This document shows, piece after piece, positions 1-64,000 of a stretch of 64,000 nt of DNA. Numbering within the stretch: the first letter of the stretch is position 1; each line of letters starts with the position of its first letter. This stretch comes from Sulfurovum sp. GTDB lineage: Bacteria; Campylobacterota; Campylobacteria; Campylobacterales; Sulfurovaceae. The position numbers and the translations under genes were made by a program. The DNA lies in NCBI GenBank assembly GCA_027049035.1, contig JALTVI010000090.1:62001-126000 (forward strand), written 5' to 3'. The notes under the pieces are model-generated. The model had not been told where the DNA came from. It did not search any database and saw only the letters and a list, made by a program, of their open reading frames with translations.

Positions 1-513
1 TTAGAAAAGAAAGAGCAGCAGGTATACCCAGATGCCCGTCAGTGAAGTCAGCGCAATGCCGATGAATGTTCGCACTCCCGCCTTTCGGTGCGCATCGGAG
101 CCTACACCGGGCAGAATACCCCCGCGGCGGTACTCCCGCCAGGCACGCAGCAGTGTCGATGCCCAGATGCCAAGCGTCACTGTGGCAATGACAATATGTA
201 CCATCAGTACAACAAAGAGATAGTTGTGGGAGACGTGGGTATTCTGCACGAACGCCTCATACCCGCCGCCAAGGCGCACACCATACTCGAAGTAGCCCAC
301 TACCACAAGCGAAACGACAAAAATAACGCCCTGCACAATGCCGTGGAGTGTGTAGTACCCCCTGCGGGCTAAAGCGATGGCCACACCTACCAGCAGCGGC
401 AGGAGTGCCACCACAAGGGTAACAAAATCCATAAAAAAGGGGGCTTTGGTGCCCAGAAATCCGGGCTGGAACATATAGTCCATTTTCACTCCTGAAAAAT
501 CTTTTGCATTCAT
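1..513 (-). CDS. DUF420-like multi-TM membrane protein
   Basis: 170 aa, several hydrophobic segments with conserved-looking His residues (HVSHNYLF, HIVIATVTLGIWAS) resembling DUF420 proteins. Confidence 0.6.
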   Translation of the reverse strand: MNAKDFSGVKMDYMFQPGFLGTKAPFFMDFVTLVVALLPLLVGVAIALARRGYYTLHGIVQGVIFVVSLVVVGYFEYGVRLGGGYEAFVQNTHVSHNYLFVVLMVHIVIATVTLGIWASTLLRAWREYRRGGILPGVGSDAHRKAGVRTFIGIALTSLTGIWVYLLLFLF

Positions 514-530
514 CTGTTAAGGAATCGGTG

Positions 531-752
531 GCTTTATCGCAGTGTATCCCCTTGTGGGATAGCCCCGCCTGACGCTTTCTTGCTGTATCACACTTGGGCG
601 AAGCTAAAGCTATCGCTTCCATCTCTCCGCTATTTCTCTTCCATTAATCTAGAAAGCGGGGGCCTTATTGAAGCGTATCCCGTTGTGGGATAGCCCCGCC
701 TAACGCTTTCTTGCTATATCGCACTTGGGGCGAAGCTAAAGCTGTCGCTTCC
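531..752. repeat. Two tandem copies (about 531-620 and 662-752) of a ~90-bp intergenic repeat containing TATCCC-N5-GGGATA hairpins
   Basis: Shared GTGGGATAGCCCCGCCT(G/A)ACGCTTTCTTGCT and GGCGAAGCTAAAGCT(A/G)TCGCTTCC. Confidence 0.85.
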
Positions 753-781
753 TTGTTTCACACTATATTAGCTGCAAAAGT

Positions 782-2230
782 CTAACAGATGACCACCGAC
801 TTGATCTCCGTAAACTCCTCGAGCGCCCACTTCGGCCCTTCGCGCCCCACACCCGAGAGCTTCGCACCGCCGTAGGGCTGAACGTCAAAGCGCAGGGTCG
901 GGATGTCGTTAATGACCACGCCGCCACACTCGGCATCATCGATGAAGCACTGTACCAGTTTCAGGTCGTTTGTGAAGATACTAAACTGCAAGCCGTAGGG
1001 CGAATCGTTCATCTTTTCTATTGCCGTATCGTAGTTGGGTACGCTGACAAGGCTGACAATGGGGGCGAAGACCTCTTCACAGACAATCTTCATCTCATCG
1101 GTCACATCCGCCATCACGGTAGGCGGGAAGATGCCGCCCACCTCATCGCCGCCGGCGATGACGCGTGCCCCCTCGTTCTTTGCAGAAGCCACCCAGCTCT
1201 TGGCACGATGCTTGGACTCTTCGTCAATCAGCGGTCCCATAAAGGTATCTTCTTCGTAGGGCGAACCCACCTTGAGTTTTCGTGTCTCTTCGGCCATAAG
1301 TTCGGCAAACTGCTCGTAAACATCTTCGTTAACATAGATGCGCTGCAGAGAGATACACACCTGTCCGGAGTTGTAGAACGCTCCGTAGGCACACCGCTTG
1401 GCTGCCAGAGCCAGGTCGGCACTCTTGTCGATGTAGGTTGCCGCATTGCCGCCAAGCTCCAGGGAGACCTTTTTGATACCTGCCTGCTTGGTGATGATGT
1501 TGCCCACCGGTACCGAACCGGTAAAGGAGATGACACGGGGAATGTCGCTGGTTACCAGCGCTGAGCCCACTTCTGCATCACCGTAAACGACACTCAGAGC
1601 ATCTTGCACTGCATAGGGGGATTCGACAAAGAGCTGTGAGAGCATATAGGCACTCATCGGCGCTTCGGGGGTCGGTTTGAGCACCACCGCATTTCCCGCT
1701 CCCAGTGCCGGAGCGATCTTGTGGGCAACCAGGTTGAGCGGAAAGTTGAACGGGGTAATGGCCACCACCACACCCACAGGCTCACGTCGGAAAAAGGCTG
1801 TCGTCTTCTTACCGCTTGGCATCAGGTCGGTAGGGATCGTCTCACCGTGCAGGTTGGCAAGCTCCATCGCAGTGATCTTGATGGTCTCCGCACACCGCTC
1901 CACTTCGATGCGCGCAAAGGCGATGGGTTTGGCCACCTCTTTGGCAAGCATCATCGCAAAGGCTTCCTTTTCCGTCTCAAGCTTCATGGCAACATCCTCA
2001 AGCCACTTGATGCGCTGTGAGAGCGGGCTCTTTTTGGCTTCACGCGATGCCATCTGTGCGATCTTGAGCGCCTTTTGGGCATCTTCGGCATTGCAGACGG
2101 GTGCCGTACTGACTACAGCGCCGTCATAAGGGCTCTTGCGTTGCGTTTTTGCTTCTCTGCTCTCCTGTGTCGAGCCAAAGAAGATCTTCGCTTCCGCCAC
2201 TTCCGTTTTGCTGTCGAATATACCGAACAT
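782..2230 (-). CDS. NAD(P)-dependent aldehyde dehydrogenase
   Basis: 482 aa; ALDH motifs TPFNFPLNLVAHKIAPALGAGNAVVLKPTPEAP, SFTGSVPVG, LELGGNA, GQVCISLQRIYV. Confidence 0.9.
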   Translation of the reverse strand: MFGIFDSKTEVAEAKIFFGSTQESREAKTQRKSPYDGAVVSTAPVCNAEDAQKALKIAQMASREAKKSPLSQRIKWLEDVAMKLETEKEAFAMMLAKEVAKPIAFARIEVERCAETIKITAMELANLHGETIPTDLMPSGKKTTAFFRREPVGVVVAITPFNFPLNLVAHKIAPALGAGNAVVLKPTPEAPMSAYMLSQLFVESPYAVQDALSVVYGDAEVGSALVTSDIPRVISFTGSVPVGNIITKQAGIKKVSLELGGNAATYIDKSADLALAAKRCAYGAFYNSGQVCISLQRIYVNEDVYEQFAELMAEETRKLKVGSPYEEDTFMGPLIDEESKHRAKSWVASAKNEGARVIAGGDEVGGIFPPTVMADVTDEMKIVCEEVFAPIVSLVSVPNYDTAIEKMNDSPYGLQFSIFTNDLKLVQCFIDDAECGGVVINDIPTLRFDVQPYGGAKLSGVGREGPKWALEEFTEIKSVVIC

Positions 2231-2361
2231 CGTTCACCCTCCATCTATAATTAATGAATTGTATCTCCAATATCAGTTATTGAGGTTTCGCTCGATAGTT
2301 CTTCAGAGATATCAATTAAGATGGTTGATTATAACGAATGGGGAGTTAAAGTAGGTCGCGC

Positions 2362-2595
2362 TCACCCTTTGGGGTCGCACGAATCATTCGGGCAGTAACT
2401 TTTTTTCAAAATGAATTTGTAGATGATATCCTTTATCATCAGTATCAGACACCATACCCAGAGGATATCGATGATGATATTGTCTTTGTACTCCAGCCCG
2501 AAACGCAGCAGCGGCCATCCGATGAGGATGATGTACTTCATATAGTAGAAGAAGAGAATGCCCGTGCCGTAGAGCTCTTTGAGTACCTGTTTCAC
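2362..2595 (-). CDS. small hypothetical membrane protein
   Basis: 77 aa, hydrophobic segments, adjacent to the nap-linked orf. Confidence 0.5.
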   Translation of the reverse strand: MKQVLKELYGTGILFFYYMKYIILIGWPLLRFGLEYKDNIIIDILWVWCLILMIKDIIYKFILKKSYCPNDSCDPKG

Positions 2596-2907
2596 CTATG
2601 CCTCGAAGTTGGGCGTACCATCGGGCATATGCTCCATATTTTCGCGCTTGGCCTCCTGCTCGGCCTCGTACGCGTTCATCTGCATACGCACTTCGTTGAT
2701 CTGCTCCGGGGTCACCCCCTCGTCACTTGACCAGATCACCTCCACATCGTCACCGTACTCTTTGCCCATCTCCTCTATCTTGTCAGCATACTCGTAGACA
2801 TCGAGGACAATCACCGGATCTGCATCGGGCTTTTCGGTATCGACCAGTTCAATGTACCAGCGTCCAATCGGGCTTGTCTTGATGGTAGATTCAAATATGG
2901 CTGCCAT
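2596..2907 (-). CDS. conserved hypothetical protein linked to nap operon
   Basis: 103 aa acidic soluble ORF directly downstream of napD. Confidence 0.6.
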   Translation of the reverse strand: MAAIFESTIKTSPIGRWYIELVDTEKPDADPVIVLDVYEYADKIEEMGKEYGDDVEVIWSSDEGVTPEQINEVRMQMNAYEAEQEAKRENMEHMPDGTPNFEA

Positions 2908-2909
2908 GG

Positions 2910-3269
2910 CTAAAATCCTAGTTTCTTATGTTTGAGATCCCCGTGATAGACGACATCCTTGGGGTCGATGTTCTCATCCTGAAGCACGTCAGGTACCGGA
3001 TTTTCGGATTCAAGACGCTTGATCTCCTCATCGAGTTCATCTTCCTGATAGGTCATCATCATATCTGCCGCAATCACCTCGGGAATACGCTGTATTTTAA
3101 TGAGTTTTTCAATCTCCTCTTCGACCCCCTCACCTTCGACGGTGACGATAATCTTTCCCTTCTCTTTGTCATGCACATGGTAGTCGACATAGTCAGCTTC
3201 CTTGAACTGTTCGACCAGCATATCGATATGCTTTGGCAGTGCCTGCACTACAATACTTGATACATTCAT
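2910..3269 (-). CDS. napD: NapD-like chaperone for periplasmic nitrate reductase
   Basis: NVSSIVVQALPKHIDMLVEQFKEADYVDYHVHDKEKGKIIVTVEGE is NapD-like; position in nap operon. Confidence 0.8.
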   Translation of the reverse strand: MNVSSIVVQALPKHIDMLVEQFKEADYVDYHVHDKEKGKIIVTVEGEGVEEEIEKLIKIQRIPEVIAADMMMTYQEDELDEEIKRLESENPVPDVLQDENIDPKDVVYHGDLKHKKLGF

Positions 3270-3316
3270 TGTTTCTCCTCTTTATTGTTTTAATTCACCA
3301 CATTGCATTTTTGCCT

Positions 3317-3406
3317 TTGTGTTGACTCGATGGCGACAAAGGAGCACCCAACCCGGAGGGCGGCTCTGCCGTTTGCGACTGCCAGAGCTATCGAGTCAAC
3401 ACACAA
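3317..3406. repeat. Dispersed intergenic element, copy 1 (conserved core with 11-bp perfect terminal inverted repeat)
   Basis: TGTTGACTCGA(3320-3330)/TCGAGTCAACA(3391-3401); core shared with 14062-14223. Confidence 0.85.
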
Positions 3407-3422
3407 TAGCCAAAGAACGTTA

Positions 3423-4379
3423 TTACTTATTCAGGTCCCACACCATAACCGTCTTGTCGTCACTGGCGGAGTAGAGCCTGTTTTCATCTTTGAAAATGAT
3501 TACATTAAGTGTACTCTTTTGTCCTTTAAGCACAGCCAATTTGGAGTGCGTCAAGGTGTTGAAAACGGAAATACTGTTGTCCTCATCCATCGCAAACGCC
3601 ACCTTTCTGCCACTGGGGCTGAGTGCGGTCGCGTAGATGAGAAAATTTCCCTGAATGTAGCTGCCTTTGCCCGTAGCGACATCATAGAGCGCTCCGCGTC
3701 TGTCCTGCCCTGCGGCAGCGACCATACCATTTTTGAAATCGACCTTGTAGACATTGTCTACATTGAGCCCCTCCAGCGTCTTGAGTATCTTTCCTGTCTG
3801 CACATCCACCACACTGAGCACACCGCTCTCGCAGGAGAATACCGCCTGTGTTCTATCTTCATTGAGCGCGAAATCGGAAAATTTCGACTCGCTCAGCTGC
3901 ACACGGTAGCGCTCTTTTCTGGTTTCCGTATCAAAAAGAGAGACCTCGTCACTCAGATAGCCCAGCAGAATGTGTGTTTTGTCTACAAAACGCGCCTTGA
4001 TCAGCGGCTTTTTGTCTTTGTGCGAAAGTAGCTGCGTCAGTTTGCCGTTTTCGAAAATGTAGAGGTTGGAGTATCCACCGATACCGCTGTCACTGAGCAG
4101 CAGATAGCGCTCCCCGATGCGGTCGGTACTCATCACTCTTGCGGGCATCATGTCACCCATAAAATCCTTGACATCAGGAATGGCAATCTCTTTGAGCTTC
4201 TGCAGCGTGTTGGCATCGTAGACTTCGATGTGTCCTGCATCGGTTGCGATGGTAAGCAGGTTCTCAGAGAGTACCATATCTTTCGCGATACCGTTCAGGA
4301 CGATGGAGGAGGTGGGTGCAAGCTGGGCAGTGGCCCATACCGACACACTCAAAATAAGTAAAAGCAGAAGCCTTCTCAC
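3423..4379 (-). CDS. napL: NapL-like WD40 beta-propeller protein
   Basis: 318 aa with signal peptide and WD repeats (LYSASDDKTVMVWDLNK) in nap operon. Confidence 0.75.
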   Translation of the reverse strand: MRRLLLLLILSVSVWATAQLAPTSSIVLNGIAKDMVLSENLLTIATDAGHIEVYDANTLQKLKEIAIPDVKDFMGDMMPARVMSTDRIGERYLLLSDSGIGGYSNLYIFENGKLTQLLSHKDKKPLIKARFVDKTHILLGYLSDEVSLFDTETRKERYRVQLSESKFSDFALNEDRTQAVFSCESGVLSVVDVQTGKILKTLEGLNVDNVYKVDFKNGMVAAAGQDRRGALYDVATGKGSYIQGNFLIYATALSPSGRKVAFAMDEDNSISVFNTLTHSKLAVLKGQKSTLNVIIFKDENRLYSASDDKTVMVWDLNK

Positions 4380-4714
4380 ACCAGCTCCTCAACCCGCTTC
4401 AGCACCAGTGCCGCAATCGCCTCTTCGTCCAGGTCGGACTTGACACCGTAAAGGTCACCCTCCGAAGCGATGAAGTTCGTGAAAGCTTCATCGGATTCAA
4501 GTGCCTCTGCTAACGTTGCCATCTTCTCCTCACCCAATGCTTTCTGTACCGGCTCGGCAATGTAGATGATGAAGTTGTACTCCTCAAAATCGAACTCGAA
4601 CTCTTCGGAGTCGTAATCTTCATAGTTCTCATCCACATTGAGCAGGTGGCGCAGCTCTACATCTTTGTCTTCAAGCTTTTCGAACAGGTTTGGGTATAGC
4701 TCTTGTAAGTTCAT
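4376..4714 (-). CDS. acidic hypothetical protein in nap operon
   Basis: 112 aa, Asp/Glu-rich, overlaps neighbouring nap genes. Confidence 0.65.
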   Translation of the reverse strand: MNLQELYPNLFEKLEDKDVELRHLLNVDENYEDYDSEEFEFDFEEYNFIIYIAEPVQKALGEEKMATLAEALESDEAFTNFIASEGDLYGVKSDLDEEAIAALVLKRVEELV

Positions 4715-5253
4715 TTGTTTCTCCGTTTCTTTGAGGATGCCTCTGTCAAAGCAAAGGCTTCATATGAAATCGCCTGTGTCGGACAGCGCGAAAGGCAGAA
4801 GCCGCAGGCGGTGCACTTCTCCTCGTCGATGACGGGGTTGAAAAGCCCGTTAAAGAGTATGGCATCATCTATACAGGGCTCCTTGCAGCTGTGGCATATC
4901 ACCCCGTGGTGTGCCACACACGCCTCAAGCGAAATTTTGAAAACCGCATTGAGACTGCTTTGGGTACCTTCATGCGAAAGTGAGAGCACATCCGCCTCGC
5001 ATACATTTGCACATTCGTCACAGAAGGTACACCCGTTTTGCTTAAAGGTAAGCGCAGGCGTTCCCTCTTCAGTGATAAAGATGATCTTTTCGTCACAGGA
5101 AGCGACACAGGCTTTGCTCTCGCAGCCCGGGCACTCACTCTGAAAAAGAGATTCACTCTTACCATACGGCGGTCTTACCAAAAGAGGCGACGCCTCTTTG
5201 GCAGAACCCAGTCTGGTGGCAAAAGAGGTAAAAAGCTCTCTTCTGCTCGCCAC
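4711..5253 (-). CDS. napF: NapF-like ferredoxin
   Basis: Multiple 4Fe-4S motifs (CTFCDECANVC, CTACGFCLSRCP). Confidence 0.85.
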   Translation of the reverse strand: MASRRELFTSFATRLGSAKEASPLLVRPPYGKSESLFQSECPGCESKACVASCDEKIIFITEEGTPALTFKQNGCTFCDECANVCEADVLSLSHEGTQSSLNAVFKISLEACVAHHGVICHSCKEPCIDDAILFNGLFNPVIDEEKCTACGFCLSRCPTQAISYEAFALTEASSKKRRNK

Positions 5254-6194
5254 TATTTGACACCTTCGTCGATGACATCTGCCAGGTTGGACTTGGTTTT
5301 CAAATCACCTGTAAGACCATCAGGCTGGAACGTATTGGCGACTGCAGTCTGTACGTTTGCCTGCGGTGCGTGACACTGTGAACAGTTGTAACGTCCCTGA
5401 TAGAGGTGATTCAGCTTTTTCTTCTTGGCAAGCGTAATATCACCCACATTGCCGATATCACCCTTGGGACCGACCACTTTTCCCTCTTTGACAAGCTCAC
5501 CGTTTTTCAATACAGTTTCTGGTCTGTAGTCTGTAAAGTGAGATGGCGGAATCGGTGTAGCACCTACCCCTTTTGCCACGTCAGGCATGTGACACCCTAG
5601 ACACTGATTGTTGTCTTTGGTAATCGGAAGCAGACCATCCACTGAGTGTGGGATCATTGGCGGTGCATTGACATAGGCACGTTCAAATCTCGGTGCTGTT
5701 CCCGGTGCGGGTCTGTCCTCTTTTACTTCAGGCGGCGCGACATTGTCTTCACTGAAGAGCGATGTCTTTCTCAGACCAAGTACGGTCTCATCCACTACCT
5801 TCTTGTTGCCAAGATCCTCTTTCGCAATACGCTTTGGATCGGCTACCTTTTCGTTGATATTGATCACCTTCGGTCCTGCAGCTGCCGCAGGTGCAGCCGC
5901 ACCGCCGCCACCCTTGATGGCGTCAGCCATTGCAGCCATATCCACATCTGAGAGTGACTTCACCTGCCCGGCCATAATGCCTTTCATCGCACCGCCGTAG
6001 GTTCCGGCCTTGTAGCCTTTGAGGGCTGCAACGATCTCCTCTTTGGACATATCTTTGACCACTTTGGATTTACCCATCGCCTTCTTTTCGAAGTTCGCTC
6101 CGTGACATCCGACACAGGCTGCCGTACTGGCCCCGTAAAGCGCCGACGCCGCAAGCAGCGATCCCGCTGCCAGAAGTTTGATTGTTCGTTTCAT
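5253..6194 (-). CDS. napB: NapB diheme cytochrome with an extra N-terminal monoheme cytochrome c domain
   Basis: N-terminal CVGCH domain, GGGGAAAPAAAAG linker, then NapB CLGCH and CSQCH motifs with PPMIPHSVDGLLPITKDNNQCLGCH. Confidence 0.9.
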   Translation of the reverse strand: MKRTIKLLAAGSLLAASALYGASTAACVGCHGANFEKKAMGKSKVVKDMSKEEIVAALKGYKAGTYGGAMKGIMAGQVKSLSDVDMAAMADAIKGGGGAAAPAAAAGPKVININEKVADPKRIAKEDLGNKKVVDETVLGLRKTSLFSEDNVAPPEVKEDRPAPGTAPRFERAYVNAPPMIPHSVDGLLPITKDNNQCLGCHMPDVAKGVGATPIPPSHFTDYRPETVLKNGELVKEGKVVGPKGDIGNVGDITLAKKKKLNHLYQGRYNCSQCHAPQANVQTAVANTFQPDGLTGDLKTKSNLADVIDEGVK

Positions 6195-6208
6195 ACTCTA
6201 CCTCCCAC

Positions 6209-6496
6209 TTATTTTTTGATCTCAGCTGCGATCGCCTCGATGTCAGCATCGGAAAGTGACTTAACCTGCCCCTGCATAACACCTTTCATCGCACCGCCGA
6301 ACGTTCCGGCCTTGTAACCTTTGAGCGCTGCAATGATCTCCTCTTTGGACAGATCTTTGACGATCTTGGATTTACCCAGTGCCGCCTTGCCGAAGTCTGC
6401 ACCGTGACACCCAACACACGCTGCCGTACTTGCCGCATACATCGCTGTCGCGCCAAAAAGTACGCTTACTGCCATTACCTTTACTGCTCTTTTCAT
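6209..6496 (-). CDS. periplasmic monoheme c-type cytochrome
   Basis: Start MKRAVKVMAVS at 6496; signal peptide; single CVGCH; closely similar to the NapB N-terminal domain. Confidence 0.85.
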   Translation of the reverse strand: MKRAVKVMAVSVLFGATAMYAASTAACVGCHGADFGKAALGKSKIVKDLSKEEIIAALKGYKAGTFGGAMKGVMQGQVKSLSDADIEAIAAEIKK

Positions 6497-6533
6497 CTTC
6501 TTCTCCTTCTTTGTTTGGTATGAAGCACGCCTC

Positions 6534-7355
6534 TTAGGCTGTCGCTTCCTTTTGCTTCTGCGCCATTGCGCGAATGCCAAATTCCAGTGCGTTGTCACCG
6601 CACACATCGATACATCGGCCACAGTTGGTACACTCACCATCCGTTACCGATACACTCTCTTTGTTGATCATCCAAAGCACCTGGTTCTCGGGACAGACCA
6701 CCTTGCACTCCATACAGGCCGTGCAGGCATCATGATCGTGCTTGACACGGATCAGACTCTTCTGCCCTATCAGCGAATAGGCTGCACCCAGCGGACAGAC
6801 ATGGCCGCACCATCCGTTCTTGACCCCAAAGAGGTCGAAGAGGAAGATGGCTATGACCACCGATATGCCGGCACCGAATCCGAAGATGATGCCACGCTGC
6901 ATGATCGTAATGGGGCTTAGTACTTCAAATGCCGCCACACCCACGACTGCCGAGACGATCAGCCCAAGCACCATCAGCCAGTAGCGTACACTGCGCTTGA
7001 GAAAGCGGTAGTTGACCTCCTCCTTGTCAAGCTTCAGTACCCGTCTGAGCCAGTTTGCCAGATCGGTGACCATATTGATGGGACAGACCCAGCTGCAAAA
7101 CGCCCTTCCTCCTATAACGAAGTAAAAGAGCGTGATGATCGCCGCACCAAGCAGTACATCACTGCCTATGACAAACCCCGTTGCAAGCACCTGCAGTGTC
7201 GTGTAGGGGTCTGCCAGCGGAATCACACCAAAGAGCACGGACGATCCGAACGTACCTTTGAGGATGTTCCATCCATAAGCGTTGGCGCCGAAGTAGAGCA
7301 CCAAAAGCCCTATCTGCGTAAACCGTCTAAGAAGCAGGTATTTGATCTTTTTCAT
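6534..7355 (-). CDS. napH: NapH membrane ferredoxin-type quinol dehydrogenase subunit
   Basis: TM segments, CSWVCPINMVTDLANWLRR and CTACMECKVVCPE / CTNCGRCIDVC. Confidence 0.9.
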   Translation of the reverse strand: MKKIKYLLLRRFTQIGLLVLYFGANAYGWNILKGTFGSSVLFGVIPLADPYTTLQVLATGFVIGSDVLLGAAIITLFYFVIGGRAFCSWVCPINMVTDLANWLRRVLKLDKEEVNYRFLKRSVRYWLMVLGLIVSAVVGVAAFEVLSPITIMQRGIIFGFGAGISVVIAIFLFDLFGVKNGWCGHVCPLGAAYSLIGQKSLIRVKHDHDACTACMECKVVCPENQVLWMINKESVSVTDGECTNCGRCIDVCGDNALEFGIRAMAQKQKEATA

Positions 7356-8191
7356 CAGTACGCTATCTCCTTATTGAGGTAATCTACAGGGGTCTCTTCG
7401 CTCCGCTTCGTTTTCGTCTCTATCTTATCCATATCGCGATCACCGACTCTAAGCTGGTCTTTCTTGTCCCAGCCTTTGACATAGTGATCACCCGCTTTAC
7501 CGGTTGCATAATCGGTCGGCAGCACAAATATCGCCGCCTTTTCGGTCACACACGCCTTTTCACACAGTCCGCAGCCCGTACAGACATCCGAATGGACCAC
7601 CGGCAGCAAAAACGCATGCTTTCCGGTACGGTCGTTTTTCTGATATTCCAGTGAGATCGCTTCATCCATCAGCGGGCAGGCGCGGTAGCACGCATCGCAC
7701 TGCAGTCCCCAGAAGGCGACACAGCTCTCTTTGTGTACCACGGCCAGCCCCATTCTTGCCTTCTTGATGTCAAGTTCGCCCTTCTCATCCGTGACTGACG
7801 CCTCGCTGAGCGCTCCGGAGGGACAGACAGGTACACAGGGAATATCATCGCACATATAGCACGGTACATCCCGCGGTGTGAAGAACGGGGTACCGACCAG
7901 CTTGTGGTCACCGCCCTTTGCCATCTTCAGTGTTCCAGGACGCTGTTTGCCCGTCTCCTTGTCCACATTGGTGTCACGGTTGACACAGGCTTCTGCACAG
8001 AGACCACACTTGATGCACGCTTTGAGGAAATCCTCTTCGGGCAGTGCACCGGGCGGTCTGAGCACCAGCTTCGCAGCCTTGGCTTCAGCGCTGTACCCGC
8101 TCCACAACACACCTGCAAATGCTGTCAGCCCGACACTCTGCAGTGTCGTTGCCATAAACTTTCGTCTGCTGTTGTCGGAGCTCTTTGCCAT
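7355..8191 (-). CDS. napG: NapG ferredoxin-type protein
   Basis: Tat-like signal NSRRKFMATTL; four 4Fe-4S motifs. Confidence 0.9.
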   Translation of the reverse strand: MAKSSDNSRRKFMATTLQSVGLTAFAGVLWSGYSAEAKAAKLVLRPPGALPEEDFLKACIKCGLCAEACVNRDTNVDKETGKQRPGTLKMAKGGDHKLVGTPFFTPRDVPCYMCDDIPCVPVCPSGALSEASVTDEKGELDIKKARMGLAVVHKESCVAFWGLQCDACYRACPLMDEAISLEYQKNDRTGKHAFLLPVVHSDVCTGCGLCEKACVTEKAAIFVLPTDYATGKAGDHYVKGWDKKDQLRVGDRDMDKIETKTKRSEETPVDYLNKEIAY

Positions 8192-8195
8192 CTAC

Positions 8196-11039
8196 TTACG
8201 CCTTGTAAATTTTAACTGCACACTTCTTGAAGTCTGTCTGCTTACTCATTGGACAGGTAGCGTCAAGACACACTTTGTTGATAAAGACTTTCTCATCGAA
8301 CCATGGTACAAATACCAGTCCCTGAGGCGGTCTGTTACGTCCTCTGGTCTCGACACGCGCCTTGACCTTGCCACGACGTGATTCGACCCATACGAGCTCA
8401 CCACGCTTGACACCCTTGGCTTTCGCATCGTTTGGATGCATGTAGCAGAGTGCTTCAGGCACCGCACGATAGAGTTCGGGAACTCTCATCGTCATCGTTC
8501 CAGAGTGCCAGTGCTCGAGCACACGTCCTGTACAGAGCCAGGTATCGTACTCTTTGTCCGGCATTTCCGGTGGATCCATGTATGGTCTTGCAAAGATCTT
8601 CGCTTTGTTAGGCAGCGGCTTTTTCTTCTTGTCTTTGATACCTGTAAGGTCACCTTTAGGTAGCGCTTTTGCAAGCGGTCCGTAGAATGCGAAGTCTCCG
8701 CCAGGGTTGGCTTTTGCCGCATACGGATCATACTTGACGTTGAATCGCCACTGTGTCTCTTTACCGTCAACGACAGGCCACTTGAGCCCTCTTACCTTAT
8801 GGTAGACATTGAACGGTGCCAGATCGTGTCCGTGTCCTCTACCGAAGCTTGCATACTCTTCGAAGAGATACTCCTGGATCATGAAGCCATATCCTTTGAA
8901 TACCTTTCCGTCAGAACCGACGACATTTCTGGCATCACCCATCGCTTCGGAGTTGTCGAACCCTTTCTGAGGGAACTCGTTTGGCTTGAGCGGATAGTTC
9001 TTCTTCGCTTTTTCGTTGGCAAAGAGGATTTCGTACATTGTCGTATCGTCGTTGTAGCCCATCTTCTTCGCATCTTTGCGAACATCCGGAAGCTTCTTGC
9101 CGTTTCTGAGCGTATATGGACCCCAGAGATCTTTGACGGTAAAGCGCTTGGCAAACTCAACCCACTGCCAAGTGTCACTCATCGCGTCACCTACAGGTAG
9201 TACCTGCTGTCTCCAGTGCTGTGTACGTCTTTCGGCGTTTCCGTACGCACCCCACTTCTCGTAGATCATCGCAGACGGCAGTACAAGGTCGGAGACCATT
9301 GCCGAAATTCCCGGATATCCGTCGGAAGTGACGATGAAGTTGTCCATTTCGCGTGCTGCCTTGATCCAGTGTTTTGCACTCGCAGAATCCTGGTAGGCGT
9401 TACAGACGTTGACCCATGCGAACTTCACGACACCGTCTTCGATATCTCTATGGATCTTCATGATGTGCTGGTTGCCTACAGGGTTGAGTGTACCGGCAGG
9501 AACGCCCCACACTTTCTCTGCATGCGCTCTGTGCTTGGGGTTTTTGACCATCATATCCGCCGGCAGTCTGTGACAGAATGTACCGACCTCACGCGCCGTA
9601 CCACAGGCACTTGGCTGACCTGTCAGAGAAAATGCCCCTGAACCCGGTTTCGCCTGCTTGTTGAGCATGAAGTGTACGTTGTACGAGAGGGTGTTGACCC
9701 ATGTACCGCGTGTATGCTGGTTCATACCCATTGTCCAGAAAGAGACGACCTTTCTGTCTTTTTCAATGTAGAGATCTGCAAGCATCTGCAGCTTCTTCTT
9801 GAAGCTCTCGAGTGATTCGTTCGGATCACCCTTGGCGATCTTCGCTACATAGTCAAGCGTATACGGCTCAAGTGACTTCTTGTAGTCCTCAAAAGAGATC
9901 TCCCAGTGCTTGAGTGTACCAGGGGTGTTTTTGAGCACTTCTCCCTCTTTCTTGCCAAACGGTGCAAGTGCAGGCGCCTCTTTGGCGGAGATCTTCTTCT
10001 CCATCTCTTTGTTGATCGTCTGCATCTCTTTGGCGGTGTACTTACCGGCACTTCCGTCAGGTCTGACAGGTGTCAGTGATTTCTCGCCCTTTCTTCTCAT
10101 ACCGTAACCGATGTTGACCGGACCGGTGGCGAAGACCATATGCTTGTTGACGAAATCCCAGTCGATAATGTCCTCTTTACCGCCGCCCTTTTTGTCACGG
10201 TAGACAATCTCTCTTGCAAGGTAGTTCCAGATCGCAAGGTCGGTGTTTGGCGAGAAGATGATGTTGAAGTCACCCAGGTCACACGTTCTGTGCGTATAGG
10301 TCTGGATGTTGACAACCTTCACCTTGTCAGGATTGGAGAGCTTTCTGTCTGTTACACGTGACCAGAGGATCGGGTGCATCTCTGCCATGTTCGATCCCCA
10401 CGTGACGATAGTGTCGGTAATTTCGATATCGTCATAACAGCCAGAGGGCTCATCGATACCGAATGTCTGGTAGAAGCCGACAACCGCCGATGCCATACAG
10501 TGGCGCGCGTTGGGGTCGATGGCGTTGGAGCGGAAGCCCGCTTTCATCATTTTTTGTGCCGCATACCCTTCCATAATGGTATACTGCCCTGAAGCGAAGA
10601 CCGCTACACCTTCAGGACCGCTCTCTTTGAGTGCTTTCTTGGCATGCTTTTCCATTTCGTCAAAGGCGCGCTGCCAGCTGACAGGTCTGAATTTTCCTTT
10701 TTTGTCGAACTCGCCCTTGTCGTTCATACGCAGCAGCGGCGTCTTGAGACGGTCCGCTCCGTACATGATCTTGGCGTTGAAGTATCCCTTGATACAGTTC
10801 AGCCCCCTGTTGACCGGTGCGGCGGGGTCACCCTTGACCGCGACGATCTTGCCGCCCTTGGTTGCGAGCATGATACCACACCCCGTACCACAGAAACGGC
10901 ACGCTGCCTTGTCCCATCTCCAACCCTTCTCTGCGTCGTTCGCCGCAGCCTGCAGGTTGGAAGGAACGGCAATTCCTACAGCACTGGCAGCTGACGCAGC
11001 AGCAGCGCTTTTTAGAAATTCTCTTCTATTCAAAGCCAT
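8196..11039 (-). CDS. napA: periplasmic nitrate reductase catalytic subunit
   Basis: Tat signal [55 protein letters not shown], 947 aa molybdopterin enzyme. Confidence 0.97.
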
Positions 11040-11121
11040 ATTACTTCCTCCATCAATTTATTTTCCGTTATAGAACCTATAACAACGTCTATAGTTTATC
11101 ACAGAAAAAGCGGAAGGAAAG

Positions 11122-11153
11122 ATGATTTATATCAAGATTTCTGATTTCTATCA
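11122..11153. promoter_or_regulatory. two Crp/Fnr-type boxes upstream of napA (ATGATttatATCAA and TGATttctATCA)
   Basis: 11122-11135 and 11142-11153, about 19 bp centre to centre, 83-114 bp upstream of the napA start. Confidence 0.55.
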
Positions 11154-11295
11154 TAATTTGCAGCAATAAGAAAGATTTAAAATAGGAGGCTTTTTCTCTT
11201 AGTTCAACGAAACAGATTCGCATTCAAAATCGATACAGCATAACTGATGAAATGGAGAGTTTTTTTATCTTATTTGATACGGCACAAAGGGGATA

Positions 11296-11610
11296 TTACA
11301 TCCCTGCCAGTGCTTTTTTGACATTGTCGTGCGCCATCGAAATGTTCCAGGCCGGCTCCCAGACCACTTCCACTTCGACCTCGCCGACACCCTCGATGCG
11401 CTCGACCGCCTCCTTGACCCACGTGGTGATCATCTGATGCAGCGGACACCCCTGTGTCGAGAGTGTCATCACCACATGCACATTGCACTTCTCATCGATG
11501 ATCGCATCGTAAATCAGCCCCATCTCCACCAAATTGAACCCCACCTCCGGATCGATCACAGTCGAAATCGCATCATATACCATCTCTTTTGTAATATCAC
11601 ACATATCCAC
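11296..11610 (-). CDS. MIP18/PaaD-like (DUF59) metal-sulfur cluster assembly protein
   Basis: ISTVIDPEVGFNLVEMGLIYD ... MTLSTQGCPLHQMI. Confidence 0.8.
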   Translation of the reverse strand: MDMCDITKEMVYDAISTVIDPEVGFNLVEMGLIYDAIIDEKCNVHVVMTLSTQGCPLHQMITTWVKEAVERIEGVGEVEVEVVWEPAWNISMAHDNVKKALAGM

Positions 11611-11625
11611 TCCTTCTATTTTTTT

Positions 11626-11727
11626 GGTGCGTGATTACGCACCCTACATAACAATATTCAATAAAAGCTTTTCGCCAGAAAAGCATACCTTCATCATCCA
11701 TTATCCATCATCAATCTTCAATCAAAT
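11626..11727. repeat. intercistronic heptamer/hairpin element, copy (i)
   Basis: Hairpins 11626-11643 and 11667-11684, then 7-bp repeats (ATCATCC/ATTATCC/ATCATCA...) to the upstream gene's stop. Confidence 0.7.
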
Positions 11728-12962
11728 CATTTTCCATAAGCCAGCATCTTCCGCATCGTCACAAACAGAAAGACCGCCCCCATAAAGAGAAAACTGGCTC
11801 CGGCTTTGAAGAGCGTATCATTCACAACCAACAGTCCGGCTCCGCCAAGCACCACACCTGCGGCGGTAAACCAGAACATCATCGACGCACCCTCTTTGGA
11901 GTACATCTCATGGAGCATCGGTACCTTCTTTTTGCCCACCAGCGGTGCAAAACGCTCGAACCAGACCAGAAACGGCACAATCTTGTAGAGGTGTCCCGTG
12001 ATCATCGAAGCGATGAAACCCATCAGCAGAAACCAGACCGACGCGTGCAGCAGGTTGTTTTTGCCGCTCAGGAAAAAGAGCACACCCAGTACTATGGAGA
12101 GGATGAGACTTCCAAAGGCGAAAATCATCGATTTTGCCCAGATATCCAGCTCTTTTCGCACTGTCAGCTTCGCGATCAGCCATATCTGCCAGAGATAGAA
12201 AAGAATTCCCACCGTATTGACGGCATACCCAAGGTACATCAGCCACTCCACGCCAAAGAGTGCACCAAAGAAAACCACACCCACGCCTGCCACTACCAGC
12301 TTGAATGCAATGCGTATCGGCTTCTCGTCAAAACCGTGTGCAAGCGAGAACATCGGAATGAGAATCAGCGAAAGACCGATGATGGTCAGTACCACATAGC
12401 CGCCGACAACGGCATAGACATGCGCTTTAAGCATCAGGCCCACATTGACGGCAAGGTCACCGCTGAGTCCAAGTGCAATGGCAAAACCGGTCAAGATGCC
12501 AAGCAGCAGATACCCGTTGCTCCACGCAACAGTATCGACGGTCAGTGTACGGATGGTCGTCTTCTTCAGCGTGGCGATGTTCTCTACGGCAAAGATGATC
12601 ATCGCAACCAGTACCAGCAGTCCGCCGTAGGGCAGAAGCGCCGGCATCAGCCAGAACCCCGCCACCATACCGGCCACACCGACAAGCAGCAGCGGGAAGA
12701 TGACATAGTAGACATCGACCACCGCATGTCCTGTCTCAAGCACCACCGGAATGAGCTGTGCCATGGCACCGAAGATGATCATCATCACAAAGCCAAGCAG
12801 AAAGAGGTGCACCCATCCGGCCACATCCGTCTGCGCATAGGTGAAGTCGGGAGCGAAAAAGAGCAGTGCTCCCATCGCCAGCAGATAAAAGACTACCCCT
12901 GTACTGAAAAAGGGCGATATCAGCTTCAACGGGGGTGCAAAGTCACTCGAGACAGCTTTCAT
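11727..12962 (-). CDS. NnrS-like / heme-copper-oxidase-subunit-like polytopic membrane protein
   Basis: 411 aa, about 12 hydrophobic segments with His residues (AGWVHLFLLGFVMMIIFGAMAQLIPVVLETG). Confidence 0.55.
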   Translation of the reverse strand: MKAVSSDFAPPLKLISPFFSTGVVFYLLAMGALLFFAPDFTYAQTDVAGWVHLFLLGFVMMIIFGAMAQLIPVVLETGHAVVDVYYVIFPLLLVGVAGMVAGFWLMPALLPYGGLLVLVAMIIFAVENIATLKKTTIRTLTVDTVAWSNGYLLLGILTGFAIALGLSGDLAVNVGLMLKAHVYAVVGGYVVLTIIGLSLILIPMFSLAHGFDEKPIRIAFKLVVAGVGVVFFGALFGVEWLMYLGYAVNTVGILFYLWQIWLIAKLTVRKELDIWAKSMIFAFGSLILSIVLGVLFFLSGKNNLLHASVWFLLMGFIASMITGHLYKIVPFLVWFERFAPLVGKKKVPMLHEMYSKEGASMMFWFTAAGVVLGGAGLLVVNDTLFKAGASFLFMGAVFLFVTMRKMLAYGK

Positions 12963-12968
12963 CTCTTC

Positions 12969-13310
12969 CTATCCGTGGCAGGCAGCATCGTTGAGGTTCG
13001 CCTCTTCGCTCGCTCCCGCTTTATAGGAGAAGATAAGCTTCACGCGGCCATCTTCCATCTTCTCCGTTTCGATGTCGTAGTTCTCCCCAATCTTGTCAAG
13101 CAGCCCCATCGGCTTTTTGTGGTTGATCATCACAAGTTTTTTGTTCGGACTGTCGATAAGTTTGAGACCGGCCATCGCATTGACCATCGGCTCCGGAGGC
13201 CCGCACTTGGAAGTGTCGAACTCGTAGTACTGTGTCTCACCCATGGTATAGGTAAAGAAAGGAACGGTCGCTCCCTCCACTTCGATCGGTGTTTTGTTTA
13301 ATTCAGACAT
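12969..13310 (-). CDS. DUF2249-like small protein
   Basis: MSELNKTPIEVEG start at 13310; YEFDTSKCGPPEPMVNAMAGLKLIDSPNKKLVMINHKKPMGLLDKI. Confidence 0.55.
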   Translation of the reverse strand: MSELNKTPIEVEGATVPFFTYTMGETQYYEFDTSKCGPPEPMVNAMAGLKLIDSPNKKLVMINHKKPMGLLDKIGENYDIETEKMEDGRVKLIFSYKAGASEEANLNDAACHG

Positions 13311-13364
13311 ATTAACTCCTATTTGTGATTTGCCCCATTGTAATAGGTTATCACTAAGATAACC

Positions 13365-13378
13365 TTGACCTATGTCAA
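13365..13378. promoter_or_regulatory. Crp/Fnr-type box TTGACctatGTCAA
   Basis: Perfect TTGAC-N4-GTCAA palindrome upstream of the DUF2249/NnrS genes. Confidence 0.6.
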
Positions 13379-13947
13379 TCTTTTTTAAAATTCTCCTCAA
13401 AATAGCTTTCTACCATTTTGTCGAACTTCTCCATACGCGCCCTGCCCTTGGGAAGTTCTTTGCGCAGACGCTTCATGGAAGCGAGAAACTCCCCCACACT
13501 TTCGGGAATGATGCGTTCGAAGTGCTGCCGTATGCGCTTGGCAAATGCCGGAGAGGCACCGCCTGTGGAGAATGCAATGGTAAGGTCGTCACGTTTGATG
13601 TAGGAGGGGAAGATGAAGTCGCAGTAGTCGGTGTTGTCAACGGAGTTCACCAGAATACGCCTGCCGCGGCTCTCTTCGAAAATAGCTTTGTGCAGCTCAA
13701 CCGTATCGGTAGCGACAATGACGATGTCAAAGTTGTCGATGTCGCCTTTTTTGTATGCTCTTGTGTAGAGGGTCAGGCAGTGGTCTTTGACAAGCCGGTT
13801 GGTCTCTTCGCCAACCTCCATGCTGATGACGGTGATCTCCTTGGTGAAATCCACCAGTTTATCCAGTTTCTCGGCTGCAATGTTCCCGCCGCCGACGACC
13901 AGCACTTTCAGTCCCTCCAGATCCATAAACATGGGGAAATACGCCAT
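13375..13947 (-). CDS. precorrin-2 dehydrogenase / sirohydrochlorin ferrochelatase (CysG N-terminal / Met8-like)
   Basis: MAYFPMFMDLEGLKVLVVGGGNIAAEKLDKLVDF ... FPSYIKRDDLTIAFSTGGASPAFAKRIRQ. Confidence 0.9.
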   Translation of the reverse strand: MAYFPMFMDLEGLKVLVVGGGNIAAEKLDKLVDFTKEITVISMEVGEETNRLVKDHCLTLYTRAYKKGDIDNFDIVIVATDTVELHKAIFEESRGRRILVNSVDNTDYCDFIFPSYIKRDDLTIAFSTGGASPAFAKRIRQHFERIIPESVGEFLASMKRLRKELPKGRARMEKFDKMVESYFEENFKKD

Positions 13948-14005
13948 AGCCTACCCTTTCTGATTTCTCTTCTGCCAACTCTACCGAAAGTCTATCATAA
14001 TTGCT

Positions 14006-14019
14006 TTGACACATATCAA
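14006..14019. promoter_or_regulatory. Crp/Fnr-type box TTGACacatATCAA
   Basis: In the region between divergent met8-like and siroheme decarboxylase genes. Confidence 0.5.
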
Positions 14020-14061
14020 TGTGCCCTGATATAAAATTGACTATAATCTTAACAAACTATC

Positions 14062-14223
14062 GGTTTCACTCAATAGCTCTGGCAGTCGCAAACATGAGAA
14101 GCGTGAGCGAAAGACAACTGCTTGTCTTTCGTAGCTTCGGAACCGGAATGGTCGTAGCGCAGCGCAGCCATGAAGGCGCCGCCCTGCGGGTTGAGTGCTC
14201 CTTTGTCGCCATTGAGTGAAACC
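14062..14223. repeat. Dispersed intergenic element, copy 2 (13-bp perfect terminal inverted repeat)
   Basis: GGTTTCACTCAAT(14062-14074)/ATTGAGTGAAACC(14211-14223); 20-nt and 34-nt cores shared with 3331-3390. Confidence 0.85.
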
Positions 14224-14268
14224 TTAGATAGCCAATTAATTAAAAAATCTATCAAAAAAGAGAAAACC

Positions 14269-15267
14269 ATGCACGATGAACTGCTCTACCAGATGCAACA
14301 CGCCTTTCCTTTAAGCCAGAGGCCATTCAAGGAGCTTGCCGCCACGCTTGGCAGCAGTGAAGCGGCGATGATGGATGCCGTACGCCAACTCAAAGAGGAG
14401 GGAATCATCCGCCAAACCTCCGCCATTTTCGACACCAAACGGTTGGGGTACAAGTCGTCGCTGGTTGCATTCAAGGTCCCTGAAGAGAAGATTGAACACG
14501 CCGCTGCAACCATCAACGCACACCCCGGCGTCAGCCACAACTACCTGCGAAACCACGACTACAACATCTGGTTTACCATGGCAGTCGCCCCTGATAGCAA
14601 ACTGGGTCTGGAGAAGACCATTGACATTCTCAAAGAGGCAAGTGGTGCAGAAGATGCCATCATCCTGCCCACGCTGAAAATGTTCAAGATCAAAGTACAG
14701 ATGGATACCACCGGAAAACGTGCCAAAAAAGAGAAGGTACACAAGGCTGCCCACAAAGAGATAGAGCTGACACCTGAACATATTGAGGTCATCAAAGTGC
14801 TGCAAAAAGATATCGATATCGTCGAAGAGCCCTTTAAAGGTATGACCGAAGCACTCGGTATGTCACATGAGAGACTTTTCCAGATTGCAGGTGAACTCAA
14901 AGAAGCAGGGGTCATGCGACGCTTTGCCACCATCCTCAACCACCGCAAAGCGGGGTTTGGTGCCAACGCCATGAGCGTCTGGTCGGTACCTGAAGAGAAA
15001 GGGGAGGAGATTGGCAGACAGCTTGCCGAGTTTTCAGCGGTGAGTCACTGCTACCTGCGCCCAAGATACCCCAACTGGCCCTACAACCTCTTTGCCATGG
15101 TGCATGCCAAAACACAGGAGGAGTGTGACACCCTCATCGAAGAGATGGCACAAGAATCTGGACTGAAAGAGTACGGCAAACTCTACTCGACCAGGGAGTT
15201 CAAAAAACAGCGGCTGGTCTATTTTGATGATGCGTTTGCGGAGTGGGAGGAAAGGGCTAAGGGCTAA
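14269..15267 (+). CDS. fused two-domain siroheme decarboxylase (NirDL/NirGH, AhbA/AhbB-like, Lrp/AsnC family)
   Basis: Start MHDELLYQMQ at 14269; two successive AsnC-like HTH + ligand-binding domains (GVSHNYLRNHDYNIWFT and AVSHCYLRPRYPNWPYNLFAMVH). Confidence 0.85.
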   Translation: MHDELLYQMQHAFPLSQRPFKELAATLGSSEAAMMDAVRQLKEEGIIRQTSAIFDTKRLGYKSSLVAFKVPEEKIEHAAATINAHPGVSHNYLRNHDYNIWFTMAVAPDSKLGLEKTIDILKEASGAEDAIILPTLKMFKIKVQMDTTGKRAKKEKVHKAAHKEIELTPEHIEVIKVLQKDIDIVEEPFKGMTEALGMSHERLFQIAGELKEAGVMRRFATILNHRKAGFGANAMSVWSVPEEKGEEIGRQLAEFSAVSHCYLRPRYPNWPYNLFAMVHAKTQEECDTLIEEMAQESGLKEYGKLYSTREFKKQRLVYFDDAFAEWEERAKG

Positions 15268-15965
15268 TCCTTGTATCCGATCTTCTCCTTGAAATCGGCG
15301 ATACAATTGGTACAGGTTTTAATGGTATTGTTCTCAATAATAGCAAGGAGTGCATCCTGATTGAGAATATGGAGTTTATGGTTCTCTATCTTGATGATCC
15401 CCTCTTTTTTCATTTTTGTCAAAATACGTGAAAAGGTTTCGGGTGTCAGGTTGAGAATAGAGGCGATCTCATTGTTTTTCAGGCGGTTGAAGATCGTTAC
15501 TTTCTTCAGCATCAAATCTGCCACTTTCGCTTCGGAAGAGAGGATGGTCTCTTTATGTACCAGTGCCGAAAGCAGGCTTATCTTGCCTGTCAGTGACTTG
15601 ATCAGTTCCAAAGAGAACTGCGGCTGGTTAAGATAGTCATAGAGTTTGTTAAAGTGCAGCAGTCCTATTGCTCCGTCGGTCACAAATTCACAGGTTGCGG
15701 GAAAAGGCTCTTTTTCAAAAATAGCAAACTCCGCAATGAGTCCGGGAGCAGAAAAGCGATTGATCTGTATCTGGCTGCCTTTGGGTGTGGTTTTATAAAG
15801 CTTGACACTCCCATGCATCAGGATATGCAGATACTCGCTCTCATCACCTTCATAAAAGACAATACTCTCTTTGGTATACTGTTTGATATGGATCTCTTCT
15901 TGAAGCTCTTTGATATAGTTTTGTCCCAATGCCGAGAACATCGGTATCTCTTCAAGTGCGAACAT
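15264..15965 (-). CDS. Crp/Fnr-family transcriptional regulator
   Basis: cNMP-binding-like domain and HTH (NNEIASILNLTPETFSRILTKMKKEGIIKIENHKLHI). Confidence 0.9.
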   Translation of the reverse strand: MFALEEIPMFSALGQNYIKELQEEIHIKQYTKESIVFYEGDESEYLHILMHGSVKLYKTTPKGSQIQINRFSAPGLIAEFAIFEKEPFPATCEFVTDGAIGLLHFNKLYDYLNQPQFSLELIKSLTGKISLLSALVHKETILSSEAKVADLMLKKVTIFNRLKNNEIASILNLTPETFSRILTKMKKEGIIKIENHKLHILNQDALLAIIENNTIKTCTNCIADFKEKIGYKD

Positions 15966-16046
15966 GCTGCTTTCCTTCTTTATCGGAATAACATATACTA
16001 TACACTATAAACGATAAATTCTCTCCTACTTTATCTAAAGAATATT

Positions 16047-16778
16047 TTATTTTTCAAACCAACTGAGCTGCTTACGAAGATTTACCACCTCTCCTACCAC
16101 AATCAGTGCAGGGGTAGGAAGGTCTTTGGCCTTCTTGTAGATATCTTCAAGCGTACCTACTACCGTCTTTTCATCGGGTGTCGTCCCTTTACTGATAACT
16201 GCAACCGGATGCTCTTTGGGTTTGCCGATCTCTATGAGTTTTTTGGTAATCTTGTCCAGATTGTGCAGTCCCATCAAAAAGACGATCGTATCGTCTGTTT
16301 TATAGTTCTCCCACGGTATCTGAGACTGCGCTTTTTTTGACTCGTGTCCGGTAACCACCCGAAACGATACCGTCACCCCGCGATGGGTAACCGGAATGCC
16401 GGCATACTCCGGTACGGCAATGGCAGAAGTGATGCCTGGGATAAACTCAAATGTGATGCCCCGTTCTCTCAGATAGATTCCCTCCTCGCCGCCACGTCCG
16501 AATACCAGTGGGTCTCCCCCTTTCAGACGCACCACGGTCTCGTATTTTAATGCCGCCTGATAGATCAGTTCATTGATCTCCTCTTGCGGCAATGTATGAT
16601 GGGAATCCTCTTTGCCGACATAGATAAACTCACACCCGCTCTTTGCCTGCTGCAAGATATCCGGATTTGCCAGCCTGTCATAGATAATCACATCTGCCTG
16701 CTGTACCACACGCAGTGCCTTTACCGTCAAAAGATCGATATCTCCGGGACCCGCTCCTGTCAAATAAACCTTACCCAT
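16047..16778 (-). CDS. cobA: uroporphyrinogen-III C-methyltransferase (CobA/NirE)
   Basis: MGKVYLTGAGPGDIDLLTVKALRVVQQADVIIYDRL; VRLKGGDPLVFGRGGEE. Confidence 0.93.
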   Translation of the reverse strand: MGKVYLTGAGPGDIDLLTVKALRVVQQADVIIYDRLANPDILQQAKSGCEFIYVGKEDSHHTLPQEEINELIYQAALKYETVVRLKGGDPLVFGRGGEEGIYLRERGITFEFIPGITSAIAVPEYAGIPVTHRGVTVSFRVVTGHESKKAQSQIPWENYKTDDTIVFLMGLHNLDKITKKLIEIGKPKEHPVAVISKGTTPDEKTVVGTLEDIYKKAKDLPTPALIVVGEVVNLRKQLSWFEK

Positions 16779-16795
16779 CGTCCTTATCCTTTCTT

Positions 16796-16891
16796 GTACG
16801 CAATCACGTACCCTGTAACCCAATATTCAATAAAAGCTTTTCGATAGAAAAGCATACCAAAACTCCTCATTCCTAATTCCTCACTCCTCAT
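16796..16891. repeat. intercistronic heptamer/hairpin element, copy (ii)
   Basis: Hairpins 16796-16811 and 16836-16853; 4x 7-bp repeat (ACTCCTC/ATTCCTA/ATTCCTC/ACTCCTC) 16862-16889 running into the nirJ stop. Confidence 0.75.
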
Positions 16892-18011
16892 TTGCTATCT
16901 GAACATCATTCAGATAGCACGACGGATCTTCCGCCCACATATCCCCATAGATCGCATACGCCCTGCTGCGCGATCCGCCATTACAGATGTCAAGGTAGCG
17001 ACAGTCGCTGCATTTGCCGCCAAGTTCACGCGGATGGACACGCAGTTTCTGCAGCAGTTCGGTCGGTTCGTTCGTCCAGATATCCGAAAAGTCCTGATGC
17101 AAAATATTGCCGATCTTGACCGGGAAGAAAGGGTCAGGCTTGACAAACCCTTCACTGTCGATATTGAGCAGTTTGCGTCCGGCAGAGTTGCCGCCCCATG
17201 CTTTGAGCCGACGCAGCATCTCTTCGGCATGCTCGGGGTATTTTTCTTTAAAGCGGTTATAGAACAAGATCGCATCCATCTCCATATTGCCTGTCACAAT
17301 CTCAATATCTCTGCCGCTTTCATGGTATTCGAATGCTTTATCCAAAATGTACTCTACCGCCGCGATTCGCTGCTCCTTGCTCAGATCCATCTCCAGATTC
17401 TCCAGTCCCCGTCCGCTGTAAACCAGGTGAGAGATGTAGATCTTAGGGATGTTATGTGCTTCGGCAAGCTCAAAGATAAAACGCAGGTCATCGTAGGTAT
17501 CTTTGGTGATTGTAAAGCGGATGCCCACTTTGGTTTTGCCATAGCTGTTGAGCAGATCGACCGCCTTCATCGACTCCACAAACGATCCTTTGAGTCCACG
17601 AAACCGGTCATGCACTTCAGGAGAGCCGTCAATGCTGATACCGATATAATCAAAGGTATCGAGGATTTTTTCGGCATTGGAGGTTTTGACATAGAGCCCG
17701 TTTGTCGAAAGATAAGTGACGATATCAAGCTCCCTACACCGCGCTGCAATATCAAAGAGGTCTTTGCGGGTCAGCGGCTCCCCTCCGGAGAAGATGAGAA
17801 ACTTCACACCGTTAACTTTAAGCTTAGGCAGCGTATCCATGACATTTTCAGTTGTCAGTGTATCAACGGCATCGAGGTCGGCCTTGGAGTAGCAGTGCAG
17901 ACAGCTGAGGTTGCAGCGGTTGGTAAAGTTCCAAATAGCGATCGATCCGTCAAGTACTCTTGCAGGTTTTCCTTCGACCACGGAGTTTAACAGGTTGGAG
18001 AGTCTAAACAT
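16881..18011 (-). CDS. nirJ: radical SAM heme d1 biosynthesis protein NirJ
   Basis: WNFTNRCNLSCLHCYSKAD; SPASM-type C-terminus CSDCRYLDICNGGSRSRAYAIYGD. Confidence 0.9.
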   Translation of the reverse strand: MFRLSNLLNSVVEGKPARVLDGSIAIWNFTNRCNLSCLHCYSKADLDAVDTLTTENVMDTLPKLKVNGVKFLIFSGGEPLTRKDLFDIAARCRELDIVTYLSTNGLYVKTSNAEKILDTFDYIGISIDGSPEVHDRFRGLKGSFVESMKAVDLLNSYGKTKVGIRFTITKDTYDDLRFIFELAEAHNIPKIYISHLVYSGRGLENLEMDLSKEQRIAAVEYILDKAFEYHESGRDIEIVTGNMEMDAILFYNRFKEKYPEHAEEMLRRLKAWGGNSAGRKLLNIDSEGFVKPDPFFPVKIGNILHQDFSDIWTNEPTELLQKLRVHPRELGGKCSDCRYLDICNGGSRSRAYAIYGDMWAEDPSCYLNDVQIANEE

Positions 18012-18341
18012 CTACTGTACCTTTACATTTTTGTAAGAGAGTATATATCGTGTAATTGCATCAAGATCCTCTCGTTTCAACTTGAAAGCCGGCATCGCAT
18101 TGCGCTTATAGCCAAAGACTTTTGACACTGACTCCGGATCGGTGATCATCGCCTGAATCTCTTCGGCACTGCGCTTTTTGGCAATCTGCACAAAGGGCGG
18201 ACCAAACGCTACAGCAGTCTGGTGGTGACATCCCCAGCAGTAGGTTTCAAAGATCTTTTTGCCTTCAGACGCTCCGGCACTCCCACACAAAACCATTATT
18301 GCCAATAAGCTGCACAACTGTTTTATCATATTATCTTTCAT
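18012..18341 (-). CDS. class I monoheme cytochrome c (NirC-like)
   Basis: signal peptide, CWGCH, distal NAMPAFKL; immediately upstream of nirJ. Confidence 0.75.
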   Translation of the reverse strand: MKDNMIKQLCSLLAIMVLCGSAGASEGKKIFETYCWGCHHQTAVAFGPPFVQIAKKRSAEEIQAMITDPESVSKVFGYKRNAMPAFKLKREDLDAITRYILSYKNVKVQ

Positions 18342-18420
18342 AATTATGATAATAACAACTTTTAAATCAAATAAAATTGATGCCGGACAAGAAAGCGCTT
18401 CTATTACAGAAGCTGCAACA

Positions 18421-19539
18421 TCAAAAATCAATACCAAACAGCAGTTTGGTTGTCGTTTTGTTATTCCCCACTTCTGGATCAGGGTTACTGTCGTTGATTA
18501 GATCAAATGCCAGTTTTACCGAGAAGAAATCAAACAGTGGTATTGTAAAATTGAGATTGGAACGCAGCACCCAGTCCTCATTGAAGCCGTGATTGATACT
18601 TGGATAGTAGAGTGCAAAACCGTCAATGTCCAATCGCTTGATCAGCGTGATATCATCGATGCTATATTTTCCAAACAGCCCCAATGCAGCCGCACTAAAA
18701 CGCTTATGCTTGTAGCGGTCTTCTGTATAGTTTATTGCCGCATATCCCAGCCCAAGTGTGGGTTCAAGCCACTTCTCTTTACCAAACTTGAAACGGTACC
18801 CTACCCCGGCAGAAGGAATATACAGACTGTCAATATGTCTGGGTTTGTCATACTCCGCCATGGCGGTGCCGTAATAGAATGTATTGTTCGTAACATGATA
18901 GCGGTAGGTTAGGAAACTGACAAGTTCATCCTTGTTGAGCGTCTTGGGGTTTTCCTCTACCTGTGTCGTTTCGTAGGCATAATCAAGATAAAAGAGTATT
19001 TCACTCTCCGCCTTCTTATATCGGGTATTGAGCCTTACGTTGACTTTGTTCTTTTTACTATTACCGTTCTCTTTCTCCAGCCCAAGACTGACAGTACCTT
19101 TTGTATAGGGAAATTTGTTTCGTACCCTGTTTTCAAACGAGTCATCATTTTGAACCGACATCACAAAATTATCGATATCTGCAATCTTGATGAGCCTTTC
19201 ATGACCGTCACTGTCAATGACATTGAGAAATTTGTTCTCCTCTATACCAACAACCCTGCCTTCAATATCGATGCGCTTAAAAGAGATATGGTAATTGTAT
19301 TTGGTATGAATCGTATCGATATCCTCATATTTGATATGATTCACCCCCTCGGCGTAATTGAGTTTAAACGATAGCCTGTCGGGTCCCAGATCGATGACTT
19401 TACCATGCAGTACCATCCCGTGGACGACGATCGTATCACGAATAACCTCTTTTTTCGGCTTTGCTTCAATATGCCCCCCGGCATAAAGCGGTACCATACA
19501 GCAAAAATGAATCACTATAACGATCAGGTATTTCAACAT
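18421..19539 (-). CDS. DUF481-like outer membrane protein
   Basis: signal peptide, beta-rich C-terminal half ending in Phe (LLFGIDF). Confidence 0.65.
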   Translation of the reverse strand: MLKYLIVIVIHFCCMVPLYAGGHIEAKPKKEVIRDTIVVHGMVLHGKVIDLGPDRLSFKLNYAEGVNHIKYEDIDTIHTKYNYHISFKRIDIEGRVVGIEENKFLNVIDSDGHERLIKIADIDNFVMSVQNDDSFENRVRNKFPYTKGTVSLGLEKENGNSKKNKVNVRLNTRYKKAESEILFYLDYAYETTQVEENPKTLNKDELVSFLTYRYHVTNNTFYYGTAMAEYDKPRHIDSLYIPSAGVGYRFKFGKEKWLEPTLGLGYAAINYTEDRYKHKRFSAAALGLFGKYSIDDITLIKRLDIDGFALYYPSINHGFNEDWVLRSNLNFTIPLFDFFSVKLAFDLINDSNPDPEVGNNKTTTKLLFGIDF

Positions 19540-19542
19540 AAG

Positions 19543-21393
19543 CTACCTTTCTGTTCCTTTTTCCGGCTGATCGAGCGTAATAGTAGGAAAAGCGAACTTC
19601 AAGCCGTTTGCTTCAATGATTTCCATGATTTGGTACATTACATCCTCCTTGACCTTCAGCCACTCGTTCCAAACCGTTGATTTGGTAAATGTATAGACAA
19701 GAATATCAATGCTTGAATCAGCGAACTCATCCAGATAGACCATCAATGTACGTTTGACCCCCAGTTCATCCTCTTTGGATACCATCTTCGCACTCTTTTT
19801 GCTGCGATCTTCATAGATTGTCCGCTCCGTGGCAATATCGGGATGGTCATGCAGCATTTGGCGTATCTGTACAATCACATTTTGCAATGCTTCCCTAGGA
19901 GAGTCGTAAGTCACCGATATTTTCATCTTGATACGTCTCCCGACAATACGACGGCTCCAGTTCTTGACCTCTTTGTTCGCCAGTGTCGCATTGGGAATGG
20001 CAATAAGTGCATTGTCAAATGTCCGTATGGTCGTTACACGCACCCCAATCTCGACAACGTTCCCCTCTTTGCCGTCAACTTCTATCCAGTCTCCCTGAGA
20101 GAAAACTTCACTCATCAAGATCGAAACAGTCCCAAAAAAGTTCGAGAGACTCTCCCGTGCAGCCAATGCCACTGCAAATCCACCGATACCAAGTCCTGAA
20201 AGTACCGCGGTAAGATTGACCCCTGCAAAGTGCAGGAAAAAAAGAAGCCCGATAATGAGTACGATGAAGTTGACAATCTTGACGGCAATATTGAAAAGTT
20301 CGCTCTTGACTTTCCTGCGGGAGCGGTCGATATGCTCCAGCTTTACTCTGGCAATACTGTTAAGCGTTTTAAAAATGATGTAAGTGACGACGACCGAATA
20401 GAGCATGCCGAAAGTGCTTGCCGTCGATGCATCATAACTGAACTCATGATAGATGAAGAGAATCGCCTGCAGGTTGATCAGCAGCAGCAGTACGGAGATG
20501 GGTTGGCGCACATCATGGAGCACCTCCTTGGCATAGGGGCCGACCGAACGCATGCGCAGAAGCAACTTCTCGATCAGTACGATCACCACTTTCCGAATGA
20601 AGAAAATCACCAGAGACACCAGTAACATCAGCAACAGTTTGATGACACTCAACCCATAGGGTTTGAGCACTCGGTTCGCACGCTGCACCCCGTCTATCTG
20701 CTCGATGGCGAGTGCTGGCTTAAGAATATGCAGTTTGTCGTATTTGTTGTGCCGGTAGAGTTTTCGGCTGTTGACCAAAAAGTAGCGCACGATGTCACTG
20801 TTGATCTCCAAGAGTGCGAAGAACTCCTTTATATTCTGCTGCACCTGCTTCATCAGACGGTTTTTGGGCTTTTTACGAAGTATCTCCTCATATGCAGCAT
20901 GTTTATCATCAAGTTTGCCGATCTCCTGCCACCCCTGCGCAAAGATATCGTGCATCTGCTTTTCGAACGATGTGATCTCATCATCATCCAACGCTTTGAA
21001 GATACGGCGTACCATTTTATTCTGAAGCTTCAGAAGTCGATAGGATTTCAGCTGCACCTCATCACGCAGTACTGCCTCTTTGTTGCCGCGCCGCTTGTTC
21101 AGTGCGATCATCTTCTCGAGCAGAAAAATCTTTTTGTCGAGCTCTTCAGCATTGCTGTAAAGCAGTTTCTTATCCAGCAGAATACGGTGAAAAATATCGG
21201 AGTAGAGTTTGTCACGCTTCTCCACCAGTTTTTTCATTGTGTCATCACTGATATTGCTGTCACTGCTCTCGGAGATCAGCTGCATCTGCTTTTCTACCCA
21301 TGGGTGGTATTCACCTGCATGCAACGTAACCGTACAGAGTGTAAACAGTAACAGAGTGTAGACAGCGATAAGAGATCTGCGTAGTAAATTCAT
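19543..21393 (-). CDS. MscS-family mechanosensitive channel with long N-terminal region
   Basis: GLGIGGFAVALAARESLSNFFGTVSILMSEVFSQGDWIEVDGKEGNVVEIGVRVTTIRTFDNALIAIPNA. Confidence 0.92.
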   Translation of the reverse strand: MNLLRRSLIAVYTLLLFTLCTVTLHAGEYHPWVEKQMQLISESSDSNISDDTMKKLVEKRDKLYSDIFHRILLDKKLLYSNAEELDKKIFLLEKMIALNKRRGNKEAVLRDEVQLKSYRLLKLQNKMVRRIFKALDDDEITSFEKQMHDIFAQGWQEIGKLDDKHAAYEEILRKKPKNRLMKQVQQNIKEFFALLEINSDIVRYFLVNSRKLYRHNKYDKLHILKPALAIEQIDGVQRANRVLKPYGLSVIKLLLMLLVSLVIFFIRKVVIVLIEKLLLRMRSVGPYAKEVLHDVRQPISVLLLLINLQAILFIYHEFSYDASTASTFGMLYSVVVTYIIFKTLNSIARVKLEHIDRSRRKVKSELFNIAVKIVNFIVLIIGLLFFLHFAGVNLTAVLSGLGIGGFAVALAARESLSNFFGTVSILMSEVFSQGDWIEVDGKEGNVVEIGVRVTTIRTFDNALIAIPNATLANKEVKNWSRRIVGRRIKMKISVTYDSPREALQNVIVQIRQMLHDHPDIATERTIYEDRSKKSAKMVSKEDELGVKRTLMVYLDEFADSSIDILVYTFTKSTVWNEWLKVKEDVMYQIMEIIEANGLKFAFPTITLDQPEKGTER

Positions 21394-21514
21394 CCAGATA
21401 GTATAGCCAATTTCCCGTCCAAAGCGGGTTAAAGCTAAGCTAAGGCATTCTCCAATACCCTTGGGCTATAATAGCGCAAACGCCACAGGGGCATCTTGAA
21501 ACCAGGAGAAGGAT

Positions 21515-22756
21515 GTGACAAGACTCGATACACTCTCATTCGAAGAGGCTTACACCAAAGCGGTGGCACATGCAGCCGCCAAAACACAAAGTGAAATCGT
21601 TGCCGTAACCGAAGCACTCGGGCGCATTGTCGCCAAAGAGGTTGCAGCAACCAAAAACCTTCCCTCTTTCGACAACTCGGCCATGGACGGCTTCGCATTC
21701 AAGGCAGCCGATGCAGGAAAACGGCTGAAAGTGCAGCGTACCATCTTTGCAGGGCAAGTGCCACAAGCCTCCCTAAATGACGGAGAGTGCTACCGCATCA
21801 TGACCGGCGCGCAGCTGCCAAGCGATGTCGACACGGTCGCCCCCATCGAACACTGCAGCGATGTCACCGAAGATGCCGTCACGCTTCCTGCGGACATCAA
21901 GCCTGGAAGCAACTTCAGAAAAAAGGGCGAAGAGCTCTCTGCCGGAGACATCCTCTTTCAAAAAGGCCACCTGCTACGCACAGCCGACATCGCCCTACTC
22001 TCCGCACAGGGGATCATGGCAGTGGAGGTCTTTCAGCGTCCAAGTATCGCCGTCGTCTCCACTGGCAACGAGATAAAGGAGCCCTGGGAGCAGGCAAACG
22101 ACGATGAGATCTACAACGCCAACGCCTTTGGTATCTCCGCGCTGCTGAAGTCATTCGGATTTGTACCAACCTATGTCGGTGCCATTCCTGACAGTCTGGA
22201 GGCGAGCACCGACTTCATCGCGACACTGAAACGCTACGATGCGGTTATTACCACCGGAGGTATCAGTATGGGTGACGCCGATTTCCTCTATGAAGCCTTT
22301 CTTGCCAACGGGCTTGAACCCCTCTTTCACGGCATCAGCCTCAAACCAGGCCGCCCTACGATGATGGGTACCATGGGTGACACATTTGTGATGGCGATGC
22401 CGGGCAATCCGCTGACAACCATGCTGACCGTCCATGCCCTGGCCATTCCCGTACTCTACAAAATCGCCGGAGCCAAAGCGGTTCACCACACTTTCACCTA
22501 CGCAGAGCTCTCCCACGACCTCAAACTCAAACCGGGACGCACCAACATCGTCATCGGCTGTGTCGACAACGGTGTATTCATCCCCACACGCAACAACAAG
22601 ATAGGCTCAGGCATGCTCACGCCGCTGAGTGAGAGCAATGCCGTCGCTTACTTTGGAGAGGAGATTGGCACTGTTGAACGCGAAGATCTCGTCAAGGTCG
22701 TACTCTTCGAAGATACTACACGTTCAGAGGAAAACCGTACCATCAACCGGCGGTAG
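21515..22756 (+). CDS. moeA: molybdopterin molybdenumtransferase MoeA
   Basis: NLPSFDNSAMDGFAFKAAD; VITTGGISMGDADFL; SLKPGRPTMMG. Confidence 0.95.
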   Translation: MTRLDTLSFEEAYTKAVAHAAAKTQSEIVAVTEALGRIVAKEVAATKNLPSFDNSAMDGFAFKAADAGKRLKVQRTIFAGQVPQASLNDGECYRIMTGAQLPSDVDTVAPIEHCSDVTEDAVTLPADIKPGSNFRKKGEELSAGDILFQKGHLLRTADIALLSAQGIMAVEVFQRPSIAVVSTGNEIKEPWEQANDDEIYNANAFGISALLKSFGFVPTYVGAIPDSLEASTDFIATLKRYDAVITTGGISMGDADFLYEAFLANGLEPLFHGISLKPGRPTMMGTMGDTFVMAMPGNPLTTMLTVHALAIPVLYKIAGAKAVHHTFTYAELSHDLKLKPGRTNIVIGCVDNGVFIPTRNNKIGSGMLTPLSESNAVAYFGEEIGTVEREDLVKVVLFEDTTRSEENRTINRR

Positions 22757-23381
22757 TCTCTTGGCCTTTCATCTCAAGCCATAGCAGTTTCAGCAGGCTC
22801 ACCCAAAACAGTCCCAATCCGAAACCACCCAATACATCGGTAAACCAGTGCACCCCCAGATAGAGTCTGCTGCCGCCAATAAGCAGCGCCCAGCCCAGTG
22901 CCATGCAGCCAAGCAGCTGCTGCAAAAGCTTCGAACCGGTCTTCTCTCTTAACACAAAGTAGAGGGCAAAGGCCATGGCAGTCGCCATTGTCGTATGCCC
23001 GGAGGGAAAGGAGAATCCGCCTATCTCTATTGCCGAAGCTTCCGGACGCATGCGTGCAACCGTCAGTTTTACGGCAATGAAAAGCCCTGTCGCCCCCAGT
23101 GTCGCGGCTGCAAAATAGGCAAGGTCACTGTACCACCGCTTCCAGACAAAAAACGCCATCACCGGGATGGAAAAGAGTGCCGCTCCAGTGAAACTGTTCA
23201 TATCCGTCAGCATCTTGACAAAAGGCACCAGTGCATCCATACGCCACTGTGCCATGGCAGTGTGTACCCACGCATCTACCTGTGGTGCATGCCCTGTTTT
23301 CAACACAAGCAGCAGCATGGCGCCAAAGAGCATAAGTGCAAGCAGCGCGATGACAAACAGCGGATTACGAATTTTTGGCAT
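22743..23381 (-). CDS. PAP2-family phosphatase
   Basis: FSFPSGHTTMATAMAFAL ... GGSRLYLGVHWFTDVLGGFGLG. Confidence 0.92.
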   Translation of the reverse strand: MPKIRNPLFVIALLALMLFGAMLLLVLKTGHAPQVDAWVHTAMAQWRMDALVPFVKMLTDMNSFTGAALFSIPVMAFFVWKRWYSDLAYFAAATLGATGLFIAVKLTVARMRPEASAIEIGGFSFPSGHTTMATAMAFALYFVLREKTGSKLLQQLLGCMALGWALLIGGSRLYLGVHWFTDVLGGFGLGLFWVSLLKLLWLEMKGQETTAG

Positions 23382-23499
23382 AAAGATACTCCAGTGCTTT
23401 TTTCATGCTATGGTAGCGCATTTTTTGCATCTCTTTCCTTTTGCATCTTTTGGGCACTTCAGTTATAATAGCCTCATCAAAATCACAAAGGAATAATAT

Positions 23500-23829
23500 A
23501 TGAAACATCTTTTCACACTTACATTACTCTCAGCCACTCTTCTCGCAGGCGATATTGCCATGCCAAAGTTTCAAAAATACTATATTAGCGGCATTGAGTT
23601 CGATACCCAAACCTACTGTGCCGATTTCGCCAATGTCATCAAAAAGCAGCAGCAGCAGATAAAAAATCTTGAAGCACAGGTAGCACAGCTTCACAAACAG
23701 CTTCAGGATCAGATAAAGAGCAATGCAAAAAAGGATGAACCATCAAAACCGAACCCTTCTGTAAAAAATGCAACTTCCCAAAAATCTGCAGTTACAAGTA
23801 AAATAATCATTTCAGACAAACCGATCTAA
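23500..23829 (+). CDS. small exported coiled-coil hypothetical protein
   Basis: signal peptide plus KKQQQQIKNLEAQVAQLHKQLQDQI. Confidence 0.55.
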   Translation: MKHLFTLTLLSATLLAGDIAMPKFQKYYISGIEFDTQTYCADFANVIKKQQQQIKNLEAQVAQLHKQLQDQIKSNAKKDEPSKPNPSVKNATSQKSAVTSKIIISDKPI

Positions 23830-23830
23830 A

Positions 23831-24096
23831 AAGGAAAGTTCCCTGGCGGGAAGAAGCGAAAACACAAGGAAAGTAAAAACAAGGAAAGGGAAATGTTATG
23901 AAAAAGCGCTTCTGCCGCCGTAGGTGATGTCAAGAGGAAAAACAAGGAAGTTTACAAAACCCAGCCTGGGAAACAACACCCAGACCAAAGATGAAACAAA
24001 AACTCTCAACATCGCTGAAAGAGCCGAAACCCTTTCTTAAGAGCAGTATAACCCCTGAAGGCTAATCGTTGAAAAACAGTTGGTTAACCAACGGAT
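23831..24096 (+). ncRNA. candidate structured noncoding region (purine-rich, long-range stem)
   Basis: GGCGGGAAGAAGCG (23845-23858) pairs with CGCTTCTGCCGCC (23907-23919); CCCAGCCTGGG; terminal GTTGGTTAACCAAC palindrome; no ORF. Confidence 0.3.
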
Positions 24097-24101
24097 AATA
24101 T

Positions 24102-25178
24102 CTACTCTTTCTCGACAATTTCACCCTCCAGACTCTTCAAAAAGGCAACCACATCCGCAATCTGCGTTTTGGTAAACTCCTGTCCCACCTGATACTTCGA
24201 CATGATACGTACCGCCTCTTCAAGTCTCTCCACCGCCCCGTTGTGAAAGTAGGGAGCGGTCTTCGTAACATTTCGCAAAATGGGCACACGAAACTTCAGG
24301 TCATCATCCTTTCCAAGGAAGCCTCCCTCGTTGACAAAGGGGAAAGGGCTCTCTTTGAGACGGACATTGGGCTCGAACATAAGTCCAAGATAGTCGGAGA
24401 GGTAGCGTCTGAGCGGGAACTTCTGGATGCTCTGCCCGCCTACGCTCATACCGGTGTGACAGCCGGCACACCCTTTGGTGACAAAGAGTGTCATCCCCCG
24501 CTTGGCAGAAGCAGAGAGGGCGCTGTCATCCCCCTCAAGAAAACGGTCGTACGCACTGCGTGTCAGCAGCGTACGCTCGTATGCCCCGATGGCCTTTCTC
24601 ACATTCTCAAAGGTGACGTTCGCATCGCCGAAGACCGTTTCAAACTGCCGGCGCATCGCAGCATCCGCATTGAGCCTGGCTTCCACCTCTTTTGGGGTCA
24701 TATTCATCTCGAACGGTGCCTGCACCGGACCGCCCGCCTGCTCCTCGACATCTTTGGCCCGCCCGTCCCAGAACTGCCGCTTTGCCAGTGCCGCATTGAG
24801 TACCGTAGGTGAGTTGAGATGTTTTGGGTTGGCCCTGCCGTGATACCCTATGGCTGTAGGGCGGTTGTCGTCACCACCCTCCTGCAGAATGTGGCAGGAG
24901 GCGCAGTTGATGGTCTTGTCACGGGAGAGACGCGTATCGAAATAGAGCTGCTGCCCCAGAGCGATCTTCGCTTCACTGGGCGGATTTTCCGGATTGTAGG
25001 TAGCCTTGAGTATCCCCTCGTAAGTTTTAGGCATCGGTACAAGGTTGTGGGAAGCGGCAGCCTGTCGCAGCTGCTGATCATTAAGAACCACCTCTTTTTT
25101 GGGTACGATCCAGGGCAGAGAGATGATGAACCCCACTACCACCAGCGCGATCGTCACCGGATGAAACAGCTTTTTCAT
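24102..25178 (-). CDS. diheme cytochrome c peroxidase (CcpA/MauG family)
   Basis: CASCH, CAGCH, AKRQFWDGRAKDVEEQAGGPVQAPFEM. Confidence 0.93.
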   Translation of the reverse strand: MKKLFHPVTIALVVVGFIISLPWIVPKKEVVLNDQQLRQAAASHNLVPMPKTYEGILKATYNPENPPSEAKIALGQQLYFDTRLSRDKTINCASCHILQEGGDDNRPTAIGYHGRANPKHLNSPTVLNAALAKRQFWDGRAKDVEEQAGGPVQAPFEMNMTPKEVEARLNADAAMRRQFETVFGDANVTFENVRKAIGAYERTLLTRSAYDRFLEGDDSALSASAKRGMTLFVTKGCAGCHTGMSVGGQSIQKFPLRRYLSDYLGLMFEPNVRLKESPFPFVNEGGFLGKDDDLKFRVPILRNVTKTAPYFHNGAVERLEEAVRIMSKYQVGQEFTKTQIADVVAFLKSLEGEIVEKE

Positions 25179-25210
25179 GATACCCCTCCTTTTTGCGTGT
25201 CAGTCAAGAT

Positions 25211-25699
25211 TCACTGCGAATCGACCTCCATCTTTTCAAGTGTTTCAAGCGCATCGTTTTTTACATAGAGCACAACCCTTGTATGCCCCTCCTCCTCGGC
25301 ACGCATTTTGTCGTAGAGGTTTTGCATCTCTATCTTCTTCTCTCTTGAGACCGGTTCTCTTACAGACTTATACTCGACCGGCTTGCCGTCCTTGATGACC
25401 GTGGACATTCTGGCATAGACCCAGTAGTAGCCTTTGTCCTTGCGCAGGTTCTTGACATACCCCTCCCACACTTCGCCGCGCTTGAGCATCGCCCACATAT
25501 CGGCAAAGGCGGACTTTGGCATGTCGGGATGGCGAATAACATTGTGCGGTTTACCAATGAGCTCTTCGGGTCTGTAACCAGAAATCTCCGCAAAAGTTTC
25601 ATTCACATAGGTAATCTTTCCGCTAAAGTCGGTCCGTGAGACGATCAGCTCGTCTTCTGGTACTTCGGTCTCAATGAACATATCGAAAGTCGTTTCCAT
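25211..25699 (-). CDS. PAS-domain (Aer-like N-terminal) signalling protein
   Basis: DELIVSRTDFSGKITYVNETFAEISGYRPEELIGKPHNVIRHPDMPKSAFADMW. Confidence 0.85.
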   Translation of the reverse strand: METTFDMFIETEVPEDELIVSRTDFSGKITYVNETFAEISGYRPEELIGKPHNVIRHPDMPKSAFADMWAMLKRGEVWEGYVKNLRKDKGYYWVYARMSTVIKDGKPVEYKSVREPVSREKKIEMQNLYDKMRAEEEGHTRVVLYVKNDALETLEKMEVDSQ

Positions 25700-25763
25700 G
25701 GCGTAAGCCTCCCTTTTTTAGGCAGATAATGCTCATTATAGCATGCACCTAAATGCTTTTTCA

Positions 25764-25819
25764 TGATCTTAATCATGATTTCTTTCATAAAAGATACCTT
25801 TGCAGTTGACATATCTCAA
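25764..25819. promoter_or_regulatory. Crp/Fnr-type boxes TGATcttaATCA and TTGACatatCTCAA
   Basis: 25764-25775 and 25806-25819 in the divergent intergenic region. Confidence 0.45.
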
Positions 25820-25875
25820 TCAGATTTTTCTTGCAAAAAGCTACAATAGCTAAAACTATTTGCAAAAGGGCATCC

Positions 25876-26778
25876 ATGACCAGTCAGGAATTCCTCCCCT
25901 ACCTCAAACTCGTCGGTACCGGTCCCAAGCGTAACCGCGATTTGACTTACGAAGAGATGCAAACCGTCATCCGTGCTATGCTCAAAGAGGAGGTCGTACC
26001 CGAACAGGCAGCGGCCTTTCTGCTTGGCTGGCGTGTCAAGGGAGAGAGCATCGAAGAGTTCAAAGCCGCGCTCGATGTTTTTGACGAATTCATCGTTCAC
26101 GACCCCAAACCGCACACGGTGGAGTTTGGCTACCCCTACGACGGCAAGATCAACAACCCCTACCTGCTTTCACTCATGGCACAGGCACTTGAACCCTTTG
26201 GTGTGGAGCTCTCACTCCACGGCGGTCTGCTGCAGCCCGCCAAAGGCGGCGTCACCCTCAAAGAGGTGTGCGATGCAGCACCTCTACCCAAAAACGTACA
26301 CTTCTATGACCGCAAAACCTATTTCCCAGAGCTCTACCGCTTCAGCGAACTTCGTGCAAGGCTGGGACTGCGAAGTTCTATCAACACCATCGAAAAGCTG
26401 CTTGGCATCACTAAAAGCGAAACGGCTGTCATTGGTGCCTTTCACAAACCTTTTATCCAAAAATACATTGCACTATACAAAGAACGCTACAAAAAGCTCA
26501 TTATCATCAAAGGCAACGAGGGAAGCCCGGAGATATTTGGCAAGTGTGCCATTACCCTTGTAGAAAACGATGAAATAAACGAATTCAAAGTCGACCCCAA
26601 AGATTACGGCATCGAATATGCCAAGTCGTTCAAGCTAATTACGCTGGAAGATTCTCTAAACCAGACGCTACACCCAAGTGAAAGTTTTATGAAACTGGCA
26701 CAGTTCAATGCTGCTGTGCTGCTCTTTTTACTGGGAAAAGTGCCATCAATTGAAGAAGAAATGAACAAACACTTGTAA
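25876..26778 (+). CDS. TrpD2-like (anthranilate phosphoribosyltransferase-related) glycosyltransferase-family protein
   Basis: MTSQEFLPYLKLVGTGPKRNRDLTYEEMQTVIRAML; GGLLQPAKGGVTLKEV. Confidence 0.7.
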   Translation: MTSQEFLPYLKLVGTGPKRNRDLTYEEMQTVIRAMLKEEVVPEQAAAFLLGWRVKGESIEEFKAALDVFDEFIVHDPKPHTVEFGYPYDGKINNPYLLSLMAQALEPFGVELSLHGGLLQPAKGGVTLKEVCDAAPLPKNVHFYDRKTYFPELYRFSELRARLGLRSSINTIEKLLGITKSETAVIGAFHKPFIQKYIALYKERYKKLIIIKGNEGSPEIFGKCAITLVENDEINEFKVDPKDYGIEYAKSFKLITLEDSLNQTLHPSESFMKLAQFNAAVLLFLLGKVPSIEEEMNKHL

Positions 26779-26836
26779 AATCACTGTATTTATGCTACAA
26801 TTTGGTAAATAAATTCACCTTATAAAGGATACAGAC

Positions 26837-27412
26837 ATGAAAAAACTTGTAAAAAAAGGGTTTCTTTCAGTTGCAACGCTCACTGCTCTGAGTACACAAA
26901 TGTTTGCAGCAAGCGGACAGACATCAGTGAGCTTCAACTTCCCCAATATCGTCATTCTTCACTACGTAAGTGACGTAAAGTTCGATGTACCTGCAACCGT
27001 CTTTGGACCTAATTCCGTTGCAGACACAACCCAGAAAGTATTGAACGGTTTCACTGCTCCAAACCTCAATGGAGATGCGGCTGTATCTGTAACCCTTTCT
27101 ACTGCACTGAATGGATACACAGGTACAATCAACAATGCATGGGCGGTACGTGCCATCACAACAAATAATGTACAAGTTCAGATCACGCTCGATACTGCAA
27201 ACGCTACAAACGGAACCAGTACAGTAACGCTTTCAAACGCAACAGTAGATGATGGTACAAACTCTGGTGCTACCATTCAATTTGCACCTCCGGGGCTCTC
27301 TGCAGCCAATGCCCACTATGGAAACGTCAATTTTAATATCGACTTTTCAGGCGTAACTACAAACGGCTTGCACCAGGGAGCACAGTACACTGTAACTGCA
27401 ACCGCTCTGTAG
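26837..27412 (+). CDS. exported fimbrial-subunit-like protein 1
   Basis: signal peptide, Thr/Asn/Val-rich beta sequence, C-terminus GAQYTVTATAL, heads a chaperone/usher-like gene set. Confidence 0.55.
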   Translation: MKKLVKKGFLSVATLTALSTQMFAASGQTSVSFNFPNIVILHYVSDVKFDVPATVFGPNSVADTTQKVLNGFTAPNLNGDAAVSVTLSTALNGYTGTINNAWAVRAITTNNVQVQITLDTANATNGTSTVTLSNATVDDGTNSGATIQFAPPGLSAANAHYGNVNFNIDFSGVTTNGLHQGAQYTVTATAL

Positions 27413-27430
27413 CAACAGTAAGGAAGAGGA

Positions 27431-27961
27431 ATGAAGCTTCTGCCTCTTCTTTGCATATTATGTCTCTCCCCTTTCACTCTCTATGGTTTTCAAGACTGTA
27501 AACTAAGGATATTGATCGATCCGGTCTCCAAATCTATCCGTGCCAACAAGATCACATCAAATCAGGGAGACGACATTGCCAAAAACAGTTTTACCATTAA
27601 CGGTATCACCGTCAACAACAATACACTTACACTCGATACAGTAACCGATTTAAGTCTTAACCTTGATCTTTCACCCAGTAAAGTGATACGAAGAGTATGG
27701 CGATGTGACTTTAAAAATAAGGTCAACAGAAACAATATTGTTGTAAAGTATACTCTAATCGCCTCCAACGGACAAAACGGCGGTATCAGCAGTGGCAATG
27801 CCTTCATTCCCACCGTAGTAAGCACAAAGAGACTACGATTTAGAAACAGAAGGAAAAGAGTACTCGGTGACATTAAATTCGTCTTTGACCTCTCCCATGC
27901 ACAGGCAACAGCCTCGGGAAACTATGGCGGTGTTTTAACCATTGAGGTATATGAAAATTAG
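27431..27961 (+). CDS. exported fimbrial-subunit-like protein 2
   Basis: signal peptide, C-terminal NYGGVLTIEVYEN typical of pilin-like beta strand. Confidence 0.55.
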   Translation: MKLLPLLCILCLSPFTLYGFQDCKLRILIDPVSKSIRANKITSNQGDDIAKNSFTINGITVNNNTLTLDTVTDLSLNLDLSPSKVIRRVWRCDFKNKVNRNNIVVKYTLIASNGQNGGISSGNAFIPTVVSTKRLRFRNRRKRVLGDIKFVFDLSHAQATASGNYGGVLTIEVYEN

Positions 27962-27971
27962 GAATGTTACA

Positions 27972-28811
27972 ATGAATATAAAATCTATTATAAATACTAT
28001 GTTATATATACTCTTTTTGCAGGCTTCTCTTAATGCCAAAACAGTCACACCTCCACCACAGGTTGCCGTCTCTCCCAGCCGTTTCGAGATCACCTACGAT
28101 AAAAAAATGAAAACCTATGCGCTTACGCTTATCAACTATTCAGACCACAAAATAAAAGCACGTATCTCACTTTCGAACTGGACACTTGAAGGAGACAAGA
28201 TAAAAGAGCTGCCTCCCACACCCCAATCTCTTGACCAGTGGATGCTTATTACCCCTCTCAATGTCCGTGTAGCACCTCATAGTACCCAAACGGTCCGTTT
28301 TGCCATCAGACCAAGAACCAAACCTGCTCCCGGTGAGCACCGTGCCATGATCTGGATAGATCAGGTGCAGGATTCACAGTTTGAAAATGAAGGCATTCAG
28401 GCAAAGTTCAAGTTTGGTGTCGCTGTCTATCTGTATGTACCTCCAATATCACCAAAAGGAAAACTGCAAAAGCTCTCAGCTGTCAGCAAGGCAAAAACCA
28501 TAGAAGTAACACTTAAATTTTCCAACAGCGGCAATGTGCATGACAGATTCAAAGGAACACTCTCTTTATGGAAAGCGAACAGCCCACTTTCTGAAGAAGA
28601 AAGAAATGCTATCTTAAGCCAGAACATTAAAAATACCTATCTCATCTCCAAAGAGGCCGTACCTACAAAACCTCTACTGCCCAAAATTCAGCAAACAATC
28701 AAAGTTTTTCTAAAGAAACCAAAGAGCAAAGGACCTTATATCCTCTACCTTCATGGTGTATTTAAAGACGAAAAAGAATTTACCAAAAAACAGATTGTCA
28801 TTGTAAAATAA
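27972..28811 (+). CDS. PapD-like periplasmic pilus chaperone
   Basis: Start at 27972; VAVSPSRFEITYDKK..., RVAPHSTQTVRFAIRPRTKPAPGEHRAMIWID; Ig-like two-domain chaperone pattern. Confidence 0.75.
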   Translation: MNIKSIINTMLYILFLQASLNAKTVTPPPQVAVSPSRFEITYDKKMKTYALTLINYSDHKIKARISLSNWTLEGDKIKELPPTPQSLDQWMLITPLNVRVAPHSTQTVRFAIRPRTKPAPGEHRAMIWIDQVQDSQFENEGIQAKFKFGVAVYLYVPPISPKGKLQKLSAVSKAKTIEVTLKFSNSGNVHDRFKGTLSLWKANSPLSEEERNAILSQNIKNTYLISKEAVPTKPLLPKIQQTIKVFLKKPKSKGPYILYLHGVFKDEKEFTKKQIVIVK

Positions 28812-31252
28812 TGCAACATGCTCTGCAGCACCTCATCCGACTGCTATGTATCACTTTTTGTATCTATACTGTTTCTCTGTCAGCCACCGAACCCCAGTTT
28901 GCAGCGCTTATCGTTGACGGAGAAGAAGTGGGTGTCGTTTTTTTTGAGCAAAAAGAAAATGAGATATTTCTTGAAAAAGATGTGCTGTCTGACATTCCGC
29001 AAATCACCGTCAGCGAAGCCAACAACACTATCACAACGCCCATTGGTACAGTATCTTATTCTTCTTTAGTTAAAAACGATACCGGATTTAGCTTGACACA
29101 ACTTGACAAAGTACTCAAAATCCAAAGCAAATACTCGGAAAAAGATATCGCACTTTATCTTGCAACTCCATGGAGACACTTGAGACATGGAGGTACTCAC
29201 CCCAAAAAAAGAGCAGATATCCTTCCAGAATCAAGTATTTTTAACGGTTTTCGTCTGGACAGTACCGTTGCATATCAAAATGAAGAACTGCTTCATCGAA
29301 CAGAGATGCAGCTCTCCGGCTATATGATGGATGGTATCACCCGTATCTCTGCACTAAAGGCACAAGACGATCATCCATATATCAATGAACTTATGTGGCT
29401 AAAAAAAGAAGACAGATACTCGGTACTGTTTGGACTCCAAAATACACAGCCTCATCTTCTGCTTCCCTATGAGGAGATGAGCGGTATTCAGGCAGAGTGG
29501 ACCAACTTTGATATGCCTGACATTTCTGACCGCATAGAGCCCACACTGAGGCCATCACTGGGACCTGACAACAGAATCATCACGGGGGAAGGTACTCCGG
29601 GTGGATCTGTCGTATTGAGAATAAATGACAAAGCTGTCTTGGCTGTACGTATCCGACTTGACGGTACCTATCGAATAGATATCAGTCAACAGAATCTTTC
29701 AGGAGCATCACTTGTCGAACTCTGGATTTACGAACGTGATCCCTTTGGGGCACCCACCAAAAAGATAAATTTGAGTTATCTTAGAGAAGAACAACTCTTG
29801 GAAAAAGGACAGTTCGCTGTACTTGCCGGTGGTGGGGAAAACGGGAATATATTCAACCAGAACATACCTGATACAGGTTCAAATGCAGTAGGAAATATAT
29901 ATGCACGCTACGGTGTGACGAATTCCCTTACGGTAGAAGGTGGTCTTATGAAAGATGCCAAGCAGCGCAACTATATGTTGCTTGCAGCCACTGTATCACT
30001 GGGGGAACATGTCACAGCACATGCGGCTATTGGTATGCAAAGCGATCATATAGCCTCTTATATGACACTCAATGGTCATTGGGACAATGACTACCTTACC
30101 GCAAGATGGAGAGAAGAGCCACAAAACTATAAAGACACAGACTACAATACGCAGGATGGATACATTGACTATGTGAAACAAATAAGCGATTCTCTAAGCC
30201 TGGGGGTCAATGGCAGATACTACCAAGGAAACGATAAAAATGTTACCTTTTTGTTGCCAACTGTACGATACAAGCCTTTTGCATCGCTTTCTATGACATT
30301 GATCCCCAACTATGACGGATATTACCGTTTTGATGCGCTCTATACCCCGAATGAAGATTTACGCATCAATTATACATTTGAAGAGGACGAACATCGACTT
30401 TCAATTGTGGATTATATTACAGATGAATGGAGCCTCTATTTTGACGGAGCTACCAATATAGATGATAAATACCGTTATGAAGCAGGTGTCACATGGCGTG
30501 ACGAGGATAGAAACGATCTTTATTTTGAAGCTGGTGTCATTTATAGTGAGGGAGATGTCGGTTTTAAAGCCAATTTAAGACATAACCTACTGCCAGGTGT
30601 ATATGCCAAATATGAAGCACGCAATGAACCTTTTCTTAAAAATGGTAGAGAATCGTACTATGGTGTCAACCTTATTGTCGACTTCGCTTTCATTCAGGGA
30701 AAATTCCATCCCACAGATGCACCTGAAATAGAACGGAACTTGAGAGGGAGTATTGTCGGAAATGTCTATGTAGAGGGGACAAAGACACCTGTTGACGCAG
30801 AAGATATCCAGATACTGGTTAACAACTCCCCAAGAAAAGCCGGGGAATCTTCCGGACGCTTTTTCATAGGCAACCTGAAACAGGGTATCTATACGGTCAA
30901 GCTTGATCCGTCATCCTTGCCGATGGAATACACACCGGTAAAAAACAGCTACAATGTCAAGGTCGCAGATGGTGCAGTGAGCACGGTCAACTTTTATGTC
31001 AACACCTTTTATGGCATTGCGGGTAAACTGCATGGACACAAGTCCAAAGAACCTGTAGAGATCGTACTTACTTCAAAAGCGGACGGCAAGGAGTACACCT
31101 CCTACACCGACCAGTTTGACTACTACCGTTTCGATGAGATTCCCCCCGGCAAATACATACTCTCTGCTTCAGATGATAGCATCAGGGTTTCACCCATAGA
31201 AATTGTCGTAAAAGATGACTTCCTTTTCGATCAGGATCTCTATGCCCGCTAA
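28811..31252 (+). CDS. outer-membrane usher-like protein with C-terminal carboxypeptidase-regulatory-like domains
   Basis: GPDNRIITGEGTPGGSVVLRINDKAVLAVRIRLDGTYRID...VELWIYERDPFGAPTKKINLSYLREEQLLEKGQFAVLAGGG resembles usher plug/strand region; beta-barrel-like sequence. Confidence 0.7.
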   Translation: MQHALQHLIRLLCITFCIYTVSLSATEPQFAALIVDGEEVGVVFFEQKENEIFLEKDVLSDIPQITVSEANNTITTPIGTVSYSSLVKNDTGFSLTQLDKVLKIQSKYSEKDIALYLATPWRHLRHGGTHPKKRADILPESSIFNGFRLDSTVAYQNEELLHRTEMQLSGYMMDGITRISALKAQDDHPYINELMWLKKEDRYSVLFGLQNTQPHLLLPYEEMSGIQAEWTNFDMPDISDRIEPTLRPSLGPDNRIITGEGTPGGSVVLRINDKAVLAVRIRLDGTYRIDISQQNLSGASLVELWIYERDPFGAPTKKINLSYLREEQLLEKGQFAVLAGGGENGNIFNQNIPDTGSNAVGNIYARYGVTNSLTVEGGLMKDAKQRNYMLLAATVSLGEHVTAHAAIGMQSDHIASYMTLNGHWDNDYLTARWREEPQNYKDTDYNTQDGYIDYVKQISDSLSLGVNGRYYQGNDKNVTFLLPTVRYKPFASLSMTLIPNYDGYYRFDALYTPNEDLRINYTFEEDEHRLSIVDYITDEWSLYFDGATNIDDKYRYEAGVTWRDEDRNDLYFEAGVIYSEGDVGFKANLRHNLLPGVYAKYEARNEPFLKNGRESYYGVNLIVDFAFIQGKFHPTDAPEIERNLRGSIVGNVYVEGTKTPVDAEDIQILVNNSPRKAGESSGRFFIGNLKQGIYTVKLDPSSLPMEYTPVKNSYNVKVADGAVSTVNFYVNTFYGIAGKLHGHKSKEPVEIVLTSKADGKEYTSYTDQFDYYRFDEIPPGKYILSASDDSIRVSPIEIVVKDDFLFDQDLYAR

Positions 31253-31260
31253 TGCGGACT

Positions 31261-32358
31261 CTATTTCAGCTTTCCGCTGACATCTTCAAACTTCTGCTTC
31301 GTAAGCGTATGAAGCTTCACGATCTTCTTGGCATTGAAGTCAAACTTTTTCATATCGAGCATTTTGATGTTCTGATCGTCGTATGTCTTGTAGTAATAAC
31401 GGAGATTCTTCGTATCACGCACAACTGTCAGCATTGTATAGTCAGAGAAGCTCTTGCCCTCTTCAATGGTTCTTGCCGCACCGACAGGGATATCGAAACT
31501 GTTGAGAATGTGAAAGACCTGCATAACACCCTGTTCTGCCTTTGCATCAGGGATCGTACTTCCGGCAAACGCTGCCGCTCTTACAAATCTTGACGGTGGG
31601 GTGAAGTCACCTGGAAGACCCAGCATACCTGCTCCCTGTCCCAGTGGCTTAAGCTCCACACCAAACACCTTTTTGGGGTCAGGCGTATTGGCACCCAGTG
31701 TCACATAGTTGCGCAGGTTGGTCATGTGCCAGTCGAATGTCGGTGAGTTGGTGATAACACCGATAGGGTTGTCATAGACCTTCAGCTTGCCGTCGATCGG
31801 CTCGAAAACGATGCTCTTACCTGTCTTGTCGTAAACGATGAAGTGGAAAGGCTGTACCTGCGGAGGGAAGCCCGGAGTGAGTACAGGTGAAATTGCCACT
31901 TCATTGTTCTCAAGCGCTTTTTTGACCTCATCGACCGATTCAAACATAGAAAGTATCCACTGTACAATGTCGGTTGAAGACATGGAGATGGACTAGTTCT
32001 CTTTGGTCGTAACGGAGTATTTCGCATACCCCGGGAAGTAGAAGTTGGCACATACCAGCCCCTTCTCGTTCATACCGTCAACGATGACATCGTAGTCGGC
32101 GATGATCATTCCCGCAGAAGCGTACTTCGCCGTCCACGTTTTCCCCGGTCCGAGTGTCGTCATACCGGTAAACTTGTACCCTCTTGGCACTACTGCGATA
32201 CTGGTGTCGATAAGTACACCGAACTCAACGGTTCTTCCGTTGATCGTAGCACCATCTTTTGTCTTGATCTGTACACCTGTACACGCGTCGGCTGTTGTGA
32301 AGCCAAGTGTCATTATCAACGCTGCAACCGCAGCGATCGTTCGTTTTTTCAAATTCAT
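31261..32358 (-). pseudogene. linear amide C-N hydrolase (choloylglycine hydrolase/penicillin V acylase family) interrupted by in-frame TAG
   Basis: ORFs 32358-31993 and 31983-31261 share a frame separated by TAG TCC ATC TCC; N-terminal nucleophile Cys after signal (ADACTGVQIKTKDG). Confidence 0.8.
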
Positions 32359-32382
32359 ATTTTTCCTTTGTGTTAAGTTGGA

Positions 32383-33282
32383 TCAGAGATCACCAAATGG
32401 ATTCTTGATGATGAAATTAGCCTGAAGCATTATGGTAGAATCATTACCGATGTCATCAGGCGATATGAGCGTTTTCTGATACTCCGCCATCAGCATCACA
32501 GGCATCGGTCCGATCTTGATCATCTTCCCGATACCCAATGCGATCGGCAGGGTAAGCCGGTTGTCTTTTTTCGCACTCCAGTCATAGGTGATGTGCGGAG
32601 AGGCGCGCAGCTGCCAGGCGTTTGGCAGGTTTCGGACGATGAAGTACTGCATATCGGTATGGTTGAGGTTTTTGTCGTGCGCTCTTTTGATGATGGGGGT
32701 GTCATTTGACTTTCCGTCATCTTTGAATCCCCACCAGTGCTGAATGTGCGTACCGATCGTCCACTTGTCGTTCGCCCACAAAAGCAGTGCCGTTGGCCCG
32801 GCCTGATACTGGTGTGAACCAAGCAGCTCATTGTTCGATGTAGGGAAGATGAATGTCACCCCTGCCCCATAGGACCATCCAACCTTATTGACCTTTCCAA
32901 TACCCACCGGCAAAATGAGGTCACCAAAGTCCGAAGAGTCATCAAGATGGAAACCACCAATATTGTAACTCCCGCCAAAATCTGCCGTAGGACCTTTGAT
33001 GTAGGTAACGACGGGGCGCGCAAATGCCGTATAGCCTCCATCCAGCGGCACGGGAAGCACCGGCTGAAAGAGAGTTGTATTGATTGTCGGACTCCCCTCT
33101 ATCTTCTTGCCTTTTAGCGTTGTATGGTTGTACTGAAACGACAGGTTCCATATCTGTGCCAATGGATTCGCCAGCTCTTTACTGAGCTCCTCCATACTTT
33201 TCCCTTCCGCTGCGATGGCAGAGGATGTGGAGAGTCCCCAAAAAAACAGTGCTGCCAATACGCTACGGTGAAGATGTTTCAT
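32383..33282 (-). CDS. outer-membrane transporter-like beta-barrel protein
   Basis: signal peptide; alternating barrel-like strands; C-terminal MLQANFIIKNPFGDL. Confidence 0.55.
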   Translation of the reverse strand: MKHLHRSVLAALFFWGLSTSSAIAAEGKSMEELSKELANPLAQIWNLSFQYNHTTLKGKKIEGSPTINTTLFQPVLPVPLDGGYTAFARPVVTYIKGPTADFGGSYNIGGFHLDDSSDFGDLILPVGIGKVNKVGWSYGAGVTFIFPTSNNELLGSHQYQAGPTALLLWANDKWTIGTHIQHWWGFKDDGKSNDTPIIKRAHDKNLNHTDMQYFIVRNLPNAWQLRASPHITYDWSAKKDNRLTLPIALGIGKMIKIGPMPVMLMAEYQKTLISPDDIGNDSTIMLQANFIIKNPFGDL

Positions 33283-33328
33283 ATGTGCCTTTCTCTATTT
33301 AACTGCACTTTCTGCTAAAAAGTGCTGC

Positions 33329-35089
33329 TTATATACCTATCTTTTTATAGACGACTTTGCCCTCTTTGATGGTGGCAAGCACCTCATTGTCTCTAATATC
33401 ATCGACCTTCTGCTTGAGAGGGTTGTTTTTGATGATCACGAAGTCAGCCAGAAGCCCCTCTTTGATCTTTCCTTTTCTGTTCTCTTCAAACACCTGCCAC
33501 GCAGGACCCGTTGTCAGCCCCTGCAGTGCAGTGTAGGCATCGACTCTCTGGTCCGGACCGATGATGACACCGTTGCGCGACTCTCTGGCCATTGCCGACC
33601 AGAGCACCCAGAACGGGTCAAGCGGTGTTACGTTGAAGTCGGTGTGGTTTGAGTAGACAATACCTTTTTCTGTCGCCGCTTTGACAGGCGAGATGAAGAA
33701 AGCCGCCTCTTTGCCGATGTTCTTGATATGCACATCCCCCCAGTAGTAGGTATGGAGCGTAAAGTAGGAGGGTGTCAGGCCAAGTGCCACATAGTCATCC
33801 AGATGTTCGGGACGCTGAAACTGTGAGTGGACAATGACCGTTCTTCTGTCATCTTTGGCTGTAATACCCGCTTTTTTGACCGTTTTGATCATCATATCTA
33901 TCGCACCGTCACCATTGGCATGGATATGCATAGGAATTTTGGCATCGAAGAGCTTCTTGGTAAGCGCGTCAAGCTGCTCCTGCGTCATGGAAGACTCACC
34001 CTTCCAGTTCTTCTGCCCTGCAGGTCCTCCGCCATGGTAAGGGTGGGAGACCAGTGCCGTTTTTCCCTGCGGTGAGCCATCGAGGGTGATCTTGCACGCC
34101 TGCAGCTTGAGCTTGTTGTTGTAGACACCGAACGGATACTTCGGATTGTTGAACCACTGATCCATTTCGGTAAACGCCGGCAGCGCCAGAATATCTATGA
34201 AGTTGCGCTCCTGGGAAGCGGCTTTTATCAGAAAATCTAGATCGGAAGTGTGGCTGAAGCCTTCGATCGCCTGCGTGTAGCCGTTGCTGGTATACATCAT
34301 CTGCGCAGGCTTCATGAGGTCGAGCATTTCACTTTCGCTGGGTTGCGGCAGTTTTGCGAAGATGGGAATGTAGGCTGTCTCCATTACAAGACCTGCAGGT
34401 TCATTGGAGTTTGGCATACGTGCAATGACACCACCGTCAGGTGTTTTTGTGTTCGCATCGATACCTGCCCACTTGAGTGCCTGTGAATTCAGCACGGCAC
34501 CATGCATCGAGACGTGGATGATGAGCACTTTTCTTTTGGGAAAAGCTTTGTCAAGGTCCACTTTTGTGATGTGTCTCTTCTCATCGAGCAGATCCTGGTC
34601 ATACCCCCACCCGATGATCCATCCGTCTTCGGGGATGTGCTTCTCTTTCGCAAAGGCTTTGAGTTTTTCGATGATCTGAGGAATGTTCTTTGCCGTTCCT
34701 ACAGGAGGGGCGGCGACATTGACCTGATTGACCATACGAAGTGCGGACATGAAGTGACTGTGCGGGTCCAGGAACCCGGGCAGCATCGTGTTACCCTTAA
34801 GATCGATCATCCTGGCGTTCGCGAACTTCTTCTGTGCCTCCGCCTTGCTGCCGACAAAGGCGATCTTTCCATCTTTCTCCACAACGGCTTCCGCATACTG
34901 TGGTTTGTCCCCATCCATCGTGATGATGTCGCCGCCATAGTAGAGCACGGGAGGTCTCTCCTGCTTGGGAACATCCACAACTTTATTTTCCCCCGAACCC
35001 GGTATGTAGATCTCTTTCTCAACCGCCTGAAGCGAGCTGAATGCAGCAAATGCCACAACAAGTGCAAATAACAGTTTTTTCAAATACAT
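33329..35089 (-). CDS. exported YtcJ-like amidohydrolase (paralog 1)
   Basis: signal peptide; YGGDIITMDGDKPQYAEAVVEKDGKIAFVG; LPGFLDPHSHFMSAL; MHIHANGDGAIDMMI. Confidence 0.88.
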   Translation of the reverse strand: MYLKKLLFALVVAFAAFSSLQAVEKEIYIPGSGENKVVDVPKQERPPVLYYGGDIITMDGDKPQYAEAVVEKDGKIAFVGSKAEAQKKFANARMIDLKGNTMLPGFLDPHSHFMSALRMVNQVNVAAPPVGTAKNIPQIIEKLKAFAKEKHIPEDGWIIGWGYDQDLLDEKRHITKVDLDKAFPKRKVLIIHVSMHGAVLNSQALKWAGIDANTKTPDGGVIARMPNSNEPAGLVMETAYIPIFAKLPQPSESEMLDLMKPAQMMYTSNGYTQAIEGFSHTSDLDFLIKAASQERNFIDILALPAFTEMDQWFNNPKYPFGVYNNKLKLQACKITLDGSPQGKTALVSHPYHGGGPAGQKNWKGESSMTQEQLDALTKKLFDAKIPMHIHANGDGAIDMMIKTVKKAGITAKDDRRTVIVHSQFQRPEHLDDYVALGLTPSYFTLHTYYWGDVHIKNIGKEAAFFISPVKAATEKGIVYSNHTDFNVTPLDPFWVLWSAMARESRNGVIIGPDQRVDAYTALQGLTTGPAWQVFEENRKGKIKEGLLADFVIIKNNPLKQKVDDIRDNEVLATIKEGKVVYKKIGI

Positions 35090-35100
35090 TCCGTTCTCCT

Positions 35101-36999
35101 TTAGTTGGATCTGTTCCCGCAGAAAGCGTCAAACGCCTCCGCACTCTTTTCGAACTTCTCTTTTTTCGCCAGTTCCCAGGGGCGTTCACAGCTATTGGTT
35201 TTGTCACACCATTTGTAGCCGGCAGACCCGATGCAGCCATGTGCATCTTTGTCGCCGCCAATCAGTTTTTTCCTATTGATCGTCATCTCACCCTTGTGTA
35301 CCACCGCATAAACCGGGATATCTTTGATCTTCATCGGGTCGATCTTGAAAGGGTTTTGTGCCAATATCGTGAAGTTCGCCACTTTCCCCTTTTTGATGGA
35401 GCCAAGCTTCTTTTCCTGGTTAAGCGTACGCGCTGCGTTGATGGTAATGGCCTTCATTCCGGTAAAGACATCTATACGCTGGTCCTGGGAGAATTTGCTT
35501 CCTTCCCCTGTCATACGGTTGATCGCGGCCCATGCCAGTGTCAGCGGCTCTGCCGGTGCCATGGCGAAGTCGGAGTGGAAAGAGACGGGCACACCGCGCT
35601 TGGTCAGTTCTTTAATGCGTACCAGGCTCTCCGCACGCTCTTTGCCAAGCCCCACTTTGGCATACTTGTCCGAAAGCGCCCATAGGTAATAAGGATTGAC
35701 CGAAGCTTCCATGCCAAGGTCTTTGACCTGTTGTGCGATATCCGCATCGAAGTAGCCCATATGGTGCAGCGTGAAGCGGTGGTCTTTGCGCGGATGTCTC
35801 TTCTGGTCTTCACGGTTGAAGTCTATCACCTGCTGAATCCCTTTGTCACCGTTGGCATGCACGTGGATCTTGTAACCCTTGTCCCAGTAGAAGCTCAACT
35901 GCTGCTTGAAAAGATCGAGCGGTGTCATCCACTGTCCCTTGAAGCGCGGGTCGGTATAGGGCTGTTTCATCTGCATCGCCAGCGAATAGATGGCACCGTC
36001 TGCAAAGAGTTTGACCTGTTTTGGCAAAAAGGTGATGTTCTGCGTATTGTACTTTCCGGGCAGCGTCTGCATCATCTTTTCTGCCTTTTCGTTACTGTTT
36101 CCCGCCATAGCGTAAAGCTGGGTTCCGTTGGGAATCAGGTAGGTATCGTACGGCGGATTCTTGTCCATTTCATTTTTAAGCATGCCATATTCCATATTGA
36201 AATCGGCACTGGGGAATCCCGGTTCACAGATGGTCGTAATGCCGTTTTGCAGCATCAGCTCCGTCATCATGGAGAGTCCCTTTTTATAGCTCTCTGGATT
36301 GAGCAGGTGCGCACCGATCTTCGGTACCAGCGCCAGCCAACCGCCTTCGTAGAAGTGCCCCTTTTCCCAGTCGACCTGCGGGTTGCCCTTGAAGTCCTCT
36401 TTTTTGATCTTAAAAAGCTTGATGGCAGCATCGTTCAGGTAGATTTCATGGAAAGAACGATGGATCACGCCGACAGGTTTGTTGGGCGCGAGTTTGTTGA
36501 GCGTCTGGCGGCTCAACGGGCCGTGCCAGAGTGGATGATAGCCCCAGATGAAGTGTATTTTTCCTTCTTCTTCTTTATCAATGGATGCTTTGAGAAGCTT
36601 TTGGAACTCTTCCGGTGTTTTTGCCGCTTCCGTTACGCCGTTCGGCTTCTTCCATGCATGGGGTGCGATGGTGTCGTTGGGCAGCATGATCGCCGCGATG
36701 GAAGGATGCAGGTGCGGTTCGATGAACCCCGGCATCATCGTCTTGCCCTTGAGGTCAACCTCTACGGTCTTTCCGGCATAGTTGTTGACCGCGTCAGCCT
36801 TTTTGCCGGTATAGATGATCTTCCCCTCACGCACCATCACCGCTTCGACATACTCGGGTTTGTCGCCCTCCATCGTGATGATGTCTCCGCCGTAGTAGAG
36901 TGTCTGCTTGGGCAGCGGCGCTTTTTGTGCCATCAGTGTCGTCATACCGGCAGCCGCCAACACGCCTGCTGTCACTATTTTCGTAATACTTCTTTTCAA
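35101..36999 (-). CDS. exported YtcJ-like amidohydrolase (paralog 2)
   Basis: signal peptide; YYGGDIITMEGDKPEYVEAVMVREGKIIYTG; MPGFIEPHLHPS; IHVHANGDKGIQQVI. Confidence 0.88.
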   Translation of the reverse strand: MKRSITKIVTAGVLAAAGMTTLMAQKAPLPKQTLYYGGDIITMEGDKPEYVEAVMVREGKIIYTGKKADAVNNYAGKTVEVDLKGKTMMPGFIEPHLHPSIAAIMLPNDTIAPHAWKKPNGVTEAAKTPEEFQKLLKASIDKEEEGKIHFIWGYHPLWHGPLSRQTLNKLAPNKPVGVIHRSFHEIYLNDAAIKLFKIKKEDFKGNPQVDWEKGHFYEGGWLALVPKIGAHLLNPESYKKGLSMMTELMLQNGITTICEPGFPSADFNMEYGMLKNEMDKNPPYDTYLIPNGTQLYAMAGNSNEKAEKMMQTLPGKYNTQNITFLPKQVKLFADGAIYSLAMQMKQPYTDPRFKGQWMTPLDLFKQQLSFYWDKGYKIHVHANGDKGIQQVIDFNREDQKRHPRKDHRFTLHHMGYFDADIAQQVKDLGMEASVNPYYLWALSDKYAKVGLGKERAESLVRIKELTKRGVPVSFHSDFAMAPAEPLTLAWAAINRMTGEGSKFSQDQRIDVFTGMKAITINAARTLNQEKKLGSIKKGKVANFTILAQNPFKIDPMKIKDIPVYAVVHKGEMTINRKKLIGGDKDAHGCIGSAGYKWCDKTNSCERPWELAKKEKFEKSAEAFDAFCGNRSN

Positions 37000-37020
37000 A
37001 TCGCTTTCCTTTGCTACTTG

Positions 37021-37233
37021 TTACAGTATGGCTTTTACCGCTTTTGTTTCGAGCTTTCGCTTCTCTTTTTTGATCTTTTTGTCGACATTGAGGTCTTTTT
37101 TGACCGTATCTTTCGCTTTCTCTTTGACTTCCTGCTTCGCCTCTTTTTTTACTTCGTGTTTGATCACCTTTGTCGCCACGTTTGCAGAGAGCACACCGCC
37201 AATCACCATTGTCAGAACCAATACTTTTTTCAT
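37021..37233 (-). CDS. small exported Lys-rich hypothetical protein
   Basis: signal peptide MKKVLVLTMVIGGVLSANVAT; highly charged remainder. Confidence 0.45.
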   Translation of the reverse strand: MKKVLVLTMVIGGVLSANVATKVIKHEVKKEAKQEVKEKAKDTVKKDLNVDKKIKKEKRKLETKAVKAIL

Positions 37234-37364
37234 CTTTTCATCCTTTTTGCATTCTACTGTAAATAAAAACTTTTTAATACTGGAGTATAACAGAGAAAAA
37301 TATGGTAAAAATATGGAAATTGTCTATTTGGATAAGTGTAGATACAAATACGGCATACGACACG

Positions 37365-38051
37365 CTACACGATCAGCCGGTAGCCAAACGCATAGCTGTT
37401 TTCTACGATAGATACCTTTTCACCCTGTATCTCCGCGAGTTTCATATGGAGTCTATAGATAAGCTGTGTCAATTTTCTGGCATGTGATACATCAGGGGCT
37501 TCATCAAACCATATCTCCGAAATAATCGCATCCTGTGTAATGAAGTGTCCGGGTCTATCGGAAAGCAATGCCAACAACTGCTTCTCTTTCTTGGAGAGCT
37601 TGAGAGGTTTGTCCCCATACAACAATTCCCTTTGGACTTTGTCATAGACAAATGCGCCCGCCAGAAAAATGCTCTCATCTGCACGCAGCCTGTTAAGCAC
37701 CTTTCCTACCGCCTCTTTGAAATCGGCATCTTTTAGCGGTTTAAGAAGATACGCCGTCAGGCCAAGCGGAATCGCCTTGAAGAGCTTCTCCCTATCAGAA
37801 TGGGCTGTCAGTATCAAAATCGGGATGGTTCTGTTCTTTTTACGTATTGTTTCAACCACCTCCAGCCCATCCATACCGGGCATATTGATGTCGAGCATCA
37901 ATGCATCGGGTTTCTTGCTGTAGTAGAGACTCAGTGCCTCCTCCCCGTCATCTGCCTGATAAACCGTTCCAAAGTAACGCTGCAGCACCAGTGCGTAGTT
38001 CTCTCTGGTGACGGTATCGTCTTCGGCGTAGAGTATGCTTGCCTTATGCAT
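37365..38051 (-). CDS. OmpR-type response regulator
   Basis: Start MHKASILYAEDD at 38051; receiver domain and winged-helix C-terminus. Confidence 0.9.
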   Translation of the reverse strand: MHKASILYAEDDTVTRENYALVLQRYFGTVYQADDGEEALSLYYSKKPDALMLDINMPGMDGLEVVETIRKKNRTIPILILTAHSDREKLFKAIPLGLTAYLLKPLKDADFKEAVGKVLNRLRADESIFLAGAFVYDKVQRELLYGDKPLKLSKKEKQLLALLSDRPGHFITQDAIISEIWFDEAPDVSHARKLTQLIYRLHMKLAEIQGEKVSIVENSYAFGYRLIV

Positions 38052-39663
38052 CTGTCTGCTCCTTTGGAATGGTGATGATAAACATGGCACCACCCTCTTT
38101 GTTCTCGGCCTGCAAGGTACCCTCCATACTCTCCTCAATGAGAAGTTTTGCCATGTAGAGTCCCAGTCCACGTCCCTCGTGTTGAAATTTCGTCGTATAG
38201 TAGGGCTCGAAGATACGGTCCCTCTCCTCTTCTGCAATCCCGCCGCCGTTATCCCGTATAACAAGGACAATAGACTCTGATGTCGCTTTCAGCCGAATCA
38301 CTATTTTGGGATGTGGCACTGACCGGATTTTGAAGTTCTCCATAGCATTGTTGAGGATGACCAGTACCGCCTGCATCAACTCCTCTTCATAAGTGAAGAA
38401 GGAGACCTTTTTGTCTATTTTCAGGCTGACCTCAACCGGTTTATCCTCTATTCCCGCCAGCTTCAGCGCCCTTCGCATACAGCGGTGCAGGTTGCAGTCT
38501 CTTTTCTGCTTGCCGGGGGTAAAAAAGTGCATGAATGCTTCAATCGTATCGGACATATATGCCGTATTCTCCTCAATCAGTGTGAGTTTTTCAATACACT
38601 GTATTTCATCGAGATTTTTACAACCCACAGTTTTCAGCACCGTCACTGTGGAGTTGATCCGTGAAAGGGGTTGTCGCCACTGGTGTGCGATATTGTTAAT
38701 CATGCTGCCCATAGCTGCAAGTTTCGCCTGACGGGCAAGCAGCACTTTTTGACGATAGTGTACCCTGAGGTGATAATATAAAAATCCCAACAGCAGCAAC
38801 AGCGCCACAGCTACAATCTCGCCAAGCAAACGGTAGTCGGGCCTGACAATCTCTTTTGCTCGCATCCAGCGGTCAATCATTTTTATTTTTTCTTCAGCAG
38901 AAAGGTTTGCAATCGCTTTGTTGAAAATGTCTCTAAGCAGCACATTCTCTTTGGCAAGCCCCACGTGCGCCCGCATCACAAGCGGATCGACTTTGGTATT
39001 GATCTTCAGTTCTCCGATATGCTCTCTTTGAATGTTGTATACGGCAATACGGTAAATGTCTATGAACGCATCCAGTTCTCCGTTGGCAACCTTGTCGAGT
39101 CCCTCTTTTGTCGATGCCACCAATGCCAGTTGCAGCATAGGATATGTCTTCTTCACATAGGCGATCATATTCCTGTAATGCCTGACAATCCCCACCCGTT
39201 TGCCATTCAGTGTTTTTACATCACTGACAAAAGGGGTGTTCAGCCGTGTGACCAGTGCCACGAAGTCCTCTCCAAACTCATCTGAGAGGGCAATCTCCGC
39301 AAAGGTATTGGGGGTTCCCATACTCACTACGGCGTCGGCCTGCCCCTCTGCAACCATATCAACACAGGAGGGGATATCGGGCTTATGGACAAACCGTATC
39401 GGCACGCCGATCCTTCTTTCAAAGGCTTTATAATAGTCATAGACAATGCCGAACGTCTTCTTCCCTTCATGCCCGATGTAGGGCATCCACTCCGCATAGT
39501 CGCAGACGATGATCTTTTTTTTCTGCGAAAGGTAGGTGCGCTCCTCTTTTGTCAGGCCTATCTTCCCCTTGGCATTTGAAGCCTCTACGCTGTCTGATGC
39601 AACAGCATTGAGAAGTGAAAATAACCAAAAATGCAACAGCAGATATTTCATCATCACTCCCAC
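38044..39663 (-). CDS. sensor histidine kinase with periplasmic SBP_bac_3-like sensor domain
   Basis: N-terminal solute-binding-like domain (KKKIIVCDYAEWMPY), NIAHQWRQPLSRINS, HATPase motifs. Confidence 0.92.
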   Translation of the reverse strand: MGVMMKYLLLHFWLFSLLNAVASDSVEASNAKGKIGLTKEERTYLSQKKKIIVCDYAEWMPYIGHEGKKTFGIVYDYYKAFERRIGVPIRFVHKPDIPSCVDMVAEGQADAVVSMGTPNTFAEIALSDEFGEDFVALVTRLNTPFVSDVKTLNGKRVGIVRHYRNMIAYVKKTYPMLQLALVASTKEGLDKVANGELDAFIDIYRIAVYNIQREHIGELKINTKVDPLVMRAHVGLAKENVLLRDIFNKAIANLSAEEKIKMIDRWMRAKEIVRPDYRLLGEIVAVALLLLLGFLYYHLRVHYRQKVLLARQAKLAAMGSMINNIAHQWRQPLSRINSTVTVLKTVGCKNLDEIQCIEKLTLIEENTAYMSDTIEAFMHFFTPGKQKRDCNLHRCMRRALKLAGIEDKPVEVSLKIDKKVSFFTYEEELMQAVLVILNNAMENFKIRSVPHPKIVIRLKATSESIVLVIRDNGGGIAEEERDRIFEPYYTTKFQHEGRGLGLYMAKLLIEESMEGTLQAENKEGGAMFIITIPKEQTDA

Positions 39664-39935
39664 CTTGCCCCTTTGTTTGCGTCAGGAAAACCGTTTGACT
39701 CTATTGTAACATATATTGATGAGGGGATATCATACTCTTTGGCTTTCAAGAGTAAAGAGCGACATTTTTCTCTTTAGGATACAGTGCTTCAGGTAGACCG
39801 CATACCTCTCCTTTTGCTTCAGATACACTTCCCACATCCGCAGGTAAGTCACAAGATGGAAACACCTTTGTCTTGACAACTGTGATACAACACGTTATAC
39901 TGATAATACTGTAATATACATATAAAGGAGCCGTG

Positions 39936-40166
39936 ATGGTGGTCTATGAAGGGGTTCGTTCATTTCAAAAGACGATGACCAAACATATGAACGGTGATAA
40001 TGTCGTAATCATTGAAGATGCAAAAACACATCTTGAGAAAGGCGTGTTTATGCCCTATAAACTCTATGCACTCTTTCAGGATCAGGTCAAAGAGGCTATA
40101 CGGGAAGATATCAAAAACACTTTTGTAGAAGAGTTTGACGGTGTGGCGGTGGCCGGTGAAGATTAA
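39936..40166 (+). CDS. putative antitoxin paired with MazF-type toxin
   Basis: 76 aa, overlaps the downstream PemK/MazF-like gene. Confidence 0.6.
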   Translation: MVVYEGVRSFQKTMTKHMNGDNVVIIEDAKTHLEKGVFMPYKLYALFQDQVKEAIREDIKNTFVEEFDGVAVAGED

Positions 40167-40515
40167 AAGAGGCGAGATACATCTGGTCAATTTCGGCAAA
40201 AGGTATCAGAGTGAATTGGGGAAGATACGACCAGCTCTGATATTGCAAAGCGACTATGTGAATGACAACCTTGATGTGGCCCGATTTAAAAGTGTCTTGG
40301 TCATACCCTTGACCACGGACATCAAAGGCGGAAGGTTCAGATTCAAACTGCCGGTAAGAGAAAAACTTGAAAAAGAGAGTGAGCTTATCATTAACTGGAT
40401 GTGTACGGTTGATCTGGAAAGGGTCGTATCTACAGCACCTTTGACAGTCCTTTCTCAGCGTGAGTTGATCGAACTGAAAACAAAACTTGATTTTTTTATG
40501 GGCTACTTTGATTAA
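40156..40515 (+). CDS. PemK/MazF-family toxin
   Basis: KRGEIHLVNFGKRYQSELGKIRPALILQSDYVN...VLVIPLTTD. Confidence 0.82.
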   Translation: MKIKRGEIHLVNFGKRYQSELGKIRPALILQSDYVNDNLDVARFKSVLVIPLTTDIKGGRFRFKLPVREKLEKESELIINWMCTVDLERVVSTAPLTVLSQRELIELKTKLDFFMGYFD

Positions 40516-40541
40516 AGATGAAGTGGCTCAGGCAGGCGCTT

Positions 40542-41363
40542 TTACGCCTCCTTGTTCTGCTGCAGATGCACATCCATCTGCGGATAGGGAATGGAGATAC
40601 CCTTCTCGTCGAAGGTAAGCTTCACTTTTTCGATGGTATCGAAGTGTACACCCCAGTAGTCAGCGGCCTTTACCCAGACACGTACGGTGAAGTTGACCGA
40701 ACTGTCACCAAGTTCACCTACCCCTATGAAACTGGCAGGCTCTTTGAGAATACGCTCATCCGCATCGATGATCTCCTGCAGTGTCTGCTTTGCAAGCTTC
40801 AAATCATCGTCATACCCGATACCAAAGACAAAGTCGACACGACGCGTCTTCATGGTCGAGTAGTTGGTAATCGATGAGGAGGCAATAGCACTGTTTGGGA
40901 GGAGAATCACCTTGTTGTCTGCTGTCAGCAGTTCGGTATTGAAAAGCGTAATGGCCCTGACCGTGCCGCTCTCACCGCCTGCAGTGACAAAGTCACCAAT
41001 CTTGAACGGCCGAAAGAGAATGAGGATGACACCCGAGCCGATATTGCCAAGTGTGCCCTGAAGCGCCAGACCGACTGCCAGGCCGGCAGCACCCAGAATA
41101 GCCACAAGCGATGTCGTATCGATACCGAGGTTCTTTACCGCAGCAAGGACCACCACCACCATCAGCAGGATGTCTACAAGGCTGACGACAAAGTCGCTGA
41201 GTGTCTTGTCTACACCGCCTCTCTCAAGCAGTTTCGCAACAATGCCTGAGAGCTTTTTGGCTACCCACTTTCCAATAACAAAAATAGCAATCGCACCGAC
41301 GATGCGCAATCCGTACTCTATGCCGTACTGTATGGCAAGGTCAATATATTTGGTAATATCCAT
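40542..41363 (-). CDS. small-conductance mechanosensitive channel (MscS family)
   Basis: GAAGLAVGLALQGTLGNIGSGVILILFRPFKIGDFV. Confidence 0.92.
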   Translation of the reverse strand: MDITKYIDLAIQYGIEYGLRIVGAIAIFVIGKWVAKKLSGIVAKLLERGGVDKTLSDFVVSLVDILLMVVVVLAAVKNLGIDTTSLVAILGAAGLAVGLALQGTLGNIGSGVILILFRPFKIGDFVTAGGESGTVRAITLFNTELLTADNKVILLPNSAIASSSITNYSTMKTRRVDFVFGIGYDDDLKLAKQTLQEIIDADERILKEPASFIGVGELGDSSVNFTVRVWVKAADYWGVHFDTIEKVKLTFDEKGISIPYPQMDVHLQQNKEA

Positions 41364-41377
41364 GAATGTTTCTCCGT

Positions 41378-41776
41378 CTATTTTGATGATTTGGAGAACA
41401 TTATACTCAATCTTTTCGGGGTTATCGCTTGCCTATAAAGCGGCGGGAACAAAAAGAGCTCATGCTTGGGATCTACCAGAAAAAGGGCGGGAAACTCGGT
41501 GGTGTAGTACATTTCGACCGGATAGCTGCTTTGGCTGCCGCTGTAAACAATGACTGCGACTGCCCTTTTGTTGATTTGGTCTATGTAGGGGCGCTCCATA
41601 AAGACCGTTTTGAGTAAAGAGGCTGTTTGGTGACTGTTCCGTTTGGCTACCAGTACCAGCAGCATCTTCTGTTCCCACAGCGCTTTTTGGTGTGCCTTGT
41701 CATAGTCGCCCAGCCAATGCACATGTTCCGCCGCAAGCGGCAGGATGAGCACAGCAATCAGCAGCAGTCTGCGCAT
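41378..41776 (-). CDS. exported thioredoxin-fold-like protein lacking CxxC
   Basis: signal peptide, KALWEQKMLLVLVAKRNSHQT..., FPALFLVDP; directly downstream of nirF. Confidence 0.5.
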   Translation of the reverse strand: MRRLLLIAVLILPLAAEHVHWLGDYDKAHQKALWEQKMLLVLVAKRNSHQTASLLKTVFMERPYIDQINKRAVAVIVYSGSQSSYPVEMYYTTEFPALFLVDPKHELFLFPPLYRQAITPKRLSIMFSKSSK

Positions 41777-41779
41777 TGT

Positions 41780-42883
41780 CTACTTTTTTGGGTTCTCAGA
41801 GTTGTAGAGGAAGATGCCGGAAGGGTGTTTAACCTGAAAAATATCACGCTCAAGCCGCCAGTCTAGTGTATCGATGACGCTGACCTGGTTGGCATCGTTG
41901 ACAGAGACATAAAGGTTTGGATACTCATTTGACCAGCGTACATGCAATACCTTTCCGGGGAACGTAAAGGTTTTAATGACTTTGAGCGTCTTTGTATCGA
42001 TGATCTGGATGGTCGGGAAATCCTTGCCCGAAAAAGTAACAGCCAGATACTTCTTGTCCGGACTCAGCGCCGTGAAGACCGGCAGCCCTTTGGTCTTGAT
42101 GTTTTTGATGAACTTGAAGTCCTTGTCATACACCATTACCGCATTGTTCCCCACAGCCGGGATGAAAGTTTTGTCATCACTCAGCGACCAGAAACCGAAA
42201 TGCGGCACCTTCAGCACCGGCTTGTTCCCTTCACCGGTTACTTTGATAAGGTGGTATTTCATCGTATCAAGATCTATCACCCCGAACCCTTTGGTAAGGA
42301 AGAAGCCAACAATGTAGGTGTTGTCTTTGATCATCGCATCAAATGGCATCTTGCCGACATTGAATGCTTTGTAGATTTTGAATTTCGGAAGCCCCTTTCC
42401 TGCATTCTCGTCTTTGAGCACTGTCACCTTGTCGTTGTCCATCTGTGCGAAGATGATCATATTTTTGTAGATCTTGATACCCACATTCTTCGAACCTGTC
42501 ACGATCTTCTGGATCGGCTTGAGGTCACGGGTGAGAATATCGACAGACTTGTCATCGTAGTTGGCAACTGCCACATAGTGCTTCCCGATAACAAAACCGA
42601 TGGCCGATTTGCTCGTCTTGTACTCCGCTTCACGCTTTTCGGTCTTGGGATCGAACTTGACCACATAGCCGTCACGGCTGATCAGGTAGGCATCCTCCCC
42701 GGCAAACTTGATGATGCCATGGTTCATATTGTGCATACCTTCCATGTGGCGTTTGGTCAGCCCGTCTTCGATGACGGCCACCGATTCGCTTTCACGCTCC
42801 ACGACAAAATACTTCTCTTTGGCACTTGCAGTATGCGAGAACAGTGTACTTCCAAGCAGCAGTGCTAAAAGCAGGTGTTTCAT
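41780..42883 (-). CDS. nirF: NirF-like heme d1 biosynthesis protein
   Basis: Start MKHLLLALLLG at 42883; cytochrome d1-type propeller without CxxCH. Confidence 0.8.
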   Translation of the reverse strand: MKHLLLALLLGSTLFSHTASAKEKYFVVERESESVAVIEDGLTKRHMEGMHNMNHGIIKFAGEDAYLISRDGYVVKFDPKTEKREAEYKTSKSAIGFVIGKHYVAVANYDDKSVDILTRDLKPIQKIVTGSKNVGIKIYKNMIIFAQMDNDKVTVLKDENAGKGLPKFKIYKAFNVGKMPFDAMIKDNTYIVGFFLTKGFGVIDLDTMKYHLIKVTGEGNKPVLKVPHFGFWSLSDDKTFIPAVGNNAVMVYDKDFKFIKNIKTKGLPVFTALSPDKKYLAVTFSGKDFPTIQIIDTKTLKVIKTFTFPGKVLHVRWSNEYPNLYVSVNDANQVSVIDTLDWRLERDIFQVKHPSGIFLYNSENPKK

Positions 42884-42939
42884 AACAGTCCTTTGGCAAT
42901 GTAGTAGCCCATTGTACCCCATAAATGCTAATATGGATG

Positions 42940-42953
42940 TTGACGGACGTCAA
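42940..42953. promoter_or_regulatory. Crp/Fnr-type box TTGACggacGTCAA upstream of nirF
   Basis: Perfect palindrome about 57 bp upstream of the nirF start. Confidence 0.6.
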
Positions 42954-42956
42954 CCA

Positions 42957-44411
42957 TTAAAACTTTTTCCAGAAACTACGCCCAAAAAGCAGGAACACGG
43001 TGTAAAACTCCAGACGTCCGACGATCATCGCAAAGGAGAGCAGCATCTTGTCGGCATTGGAGAAGAAGGCGTAGTTTTCCGCGGGTCCGGTAAGTGCAAA
43101 CCCCGGCCCGATATTCCCTACAGTCGCCAGTGCGGTGGAGACCGCCGTCATCGCATCGAAACCGCGTCCAAAGAGATAGAGTGTAACGATCATATTGGTG
43201 ATGATAAAAAGGAAGATAAAGCCCGTCGTCGCATTGATGATTTGTGAAGAGAGCCGCTGCCGGTCGATGAAAACACCGACAACGGCATTGGGGTGCAGGA
43301 TCTTGTGCATCTGCGTACCCAGATTTTTGAAAAGCACAATATAGCGGATCACCTTCACCCCGCCGGCAGTCGACCCGGCATTGCCGCCAATAAGCATGGC
43401 AAGAAAGATAACACTGATAGCGATGTGCCCCCACTGTGCATAGTCAAGCGTCGCAAACCCCGTCGTGGTCATCACCGAAGCGATTGTGAAAAAGGAGTGT
43501 GTCAGTGCATGAAAGGTGTTGTCGTTGTCGACAAACTCATCCACCCCGCTTAAAACCAGTGAAAGCCCGATGAATACGGCAATATACCACACCACCTCCT
43601 CACGCTTGTAGCCGTCACTGCTGCCGGTGCTAAACAACTTCAGGTGCGCAAGAAAGTTGATACCTGAAAGTATCATAAATACCGTTGTGATCCAAACGAT
43701 CAGACTTGAGTCGTAATAGCCAAGTGACGCGTTTTTCGTAGAGAAACCTCCGGTAGAGATGGTGGAAAAAGCGTGGTTTACTGCATCAAAGAGGTTCATC
43801 CCCGCCAGTTTGAGCGCAATGGCATCGACCACGGTAAAGAGTACATAGATACCCCAAAGGCGGATAGCGGTATCTCTGATCTTCGGGGTGACCTTCTCCA
43901 TCTTGATACCTGTCGATTCAGCTTTGAAAAGCGCCAATGAACCGCTGGGGTTGATGAGAGAGAAGAGCCCCACGCCCAGTACGATGATCCCCATCCCTCC
44001 AAGCCAGTGCATCAGGCTTCGCAGGTAGAGCATCGATTTTGGCAAAGATTCGATATCGGTAAAGATCGTCGCACCGGTTGTCGTAAAACCGCTAATCGAC
44101 TCAAAAAATGCATCGTAGAAGGAGACGGAGGTATAGAGCATCAACGGCACTGCGCCGGCAATGCCAAGCAGCACCCAGATAAGATTGACAGAGAGAATCC
44201 CCTCTTTGATACTCAGTCGTACCGAATGTTTACGCAGCAGAAGATATACGACAGCGTTGATACCGAAAAAAAGTACGTCAAATATCAGAAAGGGGTTCAT
44301 ATCCTCATGGTAGAGCCATCCTACGACGATGGCACTCAGCCAGAAGAGTGAAAGCACCATCCCGATGATGGAGACAAATTTGAAAATGTTCTTTAAAGCG
44401 TATGTATCCAC
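42957..44411 (-). CDS. trkH: TrkH potassium transporter
   Basis: SISGFTTTGATIF, ISTGGFSTKNASLGYY, GNAGSTAGGVKVIR. Confidence 0.95.
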   Translation of the reverse strand: MDTYALKNIFKFVSIIGMVLSLFWLSAIVVGWLYHEDMNPFLIFDVLFFGINAVVYLLLRKHSVRLSIKEGILSVNLIWVLLGIAGAVPLMLYTSVSFYDAFFESISGFTTTGATIFTDIESLPKSMLYLRSLMHWLGGMGIIVLGVGLFSLINPSGSLALFKAESTGIKMEKVTPKIRDTAIRLWGIYVLFTVVDAIALKLAGMNLFDAVNHAFSTISTGGFSTKNASLGYYDSSLIVWITTVFMILSGINFLAHLKLFSTGSSDGYKREEVVWYIAVFIGLSLVLSGVDEFVDNDNTFHALTHSFFTIASVMTTTGFATLDYAQWGHIAISVIFLAMLIGGNAGSTAGGVKVIRYIVLFKNLGTQMHKILHPNAVVGVFIDRQRLSSQIINATTGFIFLFIITNMIVTLYLFGRGFDAMTAVSTALATVGNIGPGFALTGPAENYAFFSNADKMLLSFAMIVGRLEFYTVFLLFGRSFWKKF

Positions 44412-45718
44412 TCTTCAATCTTCTCTTTTTCATCAATATGGGCAAATACCGCAACAATGTCATCCTGTGCCAGCGTTTCAACCTCGCCAATGCCGTACAC
44501 CTGCTCCTCTCTGATCAGCAGGCATTTGGCCTGGGCATGCGACATCGTTTTGGGCGCTTTTCCAATCAATGGCGAACTGCTGTAGACTTTACGCATAAAG
44601 AGTATACCGCTGCCGCCACAGAAGTGACGCTGTGTAACGATGGAATCGGAAGAGACCTTCTCCAAAATAGCATAATGTGCGCTCGCTTTGCTTCCGCGTA
44701 CGACGACAATGCCCATCTTGTGCATCAGATGGTAGTAGGCTTTGTCATTATTGATCGCCACGACCTTCTCTATGCCATACTCCTTGGCCTCCATACACTT
44801 GACGATGTTCTGCTCATCATGGGGTCCTGCGGCAATGATCATATCGGCATTTTTCAGGCCCTCCTCTTCAAAGAGACGCTGATCCTCGTAGGCGGAGTTG
44901 ATGATGGTCACGCGCCCTTCCAGCACTTCTGACGCACGTTTGCAGTGATCGAGGCACTTTTCGATCATTTTGATCTCAGTCTTCTCATCCACCAGTGCCT
45001 TTGCGATCTTCTGTGCCAGCGTATCGGCTCCGAAGATCACAATGCGGCGAATGGAAGCAGGCATCTTCTCATCCAGCTTCTCTGAAAGTGCCTTGATCGC
45101 CTCCATCTCTCCAAAAAGATAGACCAGATCGTTTTCGACAATGCGCTCATCGGCTCCGGGGACCAAAAACGTTTTGCCCCGCTCGATACCGACGACCGAA
45201 ACCTTTCTGTCGGAGAGCATACCGGCAGTCATCTCCTCCGGTGTCTCATGCTGTACACGCAGGGAAACCAGCTTCATCTTTGTCTGGTGAAACATCTTGA
45301 CATTGTTGGCCTTGGGAAAAGACATCAAAGTCTTCACCTTTTTTGCCGTTGCAATGTCAGGGAAAACAGCATGGTCAACCGAGAGTTTTTGCAGTACATG
45401 GCTTTTGAGAAAGCCCTCGTTTTTGAGACGAATGATCTTCTTTTTGATCTTGACGACATCTTCGACAATGAGCGTCGCAAGCAGATTGGCTTCATCCGAA
45501 TCGGTGACTGCAATGAAGAGGTCCGCCTCATCGATGGCCAGTGACTGGTAGATGTTGGGGTCTTCAATATCCCCATGCAGTGTCAGGATATCGATATCCT
45601 CTTCAAGTTTGTTCAGCTTGGAGATATCTTTGTCGATGACGAAAATATTGTGTCTGAACGAGAGTGACTGTGCCAGCGAATAGCCTACCGTACCCGCTCC
45701 TGCGATCATGATATTCAT
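44393..45718 (-). CDS. trkA: TrkA potassium uptake regulator
   Basis: MNIMIAGAGTVGYSLAQSLSFRHNIFVIDKD; two TrkA_N/C modules. Confidence 0.95.
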   Translation of the reverse strand: MNIMIAGAGTVGYSLAQSLSFRHNIFVIDKDISKLNKLEEDIDILTLHGDIEDPNIYQSLAIDEADLFIAVTDSDEANLLATLIVEDVVKIKKKIIRLKNEGFLKSHVLQKLSVDHAVFPDIATAKKVKTLMSFPKANNVKMFHQTKMKLVSLRVQHETPEEMTAGMLSDRKVSVVGIERGKTFLVPGADERIVENDLVYLFGEMEAIKALSEKLDEKMPASIRRIVIFGADTLAQKIAKALVDEKTEIKMIEKCLDHCKRASEVLEGRVTIINSAYEDQRLFEEEGLKNADMIIAAGPHDEQNIVKCMEAKEYGIEKVVAINNDKAYYHLMHKMGIVVVRGSKASAHYAILEKVSSDSIVTQRHFCGGSGILFMRKVYSSSPLIGKAPKTMSHAQAKCLLIREEQVYGIGEVETLAQDDIVAVFAHIDEKEKIEEWIHTL

Positions 45719-45793
45719 ACGGCCATTGCCTTTGTGTGGTTCATGGAACGATTATAGCACTTTCATTTTGAAGGGTTAATGTGTAGCGTCAAA

Positions 45794-45909
45794 CACAGAC
45801 GAGGGAAATCTATCAAACTTAAAAGGAGACTAATCTTTTGCGTTTGTAGATTTCCCACCTCTGTGCAGAGGTCGGGTGTACGACGCAGCGGGGGTTCCCT
45901 GCGCCGTAC
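45794..45909. ncRNA. candidate structured RNA/terminator region between nirS and trkA
   Basis: GGGAAATCTA/TAGATTTCCC plus CAAAC/GTTTG and AAAAG/CTTTT nested stems; second hairpin GTACGaCGCAG/CTGCGcCGTAC. Confidence 0.45.
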
Positions 45910-45924
45910 AAAAAGAGAGACAGC

Positions 45925-47679
45925 TTATGCACCCGGTACGTGCTGTCTGTGCTCTACCGAGTAGGTAAAGGTCGGTGTGGTCAGGTTCTCAATGTACTTG
46001 ATGAACTTACCGGTTTCAGAGTCATAGATTCCGATACGTCCTGTTGTCCACTCTGAGATCATTGTCCACTTGCCATGGTTTGCAGGCTCAGCATGCAGCA
46101 GTCTTGGCTGCACCGGATTCTTCACCTTAGCACCATGCTTGCCTTCGGCAATCGGCGGCATCAGCTTCTCTTTACTCATTGTGGAAGCGACTTCGTTTAC
46201 AGGTACTTTTTCGTACTGTGTCGCATCCCACTCCTGCAGGACCTTTCCTGTCTTGGCATCGATGAGCTGTCCTTTCTCTTTACCGACTTTGATGATACGG
46301 TCGGTTTCGAGTGTCTCTTTGTTGATCAGGTGCACTTCGTTATACTTCTCAGGCTTGCCGAGTACACAGTCAGACCAGATCCATGGTGTATGCGGAGAGG
46401 TTCCTACAAAGAGACCGCCACCTGCAGTCTTGATCTTCTTGACGACTTTCCAGCCCGGAGAATCCCAGATAACGACAGAACCGAAGTTCATGGAGTTGGT
46501 CGCATTGAGCTGCTTGCCCATCTTCTTGTTGAACCAGCTTGACCCCTGTCCTGGGTGCGGCTTGGACTTCTTACCGGTGTAAACTTTTGCTGCCAGTTGC
46601 TTGGTCTTGAAGTCTACAATACCCATCAGGTCAGAGCCCTGGGAAGCAATCTGGAAGTAGCGTCCAAAGTCCTCACCCTCATTTTCATTCAGGAAACAGT
46701 CATGCAGGATCTTACCGATATTGGGCACATCCCCCACAATCGGGAAGTCAGGCTTTGAGTAGTCGATGATATAGGTATGTCCCGCATCTTTGAGTGCCAT
46801 TGCAAAATATGGTCCATACGGGGTATCGGCAATACCTGCAACACGTGATGGCCCTATCTGTCCATCCGGATCGATAACACGGCTGGTATCGTACGCTTTG
46901 AGCGGCTCGAGTGTATGGGCATCACACAGTACCGCACCACCCGGGTTGTAGTTACCTGCAAGGACATACTTGCCATCCGGTGAAACCGCAAGACCTCTTG
47001 ACTCCTGTCCAACCTGTACCGAAGCGATCGCCGGCTGTCCCGGTGCACCGATGTCGAACATTGTCAGTCTTCCCGAACGTGAGATGGAGTAGGCATAGCG
47101 CGGCTCATGCTTGTTGGTAACCGTTACGTGTACCGCAAATCCCGCCTTGTGGCGAGAAAGCACTTTTCCGGTTGTCGAGTCGATAAAGTCAACCAAAGAG
47201 GCATCTCTCTCTGTTGCAAATGTAATATCTTTAACATTCTTGACATCACCGCCCTTGTACTTGATGTTACCATCTTTGTCAACAGGATACTTCTTCGCAA
47301 GTGCTTCTCTGTCAGCCAGTCTGGTCCAGGTCTGCTTGACTTTATCCAAATCAAGCTTCAGTTCAACCGTATTTTTCCAGTTCATCAGCCAGTCGACCAT
47401 ACCTGCGGCATCATCTTTGCTGAATTTGTCTTTCCACGCCGGCATCGCCGTGTTTTCTCTACCGTTGAGAATGGTCTCGACAAGTTTGTAGTGCTCTTTC
47501 TTCTTCAGTGCCGCAGGTCTGAGGTCGGAACCGACACCACCCTGGTGAATCGGTCCGTGACACCCCTGACACTCTTTTTCATACATTTTGGCAAAATCCA
47601 TCTTGGATGTCCCGGCAATCGCCATTGTCGCCGCAACACTTGTGATGATGGCCAATCCTGCAATTTTGTTCAGTTTCAT
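45925..47679 (-). CDS. nirS: cytochrome cd1 nitrite reductase
   Basis: CQGCHGPIHQGGVGSDLRPAAL cytochrome c domain followed by d1 propeller (HPGQGSSWFNKKMGKQLNATNS, GGGLFVGTSPHTPWIWSD). Confidence 0.95.
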   Translation of the reverse strand: MKLNKIAGLAIITSVAATMAIAGTSKMDFAKMYEKECQGCHGPIHQGGVGSDLRPAALKKKEHYKLVETILNGRENTAMPAWKDKFSKDDAAGMVDWLMNWKNTVELKLDLDKVKQTWTRLADREALAKKYPVDKDGNIKYKGGDVKNVKDITFATERDASLVDFIDSTTGKVLSRHKAGFAVHVTVTNKHEPRYAYSISRSGRLTMFDIGAPGQPAIASVQVGQESRGLAVSPDGKYVLAGNYNPGGAVLCDAHTLEPLKAYDTSRVIDPDGQIGPSRVAGIADTPYGPYFAMALKDAGHTYIIDYSKPDFPIVGDVPNIGKILHDCFLNENEGEDFGRYFQIASQGSDLMGIVDFKTKQLAAKVYTGKKSKPHPGQGSSWFNKKMGKQLNATNSMNFGSVVIWDSPGWKVVKKIKTAGGGLFVGTSPHTPWIWSDCVLGKPEKYNEVHLINKETLETDRIIKVGKEKGQLIDAKTGKVLQEWDATQYEKVPVNEVASTMSKEKLMPPIAEGKHGAKVKNPVQPRLLHAEPANHGKWTMISEWTTGRIGIYDSETGKFIKYIENLTTPTFTYSVEHRQHVPGA

Positions 47680-47841
47680 TCTTCGCTCCTTTTTCAGCAT
47701 GATTCACATTTTTAGCTTCGCTTAAAGCCAATGTGAATACAATCGCGTGTCTATTATGCTAGATAACAGACACTTTTGTGAGGACGCTACCCCGTCCTCA
47801 CACCCTTTGGATCCACCGTTTCCGATTTCCCCGTTTCAAAC

Positions 47842-47994
47842 TTACTTTCCGTTTTTCAGCTTTTTCTTCTCATCGAAGTAGATCCAGATCATCGGCAATA
47901 TAATCACTGTATGCAAGAATATTGTCAAAGTCAATGGACCCTGGTTAAGGTATCCGAAGAAACTCGGTACAACATCTGTAAACTGCTCAAACAT
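47842..47994 (-). CDS. unlisted 50-aa single-TM small protein between norB and nirS
   Basis: MFEQFTDVVPSFFGYLNQGPLTLTIFLHTVIILPMIWIYFDEKKKLKNGK; preceded by AAAAGGAGCAGAG RBS. Confidence 0.65.
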   Translation of the reverse strand: MFEQFTDVVPSFFGYLNQGPLTLTIFLHTVIILPMIWIYFDEKKKLKNGK

Positions 47995-48045
47995 CTCTGC
48001 TCCTTTTTTTTATGGTGCAGCAGTGCCGCACCGTTTTTCAACAGC

Positions 48046-49488
48046 TTACGCTGCAGCCTTTGCTTCTTTCTTTCCGATGGTCAGAAGATCCCATACCAGG
48101 TAGATGAACCCTACGAAGGTCACCACACCCATAATGGTTCTCCAGATCTGAGCCTGAACATACCAAGGCAGATCCTGAGCGACAAAGAAAGCATTCCAGC
48201 CAGCACCCAGTTCCGCTCTTTCGACCAGTACCTGCTCGTAACCCGCGATCGTCAGTGCAATGGTCATTCCAATCACACCGAAGGTGATGAGGAAGATTGC
48301 CATCTTCGACTTGAATGTCGCTTTCATGCGCTCAATACCGTAGGCACCCTGTACACCAAGGTACATCATACCGATCAGAATCGTCGCATAGGCTCCGAAG
48401 AATGCCAGGTGTCCGTGCGCTGCGGTAAACTGTGTACCGTGTGTATAGATGTTTACCTGAGGCAGTGTATGGAAGAATCCCCAGATACCTGCACCCAGGA
48501 AGTTTCCAAACGCGTTGGTGACAATCCATGCCATTGCCGGACCGTTCTTCATAACAGAACCAGGTTTGCCCTCGGCTTTTGCGATCCCCTGCTCTTTCCC
48601 CCAGTCATAGAGGACGTGCACGAACATCGCTACCAGAGGTACCGGCTCGAGTGCAGAGAAGAGCGCACCGATCTCCCACCAGTACTCAGGTGTACCGATC
48701 CAGAAGTAGTGGTGACCAAGACCGAGAATTCCTGATCCAAAGAGCATCAGCACTTCAATCCAGAGCCACATCTCGACGATTTCACGCTTGGCGTTGATGA
48801 TCTTGACAAGACCGTATGCCGCGAGTGCACCGACAAATACTTCCCAAGTCGCTTCAACCCAGAGGTGAATGACCCACCACCACCAGTACTGATCCATGGA
48901 GATGTTGTCTGTAAAGAACATTCCCGCAAGATAGAGACCAGCCAGTGCAAGAAGGTCGGCTACCAGTACTGTCAGGATACCTGTCTTCTGCCCTTTCATG
49001 TAGGTTGCAAAGACATTCCAGTAGAAGATCAGTACGACTACGACAATACCGATATCGGCCCATCTTGGTGCTTCGATATACTCTCTACCTTCGTTGATCA
49101 GCCAGATAGTAGACTCTTTACCAGGCCCGACCTGAATGAAAATGTACACCAGTACAACTACGGCTACTGCTGCTGTCAGTACCCAGAAAGCAAGCTTTCC
49201 AAGCCCAATGCCGACCGTTTCGACACCCGCTTCGTCAGGCAGCAGGTAGTAGACCGAACCGATCATCGCATAGAGCATCCATACTACAAGTGCATTGATG
49301 TGAACCATTCTTGCGACACTGAAGTCGAACACTTCGAACAAGAAGTTTGGAGCCAAAAACTGGATGGCTGCGATAAGTCCCATCAGCAACTGTGCACCGA
49401 ACAGGATAATTGCTACCCTAAAGTACATCATCGCCAGTTTTTTCGACTCACTGCCCGCAAATTCGTTTGTTTTGATACTAGTGAGCAT
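48046..49488 (-). CDS. norB: nitric oxide reductase large subunit
   Basis: Start MLTSIKTNEF at 49488; VHINALVVWMLYAMIGSVYYLLPDEAG, WWVIHLWVEATWEVFVG, HGHLAFFGAYATI. Confidence 0.95.
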   Translation of the reverse strand: MLTSIKTNEFAGSESKKLAMMYFRVAIILFGAQLLMGLIAAIQFLAPNFLFEVFDFSVARMVHINALVVWMLYAMIGSVYYLLPDEAGVETVGIGLGKLAFWVLTAAVAVVVLVYIFIQVGPGKESTIWLINEGREYIEAPRWADIGIVVVVLIFYWNVFATYMKGQKTGILTVLVADLLALAGLYLAGMFFTDNISMDQYWWWWVIHLWVEATWEVFVGALAAYGLVKIINAKREIVEMWLWIEVLMLFGSGILGLGHHYFWIGTPEYWWEIGALFSALEPVPLVAMFVHVLYDWGKEQGIAKAEGKPGSVMKNGPAMAWIVTNAFGNFLGAGIWGFFHTLPQVNIYTHGTQFTAAHGHLAFFGAYATILIGMMYLGVQGAYGIERMKATFKSKMAIFLITFGVIGMTIALTIAGYEQVLVERAELGAGWNAFFVAQDLPWYVQAQIWRTIMGVVTFVGFIYLVWDLLTIGKKEAKAAA

Positions 49489-50170
49489 TGGTGCCTCCTG
49501 TCTTGAATTGTTCAACTGTTTTCGAGAAGTTTCTCGGGAAACCGTTGGTGTCGATACTACTCATATGTTTGAGGAATGCGACAAGTCCCTTCGCCTCTTC
49601 TTCAGTAATTCCGAGATTAGGCATCATACGTGCGTGTGTCGGGTACTGTGAAGGGTTTTGCAGGAATTTTGCCATTGCCTCTTCTGTCGTATTCGTATTG
49701 GTCATCGCCTGCATAGGTCCGCCCTTCTGCCAAGCAGGATCAAGCCACGCTTTTGTCAGGTCCGGTGCATAGTAGGCGCCGTTTCCAAGCAGTGTGTGAC
49801 AGTTCATACAGTTTTTCGCCTGTGATGTAAGCTTTCCAAGATGCAACAGTGCCGCCGCTTCCTTCTCGCTCCACTCTTTCCCGAAGAAAGGCTCTTTCGC
49901 ACCGATAACCGGTACCTCGTGCCCTCTTTTTTTACTCATTTTGTAATCGATATGGTAGTTGATTACCGTCGGTCCGGGTACCCTGCTGACAACACGGTGC
50001 TCCTGTGCTGCCTTTTTCAAATCGGCATCCGTTCCCATTGAAATCTGTCCCATCGTATTGAACGTCAGCCAGATCAGCAGAATGACCGCAAATCCGGTCA
50101 CCCACGCCGCTGAACGACGCCAGAACGAAATACTGGTCCATACCGAAAGCTTTTCGTTTTCGTTAGCCAT
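49478..50170 (-). CDS. norC: nitric oxide reductase cytochrome c subunit
   Basis: Start MANENEK at 50170; NCMNCHTLLGNGAYYAPDLTKAW. Confidence 0.93.
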   Translation of the reverse strand: MANENEKLSVWTSISFWRRSAAWVTGFAVILLIWLTFNTMGQISMGTDADLKKAAQEHRVVSRVPGPTVINYHIDYKMSKKRGHEVPVIGAKEPFFGKEWSEKEAAALLHLGKLTSQAKNCMNCHTLLGNGAYYAPDLTKAWLDPAWQKGGPMQAMTNTNTTEEAMAKFLQNPSQYPTHARMMPNLGITEEEAKGLVAFLKHMSSIDTNGFPRNFSKTVEQFKTGGTNAH

Positions 50171-50207
50171 GACTCCTCCTTTTAACTTTATCCGCGCTTG
50201 AGCGCAC

Positions 50208-50561
50208 CTAGTGCTTGCCGCCCTGTACTTCTTCCTCTGCATCCTCGTATCTCTTGTCTGCCGATGTGATCAGGTAGAAGTAGAGATGCGGAACGAAGAG
50301 GTATGCCACCATTGTCACCATCAACACTTTCGTCGTGAAGTGGTTGCTCTGGATAAGCATCGCGAAGTCGTACAGGAAATATGTCTGTAATGCCCAAAAC
50401 AGATAGGCCACGGGGACCCACCGTTTGGAGAAGTAGCCCATCTTTGCAAGGGTGATGATCGCAGCATACCCTACACCAAAGACGAGTACCAGTGTCGACT
50501 CAATAAATATGGGCAGGAACTGATCGGGTGCCAGATCCGGCCATACAATCATCGTTTCCAT
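50208..50561 (-). CDS. nor-cluster-associated small membrane protein
   Basis: 117 aa, several TM segments, first gene of the norCB transcript. Confidence 0.65.
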   Translation of the reverse strand: METMIVWPDLAPDQFLPIFIESTLVLVFGVGYAAIITLAKMGYFSKRWVPVAYLFWALQTYFLYDFAMLIQSNHFTTKVLMVTMVAYLFVPHLYFYLITSADKRYEDAEEEVQGGKH

Positions 50562-50650
50562 CGGTGACTCCTGTGGTTTATCTATTTACTGCAAGGGATA
50601 AAGATCCTTCGAGCATAGGTGTATTATGACAGTTTCGCAAAATATTCCTA

Positions 50651-50701
50651 TTGACTTATGTCAAGAAAAGGGACAAACTCAAGAAAAAATGATAACTATC
50701 A
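50651..50701. promoter_or_regulatory. Crp/Fnr-type boxes TTGACttatGTCAA and TGATaactATCA upstream of nor genes
   Basis: 50651-50664 and 50690-50701. Confidence 0.6.
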
Positions 50702-50762
50702 TAATTTAAAGTGATAAAATGGAAAAAGAAGTTTTTGTTATGGTAGTACGCAGGCGGAGTGC

Positions 50763-51191
50763 CTACTTGACGATACAGCGTGCGAGGAAAAAGGGGCGCT
50801 CATAGTAGGGAGAGACAAAGTTGTTGTTTTCGATGCGCCACTCTCTGGATTTCTGTATCTCCACAACCTGTGAAGCCTTCCTGAGCATCCGGCTCTCGCA
50901 GAGCACCGGTTTTCCCGCTTCAAACGCTTCTGCAACTTTTGCCATGCGGCTTGTCGTTACCCAGTAGTGCGCCCCGATCAGAACGGCAAGCACCAGACTC
51001 ACCCAGCCAAGTCCCTTTTTGATTGCACCCTTTCCCATAAAGGGCCGTGTCGTAACAAAGAGTGTAACCAGTAGGACGACCCCCGCCAGAATCAAATAGG
51101 CGCCCTCGAGCAAAAAGAATGTATGCATTGCAATGTCCTGTCTTTTGAAGATATTTTGCCAAAGTGTAACACACTTTCCCTGCCGCAGCAT
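50763..51191 (-). CDS. hypothetical membrane protein
   Basis: Two N-terminal TM segments and soluble tail; true start probably MHTFFLLEGAYLI. Confidence 0.5.
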   Translation of the reverse strand: MLRQGKCVTLWQNIFKRQDIAMHTFFLLEGAYLILAGVVLLVTLFVTTRPFMGKGAIKKGLGWVSLVLAVLIGAHYWVTTSRMAKVAEAFEAGKPVLCESRMLRKASQVVEIQKSREWRIENNNFVSPYYERPFFLARCIVK

Positions 51192-51253
51192 TGATACCCG
51201 TCAAGCAAAATAGAGCAAAAAGACTCTATACTTTCTCTAAAAAAAGTAATACC

Positions 51254-51643
51254 ATGCAGAAATTTTCCAAATACCTTCCATTTGCACTCTTTGCAGCCTT
51301 TTTGATGCTTGGACTGACCGCCTTTTTTCAAAGCAAGCCGGCCCCCAAAAACGAACGTGTCTATAAAGCTGTACAGCATTACAGCCCCTACTATCTCGAA
51401 AAGCGTTTCGGTGGTCTGGAGATACGCAGCAAGACAGACCCGGAATTCAAAGAGAAACCCGACAACATGAGCCTCTTCAAAGAGTTCGAACACCTTGAAT
51501 ACACCTGGGGCAAAAAGCATCTTTCCCTTGACGGAATGACGCTGCTTATCAAAGATGACAACGGTACAGTAGTAGGCAAGCTGCCACTGAAAGAGAAAAA
51601 AGAGCTCGAATTCGTTCAGCGCTACTATGGAGTCAAACCATGA
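51254..51643 (+). CDS. membrane-anchored hypothetical protein
   Basis: Start MQKFSKYLPFALFAAF; N-terminal TM. Confidence 0.55.
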   Translation: MQKFSKYLPFALFAAFLMLGLTAFFQSKPAPKNERVYKAVQHYSPYYLEKRFGGLEIRSKTDPEFKEKPDNMSLFKEFEHLEYTWGKKHLSLDGMTLLIKDDNGTVVGKLPLKEKKELEFVQRYYGVKP

Positions 51644-51828
51644 TGGATATTGTCCTCACCCTCGTCTTCAGCATCGTCATGCTGGTCTTTATGGCCTATC
51701 CCGCTATGAAAATCGTTGAGTGGATCGAAACCAAAATCGACGTACCCCAAAAGTGGCACAATGTACTACTCATTGGAATGGTCATCCTCCTCTCACTCAT
51801 TGTAGGGCTCTTCCTCCGTTTTGCCTGA
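51640..51828 (+). CDS. small two-TM membrane protein
   Basis: 62 aa, overlaps the preceding gene by 4 bp. Confidence 0.55.
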   Translation: MMDIVLTLVFSIVMLVFMAYPAMKIVEWIETKIDVPQKWHNVLLIGMVILLSLIVGLFLRFA

Positions 51829-51924
51829 TGGGTGGATAACCGCCTATTAACCACATTTTCGATAAAATATCTCCATTCATTTTTTACCCGGCCAGAGAAA
51901 ACGGCAGGGTTGGGAGCATAACGT

Positions 51925-52845
51925 ATGAACAAAGCGAAATATATCTGGATGGACGGCGAACTCACCCCATGGGATGATGCGAAAGTCCATGTACTCACAC
52001 ACACCCTGCACTACGGAAACGGTGCCATCGAAGGGACCAAAGCCTACAAGACTGTAGACGGCAGATGTGCCATTTTCAAACTCAAAGAGCACACCCAGCG
52101 TCTGCTCAATTCGGCGAAAATGACACTAATGGAGGTACCCTACACCCTTGAGGAGCTCAACGAAGCGCAGGTAAAACTCCTCCAGGAGAACGAACTCTTC
52201 GAAGGTGCCTACATCCGTCCGCTGGTCTACCTTGGCTATGGTGTCATGGGACTCTACCACAAGGATGCACCGGTCAACGTCTCCATCTCCGCATGGGAGT
52301 GGGGAGCGTACCTTGGGGAAGAGGGGCTCAAAAAAGGTATCCGCCTCAAGATCGCCTCAATGACCAGAACCCCCAACACTTCGGGAATGGGCAAGGCCAA
52401 AGCGGTCGCCAACTATCTCAACAGCCAGATGGCGAAGTTCGAAGCGGTCGAAGCGGGTTACGATGAAGCGCTGCTTCGTGACGACCAGGGCTACATCGCC
52501 GAAGCGTCAGGCGCATGCTTCTTCATGGTACGCGACGGCCAGCTGATCACTCCGCCAAGCGACAATGCGCTTGAGTCCATCACACAGGCGACTGTCATTG
52601 ATCTTGCAGAAGACATGGGTATCGAAGTGGTCCGCAGACGCATCACCCGTGAAGAGATTTACATCGCCGACGAGTGCTTCCTTACCGGTACAGCAGCGGA
52701 GGTCACTCCGGTTCGCGAAGTCGATGCGCGCATCATCGGTGCGGGTGCCAGAGGCCCTGTGACCGAAAAACTCCAAACCGCCTACTTTGACGCGGTAGCG
52801 GGCAAAAACCCAGACTATATCCAACACCTGACATACATCAACTAA
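51925..52845 (+). CDS. ilvE: branched-chain amino acid aminotransferase
   Basis: LHYGNGAIEGTKAYKTVDGRCAIFKLKEHTQRL; GYDEALLRDDQGYIAEASGACFFMV. Confidence 0.95.
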   Translation: MNKAKYIWMDGELTPWDDAKVHVLTHTLHYGNGAIEGTKAYKTVDGRCAIFKLKEHTQRLLNSAKMTLMEVPYTLEELNEAQVKLLQENELFEGAYIRPLVYLGYGVMGLYHKDAPVNVSISAWEWGAYLGEEGLKKGIRLKIASMTRTPNTSGMGKAKAVANYLNSQMAKFEAVEAGYDEALLRDDQGYIAEASGACFFMVRDGQLITPPSDNALESITQATVIDLAEDMGIEVVRRRITREEIYIADECFLTGTAAEVTPVREVDARIIGAGARGPVTEKLQTAYFDAVAGKNPDYIQHLTYIN

Positions 52846-52901
52846 TCTTCGGTCTCCGTAGCCGTCATGCGCATACGGAGGCACCAATATAAAGGATCCT
52901 C

Positions 52902-54011
52902 ATGCCAGCAGACATGAACGACTATTTCAAAAAGAAAAAACCGAACAGCAGCAGCAACCAGAACAACAACGGCGGGAACAGCGACGGAGACAACAACCAG
53001 AGCTTCAGCAACCCGCTCAACAATATGGGCGGCAAAGGGACAACGTGGATTGTCGTCATCGTGGCACTGGTGTTCAGCTTTATCGTACTCAAACCTTTTA
53101 CCATCATCAACTCCGGTGAAGTGGGCATCAAGATCAACACCGGTAAATTTGAAGACAAACCGCTTGGTCCGGGACTGCACTTCTACATTCCGATTCTGCA
53201 GAAAATCGTACCGGTCAATACTCGTATCAGACTCATCACCTACTCCGATGTCAGCACGGGCTCACTCGGTGACGGCTACCAGAACTACGAAGGCGGCCTC
53301 AAACGCAACCCCGCCATTACCGTTCTTGACCGCCGCGGCCTGACAGTCAACATCGACCTTGCCGTACAGTACCGCCTGCGTGCGGAGACAGCACCGCAAA
53401 CCATAGAAAAGTGGGGAACGAGCTGGGAGGAGAAGATCATCAACTCCAAGGTGCGTGAAGTGGTACGTGATGTCGTAGGACAGTACACTGCCGAGCAGCT
53501 GCCGGAAATGCGTAACGAGATCGCTGCAGCCATCGAGACGAAGATCAAACAGAGTATCGAAGAGCTTCCGGGCAAACCGGTTGTCCTCACCTCCGTAGAG
53601 CTTAGAACCATCAACCTTCCGCCAAAGATCAAGGAGCAGATCGAGCGTGTGCAGATCGCAAAACAGGAAGTGACCATCGCCGAGCAGATGAAAGAGAAAG
53701 CCAAGCAGGAAGCCCTCAGAAAGGCCGAAATTGCCAAAGGTGAAGCGCAGAAGAACCGTATCGAAGCGCAGGGTGAAGCCGACAAAATCCGCATCGAAGC
53801 GGGCGCACAGGCAAAAGCTAACAAGATCATCGCCGAATCGCTGACGGAAAAACTGCTCCAGATGCAGCAGATTAAAACGCAGTCACAGTTCAACGATGCG
53901 CTCAAGGTCAACAAAAACGCGCAGATCTTCCTCACACCAGGCGGTGCGGTACCAAACATCTGGGTCGACACAAAAAAGCCGGCACAGCAGGCAGTGTCTG
54001 TACAACAGTAA
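52902..54011 (+). CDS. SPFH/prohibitin-family protein
   Basis: IINSGEVGIKINTGKFEDKPLGPGLHFYIPILQKIVPVNTRI; Asn/Gly-rich N-terminus. Confidence 0.9.
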   Translation: MPADMNDYFKKKKPNSSSNQNNNGGNSDGDNNQSFSNPLNNMGGKGTTWIVVIVALVFSFIVLKPFTIINSGEVGIKINTGKFEDKPLGPGLHFYIPILQKIVPVNTRIRLITYSDVSTGSLGDGYQNYEGGLKRNPAITVLDRRGLTVNIDLAVQYRLRAETAPQTIEKWGTSWEEKIINSKVREVVRDVVGQYTAEQLPEMRNEIAAAIETKIKQSIEELPGKPVVLTSVELRTINLPPKIKEQIERVQIAKQEVTIAEQMKEKAKQEALRKAEIAKGEAQKNRIEAQGEADKIRIEAGAQAKANKIIAESLTEKLLQMQQIKTQSQFNDALKVNKNAQIFLTPGGAVPNIWVDTKKPAQQAVSVQQ

Positions 54012-54014
54012 ATC

Positions 54015-54131
54015 AGTGAAGAGTGAAGAGTGAAGAGTGAAGAGTTTCGGTATGCTTTTCCACAGGAAAAGCTGCTGTTTCTGAACGCTGAACGCTGAAC
54101 GCTGAACGCTGATAATTTCGGAGAAATTATC
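54015..54131. repeat. intercistronic heptamer/hairpin element, copy (iii), with two different heptamer arrays
   Basis: AGTGAAG x4 (54015-54042), hairpin GCTTTTCcacagGAAAAGC, CTGAACG x4 (54081-54108), hairpin GATAATTTC-GGA-GAAATTATC (54111-54131). Confidence 0.9.
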
Positions 54132-54797
54132 ATGACTATAGATTGGAACAAAACCCCCCTCATCCCCGCCATCGCACAGGATGCCGACACCAACGAAATC
54201 CTGATGCTGGCCTACATGAACAAAGAGGCGTATGAACTGACACTCTCTACCGGCTACGCCCACTACTTCAGCCGCTCCAAACAGCGCATATGGAAAAAGG
54301 GGGAGAGCTCCGGGCATACGCAGGAGGTCAAGGATGTTCTGCTCGACTGCGATGCCGATACGGTAGTGCTCAAGATCAAGCAAAACGGCGTCGCCTGCCA
54401 TACCGGACGCAAGAGCTGCTTCTTCACCTCAGTCATGCAAGAGAAGACCATTCTGGACAAAGAGGTCGATACCGACGCCATCTACGGTGTGGTCGATACC
54501 CTCTACCACACCATTTTGGAGCGCAAGAATGCGCCGGAAGAACAGAAGTCATGGACAAAGAAGCTGCTTAACAATAAAGCGTTGATGCTCAGCAAAATCA
54601 CCGAAGAGGCACAGGAAGTCGTCGATGCCATCGACCATGAAAGCGACGAGCAGGTCATCTACGAAAGCGCCGACCTGCTCTACCACACCCTCGTAGGGCT
54701 TGGCTACCGCAACATCTCCCCAGACAGGGTCAAGCAGGAACTGGCACGCCGTTTTGGTATGTCAGGGATAGAAGAGAAAGAGAGTCGGAAGAAATAG
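54132..54797 (+). CDS. hisIE: bifunctional phosphoribosyl-AMP cyclohydrolase / phosphoribosyl-ATP pyrophosphatase
   Basis: MLAYMNKEAYELTLSTGYAHYFSRSKQRIWKKGESSGHTQEV; ITEEAQEVVDAIDHESDEQVIYESADLLYHTLV. Confidence 0.95.
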   Translation: MTIDWNKTPLIPAIAQDADTNEILMLAYMNKEAYELTLSTGYAHYFSRSKQRIWKKGESSGHTQEVKDVLLDCDADTVVLKIKQNGVACHTGRKSCFFTSVMQEKTILDKEVDTDAIYGVVDTLYHTILERKNAPEEQKSWTKKLLNNKALMLSKITEEAQEVVDAIDHESDEQVIYESADLLYHTLVGLGYRNISPDRVKQELARRFGMSGIEEKESRKK

Positions 54798-54825
54798 CCC
54801 TGTGGTCTATACTTTCTCGATATGA

Positions 54826-56085
54826 TTAGTTTTCCGGCTTGCTTTCTGTAAAGACCATCTCAAAGATGGCACCCCTGTCACCATTGTGAAACTCCAACGA
54901 ACCGTTATGCTTCTCCTGCATGATCATCTTTGACATATAAAGCCCCAATCCTGTTCCGTTCTTGGAGAGTCTTGTAGAGAAATAGGGGTTGAAGATCTTG
55001 TCCGAAATATCTTCTGGTACCCCTCCGGCATTGTCTTCTACGCTCACGATCACACTGTTACCCTCTTTTTTCGTGCTTACAACGATCTCAGGGTTTTCAA
55101 CGCTTCGATCGGTCAATACCTCTTCTGCGTTCTTCAGCAGGTTCAAAAGGGCGTGTTTGACATCATTGGCATAGACATCTACCCTGCTCTCCTGTGTATC
55201 AAAATGTGTCGAGATCGTAATGTGGCTGCGCTCCATCAGAGGATGCACGATCTTCAAAACATCACGCACGATATCTTCAAGTGCCGTTGGTTCTTTGTTG
55301 TCTCTCTCCTGAAGAAAACTTCTGAAATCGTCGATCGTTTCGGAGAGGTGTTTTGTGTATTCGGAAATGAGTGACATCTCCTCCAGAAAAAACTTCCGGT
55401 CGACATCTTCCATGTTGAGCTTGAAGATCAGATTGTTCGTTGTCGCACTGATCGCGGTCAGCGGTTGCCTCCACTGATGGGCGATCATATCGATCATCTC
55501 GCCCATCTGCGCCAGTTTCAGCTGCTCTATCAGCTGCTGGTCTTTTTTTCTTGACTTTTTCACCTCGATATCGACCATCTGGTGCAGCTCGTTGTTCAGT
55601 GCTTCGAGCATCTCTTCTCTTTTTTTCTCTTCGGTGATGTCGTATCCGACATTGATGATCTCGCCGTTTGGCAGATTCACATTCGCCCACATCGTCGTAA
55701 GTACTCTGCCATCCTTGGTAATGGGGTGCCACTCCCTGAAGATCTTGTCGGGCTTGTAGAGTACCGTGTCTATCACCTCTTTTTGCACCTCGGGGTCGGG
55801 ATAGAAAAGCGCTATGGTGTTTTCATGTTCGTTTATCTCTTCTATCGTCCAGCCAAAGACCTTTTCACACTCCTTGTTCCAGATGGTACACTTTCCATTC
55901 TCATCGAACGCATCTATGAGAATGGGCGCCAGGTCGAAGAGCGTTTTGAACTTGAGGTGCTCGTTCTCAAGCTCCTGCTCCAGATGTTTGCTCTTGGCAA
56001 CCTCGTCTTTGAGTTTTTTATTGTGTATCAGCAGCAGTATCAGCAGCAGCACCAATCCGGCAATCGACAATATATCCAGCATCAC
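54826..56085 (-). CDS. PAS-domain sensor histidine kinase
   Basis: MIDMIAHQWRQPLTAISATTNN; NGTGLGLYMSKMI. Confidence 0.92.
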   Translation of the reverse strand: MMLDILSIAGLVLLLILLLIHNKKLKDEVAKSKHLEQELENEHLKFKTLFDLAPILIDAFDENGKCTIWNKECEKVFGWTIEEINEHENTIALFYPDPEVQKEVIDTVLYKPDKIFREWHPITKDGRVLTTMWANVNLPNGEIINVGYDITEEKKREEMLEALNNELHQMVDIEVKKSRKKDQQLIEQLKLAQMGEMIDMIAHQWRQPLTAISATTNNLIFKLNMEDVDRKFFLEEMSLISEYTKHLSETIDDFRSFLQERDNKEPTALEDIVRDVLKIVHPLMERSHITISTHFDTQESRVDVYANDVKHALLNLLKNAEEVLTDRSVENPEIVVSTKKEGNSVIVSVEDNAGGVPEDISDKIFNPYFSTRLSKNGTGLGLYMSKMIMQEKHNGSLEFHNGDRGAIFEMVFTESKPEN

Positions 56086-56792
56086 TATTTCATTTTCAGT
56101 TTGTAGCCGACATTATAGACAGACTCTATCAAATCGGTATCAAGTTTGTTTCTCAGCCTGTATACCAGGTTTCTGATACGCTTGTTGTCCGTTTCGATAT
56201 CTTCAAAAATGTAGTTTTCAATATCCATCGCAGAAAAAACACCGTTTCTGGAGCTTGAAAGAAGTTTGAAAAGCAGCTGCTCGTTTTTGGTGAGTTTGAT
56301 CGCATTGCCCTCTTTGTCATAAAGCACGACGCCATCAAAGTGGTAACCATCCTGAAGATAGACGATATCTTTGCTCTTTTCCAACATATTCAGCTTTTCG
56401 ACAAGCTCTTTGATGAGCGTTTCTATCTGTGCGATGTCGAACGGTTTGATAATGTAGCCGTCTATGCCGACCTTGATGCTCTTTAGAAAATAGTCCGTGT
56501 GTGAATGTGCTGAGAAGATGACAAAAAGCGTGTTTGGGCTTTTTGCTTTAAAGTGTTCAAGCATCGATATGCCGTCCATCTTCGGCATCTCGATATCTGT
56601 AAAGACAATGTCGTACGCCCTCTTCTCAAACGCTCTGAGCCCCTCTTTGCCATCTTCAGCCACATCGATATTGGAAAAGTAGTTCTGCAGCATCTTGAGC
56701 GTCTGCGCTCTAACATCCTGGTTGTCCTCGACATAGAGAATATTCAGTTTTTTGGTTTGTGCCAGAAGGGCATAGTAGTCATCTTTATTCAT
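56085..56792 (-). CDS. OmpR-type response regulator
   Basis: LNILYVEDNQDVRAQTLKML, VFTDIEMPKMDGISML, winged-helix C-terminus. Confidence 0.92.
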   Translation of the reverse strand: MNKDDYYALLAQTKKLNILYVEDNQDVRAQTLKMLQNYFSNIDVAEDGKEGLRAFEKRAYDIVFTDIEMPKMDGISMLEHFKAKSPNTLFVIFSAHSHTDYFLKSIKVGIDGYIIKPFDIAQIETLIKELVEKLNMLEKSKDIVYLQDGYHFDGVVLYDKEGNAIKLTKNEQLLFKLLSSSRNGVFSAMDIENYIFEDIETDNKRIRNLVYRLRNKLDTDLIESVYNVGYKLKMK

Positions 56793-56934
56793 AATAAAGA
56801 ATTTTATCTAAAAAAAATTTGATTTAACAGATATTTGGCTTTGTAATAAGAAGAATAAAAGCGATCTGGGATTGTTCATAATTCAATTCGCATCCCGCAT
56901 TTCAAATGTGAGACACGAAAAAGAAGTGAGAGGA

Positions 56935-58305
56935 TCAGCACCCGCCCGCACAACCCGGGCTGTCGGCATTGCCGCCAGCGAAGTAATTGCCGTCGAAGCT
57001 GACAAGCGAATAGGTACGGTCACGACCAAGCGCATCTACAAGCCCCTCAACTGACAAAAACCCGAGAGAGTCCGCATCGATCTTCTTTGCGACCTCATCG
57101 ACAGAGAAGTTTGCCGAGATCAGTTCGGCACGTGTAGGGGTATCGATACCGTAACGGCAGGGGAACTTGATCTCCGGCGCGGCGATACGCATATGTACCT
57201 CGGCTGCACCCGCCTCTTTTAGCATCTTGACGATCTGCTTCGATGTCGTACCACGCACCAGCGAATCGTCGATGATCGCCACGCGCTTACCCGAGATGAG
57301 ATGCTTGATGGGAGAGAGCTTGAGCTTCACTTTCAAATCACGAATCTCCTGTGTCGGCTCGATGAAGGTACGTCCCACATAGTGGTTACGCACGATTCCC
57401 ATCTCAAACGGCACGCCAAGCCCCTCGGCATACCCTCTGGCAGCAGCCACGCCGCTGTCTGGTACCGGCAGCACCAGATCGACGTCCGCAGGCGCCTCTT
57501 CGGCAAGCTTGCGTCCCATCTGAAGGCGTGTCTGGTAGACATTCTTGCCGTCAATAATGCTGTCGGGTCTGGCAAAGTAGATATATTCGAAGGCACACGG
57601 GTGGTAGTCAGGCTCGAATATCTGCTCCGAGACCGGCTCTTTGCCCTCTTCGAAGATGAGCATCTCGCCAGGTGTCACATCACGAACAAACTCCGCACCT
57701 ACAAGGTCGAACGCACACGTTTCACTCGCCACGATCCAGCCGCCGTCTTTGAGCTTGCCAAGACTCAGCGGTCTGATGCCGTAACGGTCACGGATGACGA
57801 ACATCTTCGATCGGCTCTGGATGGCAAGGCAGTATGCCCCCTCTATACGCGTGAGCATATCTTTGATACGGTCTACCAGAGAGTCTTTCTGCGATTTTGC
57901 AATGAGGTGGATGATATTTTCCGTATCCATATCGGTCTGGAAAATCGCTCCCTTGGCAATGAGGTCGTTTCGCACTTCGTGCTTGTTGACAAGGTTACCG
58001 TTGTGCACTACCGAAATTTCACCCAGCTTGTACTTGGCAAAGACAGGCTGTGCATCGCCCTGCGATTCGCTTCCTGCCGTGGAGTAGCGGTTGTGTCCGA
58101 CCGCACAGGTACCCTCCAGGCTGTCGAGTGTCGCCTGGGAAAAGACATCGGCAACCATACCGCGCTTTTTATACAGCTTGATCTTTTCACCGTTTGCAGT
58201 GGAGATACCTGTCGCCTCCTGCCCGCGGTGCTGCATAGCAAAGAGCGAATAGTACGCAACGGTAGAGGCCTTTTTCGCTCCATATACACCGACAATCGCA
58301 CACAT
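56935..58305 (-). CDS. purF: amidophosphoribosyltransferase
   Basis: MCAIVGVYGAKKASTVAYYSLFAMQHRGQEATGIS; RVAIIDDSLVRGTTSKQIV. Confidence 0.97.
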   Translation of the reverse strand: MCAIVGVYGAKKASTVAYYSLFAMQHRGQEATGISTANGEKIKLYKKRGMVADVFSQATLDSLEGTCAVGHNRYSTAGSESQGDAQPVFAKYKLGEISVVHNGNLVNKHEVRNDLIAKGAIFQTDMDTENIIHLIAKSQKDSLVDRIKDMLTRIEGAYCLAIQSRSKMFVIRDRYGIRPLSLGKLKDGGWIVASETCAFDLVGAEFVRDVTPGEMLIFEEGKEPVSEQIFEPDYHPCAFEYIYFARPDSIIDGKNVYQTRLQMGRKLAEEAPADVDLVLPVPDSGVAAARGYAEGLGVPFEMGIVRNHYVGRTFIEPTQEIRDLKVKLKLSPIKHLISGKRVAIIDDSLVRGTTSKQIVKMLKEAGAAEVHMRIAAPEIKFPCRYGIDTPTRAELISANFSVDEVAKKIDADSLGFLSVEGLVDALGRDRTYSLVSFDGNYFAGGNADSPGCAGGC

Positions 58306-58309
58306 CAGG

Positions 58310-58434
58310 CACCTCCTTGGGAGGTGAGTGAATAGTGCCGGTTTGCATTGCTGCGCAATGCTACTGTTTGAATCAAAGCAGTGCTGCCGCACTGCATACT
58401 ACAATTCCTCATTCCTAGTTCCTCATTCCTCATT
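58310..58434. repeat. intercistronic heptamer/hairpin element, copy (iv), plus RBS-sequestering hairpin
   Basis: CACCTCC-ttg-GGAGGTG (58310-58326), GCATTGC/GCAATGC (58345-58361), GCAGTGC/GCACTGC (58378-58395), heptamers ATTCCTC/ATTCCTA/GTTCCTC/ATTCCTC (58404-58431). Confidence 0.8.
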
Positions 58435-58435
58435 T

Positions 58436-59203
58436 TTATATCCCAAGGCAGTCGTTGATGGTGTAGAAGCCTGCCGGTTGATCTACCAGCCACTTGGCCG
58501 CTCTGATAGCACCCTTGGAGAAGGTTTCACGGCTGGTTGCGGTGTGGTTGAGCTCAAGAAATTCACCGTCGTTGTAGAAACCGACCGTATGGCGTCCGAC
58601 GATGTCTCCGCCGCGCAGGGCCATAACAGCGATCTCGTCTTTGGTACGAGGTCCGACCTGTCCGTCTCTGCCGCTGACACGCACCTCATTGAGGTCAAGT
58701 CCGCGCCCTTTGGCGGCAAACTCCGCCAGTGTCAGTGCCGTACCGCTTGGTGCATCGACCTTGTGGCGGTGGTGCTGCTCGACGATTTCGATGTCAAAAT
58801 CTTTCAATGTCGCAGAAACCTGCTCAACAAGCTGCTTGAGCAGTGCGATACCTGCGGACATATTCGAAGAGTAGAGTACCGGCATCTCTTTGCTGACTTC
58901 TACCAGCAGATTCTGCTGATGTTCGGTAAAGCCCGTTGTCGCCACTACCAGCGGCGTGGGGTTCTTCAGTGCCGCTTCACACAGCGCTTCTGTCGCTGCG
59001 GGTGCGGAGAAGTCGATCACCACGTCACACGCTTCAAGCAGCGCATCCATACTGTTGGTGATGAGCACATCTTCGGGCACATCCGTTTTTAGCTCATCAA
59101 ACACATGCAGTGCCCCCAGTGTGAGTGCCTCATCTTCCAGAATATTCTTAATGAGGTGCTCCCCCATTCTTCCCGTACTGCCTACAATTCCTACTTTTGC
59201 CAT
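58436..59203 (-). CDS. dapB: 4-hydroxy-tetrahydrodipicolinate reductase
   Basis: [37 protein letters not shown]. Confidence 0.96.
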   Translation of the reverse strand: MAKVGIVGSTGRMGEHLIKNILEDEALTLGALHVFDELKTDVPEDVLITNSMDALLEACDVVIDFSAPAATEALCEAALKNPTPLVVATTGFTEHQQNLLVEVSKEMPVLYSSNMSAGIALLKQLVEQVSATLKDFDIEIVEQHHRHKVDAPSGTALTLAEFAAKGRGLDLNEVRVSGRDGQVGPRTKDEIAVMALRGGDIVGRHTVGFYNDGEFLELNHTATSRETFSKGAIRAAKWLVDQPAGFYTINDCLGI

Positions 59204-60144
59204 TACGCCTGCTCCTGAATATATGAAATAACCTGCAGTGCCGCCGTGGCACCGTCTCCTGCCGCACACACCACCTGCTTCGGTGCTTCGATACGAAGGT
59301 CACCCGCCGCATAGAGTCCCTCTACTGAAGTGCGCATGCTCAAATCGACAACTACCTGTCCCCAGTCGTTCACTTCACAGATAAAATTGCCGTTCTCATC
59401 TTTGAGAACACTGTTGTTGACATTGTGTCCGACAAAAACAAAGATGCCCGGTGTCTCGAGCACCTGCTCTTCACCGCTTTTGAGGTTTTTGACACGTACG
59501 CTTGTGACACCCATCGCATCGCCCATCACCTCTTCGACGACCGAGTCAAGTACGAAGTGGATGTTCTCTTTGCTTTTGGCTCTCTCAATAGTAGAAGGTG
59601 CAGCACGGAACGTATCGCGTCTGTGGACAAGATAGACATCGGAAACGATATTGGAGAGGTAGATCGCCTCTTCAAGCGCCGTATCACCGCCGCCAAGCAC
59701 TGTAACAGGCTTGTCTTTGTAGAAGAAGCCGTCACAGGTGGCACAGGTGCTCACGCCGCGCCCGAAGAACTCCTCTTCTCCCTTGAAGCCGGCACGTTTT
59801 GGTGTACTTCCCGTACATACAATGGCGGTCTTGGCTTCTACACTATCACCGTTTTCCAGAGTAACGGTAAAGTGATCACCCGTCTTGGCGACACGCTCGA
59901 CTTTTTGCATCTCGTGCTTGAGACCGAAGTGAAAGCATTGCTCCTGCCAGGTGTTCATAAAATCCATACCGGTTTTGGTATGGTCGAAAAATCCAGGATA
60001 GTTCTCTATTTCGGAGCTCTGGGTAATCTGCCCGCCGGGCATGCCCATTTCAAACATCGTCACCGCTTTCAGCCCGCCGCGCGTTGCATAGAGTCCCGCT
60101 GTCAGGCCGGCAGGTCCGCCGCCGATAATCGCACAATCCAACAT
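59203..60144 (-). CDS. trxB: thioredoxin reductase
   Basis: [46 protein letters not shown]. Confidence 0.96.
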
Positions 60145-60287
60145 TTCAATTCCTTAGTAAATGATCAAACAAATATTTGGACAATTATACACTTTAAATA
60201 CTTGGTTAATAATTTTGGAAAAGCGGTTTTCTGGGTATGTGGTAGAAAGTTGCGGAGAGAACCCCTCCGCACGATTTAGCGTTGTGC

Positions 60288-60605
60288 TTACAGGAGTGCG
60301 TTCAGTTTTTCAGCAAATGCGTCTTTGCTTGCCGCACCTACCATCTGATCAACCACTTCACCGTCTTTGAAGAAGAGGATCGAAGGGATAGAACGGATAC
60401 CGAACTTAACAGCCAGCTCCTGCTGCTCGTCAGTGTTCACTTTTCCGATAGTCGCTTTACCTTCAAACTCTTCAGCGAGCTCTTCAACTACCGGTGCGAT
60501 CATTCTACAAGGTCCGCACCATGGTGCCCAGAAGTCTACCATAGTAACACCCTCTGCTACTGTCGCGTCGAAGTTTTCATTTGTAAGTTCTACATATTTT
60601 GCCAT
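60288..60605 (-). CDS. trxA: thioredoxin
   Basis: MVDFWAPWCGPCRMIAPVVEELA. Confidence 0.97.
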   Translation of the reverse strand: MAKYVELTNENFDATVAEGVTMVDFWAPWCGPCRMIAPVVEELAEEFEGKATIGKVNTDEQQELAVKFGIRSIPSILFFKDGEVVDQMVGAASKDAFAEKLNALL

Positions 60606-60718
60606 ATTCAATCCTTTTGTGATAATTTGATGCAAAGATTATAGCCAATTTTCATTAATGGGGCTTAACTTATATTTATTATTTTCAAAACGACACTTTC
60701 TTCCAGCCAAAAGGACAC

Positions 60719-61534
60719 TTATGGTAACGCAGCCTGTGTCAATTCAATCTCATCGAAAAGTGCAGACCGGGTACCGGGCAGCGCTTTGTTGCTTTTTCCT
60801 TTGGCCGTATAGACAAAGGATATTTTGGGGCTGTCGGTCATATTTTTGTTCGCCCGGTGCAGCAGTTTGCAGTGAAAGAGCACCACATCACCCTTTTGCA
60901 AAGCATGGCTTGTTTTGGTCTCTATCAGCTCGCGATTTTCAGGGCTGTCTTCCAGGAAATACTCTTTCACGTCAAACTGCTCGGCCAAAAAGTGCATGCG
61001 GTGGCTTCCGGGAATGAACTCGAGCACCCCGTTTTGGTCATTTTCATTCTCAAGTGCCAGCCAGACACTGACCAGGTTGTCGTTCTCGAAGTGCCAGTAG
61101 CGAAAATCCTGATGCCAGCGTGTCTCGGTAGAGGTGTGCGGCATCTTCGTCATAATGGAGTTGTGGTGTGCCAGCGTAATGACAGGGGGCTCGCCAAGCA
61201 CCTGGTGAAGTATCGGCCGTATCGCTTCATTCTCCATCCACTCCCTGAAGACAATGTCCCGCTCATAGACCTGGCGCAATCTTCTGACACTCACCTCTTT
61301 GACAAAGTGCGGCACTCCCGTCCCCACCGTCTTCTCTCTCTCCTCTTTGCTCTTTGCCTCATACTCGTACTCCGTCTCAACGGGCGGGACCTTGTGTTTG
61401 AGGTGGGCCAGTGCGATATCCCGTATGGTATCGCAGAGTTCCGCCTTGGCAAATTGTGGCAAAAGAAGAAAACCGTCTGTGTGAAATCGAGTGAGCTGTT
61501 CGTCCGTAAGCGTCATAGAACCTGTCTTTATCAT
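60719..61534 (-). CDS. phytanoyl-CoA dioxygenase (PhyH)-like Fe(II)/2OG oxygenase
   Basis: TRWHQDFRYWHFENDNLVSVWLALENENDQNGVLEFIPGSHRM; VLFHCKLLHRANKN. Confidence 0.85.
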   Translation of the reverse strand: MIKTGSMTLTDEQLTRFHTDGFLLLPQFAKAELCDTIRDIALAHLKHKVPPVETEYEYEAKSKEEREKTVGTGVPHFVKEVSVRRLRQVYERDIVFREWMENEAIRPILHQVLGEPPVITLAHHNSIMTKMPHTSTETRWHQDFRYWHFENDNLVSVWLALENENDQNGVLEFIPGSHRMHFLAEQFDVKEYFLEDSPENRELIETKTSHALQKGDVVLFHCKLLHRANKNMTDSPKISFVYTAKGKSNKALPGTRSALFDEIELTQAALP

Positions 61535-61549
61535 TTTGATTTAAAACGA

Positions 61550-61891
61550 TTATAGCGTAACATTCTCGATAAATTCAACCTCATCCCCGCGAATGATAAG
61601 CGCATCGATGCTAAAAGGCAGATCTAAATGCTTACTCTTGAGGTAGTAGTGTGCCGAATTTATTACCTTGCGCAGCTTGGCAGGAGAAAAATTGTATACG
61701 GGCTCAAAGTCTGCCCTGCCGGATTTCACCTCGATGAAGTGGAGCACCCCGTCCTTTTGGGCAATGATGTCTATCTCGCCAAGCTTCCTTGCATAGTAGT
61801 TGCGCTCCACAATGCCGTACCCCTCCTGCTCCAGGAAAAGCGTCGCCAGATCCTCACTCGCATCACCAAAAAGCTTTGGCAGTTCACGCAT
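61550..61891 (-). CDS. YraN-family (UPF0102) endonuclease-like protein
   Basis: FLEQEGYGIVERNYYARKLGEIDIIAQKDGVLHFIEVKSG. Confidence 0.9.
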   Translation of the reverse strand: MRELPKLFGDASEDLATLFLEQEGYGIVERNYYARKLGEIDIIAQKDGVLHFIEVKSGRADFEPVYNFSPAKLRKVINSAHYYLKSKHLDLPFSIDALIIRGDEVEFIENVTL

Positions 61892-62405
61892 CACTCTCTC
61901 CACGAAGAAAGCCCATCACTTTGGTATCGGCTTCGCGTGCTCCTGCCATCAGTTCATCGAGTAAAGCATAGATTTTGCGAAACTCTTTACTGTTTTTCTG
62001 CTCCATCTCAAGCAACCGTTTTGCCAAAGCGTTGTAGTGAAGGGAAAACTCTCGTAACTTCGTAAAGGTTCGCATGATCTCTATGCTTATCTCCACGGCA
62101 ACTTTGCTTTTGAGGACAGCGGAGAGCATATAGACTCCGTTTTCTGTAAAGGCGTAGGGCATTTTTCTTCTACCTCCATGTTCTTGCAAACTTGATGTCA
62201 CAAATTGTGATTTCAAGTTTGTATACTCCTCCTGTGTTAATTGAAACATAAAATCACTGGGAAATCTCTCACTATTTCTCTTTACTGCCTGATTCAAAAC
62301 TCTCGTCTCAACCTCATACAGCTCTGCCAGATCTTCATCCAGCATGATCTGCTTACCCCGCAGCGTATAAATTTTATAATGTATAGGCACTGGAAGTTCA
62401 TTCAT
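61884..62405 (-). CDS. ORF6N-domain protein
   Basis: KIYTLRGKQIMLDEDLAELYEVETRVLNQAVKRNSERFPSDFMFQLTQEEY; MPYAFTENGVYMLSAVLKS. Confidence 0.88.
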   Translation of the reverse strand: MNELPVPIHYKIYTLRGKQIMLDEDLAELYEVETRVLNQAVKRNSERFPSDFMFQLTQEEYTNLKSQFVTSSLQEHGGRRKMPYAFTENGVYMLSAVLKSKVAVEISIEIMRTFTKLREFSLHYNALAKRLLEMEQKNSKEFRKIYALLDELMAGAREADTKVMGFLRGESDA

Positions 62406-62502
62406 AGAAAGATCCTTTCGGTTTTCATACAAAAAGTATAAAACACAAAAGGATAGAGAGGAAAGAATATGTCAGATTGTCATATTCTCTTTAGGTATCT
62501 GT

Positions 62503-64000
62503 CTAACTGCACGCCACCTCGTCGCCGACAGGGATCACATCGACCTTGACTGACTTGAAGCGTGCGGTCATAATCAGTTCGTCGCACTCGTCACCAAAGA
62601 GCGCGTTGATGCGGCTTTTGGCATGGTGGAATGTACAGAAGAGCGTACGTGCTTTCACACGGTCGGTGTAGCGGACAGTGAGCGCTTCACTCTCACCGTA
62701 CTTGCTTTTTAAAATCACTTTGTCACCAAATTTGTCCTCATCCTCAATCGGCGCAAGAAGCACATCTTCGTCATACTTCGTATCGAGCTTGTCACTGCGT
62801 TTGGTCTGTGCGGCATTGTTGTAGTGTGCAAGGGTACGCCCCGTAGTAAGGTAGTAGCCTTCAAGCGAATCTCTGAAGAAACTTTTCTCCAGAATCTCCT
62901 TGACCATCCCACGAAGCTCATACTGCTTATAGACATACTGCCCCAACCCGTCTTTGGTACGAAAGTCAAGCAGATGTAGTACAGGCGTGTCATCATCGTG
63001 TATCGGCCACTGCATTCCGCGTTTTCTGTGTCGTGCAAGGCGGTAGTACTCCGCACCGCTGAAGCGCTTGGGTGCCTTTTGGCGTACTTCGTTCCAAACA
63101 TCCTCACTGCTTTCAAAGTTAAAATTCTCTCCATCCCCCATCTCTTTGGCAATCATCTGCAGTACTTCCCAGTCATCGGGAAGATCGGACTTCACAAGCG
63201 GTTGTGAGAGGTGCAGTCGGCGCATCGCATTGACATAGACACCCGTCTTCTCATATGCCGAACGTACCCCAATGACCATATCGGCTTTCTTTGCTGTCTC
63301 CACCATAAAGAGATCCTGCACCATAAGAAACTCCAGTTTCTCCAGCGCCTTGTCACTCTTGTTGATATTGGGGTGGATATGGCTGATATCCTCTCCCATA
63401 TTCAGCAGGGCTTTGATCTTGCCCTCCAGCATCGCATCGATCAGCTGTGGTGTCATCAAGCCCACCTCTTTTGGCTGTTCGTAGTCAGGGTCGTAGTAGG
63501 GCAGACACCCCATATCGCACGCCCCCTGAACGTTGTTCTGTCCTCTCAGCGGCATCAGTCCCGCACCGGTCTTGCCAATGTTTCCTGTAAGTAACGCCAG
63601 ATGGGTGATCGCCATCACCGCATAGGAGCCATCCAGATGCTCGGTAATCCCAAGCCCCCAGAAGATCATCGAACGCTTGACCGCATACTCTCTGGCAATA
63701 TTGGGGATCATCTTGGCAAGGTACTCATACCCTTCAATCTGTTCGAAAAACTTCGGATTGGCATAGGGGTCGTTTAGTATCTGTTCCTTATACGCCTCAA
63801 AGCCTTTGGTACGGTTCTCGATAAACTCTTTGTTATAGAGCTCTTCATCGATGATCACATACGCCATCATATTAAGAATGAGTAGGTTTGCCTCGTGCGG
63901 GATGACACAGTTGTATTTGGCAAGCTTCGCCATCTTTATCTCACGCACATCGATGACTGCAAGGTTATTAAGCTTCTTTGCCTGTGCAACCATCCGGTTA
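62503..64000 (-). CDS. molybdopterin oxidoreductase, formate dehydrogenase alpha-like (truncated by window edge)
   Basis: GLGITEHLDGSYAVMAITHLALLTGNIGKTGAGLMPLRGQNNVQGACDMG; frame open through the window end. Confidence 0.85.
   Translation of the reverse strand, partial: NRMVAQAKKLNNLAVIDVREIKMAKLAKYNCVIPHEANLLILNMMAYVIIDEELYNKEFIENRTKGFEAYKEQILNDPYANPKFFEQIEGYEYLAKMIPNIAREYAVKRSMIFWGLGITEHLDGSYAVMAITHLALLTGNIGKTGAGLMPLRGQNNVQGACDMGCLPYYDPDYEQPKEVGLMTPQLIDAMLEGKIKALLNMGEDISHIHPNINKSDKALEKLEFLMVQDLFMVETAKKADMVIGVRSAYEKTGVYVNAMRRLHLSQPLVKSDLPDDWEVLQMIAKEMGDGENFNFESSEDVWNEVRQKAPKRFSGAEYYRLARHRKRGMQWPIHDDDTPVLHLLDFRTKDGLGQYVYKQYELRGMVKEILEKSFFRDSLEGYYLTTGRTLAHYNNAAQTKRSDKLDTKYDEDVLLAPIEDEDKFGDKVILKSKYGESEALTVRYTDRVKARTLFCTFHHAKSRINALFGDECDELIMTARFKSVKVDVIPVGDEVACS

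Follow-up and report, generated by a model that had tools for sequence, protein, structure and literature searches.

A divergent chaperone-usher operon in a Sulfurovum genome

Comparisons of sequence, operon structure and phylogeny indicate that the locus described here is a real, divergent chaperone-usher system, for whose clade no description was found and whose mechanism is read by homology. Judged from their sequences, its four genes very probably build a hair-like surface fibre via the chaperone-usher route. The best explanation, which we hold with considerable confidence, is a horizontally acquired system of a distinct clade, in which the first pilin-like protein would probably be polymerised by donor-strand exchange and the second would serve as tip or cap. 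The window, that is, the whole stretch of 64,000 nucleotides that was analysed, contains the following features.

26837-27412, + strand: pilin-like subunit 1, 191 aa, uninterrupted ORF; probable polymerising subunit
26909-26950, + strand: ASGQTSVSFNFPNI, a putative donor strand that extends the N-terminus of mature pilin 1, read from the sequence
27431-27961, + strand: pilin-like subunit 2, 176 aa, uninterrupted ORF; candidate tip or capping subunit
27972-28811, + strand: PapD-like periplasmic chaperone, 279 aa counted from ATG, uninterrupted ORF
28811-31252, + strand: usher-type outer-membrane barrel, 813 aa, uninterrupted ORF
29573-29800, + strand: plug region of the usher (residues about 255-330), which aligns with the plugs of both archaic ushers and DUF4402-linked ones; mostly pLDDT 58-83
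30743-31249, + strand: C-terminal part of the usher (residues about 645-813), made up of two beta domains of which the second is CarboxypepD_reg-like; pLDDT 62-90
26779-31260, no strand: stretch absent from same-genus relatives, read as an acquired module; the flanking genes are close neighbours in G002, G926, G930 and G013

The original prediction of four tightly packed genes agrees with the reading frames, which are intact and co-directional, lie 18 bp and 10 bp apart and end in a 1-bp stop-start overlap (TAATG). Family motifs are kept in all four proteins, and each has an N-terminus that resembles a signal peptide when judged by eye. An alternative in-frame TTG for the chaperone lies at 27942. 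Scans for promoters (11 found, 9.8 expected) remained at the chance level, and scans for terminators (7 found, 3.9 expected) gave nothing interpretable.

Chaperone and usher of the window and their relatives

Pfam matched PapD_N to the third protein just under the cut-off (E=3e-4), and the chaperone profile matched archaic chaperones (E 1.6e-16) and DUF4402-linked chaperones (E 3.6e-17). Pro95 is invariant in both of these chaperone alignments; one proline is described as the sole invariant residue in the superfamily (PMC4654587). The PapD-like chaperone originally proposed is thereby identified from its sequence as a predicted two-domain periplasmic protein with the super-conserved proline. 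Arg124, in the motif GEHR, is a candidate carboxylate anchor, at a place where the archaic profile alignment is shifted and L128 differs by one position. In non-classical (archaic/alternative) chaperones, the carboxylate is anchored by an arginine of strand F in the first domain (Arg89 in CsuC), of which Arg124 is a possible counterpart. Among solved structures, a mixed chaperone profile (A1) also matched the Enterococcus WxL-interacting protein (E 2.5e-5); the window-type profile (A6) gave no such match, so that of A1 may be due to its Deinococcus row. A mixed chaperone alignment proved too diverse and was dropped as a scanning query.

BLAST with the window chaperone found relatives in three genomes, G835 (39% identity, E 5e-42), G460 (36%, E 9e-41) and G635 (31%), of which two are Gammaproteobacteria and one is from the phylum of the Desulfuromonadaceae. 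The neighbourhoods of these relatives contain window-type operons, named L126, L127 and L128. The order in L126 is that of the window (pilin 1, pilin 2, chaperone, usher), and because gene content and order are kept there, the grouping of the four genes is not due to chance. In L127 the chaperone and usher genes are preceded by two pilin-1-like genes, in L128 by a single one; the chaperone of L128 has 163 aa and stops after domain 1, and its usher contains three CarboxypepD_reg stretches. The window usher matched that of L126 with a phmmer E of 8e-67, and those of L127 and L128 were matched as well. No PF00577 match is present in these three ushers, in which CarboxypepD_reg lies above the cut-off. 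No adhesin or known fibre was found in the window-type clade. Single-protein scans with the window usher gave no match in GTDB contigs, viral contigs or plasmids, and the family of G460, which was searched, holds a single genome.

A larger group of similar loci was reached through plasmids, where tblastn of the window chaperone led to a Polaromonas locus annotated as DUF4402 protein(s), molecular chaperone and carboxypeptidase-like regulatory domain protein. With its barrel as query, similar loci were found in Sphingopyxis, Novosphingobium and Pseudoalteromonas, and when GTDB genomes were scanned with a profile, 141 DUF4402-linked loci were confirmed, 80 of which were kept; the loci yielded 72 chaperone ORFs. 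A literature search, to which most subscription journals lay outside coverage, found no mention of DUF4402 and no paper joining chaperone-usher with carboxypeptidase regulatory-like. The group is common and apparently unstudied.

In the profile comparison proposed with the original prediction, PapD_N remained below threshold, as given above, the window barrel had no match to the Pfam Usher model PF00577 (E<=1), and no SCPU pilin (PF05229) was found. CarboxypepD_reg matched usher residues 749-790 under the cut-off (E=1e-5), and NCBIfam added nothing for the locus proteins. A window-type usher profile with four members (the window, L126, L127 and L128) matched the DUF4402-linked ushers over 738 columns (E 6.5e-24; global 5e-38) and archaic ushers over 508 columns (E 7.2e-12). 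The latter two groups matched each other with E 4e-14 locally and 1.3e-22 globally. By itself, the window usher matched the set of DUF4402-linked ushers through its residues 255-791 (E 1.4e-5); its match to archaic ushers was not significant, so that this link requires the four-member profile.

An AlphaFold2 model of the usher, for which the alignment contained no rows but DUF4402-linked ones, covers part of the chain (mean pLDDT 55.9, pTM 0.35), the better-modelled parts being the plug, some of the barrel and both C-terminal domains. All of the top eleven Foldseek matches of this model in the PDB were FimD or PapC, with E down to 7.6e-14; global TM-scores were low, about 0.2, so the fold match backs the family and not the details. 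PDB sequence searches with the window usher found no usher, with matches confined to the CarboxypepD_reg domain, and none of the window proteins had a detectable sequence match among chaperones or ushers of known structure. Profile matches, plug alignment and modelled fold together mark the barrel as a predicted usher, which lies in the outer membrane, holds a plug and ends in beta domains, in line with the usher-type barrel first suggested. The CarboxypepD_reg-like C-terminus that had been pointed out as unusual is indeed present, but it is not peculiar to this locus, since it is common to the DUF4402-linked ushers. The C-terminal region also aligns with that of ordinary ushers. A novel domain swap was considered for the C-terminus and rejected, the feature being common to the whole DUF4402-linked group.

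The divergence of the locus, and the separate clade for which an usher phylogeny had been suggested as a check, are borne out by the trees. All ushers of the window type group together (SH-aLRT 100) in a tree of these four and other ushers that was made by a quick method, has long branches and is unrooted. Among the chaperones, that of the window clusters with those of L126 and L127 with good support (97/92), separate from the archaic (100/98) and DUF4402-linked (99/97) chaperones; the position of L128 is unstable. Ten further loci (L129-L138), with weaker chaperone matches and other barrel types, entered the chaperone tree only. Given its separate clade, the window type was classified as a relative of the DUF4402-linked group rather than a member.

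Distribution and origin of the operon

With the window usher as query, no match was found in 59 relatives or in 396 other genomes of the phylum. A chaperone profile detected the window and three others in 298 genomes of the phylum. Two of these three (L003 and L004) carry PF00577 ushers, and the third (L021) resembles an ordinary archaic locus, as judged from its ORFs. Archaic chaperone-usher loci are scarce in the phylum, and the window type is scarcer. The original view that chaperone-usher pili are known mainly outside Campylobacterota must be corrected accordingly, for the phylum has ordinary archaic loci of its own.

The assignment to Campylobacterota came with the original prediction, and the order of the nap genes in the window presumably fits it. 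In four genomes of the same genus (G002, G926, G930 and G013), only about 80-270 bp separate the counterparts of the genes at 25831-26778 and 31261-32358, and the operon is missing from this gap. The G+C content is 0.40-0.44 within the operon, whereas it is mostly 0.46-0.55 outside. Inspection of the module edges, by eye only, revealed neither an integrase nor a direct repeat. The neighbouring gene at 31261-32358 has an in-frame stop. The simplest reading is that the operon was gained in the lineage of the window, probably from another bacterial phylum.

Pilin-like subunits, proposed assembly and alternatives

The pilins are the weakest link of the chaperone-usher reading. Neither small protein had a match in Pfam or NCBIfam, and neither reaches the cut-off of the DUF4402 model; PDB sequence searches found no pilin. 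Relatives of pilin 1 sit in the same place in L126, L127 (two copies) and L128, with phmmer E from 1e-16 to 3e-12. The likeness of the pilin-1 family to DUF4402 pilins is marginal (hhalign global E 6e-6; local 3e-4 at 40%), as is that of pilin 2 to pilin 1, a weak profile match with a local E of 1.2e-4 (54.7%). Pilin 2 and the L126 protein at 4116-4688 have the same position and the same C-terminal pattern (GNYGGVLTIEVYEN / GRYSGTLIIEFGRI). The pilin-1 model is of low confidence (pLDDT 55), and the poor result with DUF4402 rows was probably caused by misaligned N-termini; it had no PDB match below E 0.001, with pilin domains of FimH/FocH, SafA and PapG among the best.

After the predicted cleavage site MFA|ASG, pilin 1 has alternating hydrophobic residues, and 26909-26950 is proposed from this sequence as its donor-strand extension. 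In CsuA/B, swapping the first 12 residues halted polymerisation (PMC4654587). Among DUF4402-linked loci, the stretch between signal peptide and LxFG motif is longer by about 14 residues in pilins encoded far from the chaperone than in the pilin nearest to it (medians 32 and 18 residues in 42 loci, signal peptides being cut crudely), which fits far pilins as shaft subunits with a donor strand and near pilins as tips without one. The extension of pilin 1 is similar in length to that of the far pilins, with about 24 residues before its comparable motif in the mature protein. By analogy, pilin 1 is the probable polymerising subunit and pilin 2 a candidate tip or cap. The sequences, with the same two subunits carried by L126, are compatible with a minimal fibre of two subunits.

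In the proposed assembly, pilin subunits arriving in the periplasm would be bound by the chaperone, one of whose strands would complement their incomplete Ig-like fold, and the usher would bring the chaperone-pilin complexes to the outer membrane. There, the next pilin-1 subunit would displace the chaperone strand with its own N-terminal extension; the plug would move aside, and the growing fibre would exit via the usher barrel, with pilin 1 as the repeated subunit and pilin 2 at the tip or as a cap. Such a fibre may serve adhesion or biofilm formation.

Two small subunits only, the want of a recognisable adhesin and a pilin fold that is not confirmed would also suit a chaperone-usher-like export that delivers both small proteins to the cell surface, where they would stay monomeric or form a loose coat without an ordered fibre. 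This is unlikely, in that the barrel resembles ushers from end to end and in its plug, the alternating stretch at the N-terminus of pilin 1 is as long as in DUF4402 pilins, and the DUF4402-linked group has pilins both with and without such a stretch.

It is less probable still that the barrel is some other outer-membrane protein with CarboxypepD_reg domains, such as a porin or receptor, and that the chaperone serves something else. The missing PF00577 match, the CarboxypepD_reg-like best Pfam matches and the confinement of PDB sequence matches to that domain point this way; the 738-column and 508-column profile matches, however, span barrel and plug beyond the C-terminal domains, FimD and PapC occupy the top eleven structural matches, and barrels of related loci are regularly paired with PapD-like chaperones (72 ORFs). 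A decayed or silent foreign operon is just as improbable: acquisition, low G+C, absence in relatives and the in-frame stop in the gene at 31261-32358 would fit it, but the four frames are intact and their family motifs are kept. A fibre-building chaperone-usher system acquired by this lineage is preferred to all three.

Significance and relation to known systems

Surveys based on the Usher model miss such loci. There is roughly an even chance, in our estimation, that the window and DUF4402-linked types are undescribed usher clades outside PF00577, so that a good part of the diversity of chaperone-usher systems goes under the labels hypothetical or carboxypeptidase-like, that the window type builds a minimal fibre from two subunits and moves between phyla, and that L128 works with a one-domain chaperone. 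A testable function is offered for DUF4402, as pilin of a chaperone-usher system, and the small, predicted four-gene fibre system is suited to reconstruction in a laboratory strain. The apparent gain of a surface-fibre operon took place in a lineage with few such systems.

The DUF4402/CarboxypepD_reg-usher operons of Polaromonas, Massilia, Sphingopyxis, Novosphingobium, Vibrio, Shewanella, Pseudoalteromonas and others, which are uncharacterised, have the same order of pilin(s), chaperone and usher as the window. Like the window, they are without a PF00577 match and have CarboxypepD_reg-like C-terminal domains, and the usher profiles align end to end. The window pilins, however, lie below the DUF4402 model, usher identity is about 14-19%, and the window chaperone (with L126 and L127) and the window-type ushers form clades separate from the DUF4402-linked ones.

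Archaic pili, with spore coat U pilins (Csu, CupE), share with the window a PapD-like chaperone, an usher with plug and single-domain pilins in which an N-terminal donor strand is expected. The archaic loci of the same phylum have PF00577 ushers (L003, L004) and, in L003, an SCPU pilin, whereas the window has neither and sits apart from archaic systems in the usher and chaperone trees. Classical pili (FimD/FimC, PapC/PapD) differ from the window in the lack of any sequence match to their solved proteins and in its having no adhesin and no PapC_C domain; the overall usher fold found by Foldseek is common to both.

Two other loci and the gene beside the operon

Two other loci stand out, and an interrupted gene lies downstream of the operon in the window:

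L128, 5025-5516: PapD-like chaperone, 163 aa
L134, 2249-8283: pilin-like genes, chaperone and 992-aa barrel
Window, 31261-32358, minus strand: hydrolase-like gene, downstream of the operon

In L128, which carries an operon of the window type, the chaperone stops at the end of domain 1 and is directly followed by the usher. A chaperone with one domain, as this gene would encode, would be unusual.

In L134, the barrel adjoins the chaperone and pilin-like genes; CarboxypepD/SdrD-like repeats and an OmpA-like C-terminus were both read in it by eye. This locus is possibly a different type of chaperone-dependent surface system.

In the hydrolase-like gene, codon 122 is an in-frame stop that breaks the reading frame; this could be a genuine mutation or else an assembly error. 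The gene's counterpart in the relative L166 runs through without interruption.

Surroundings of the DUF4402-linked operons

Chaperone-usher operons of the DUF4402-linked group are carried on plasmids in L010, L012, L013 and L014. The plasmids of L012-L014 were typed as conjugative, and IS6 transposases lie near the operon in L010 and L012. In marine Gammaproteobacteria, operons of the DUF4402-linked group are repeatedly associated with SPOR domains, found inside the barrel itself (L009), in neighbour genes (L015), or as SPOR-like stretches recognised by eye (L084 and L086).

Likeness of a mixed chaperone profile to an Enterococcus surface protein

Against the PDB, the window-type chaperone profile gave no match to the WxL-interacting protein, unlike the mixed chaperone profile A1, which matched that of Enterococcus faecium (9i25/9i1y; E 2.5e-5). 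The likeness seen with the mixed profile is to a Gram-positive surface protein.
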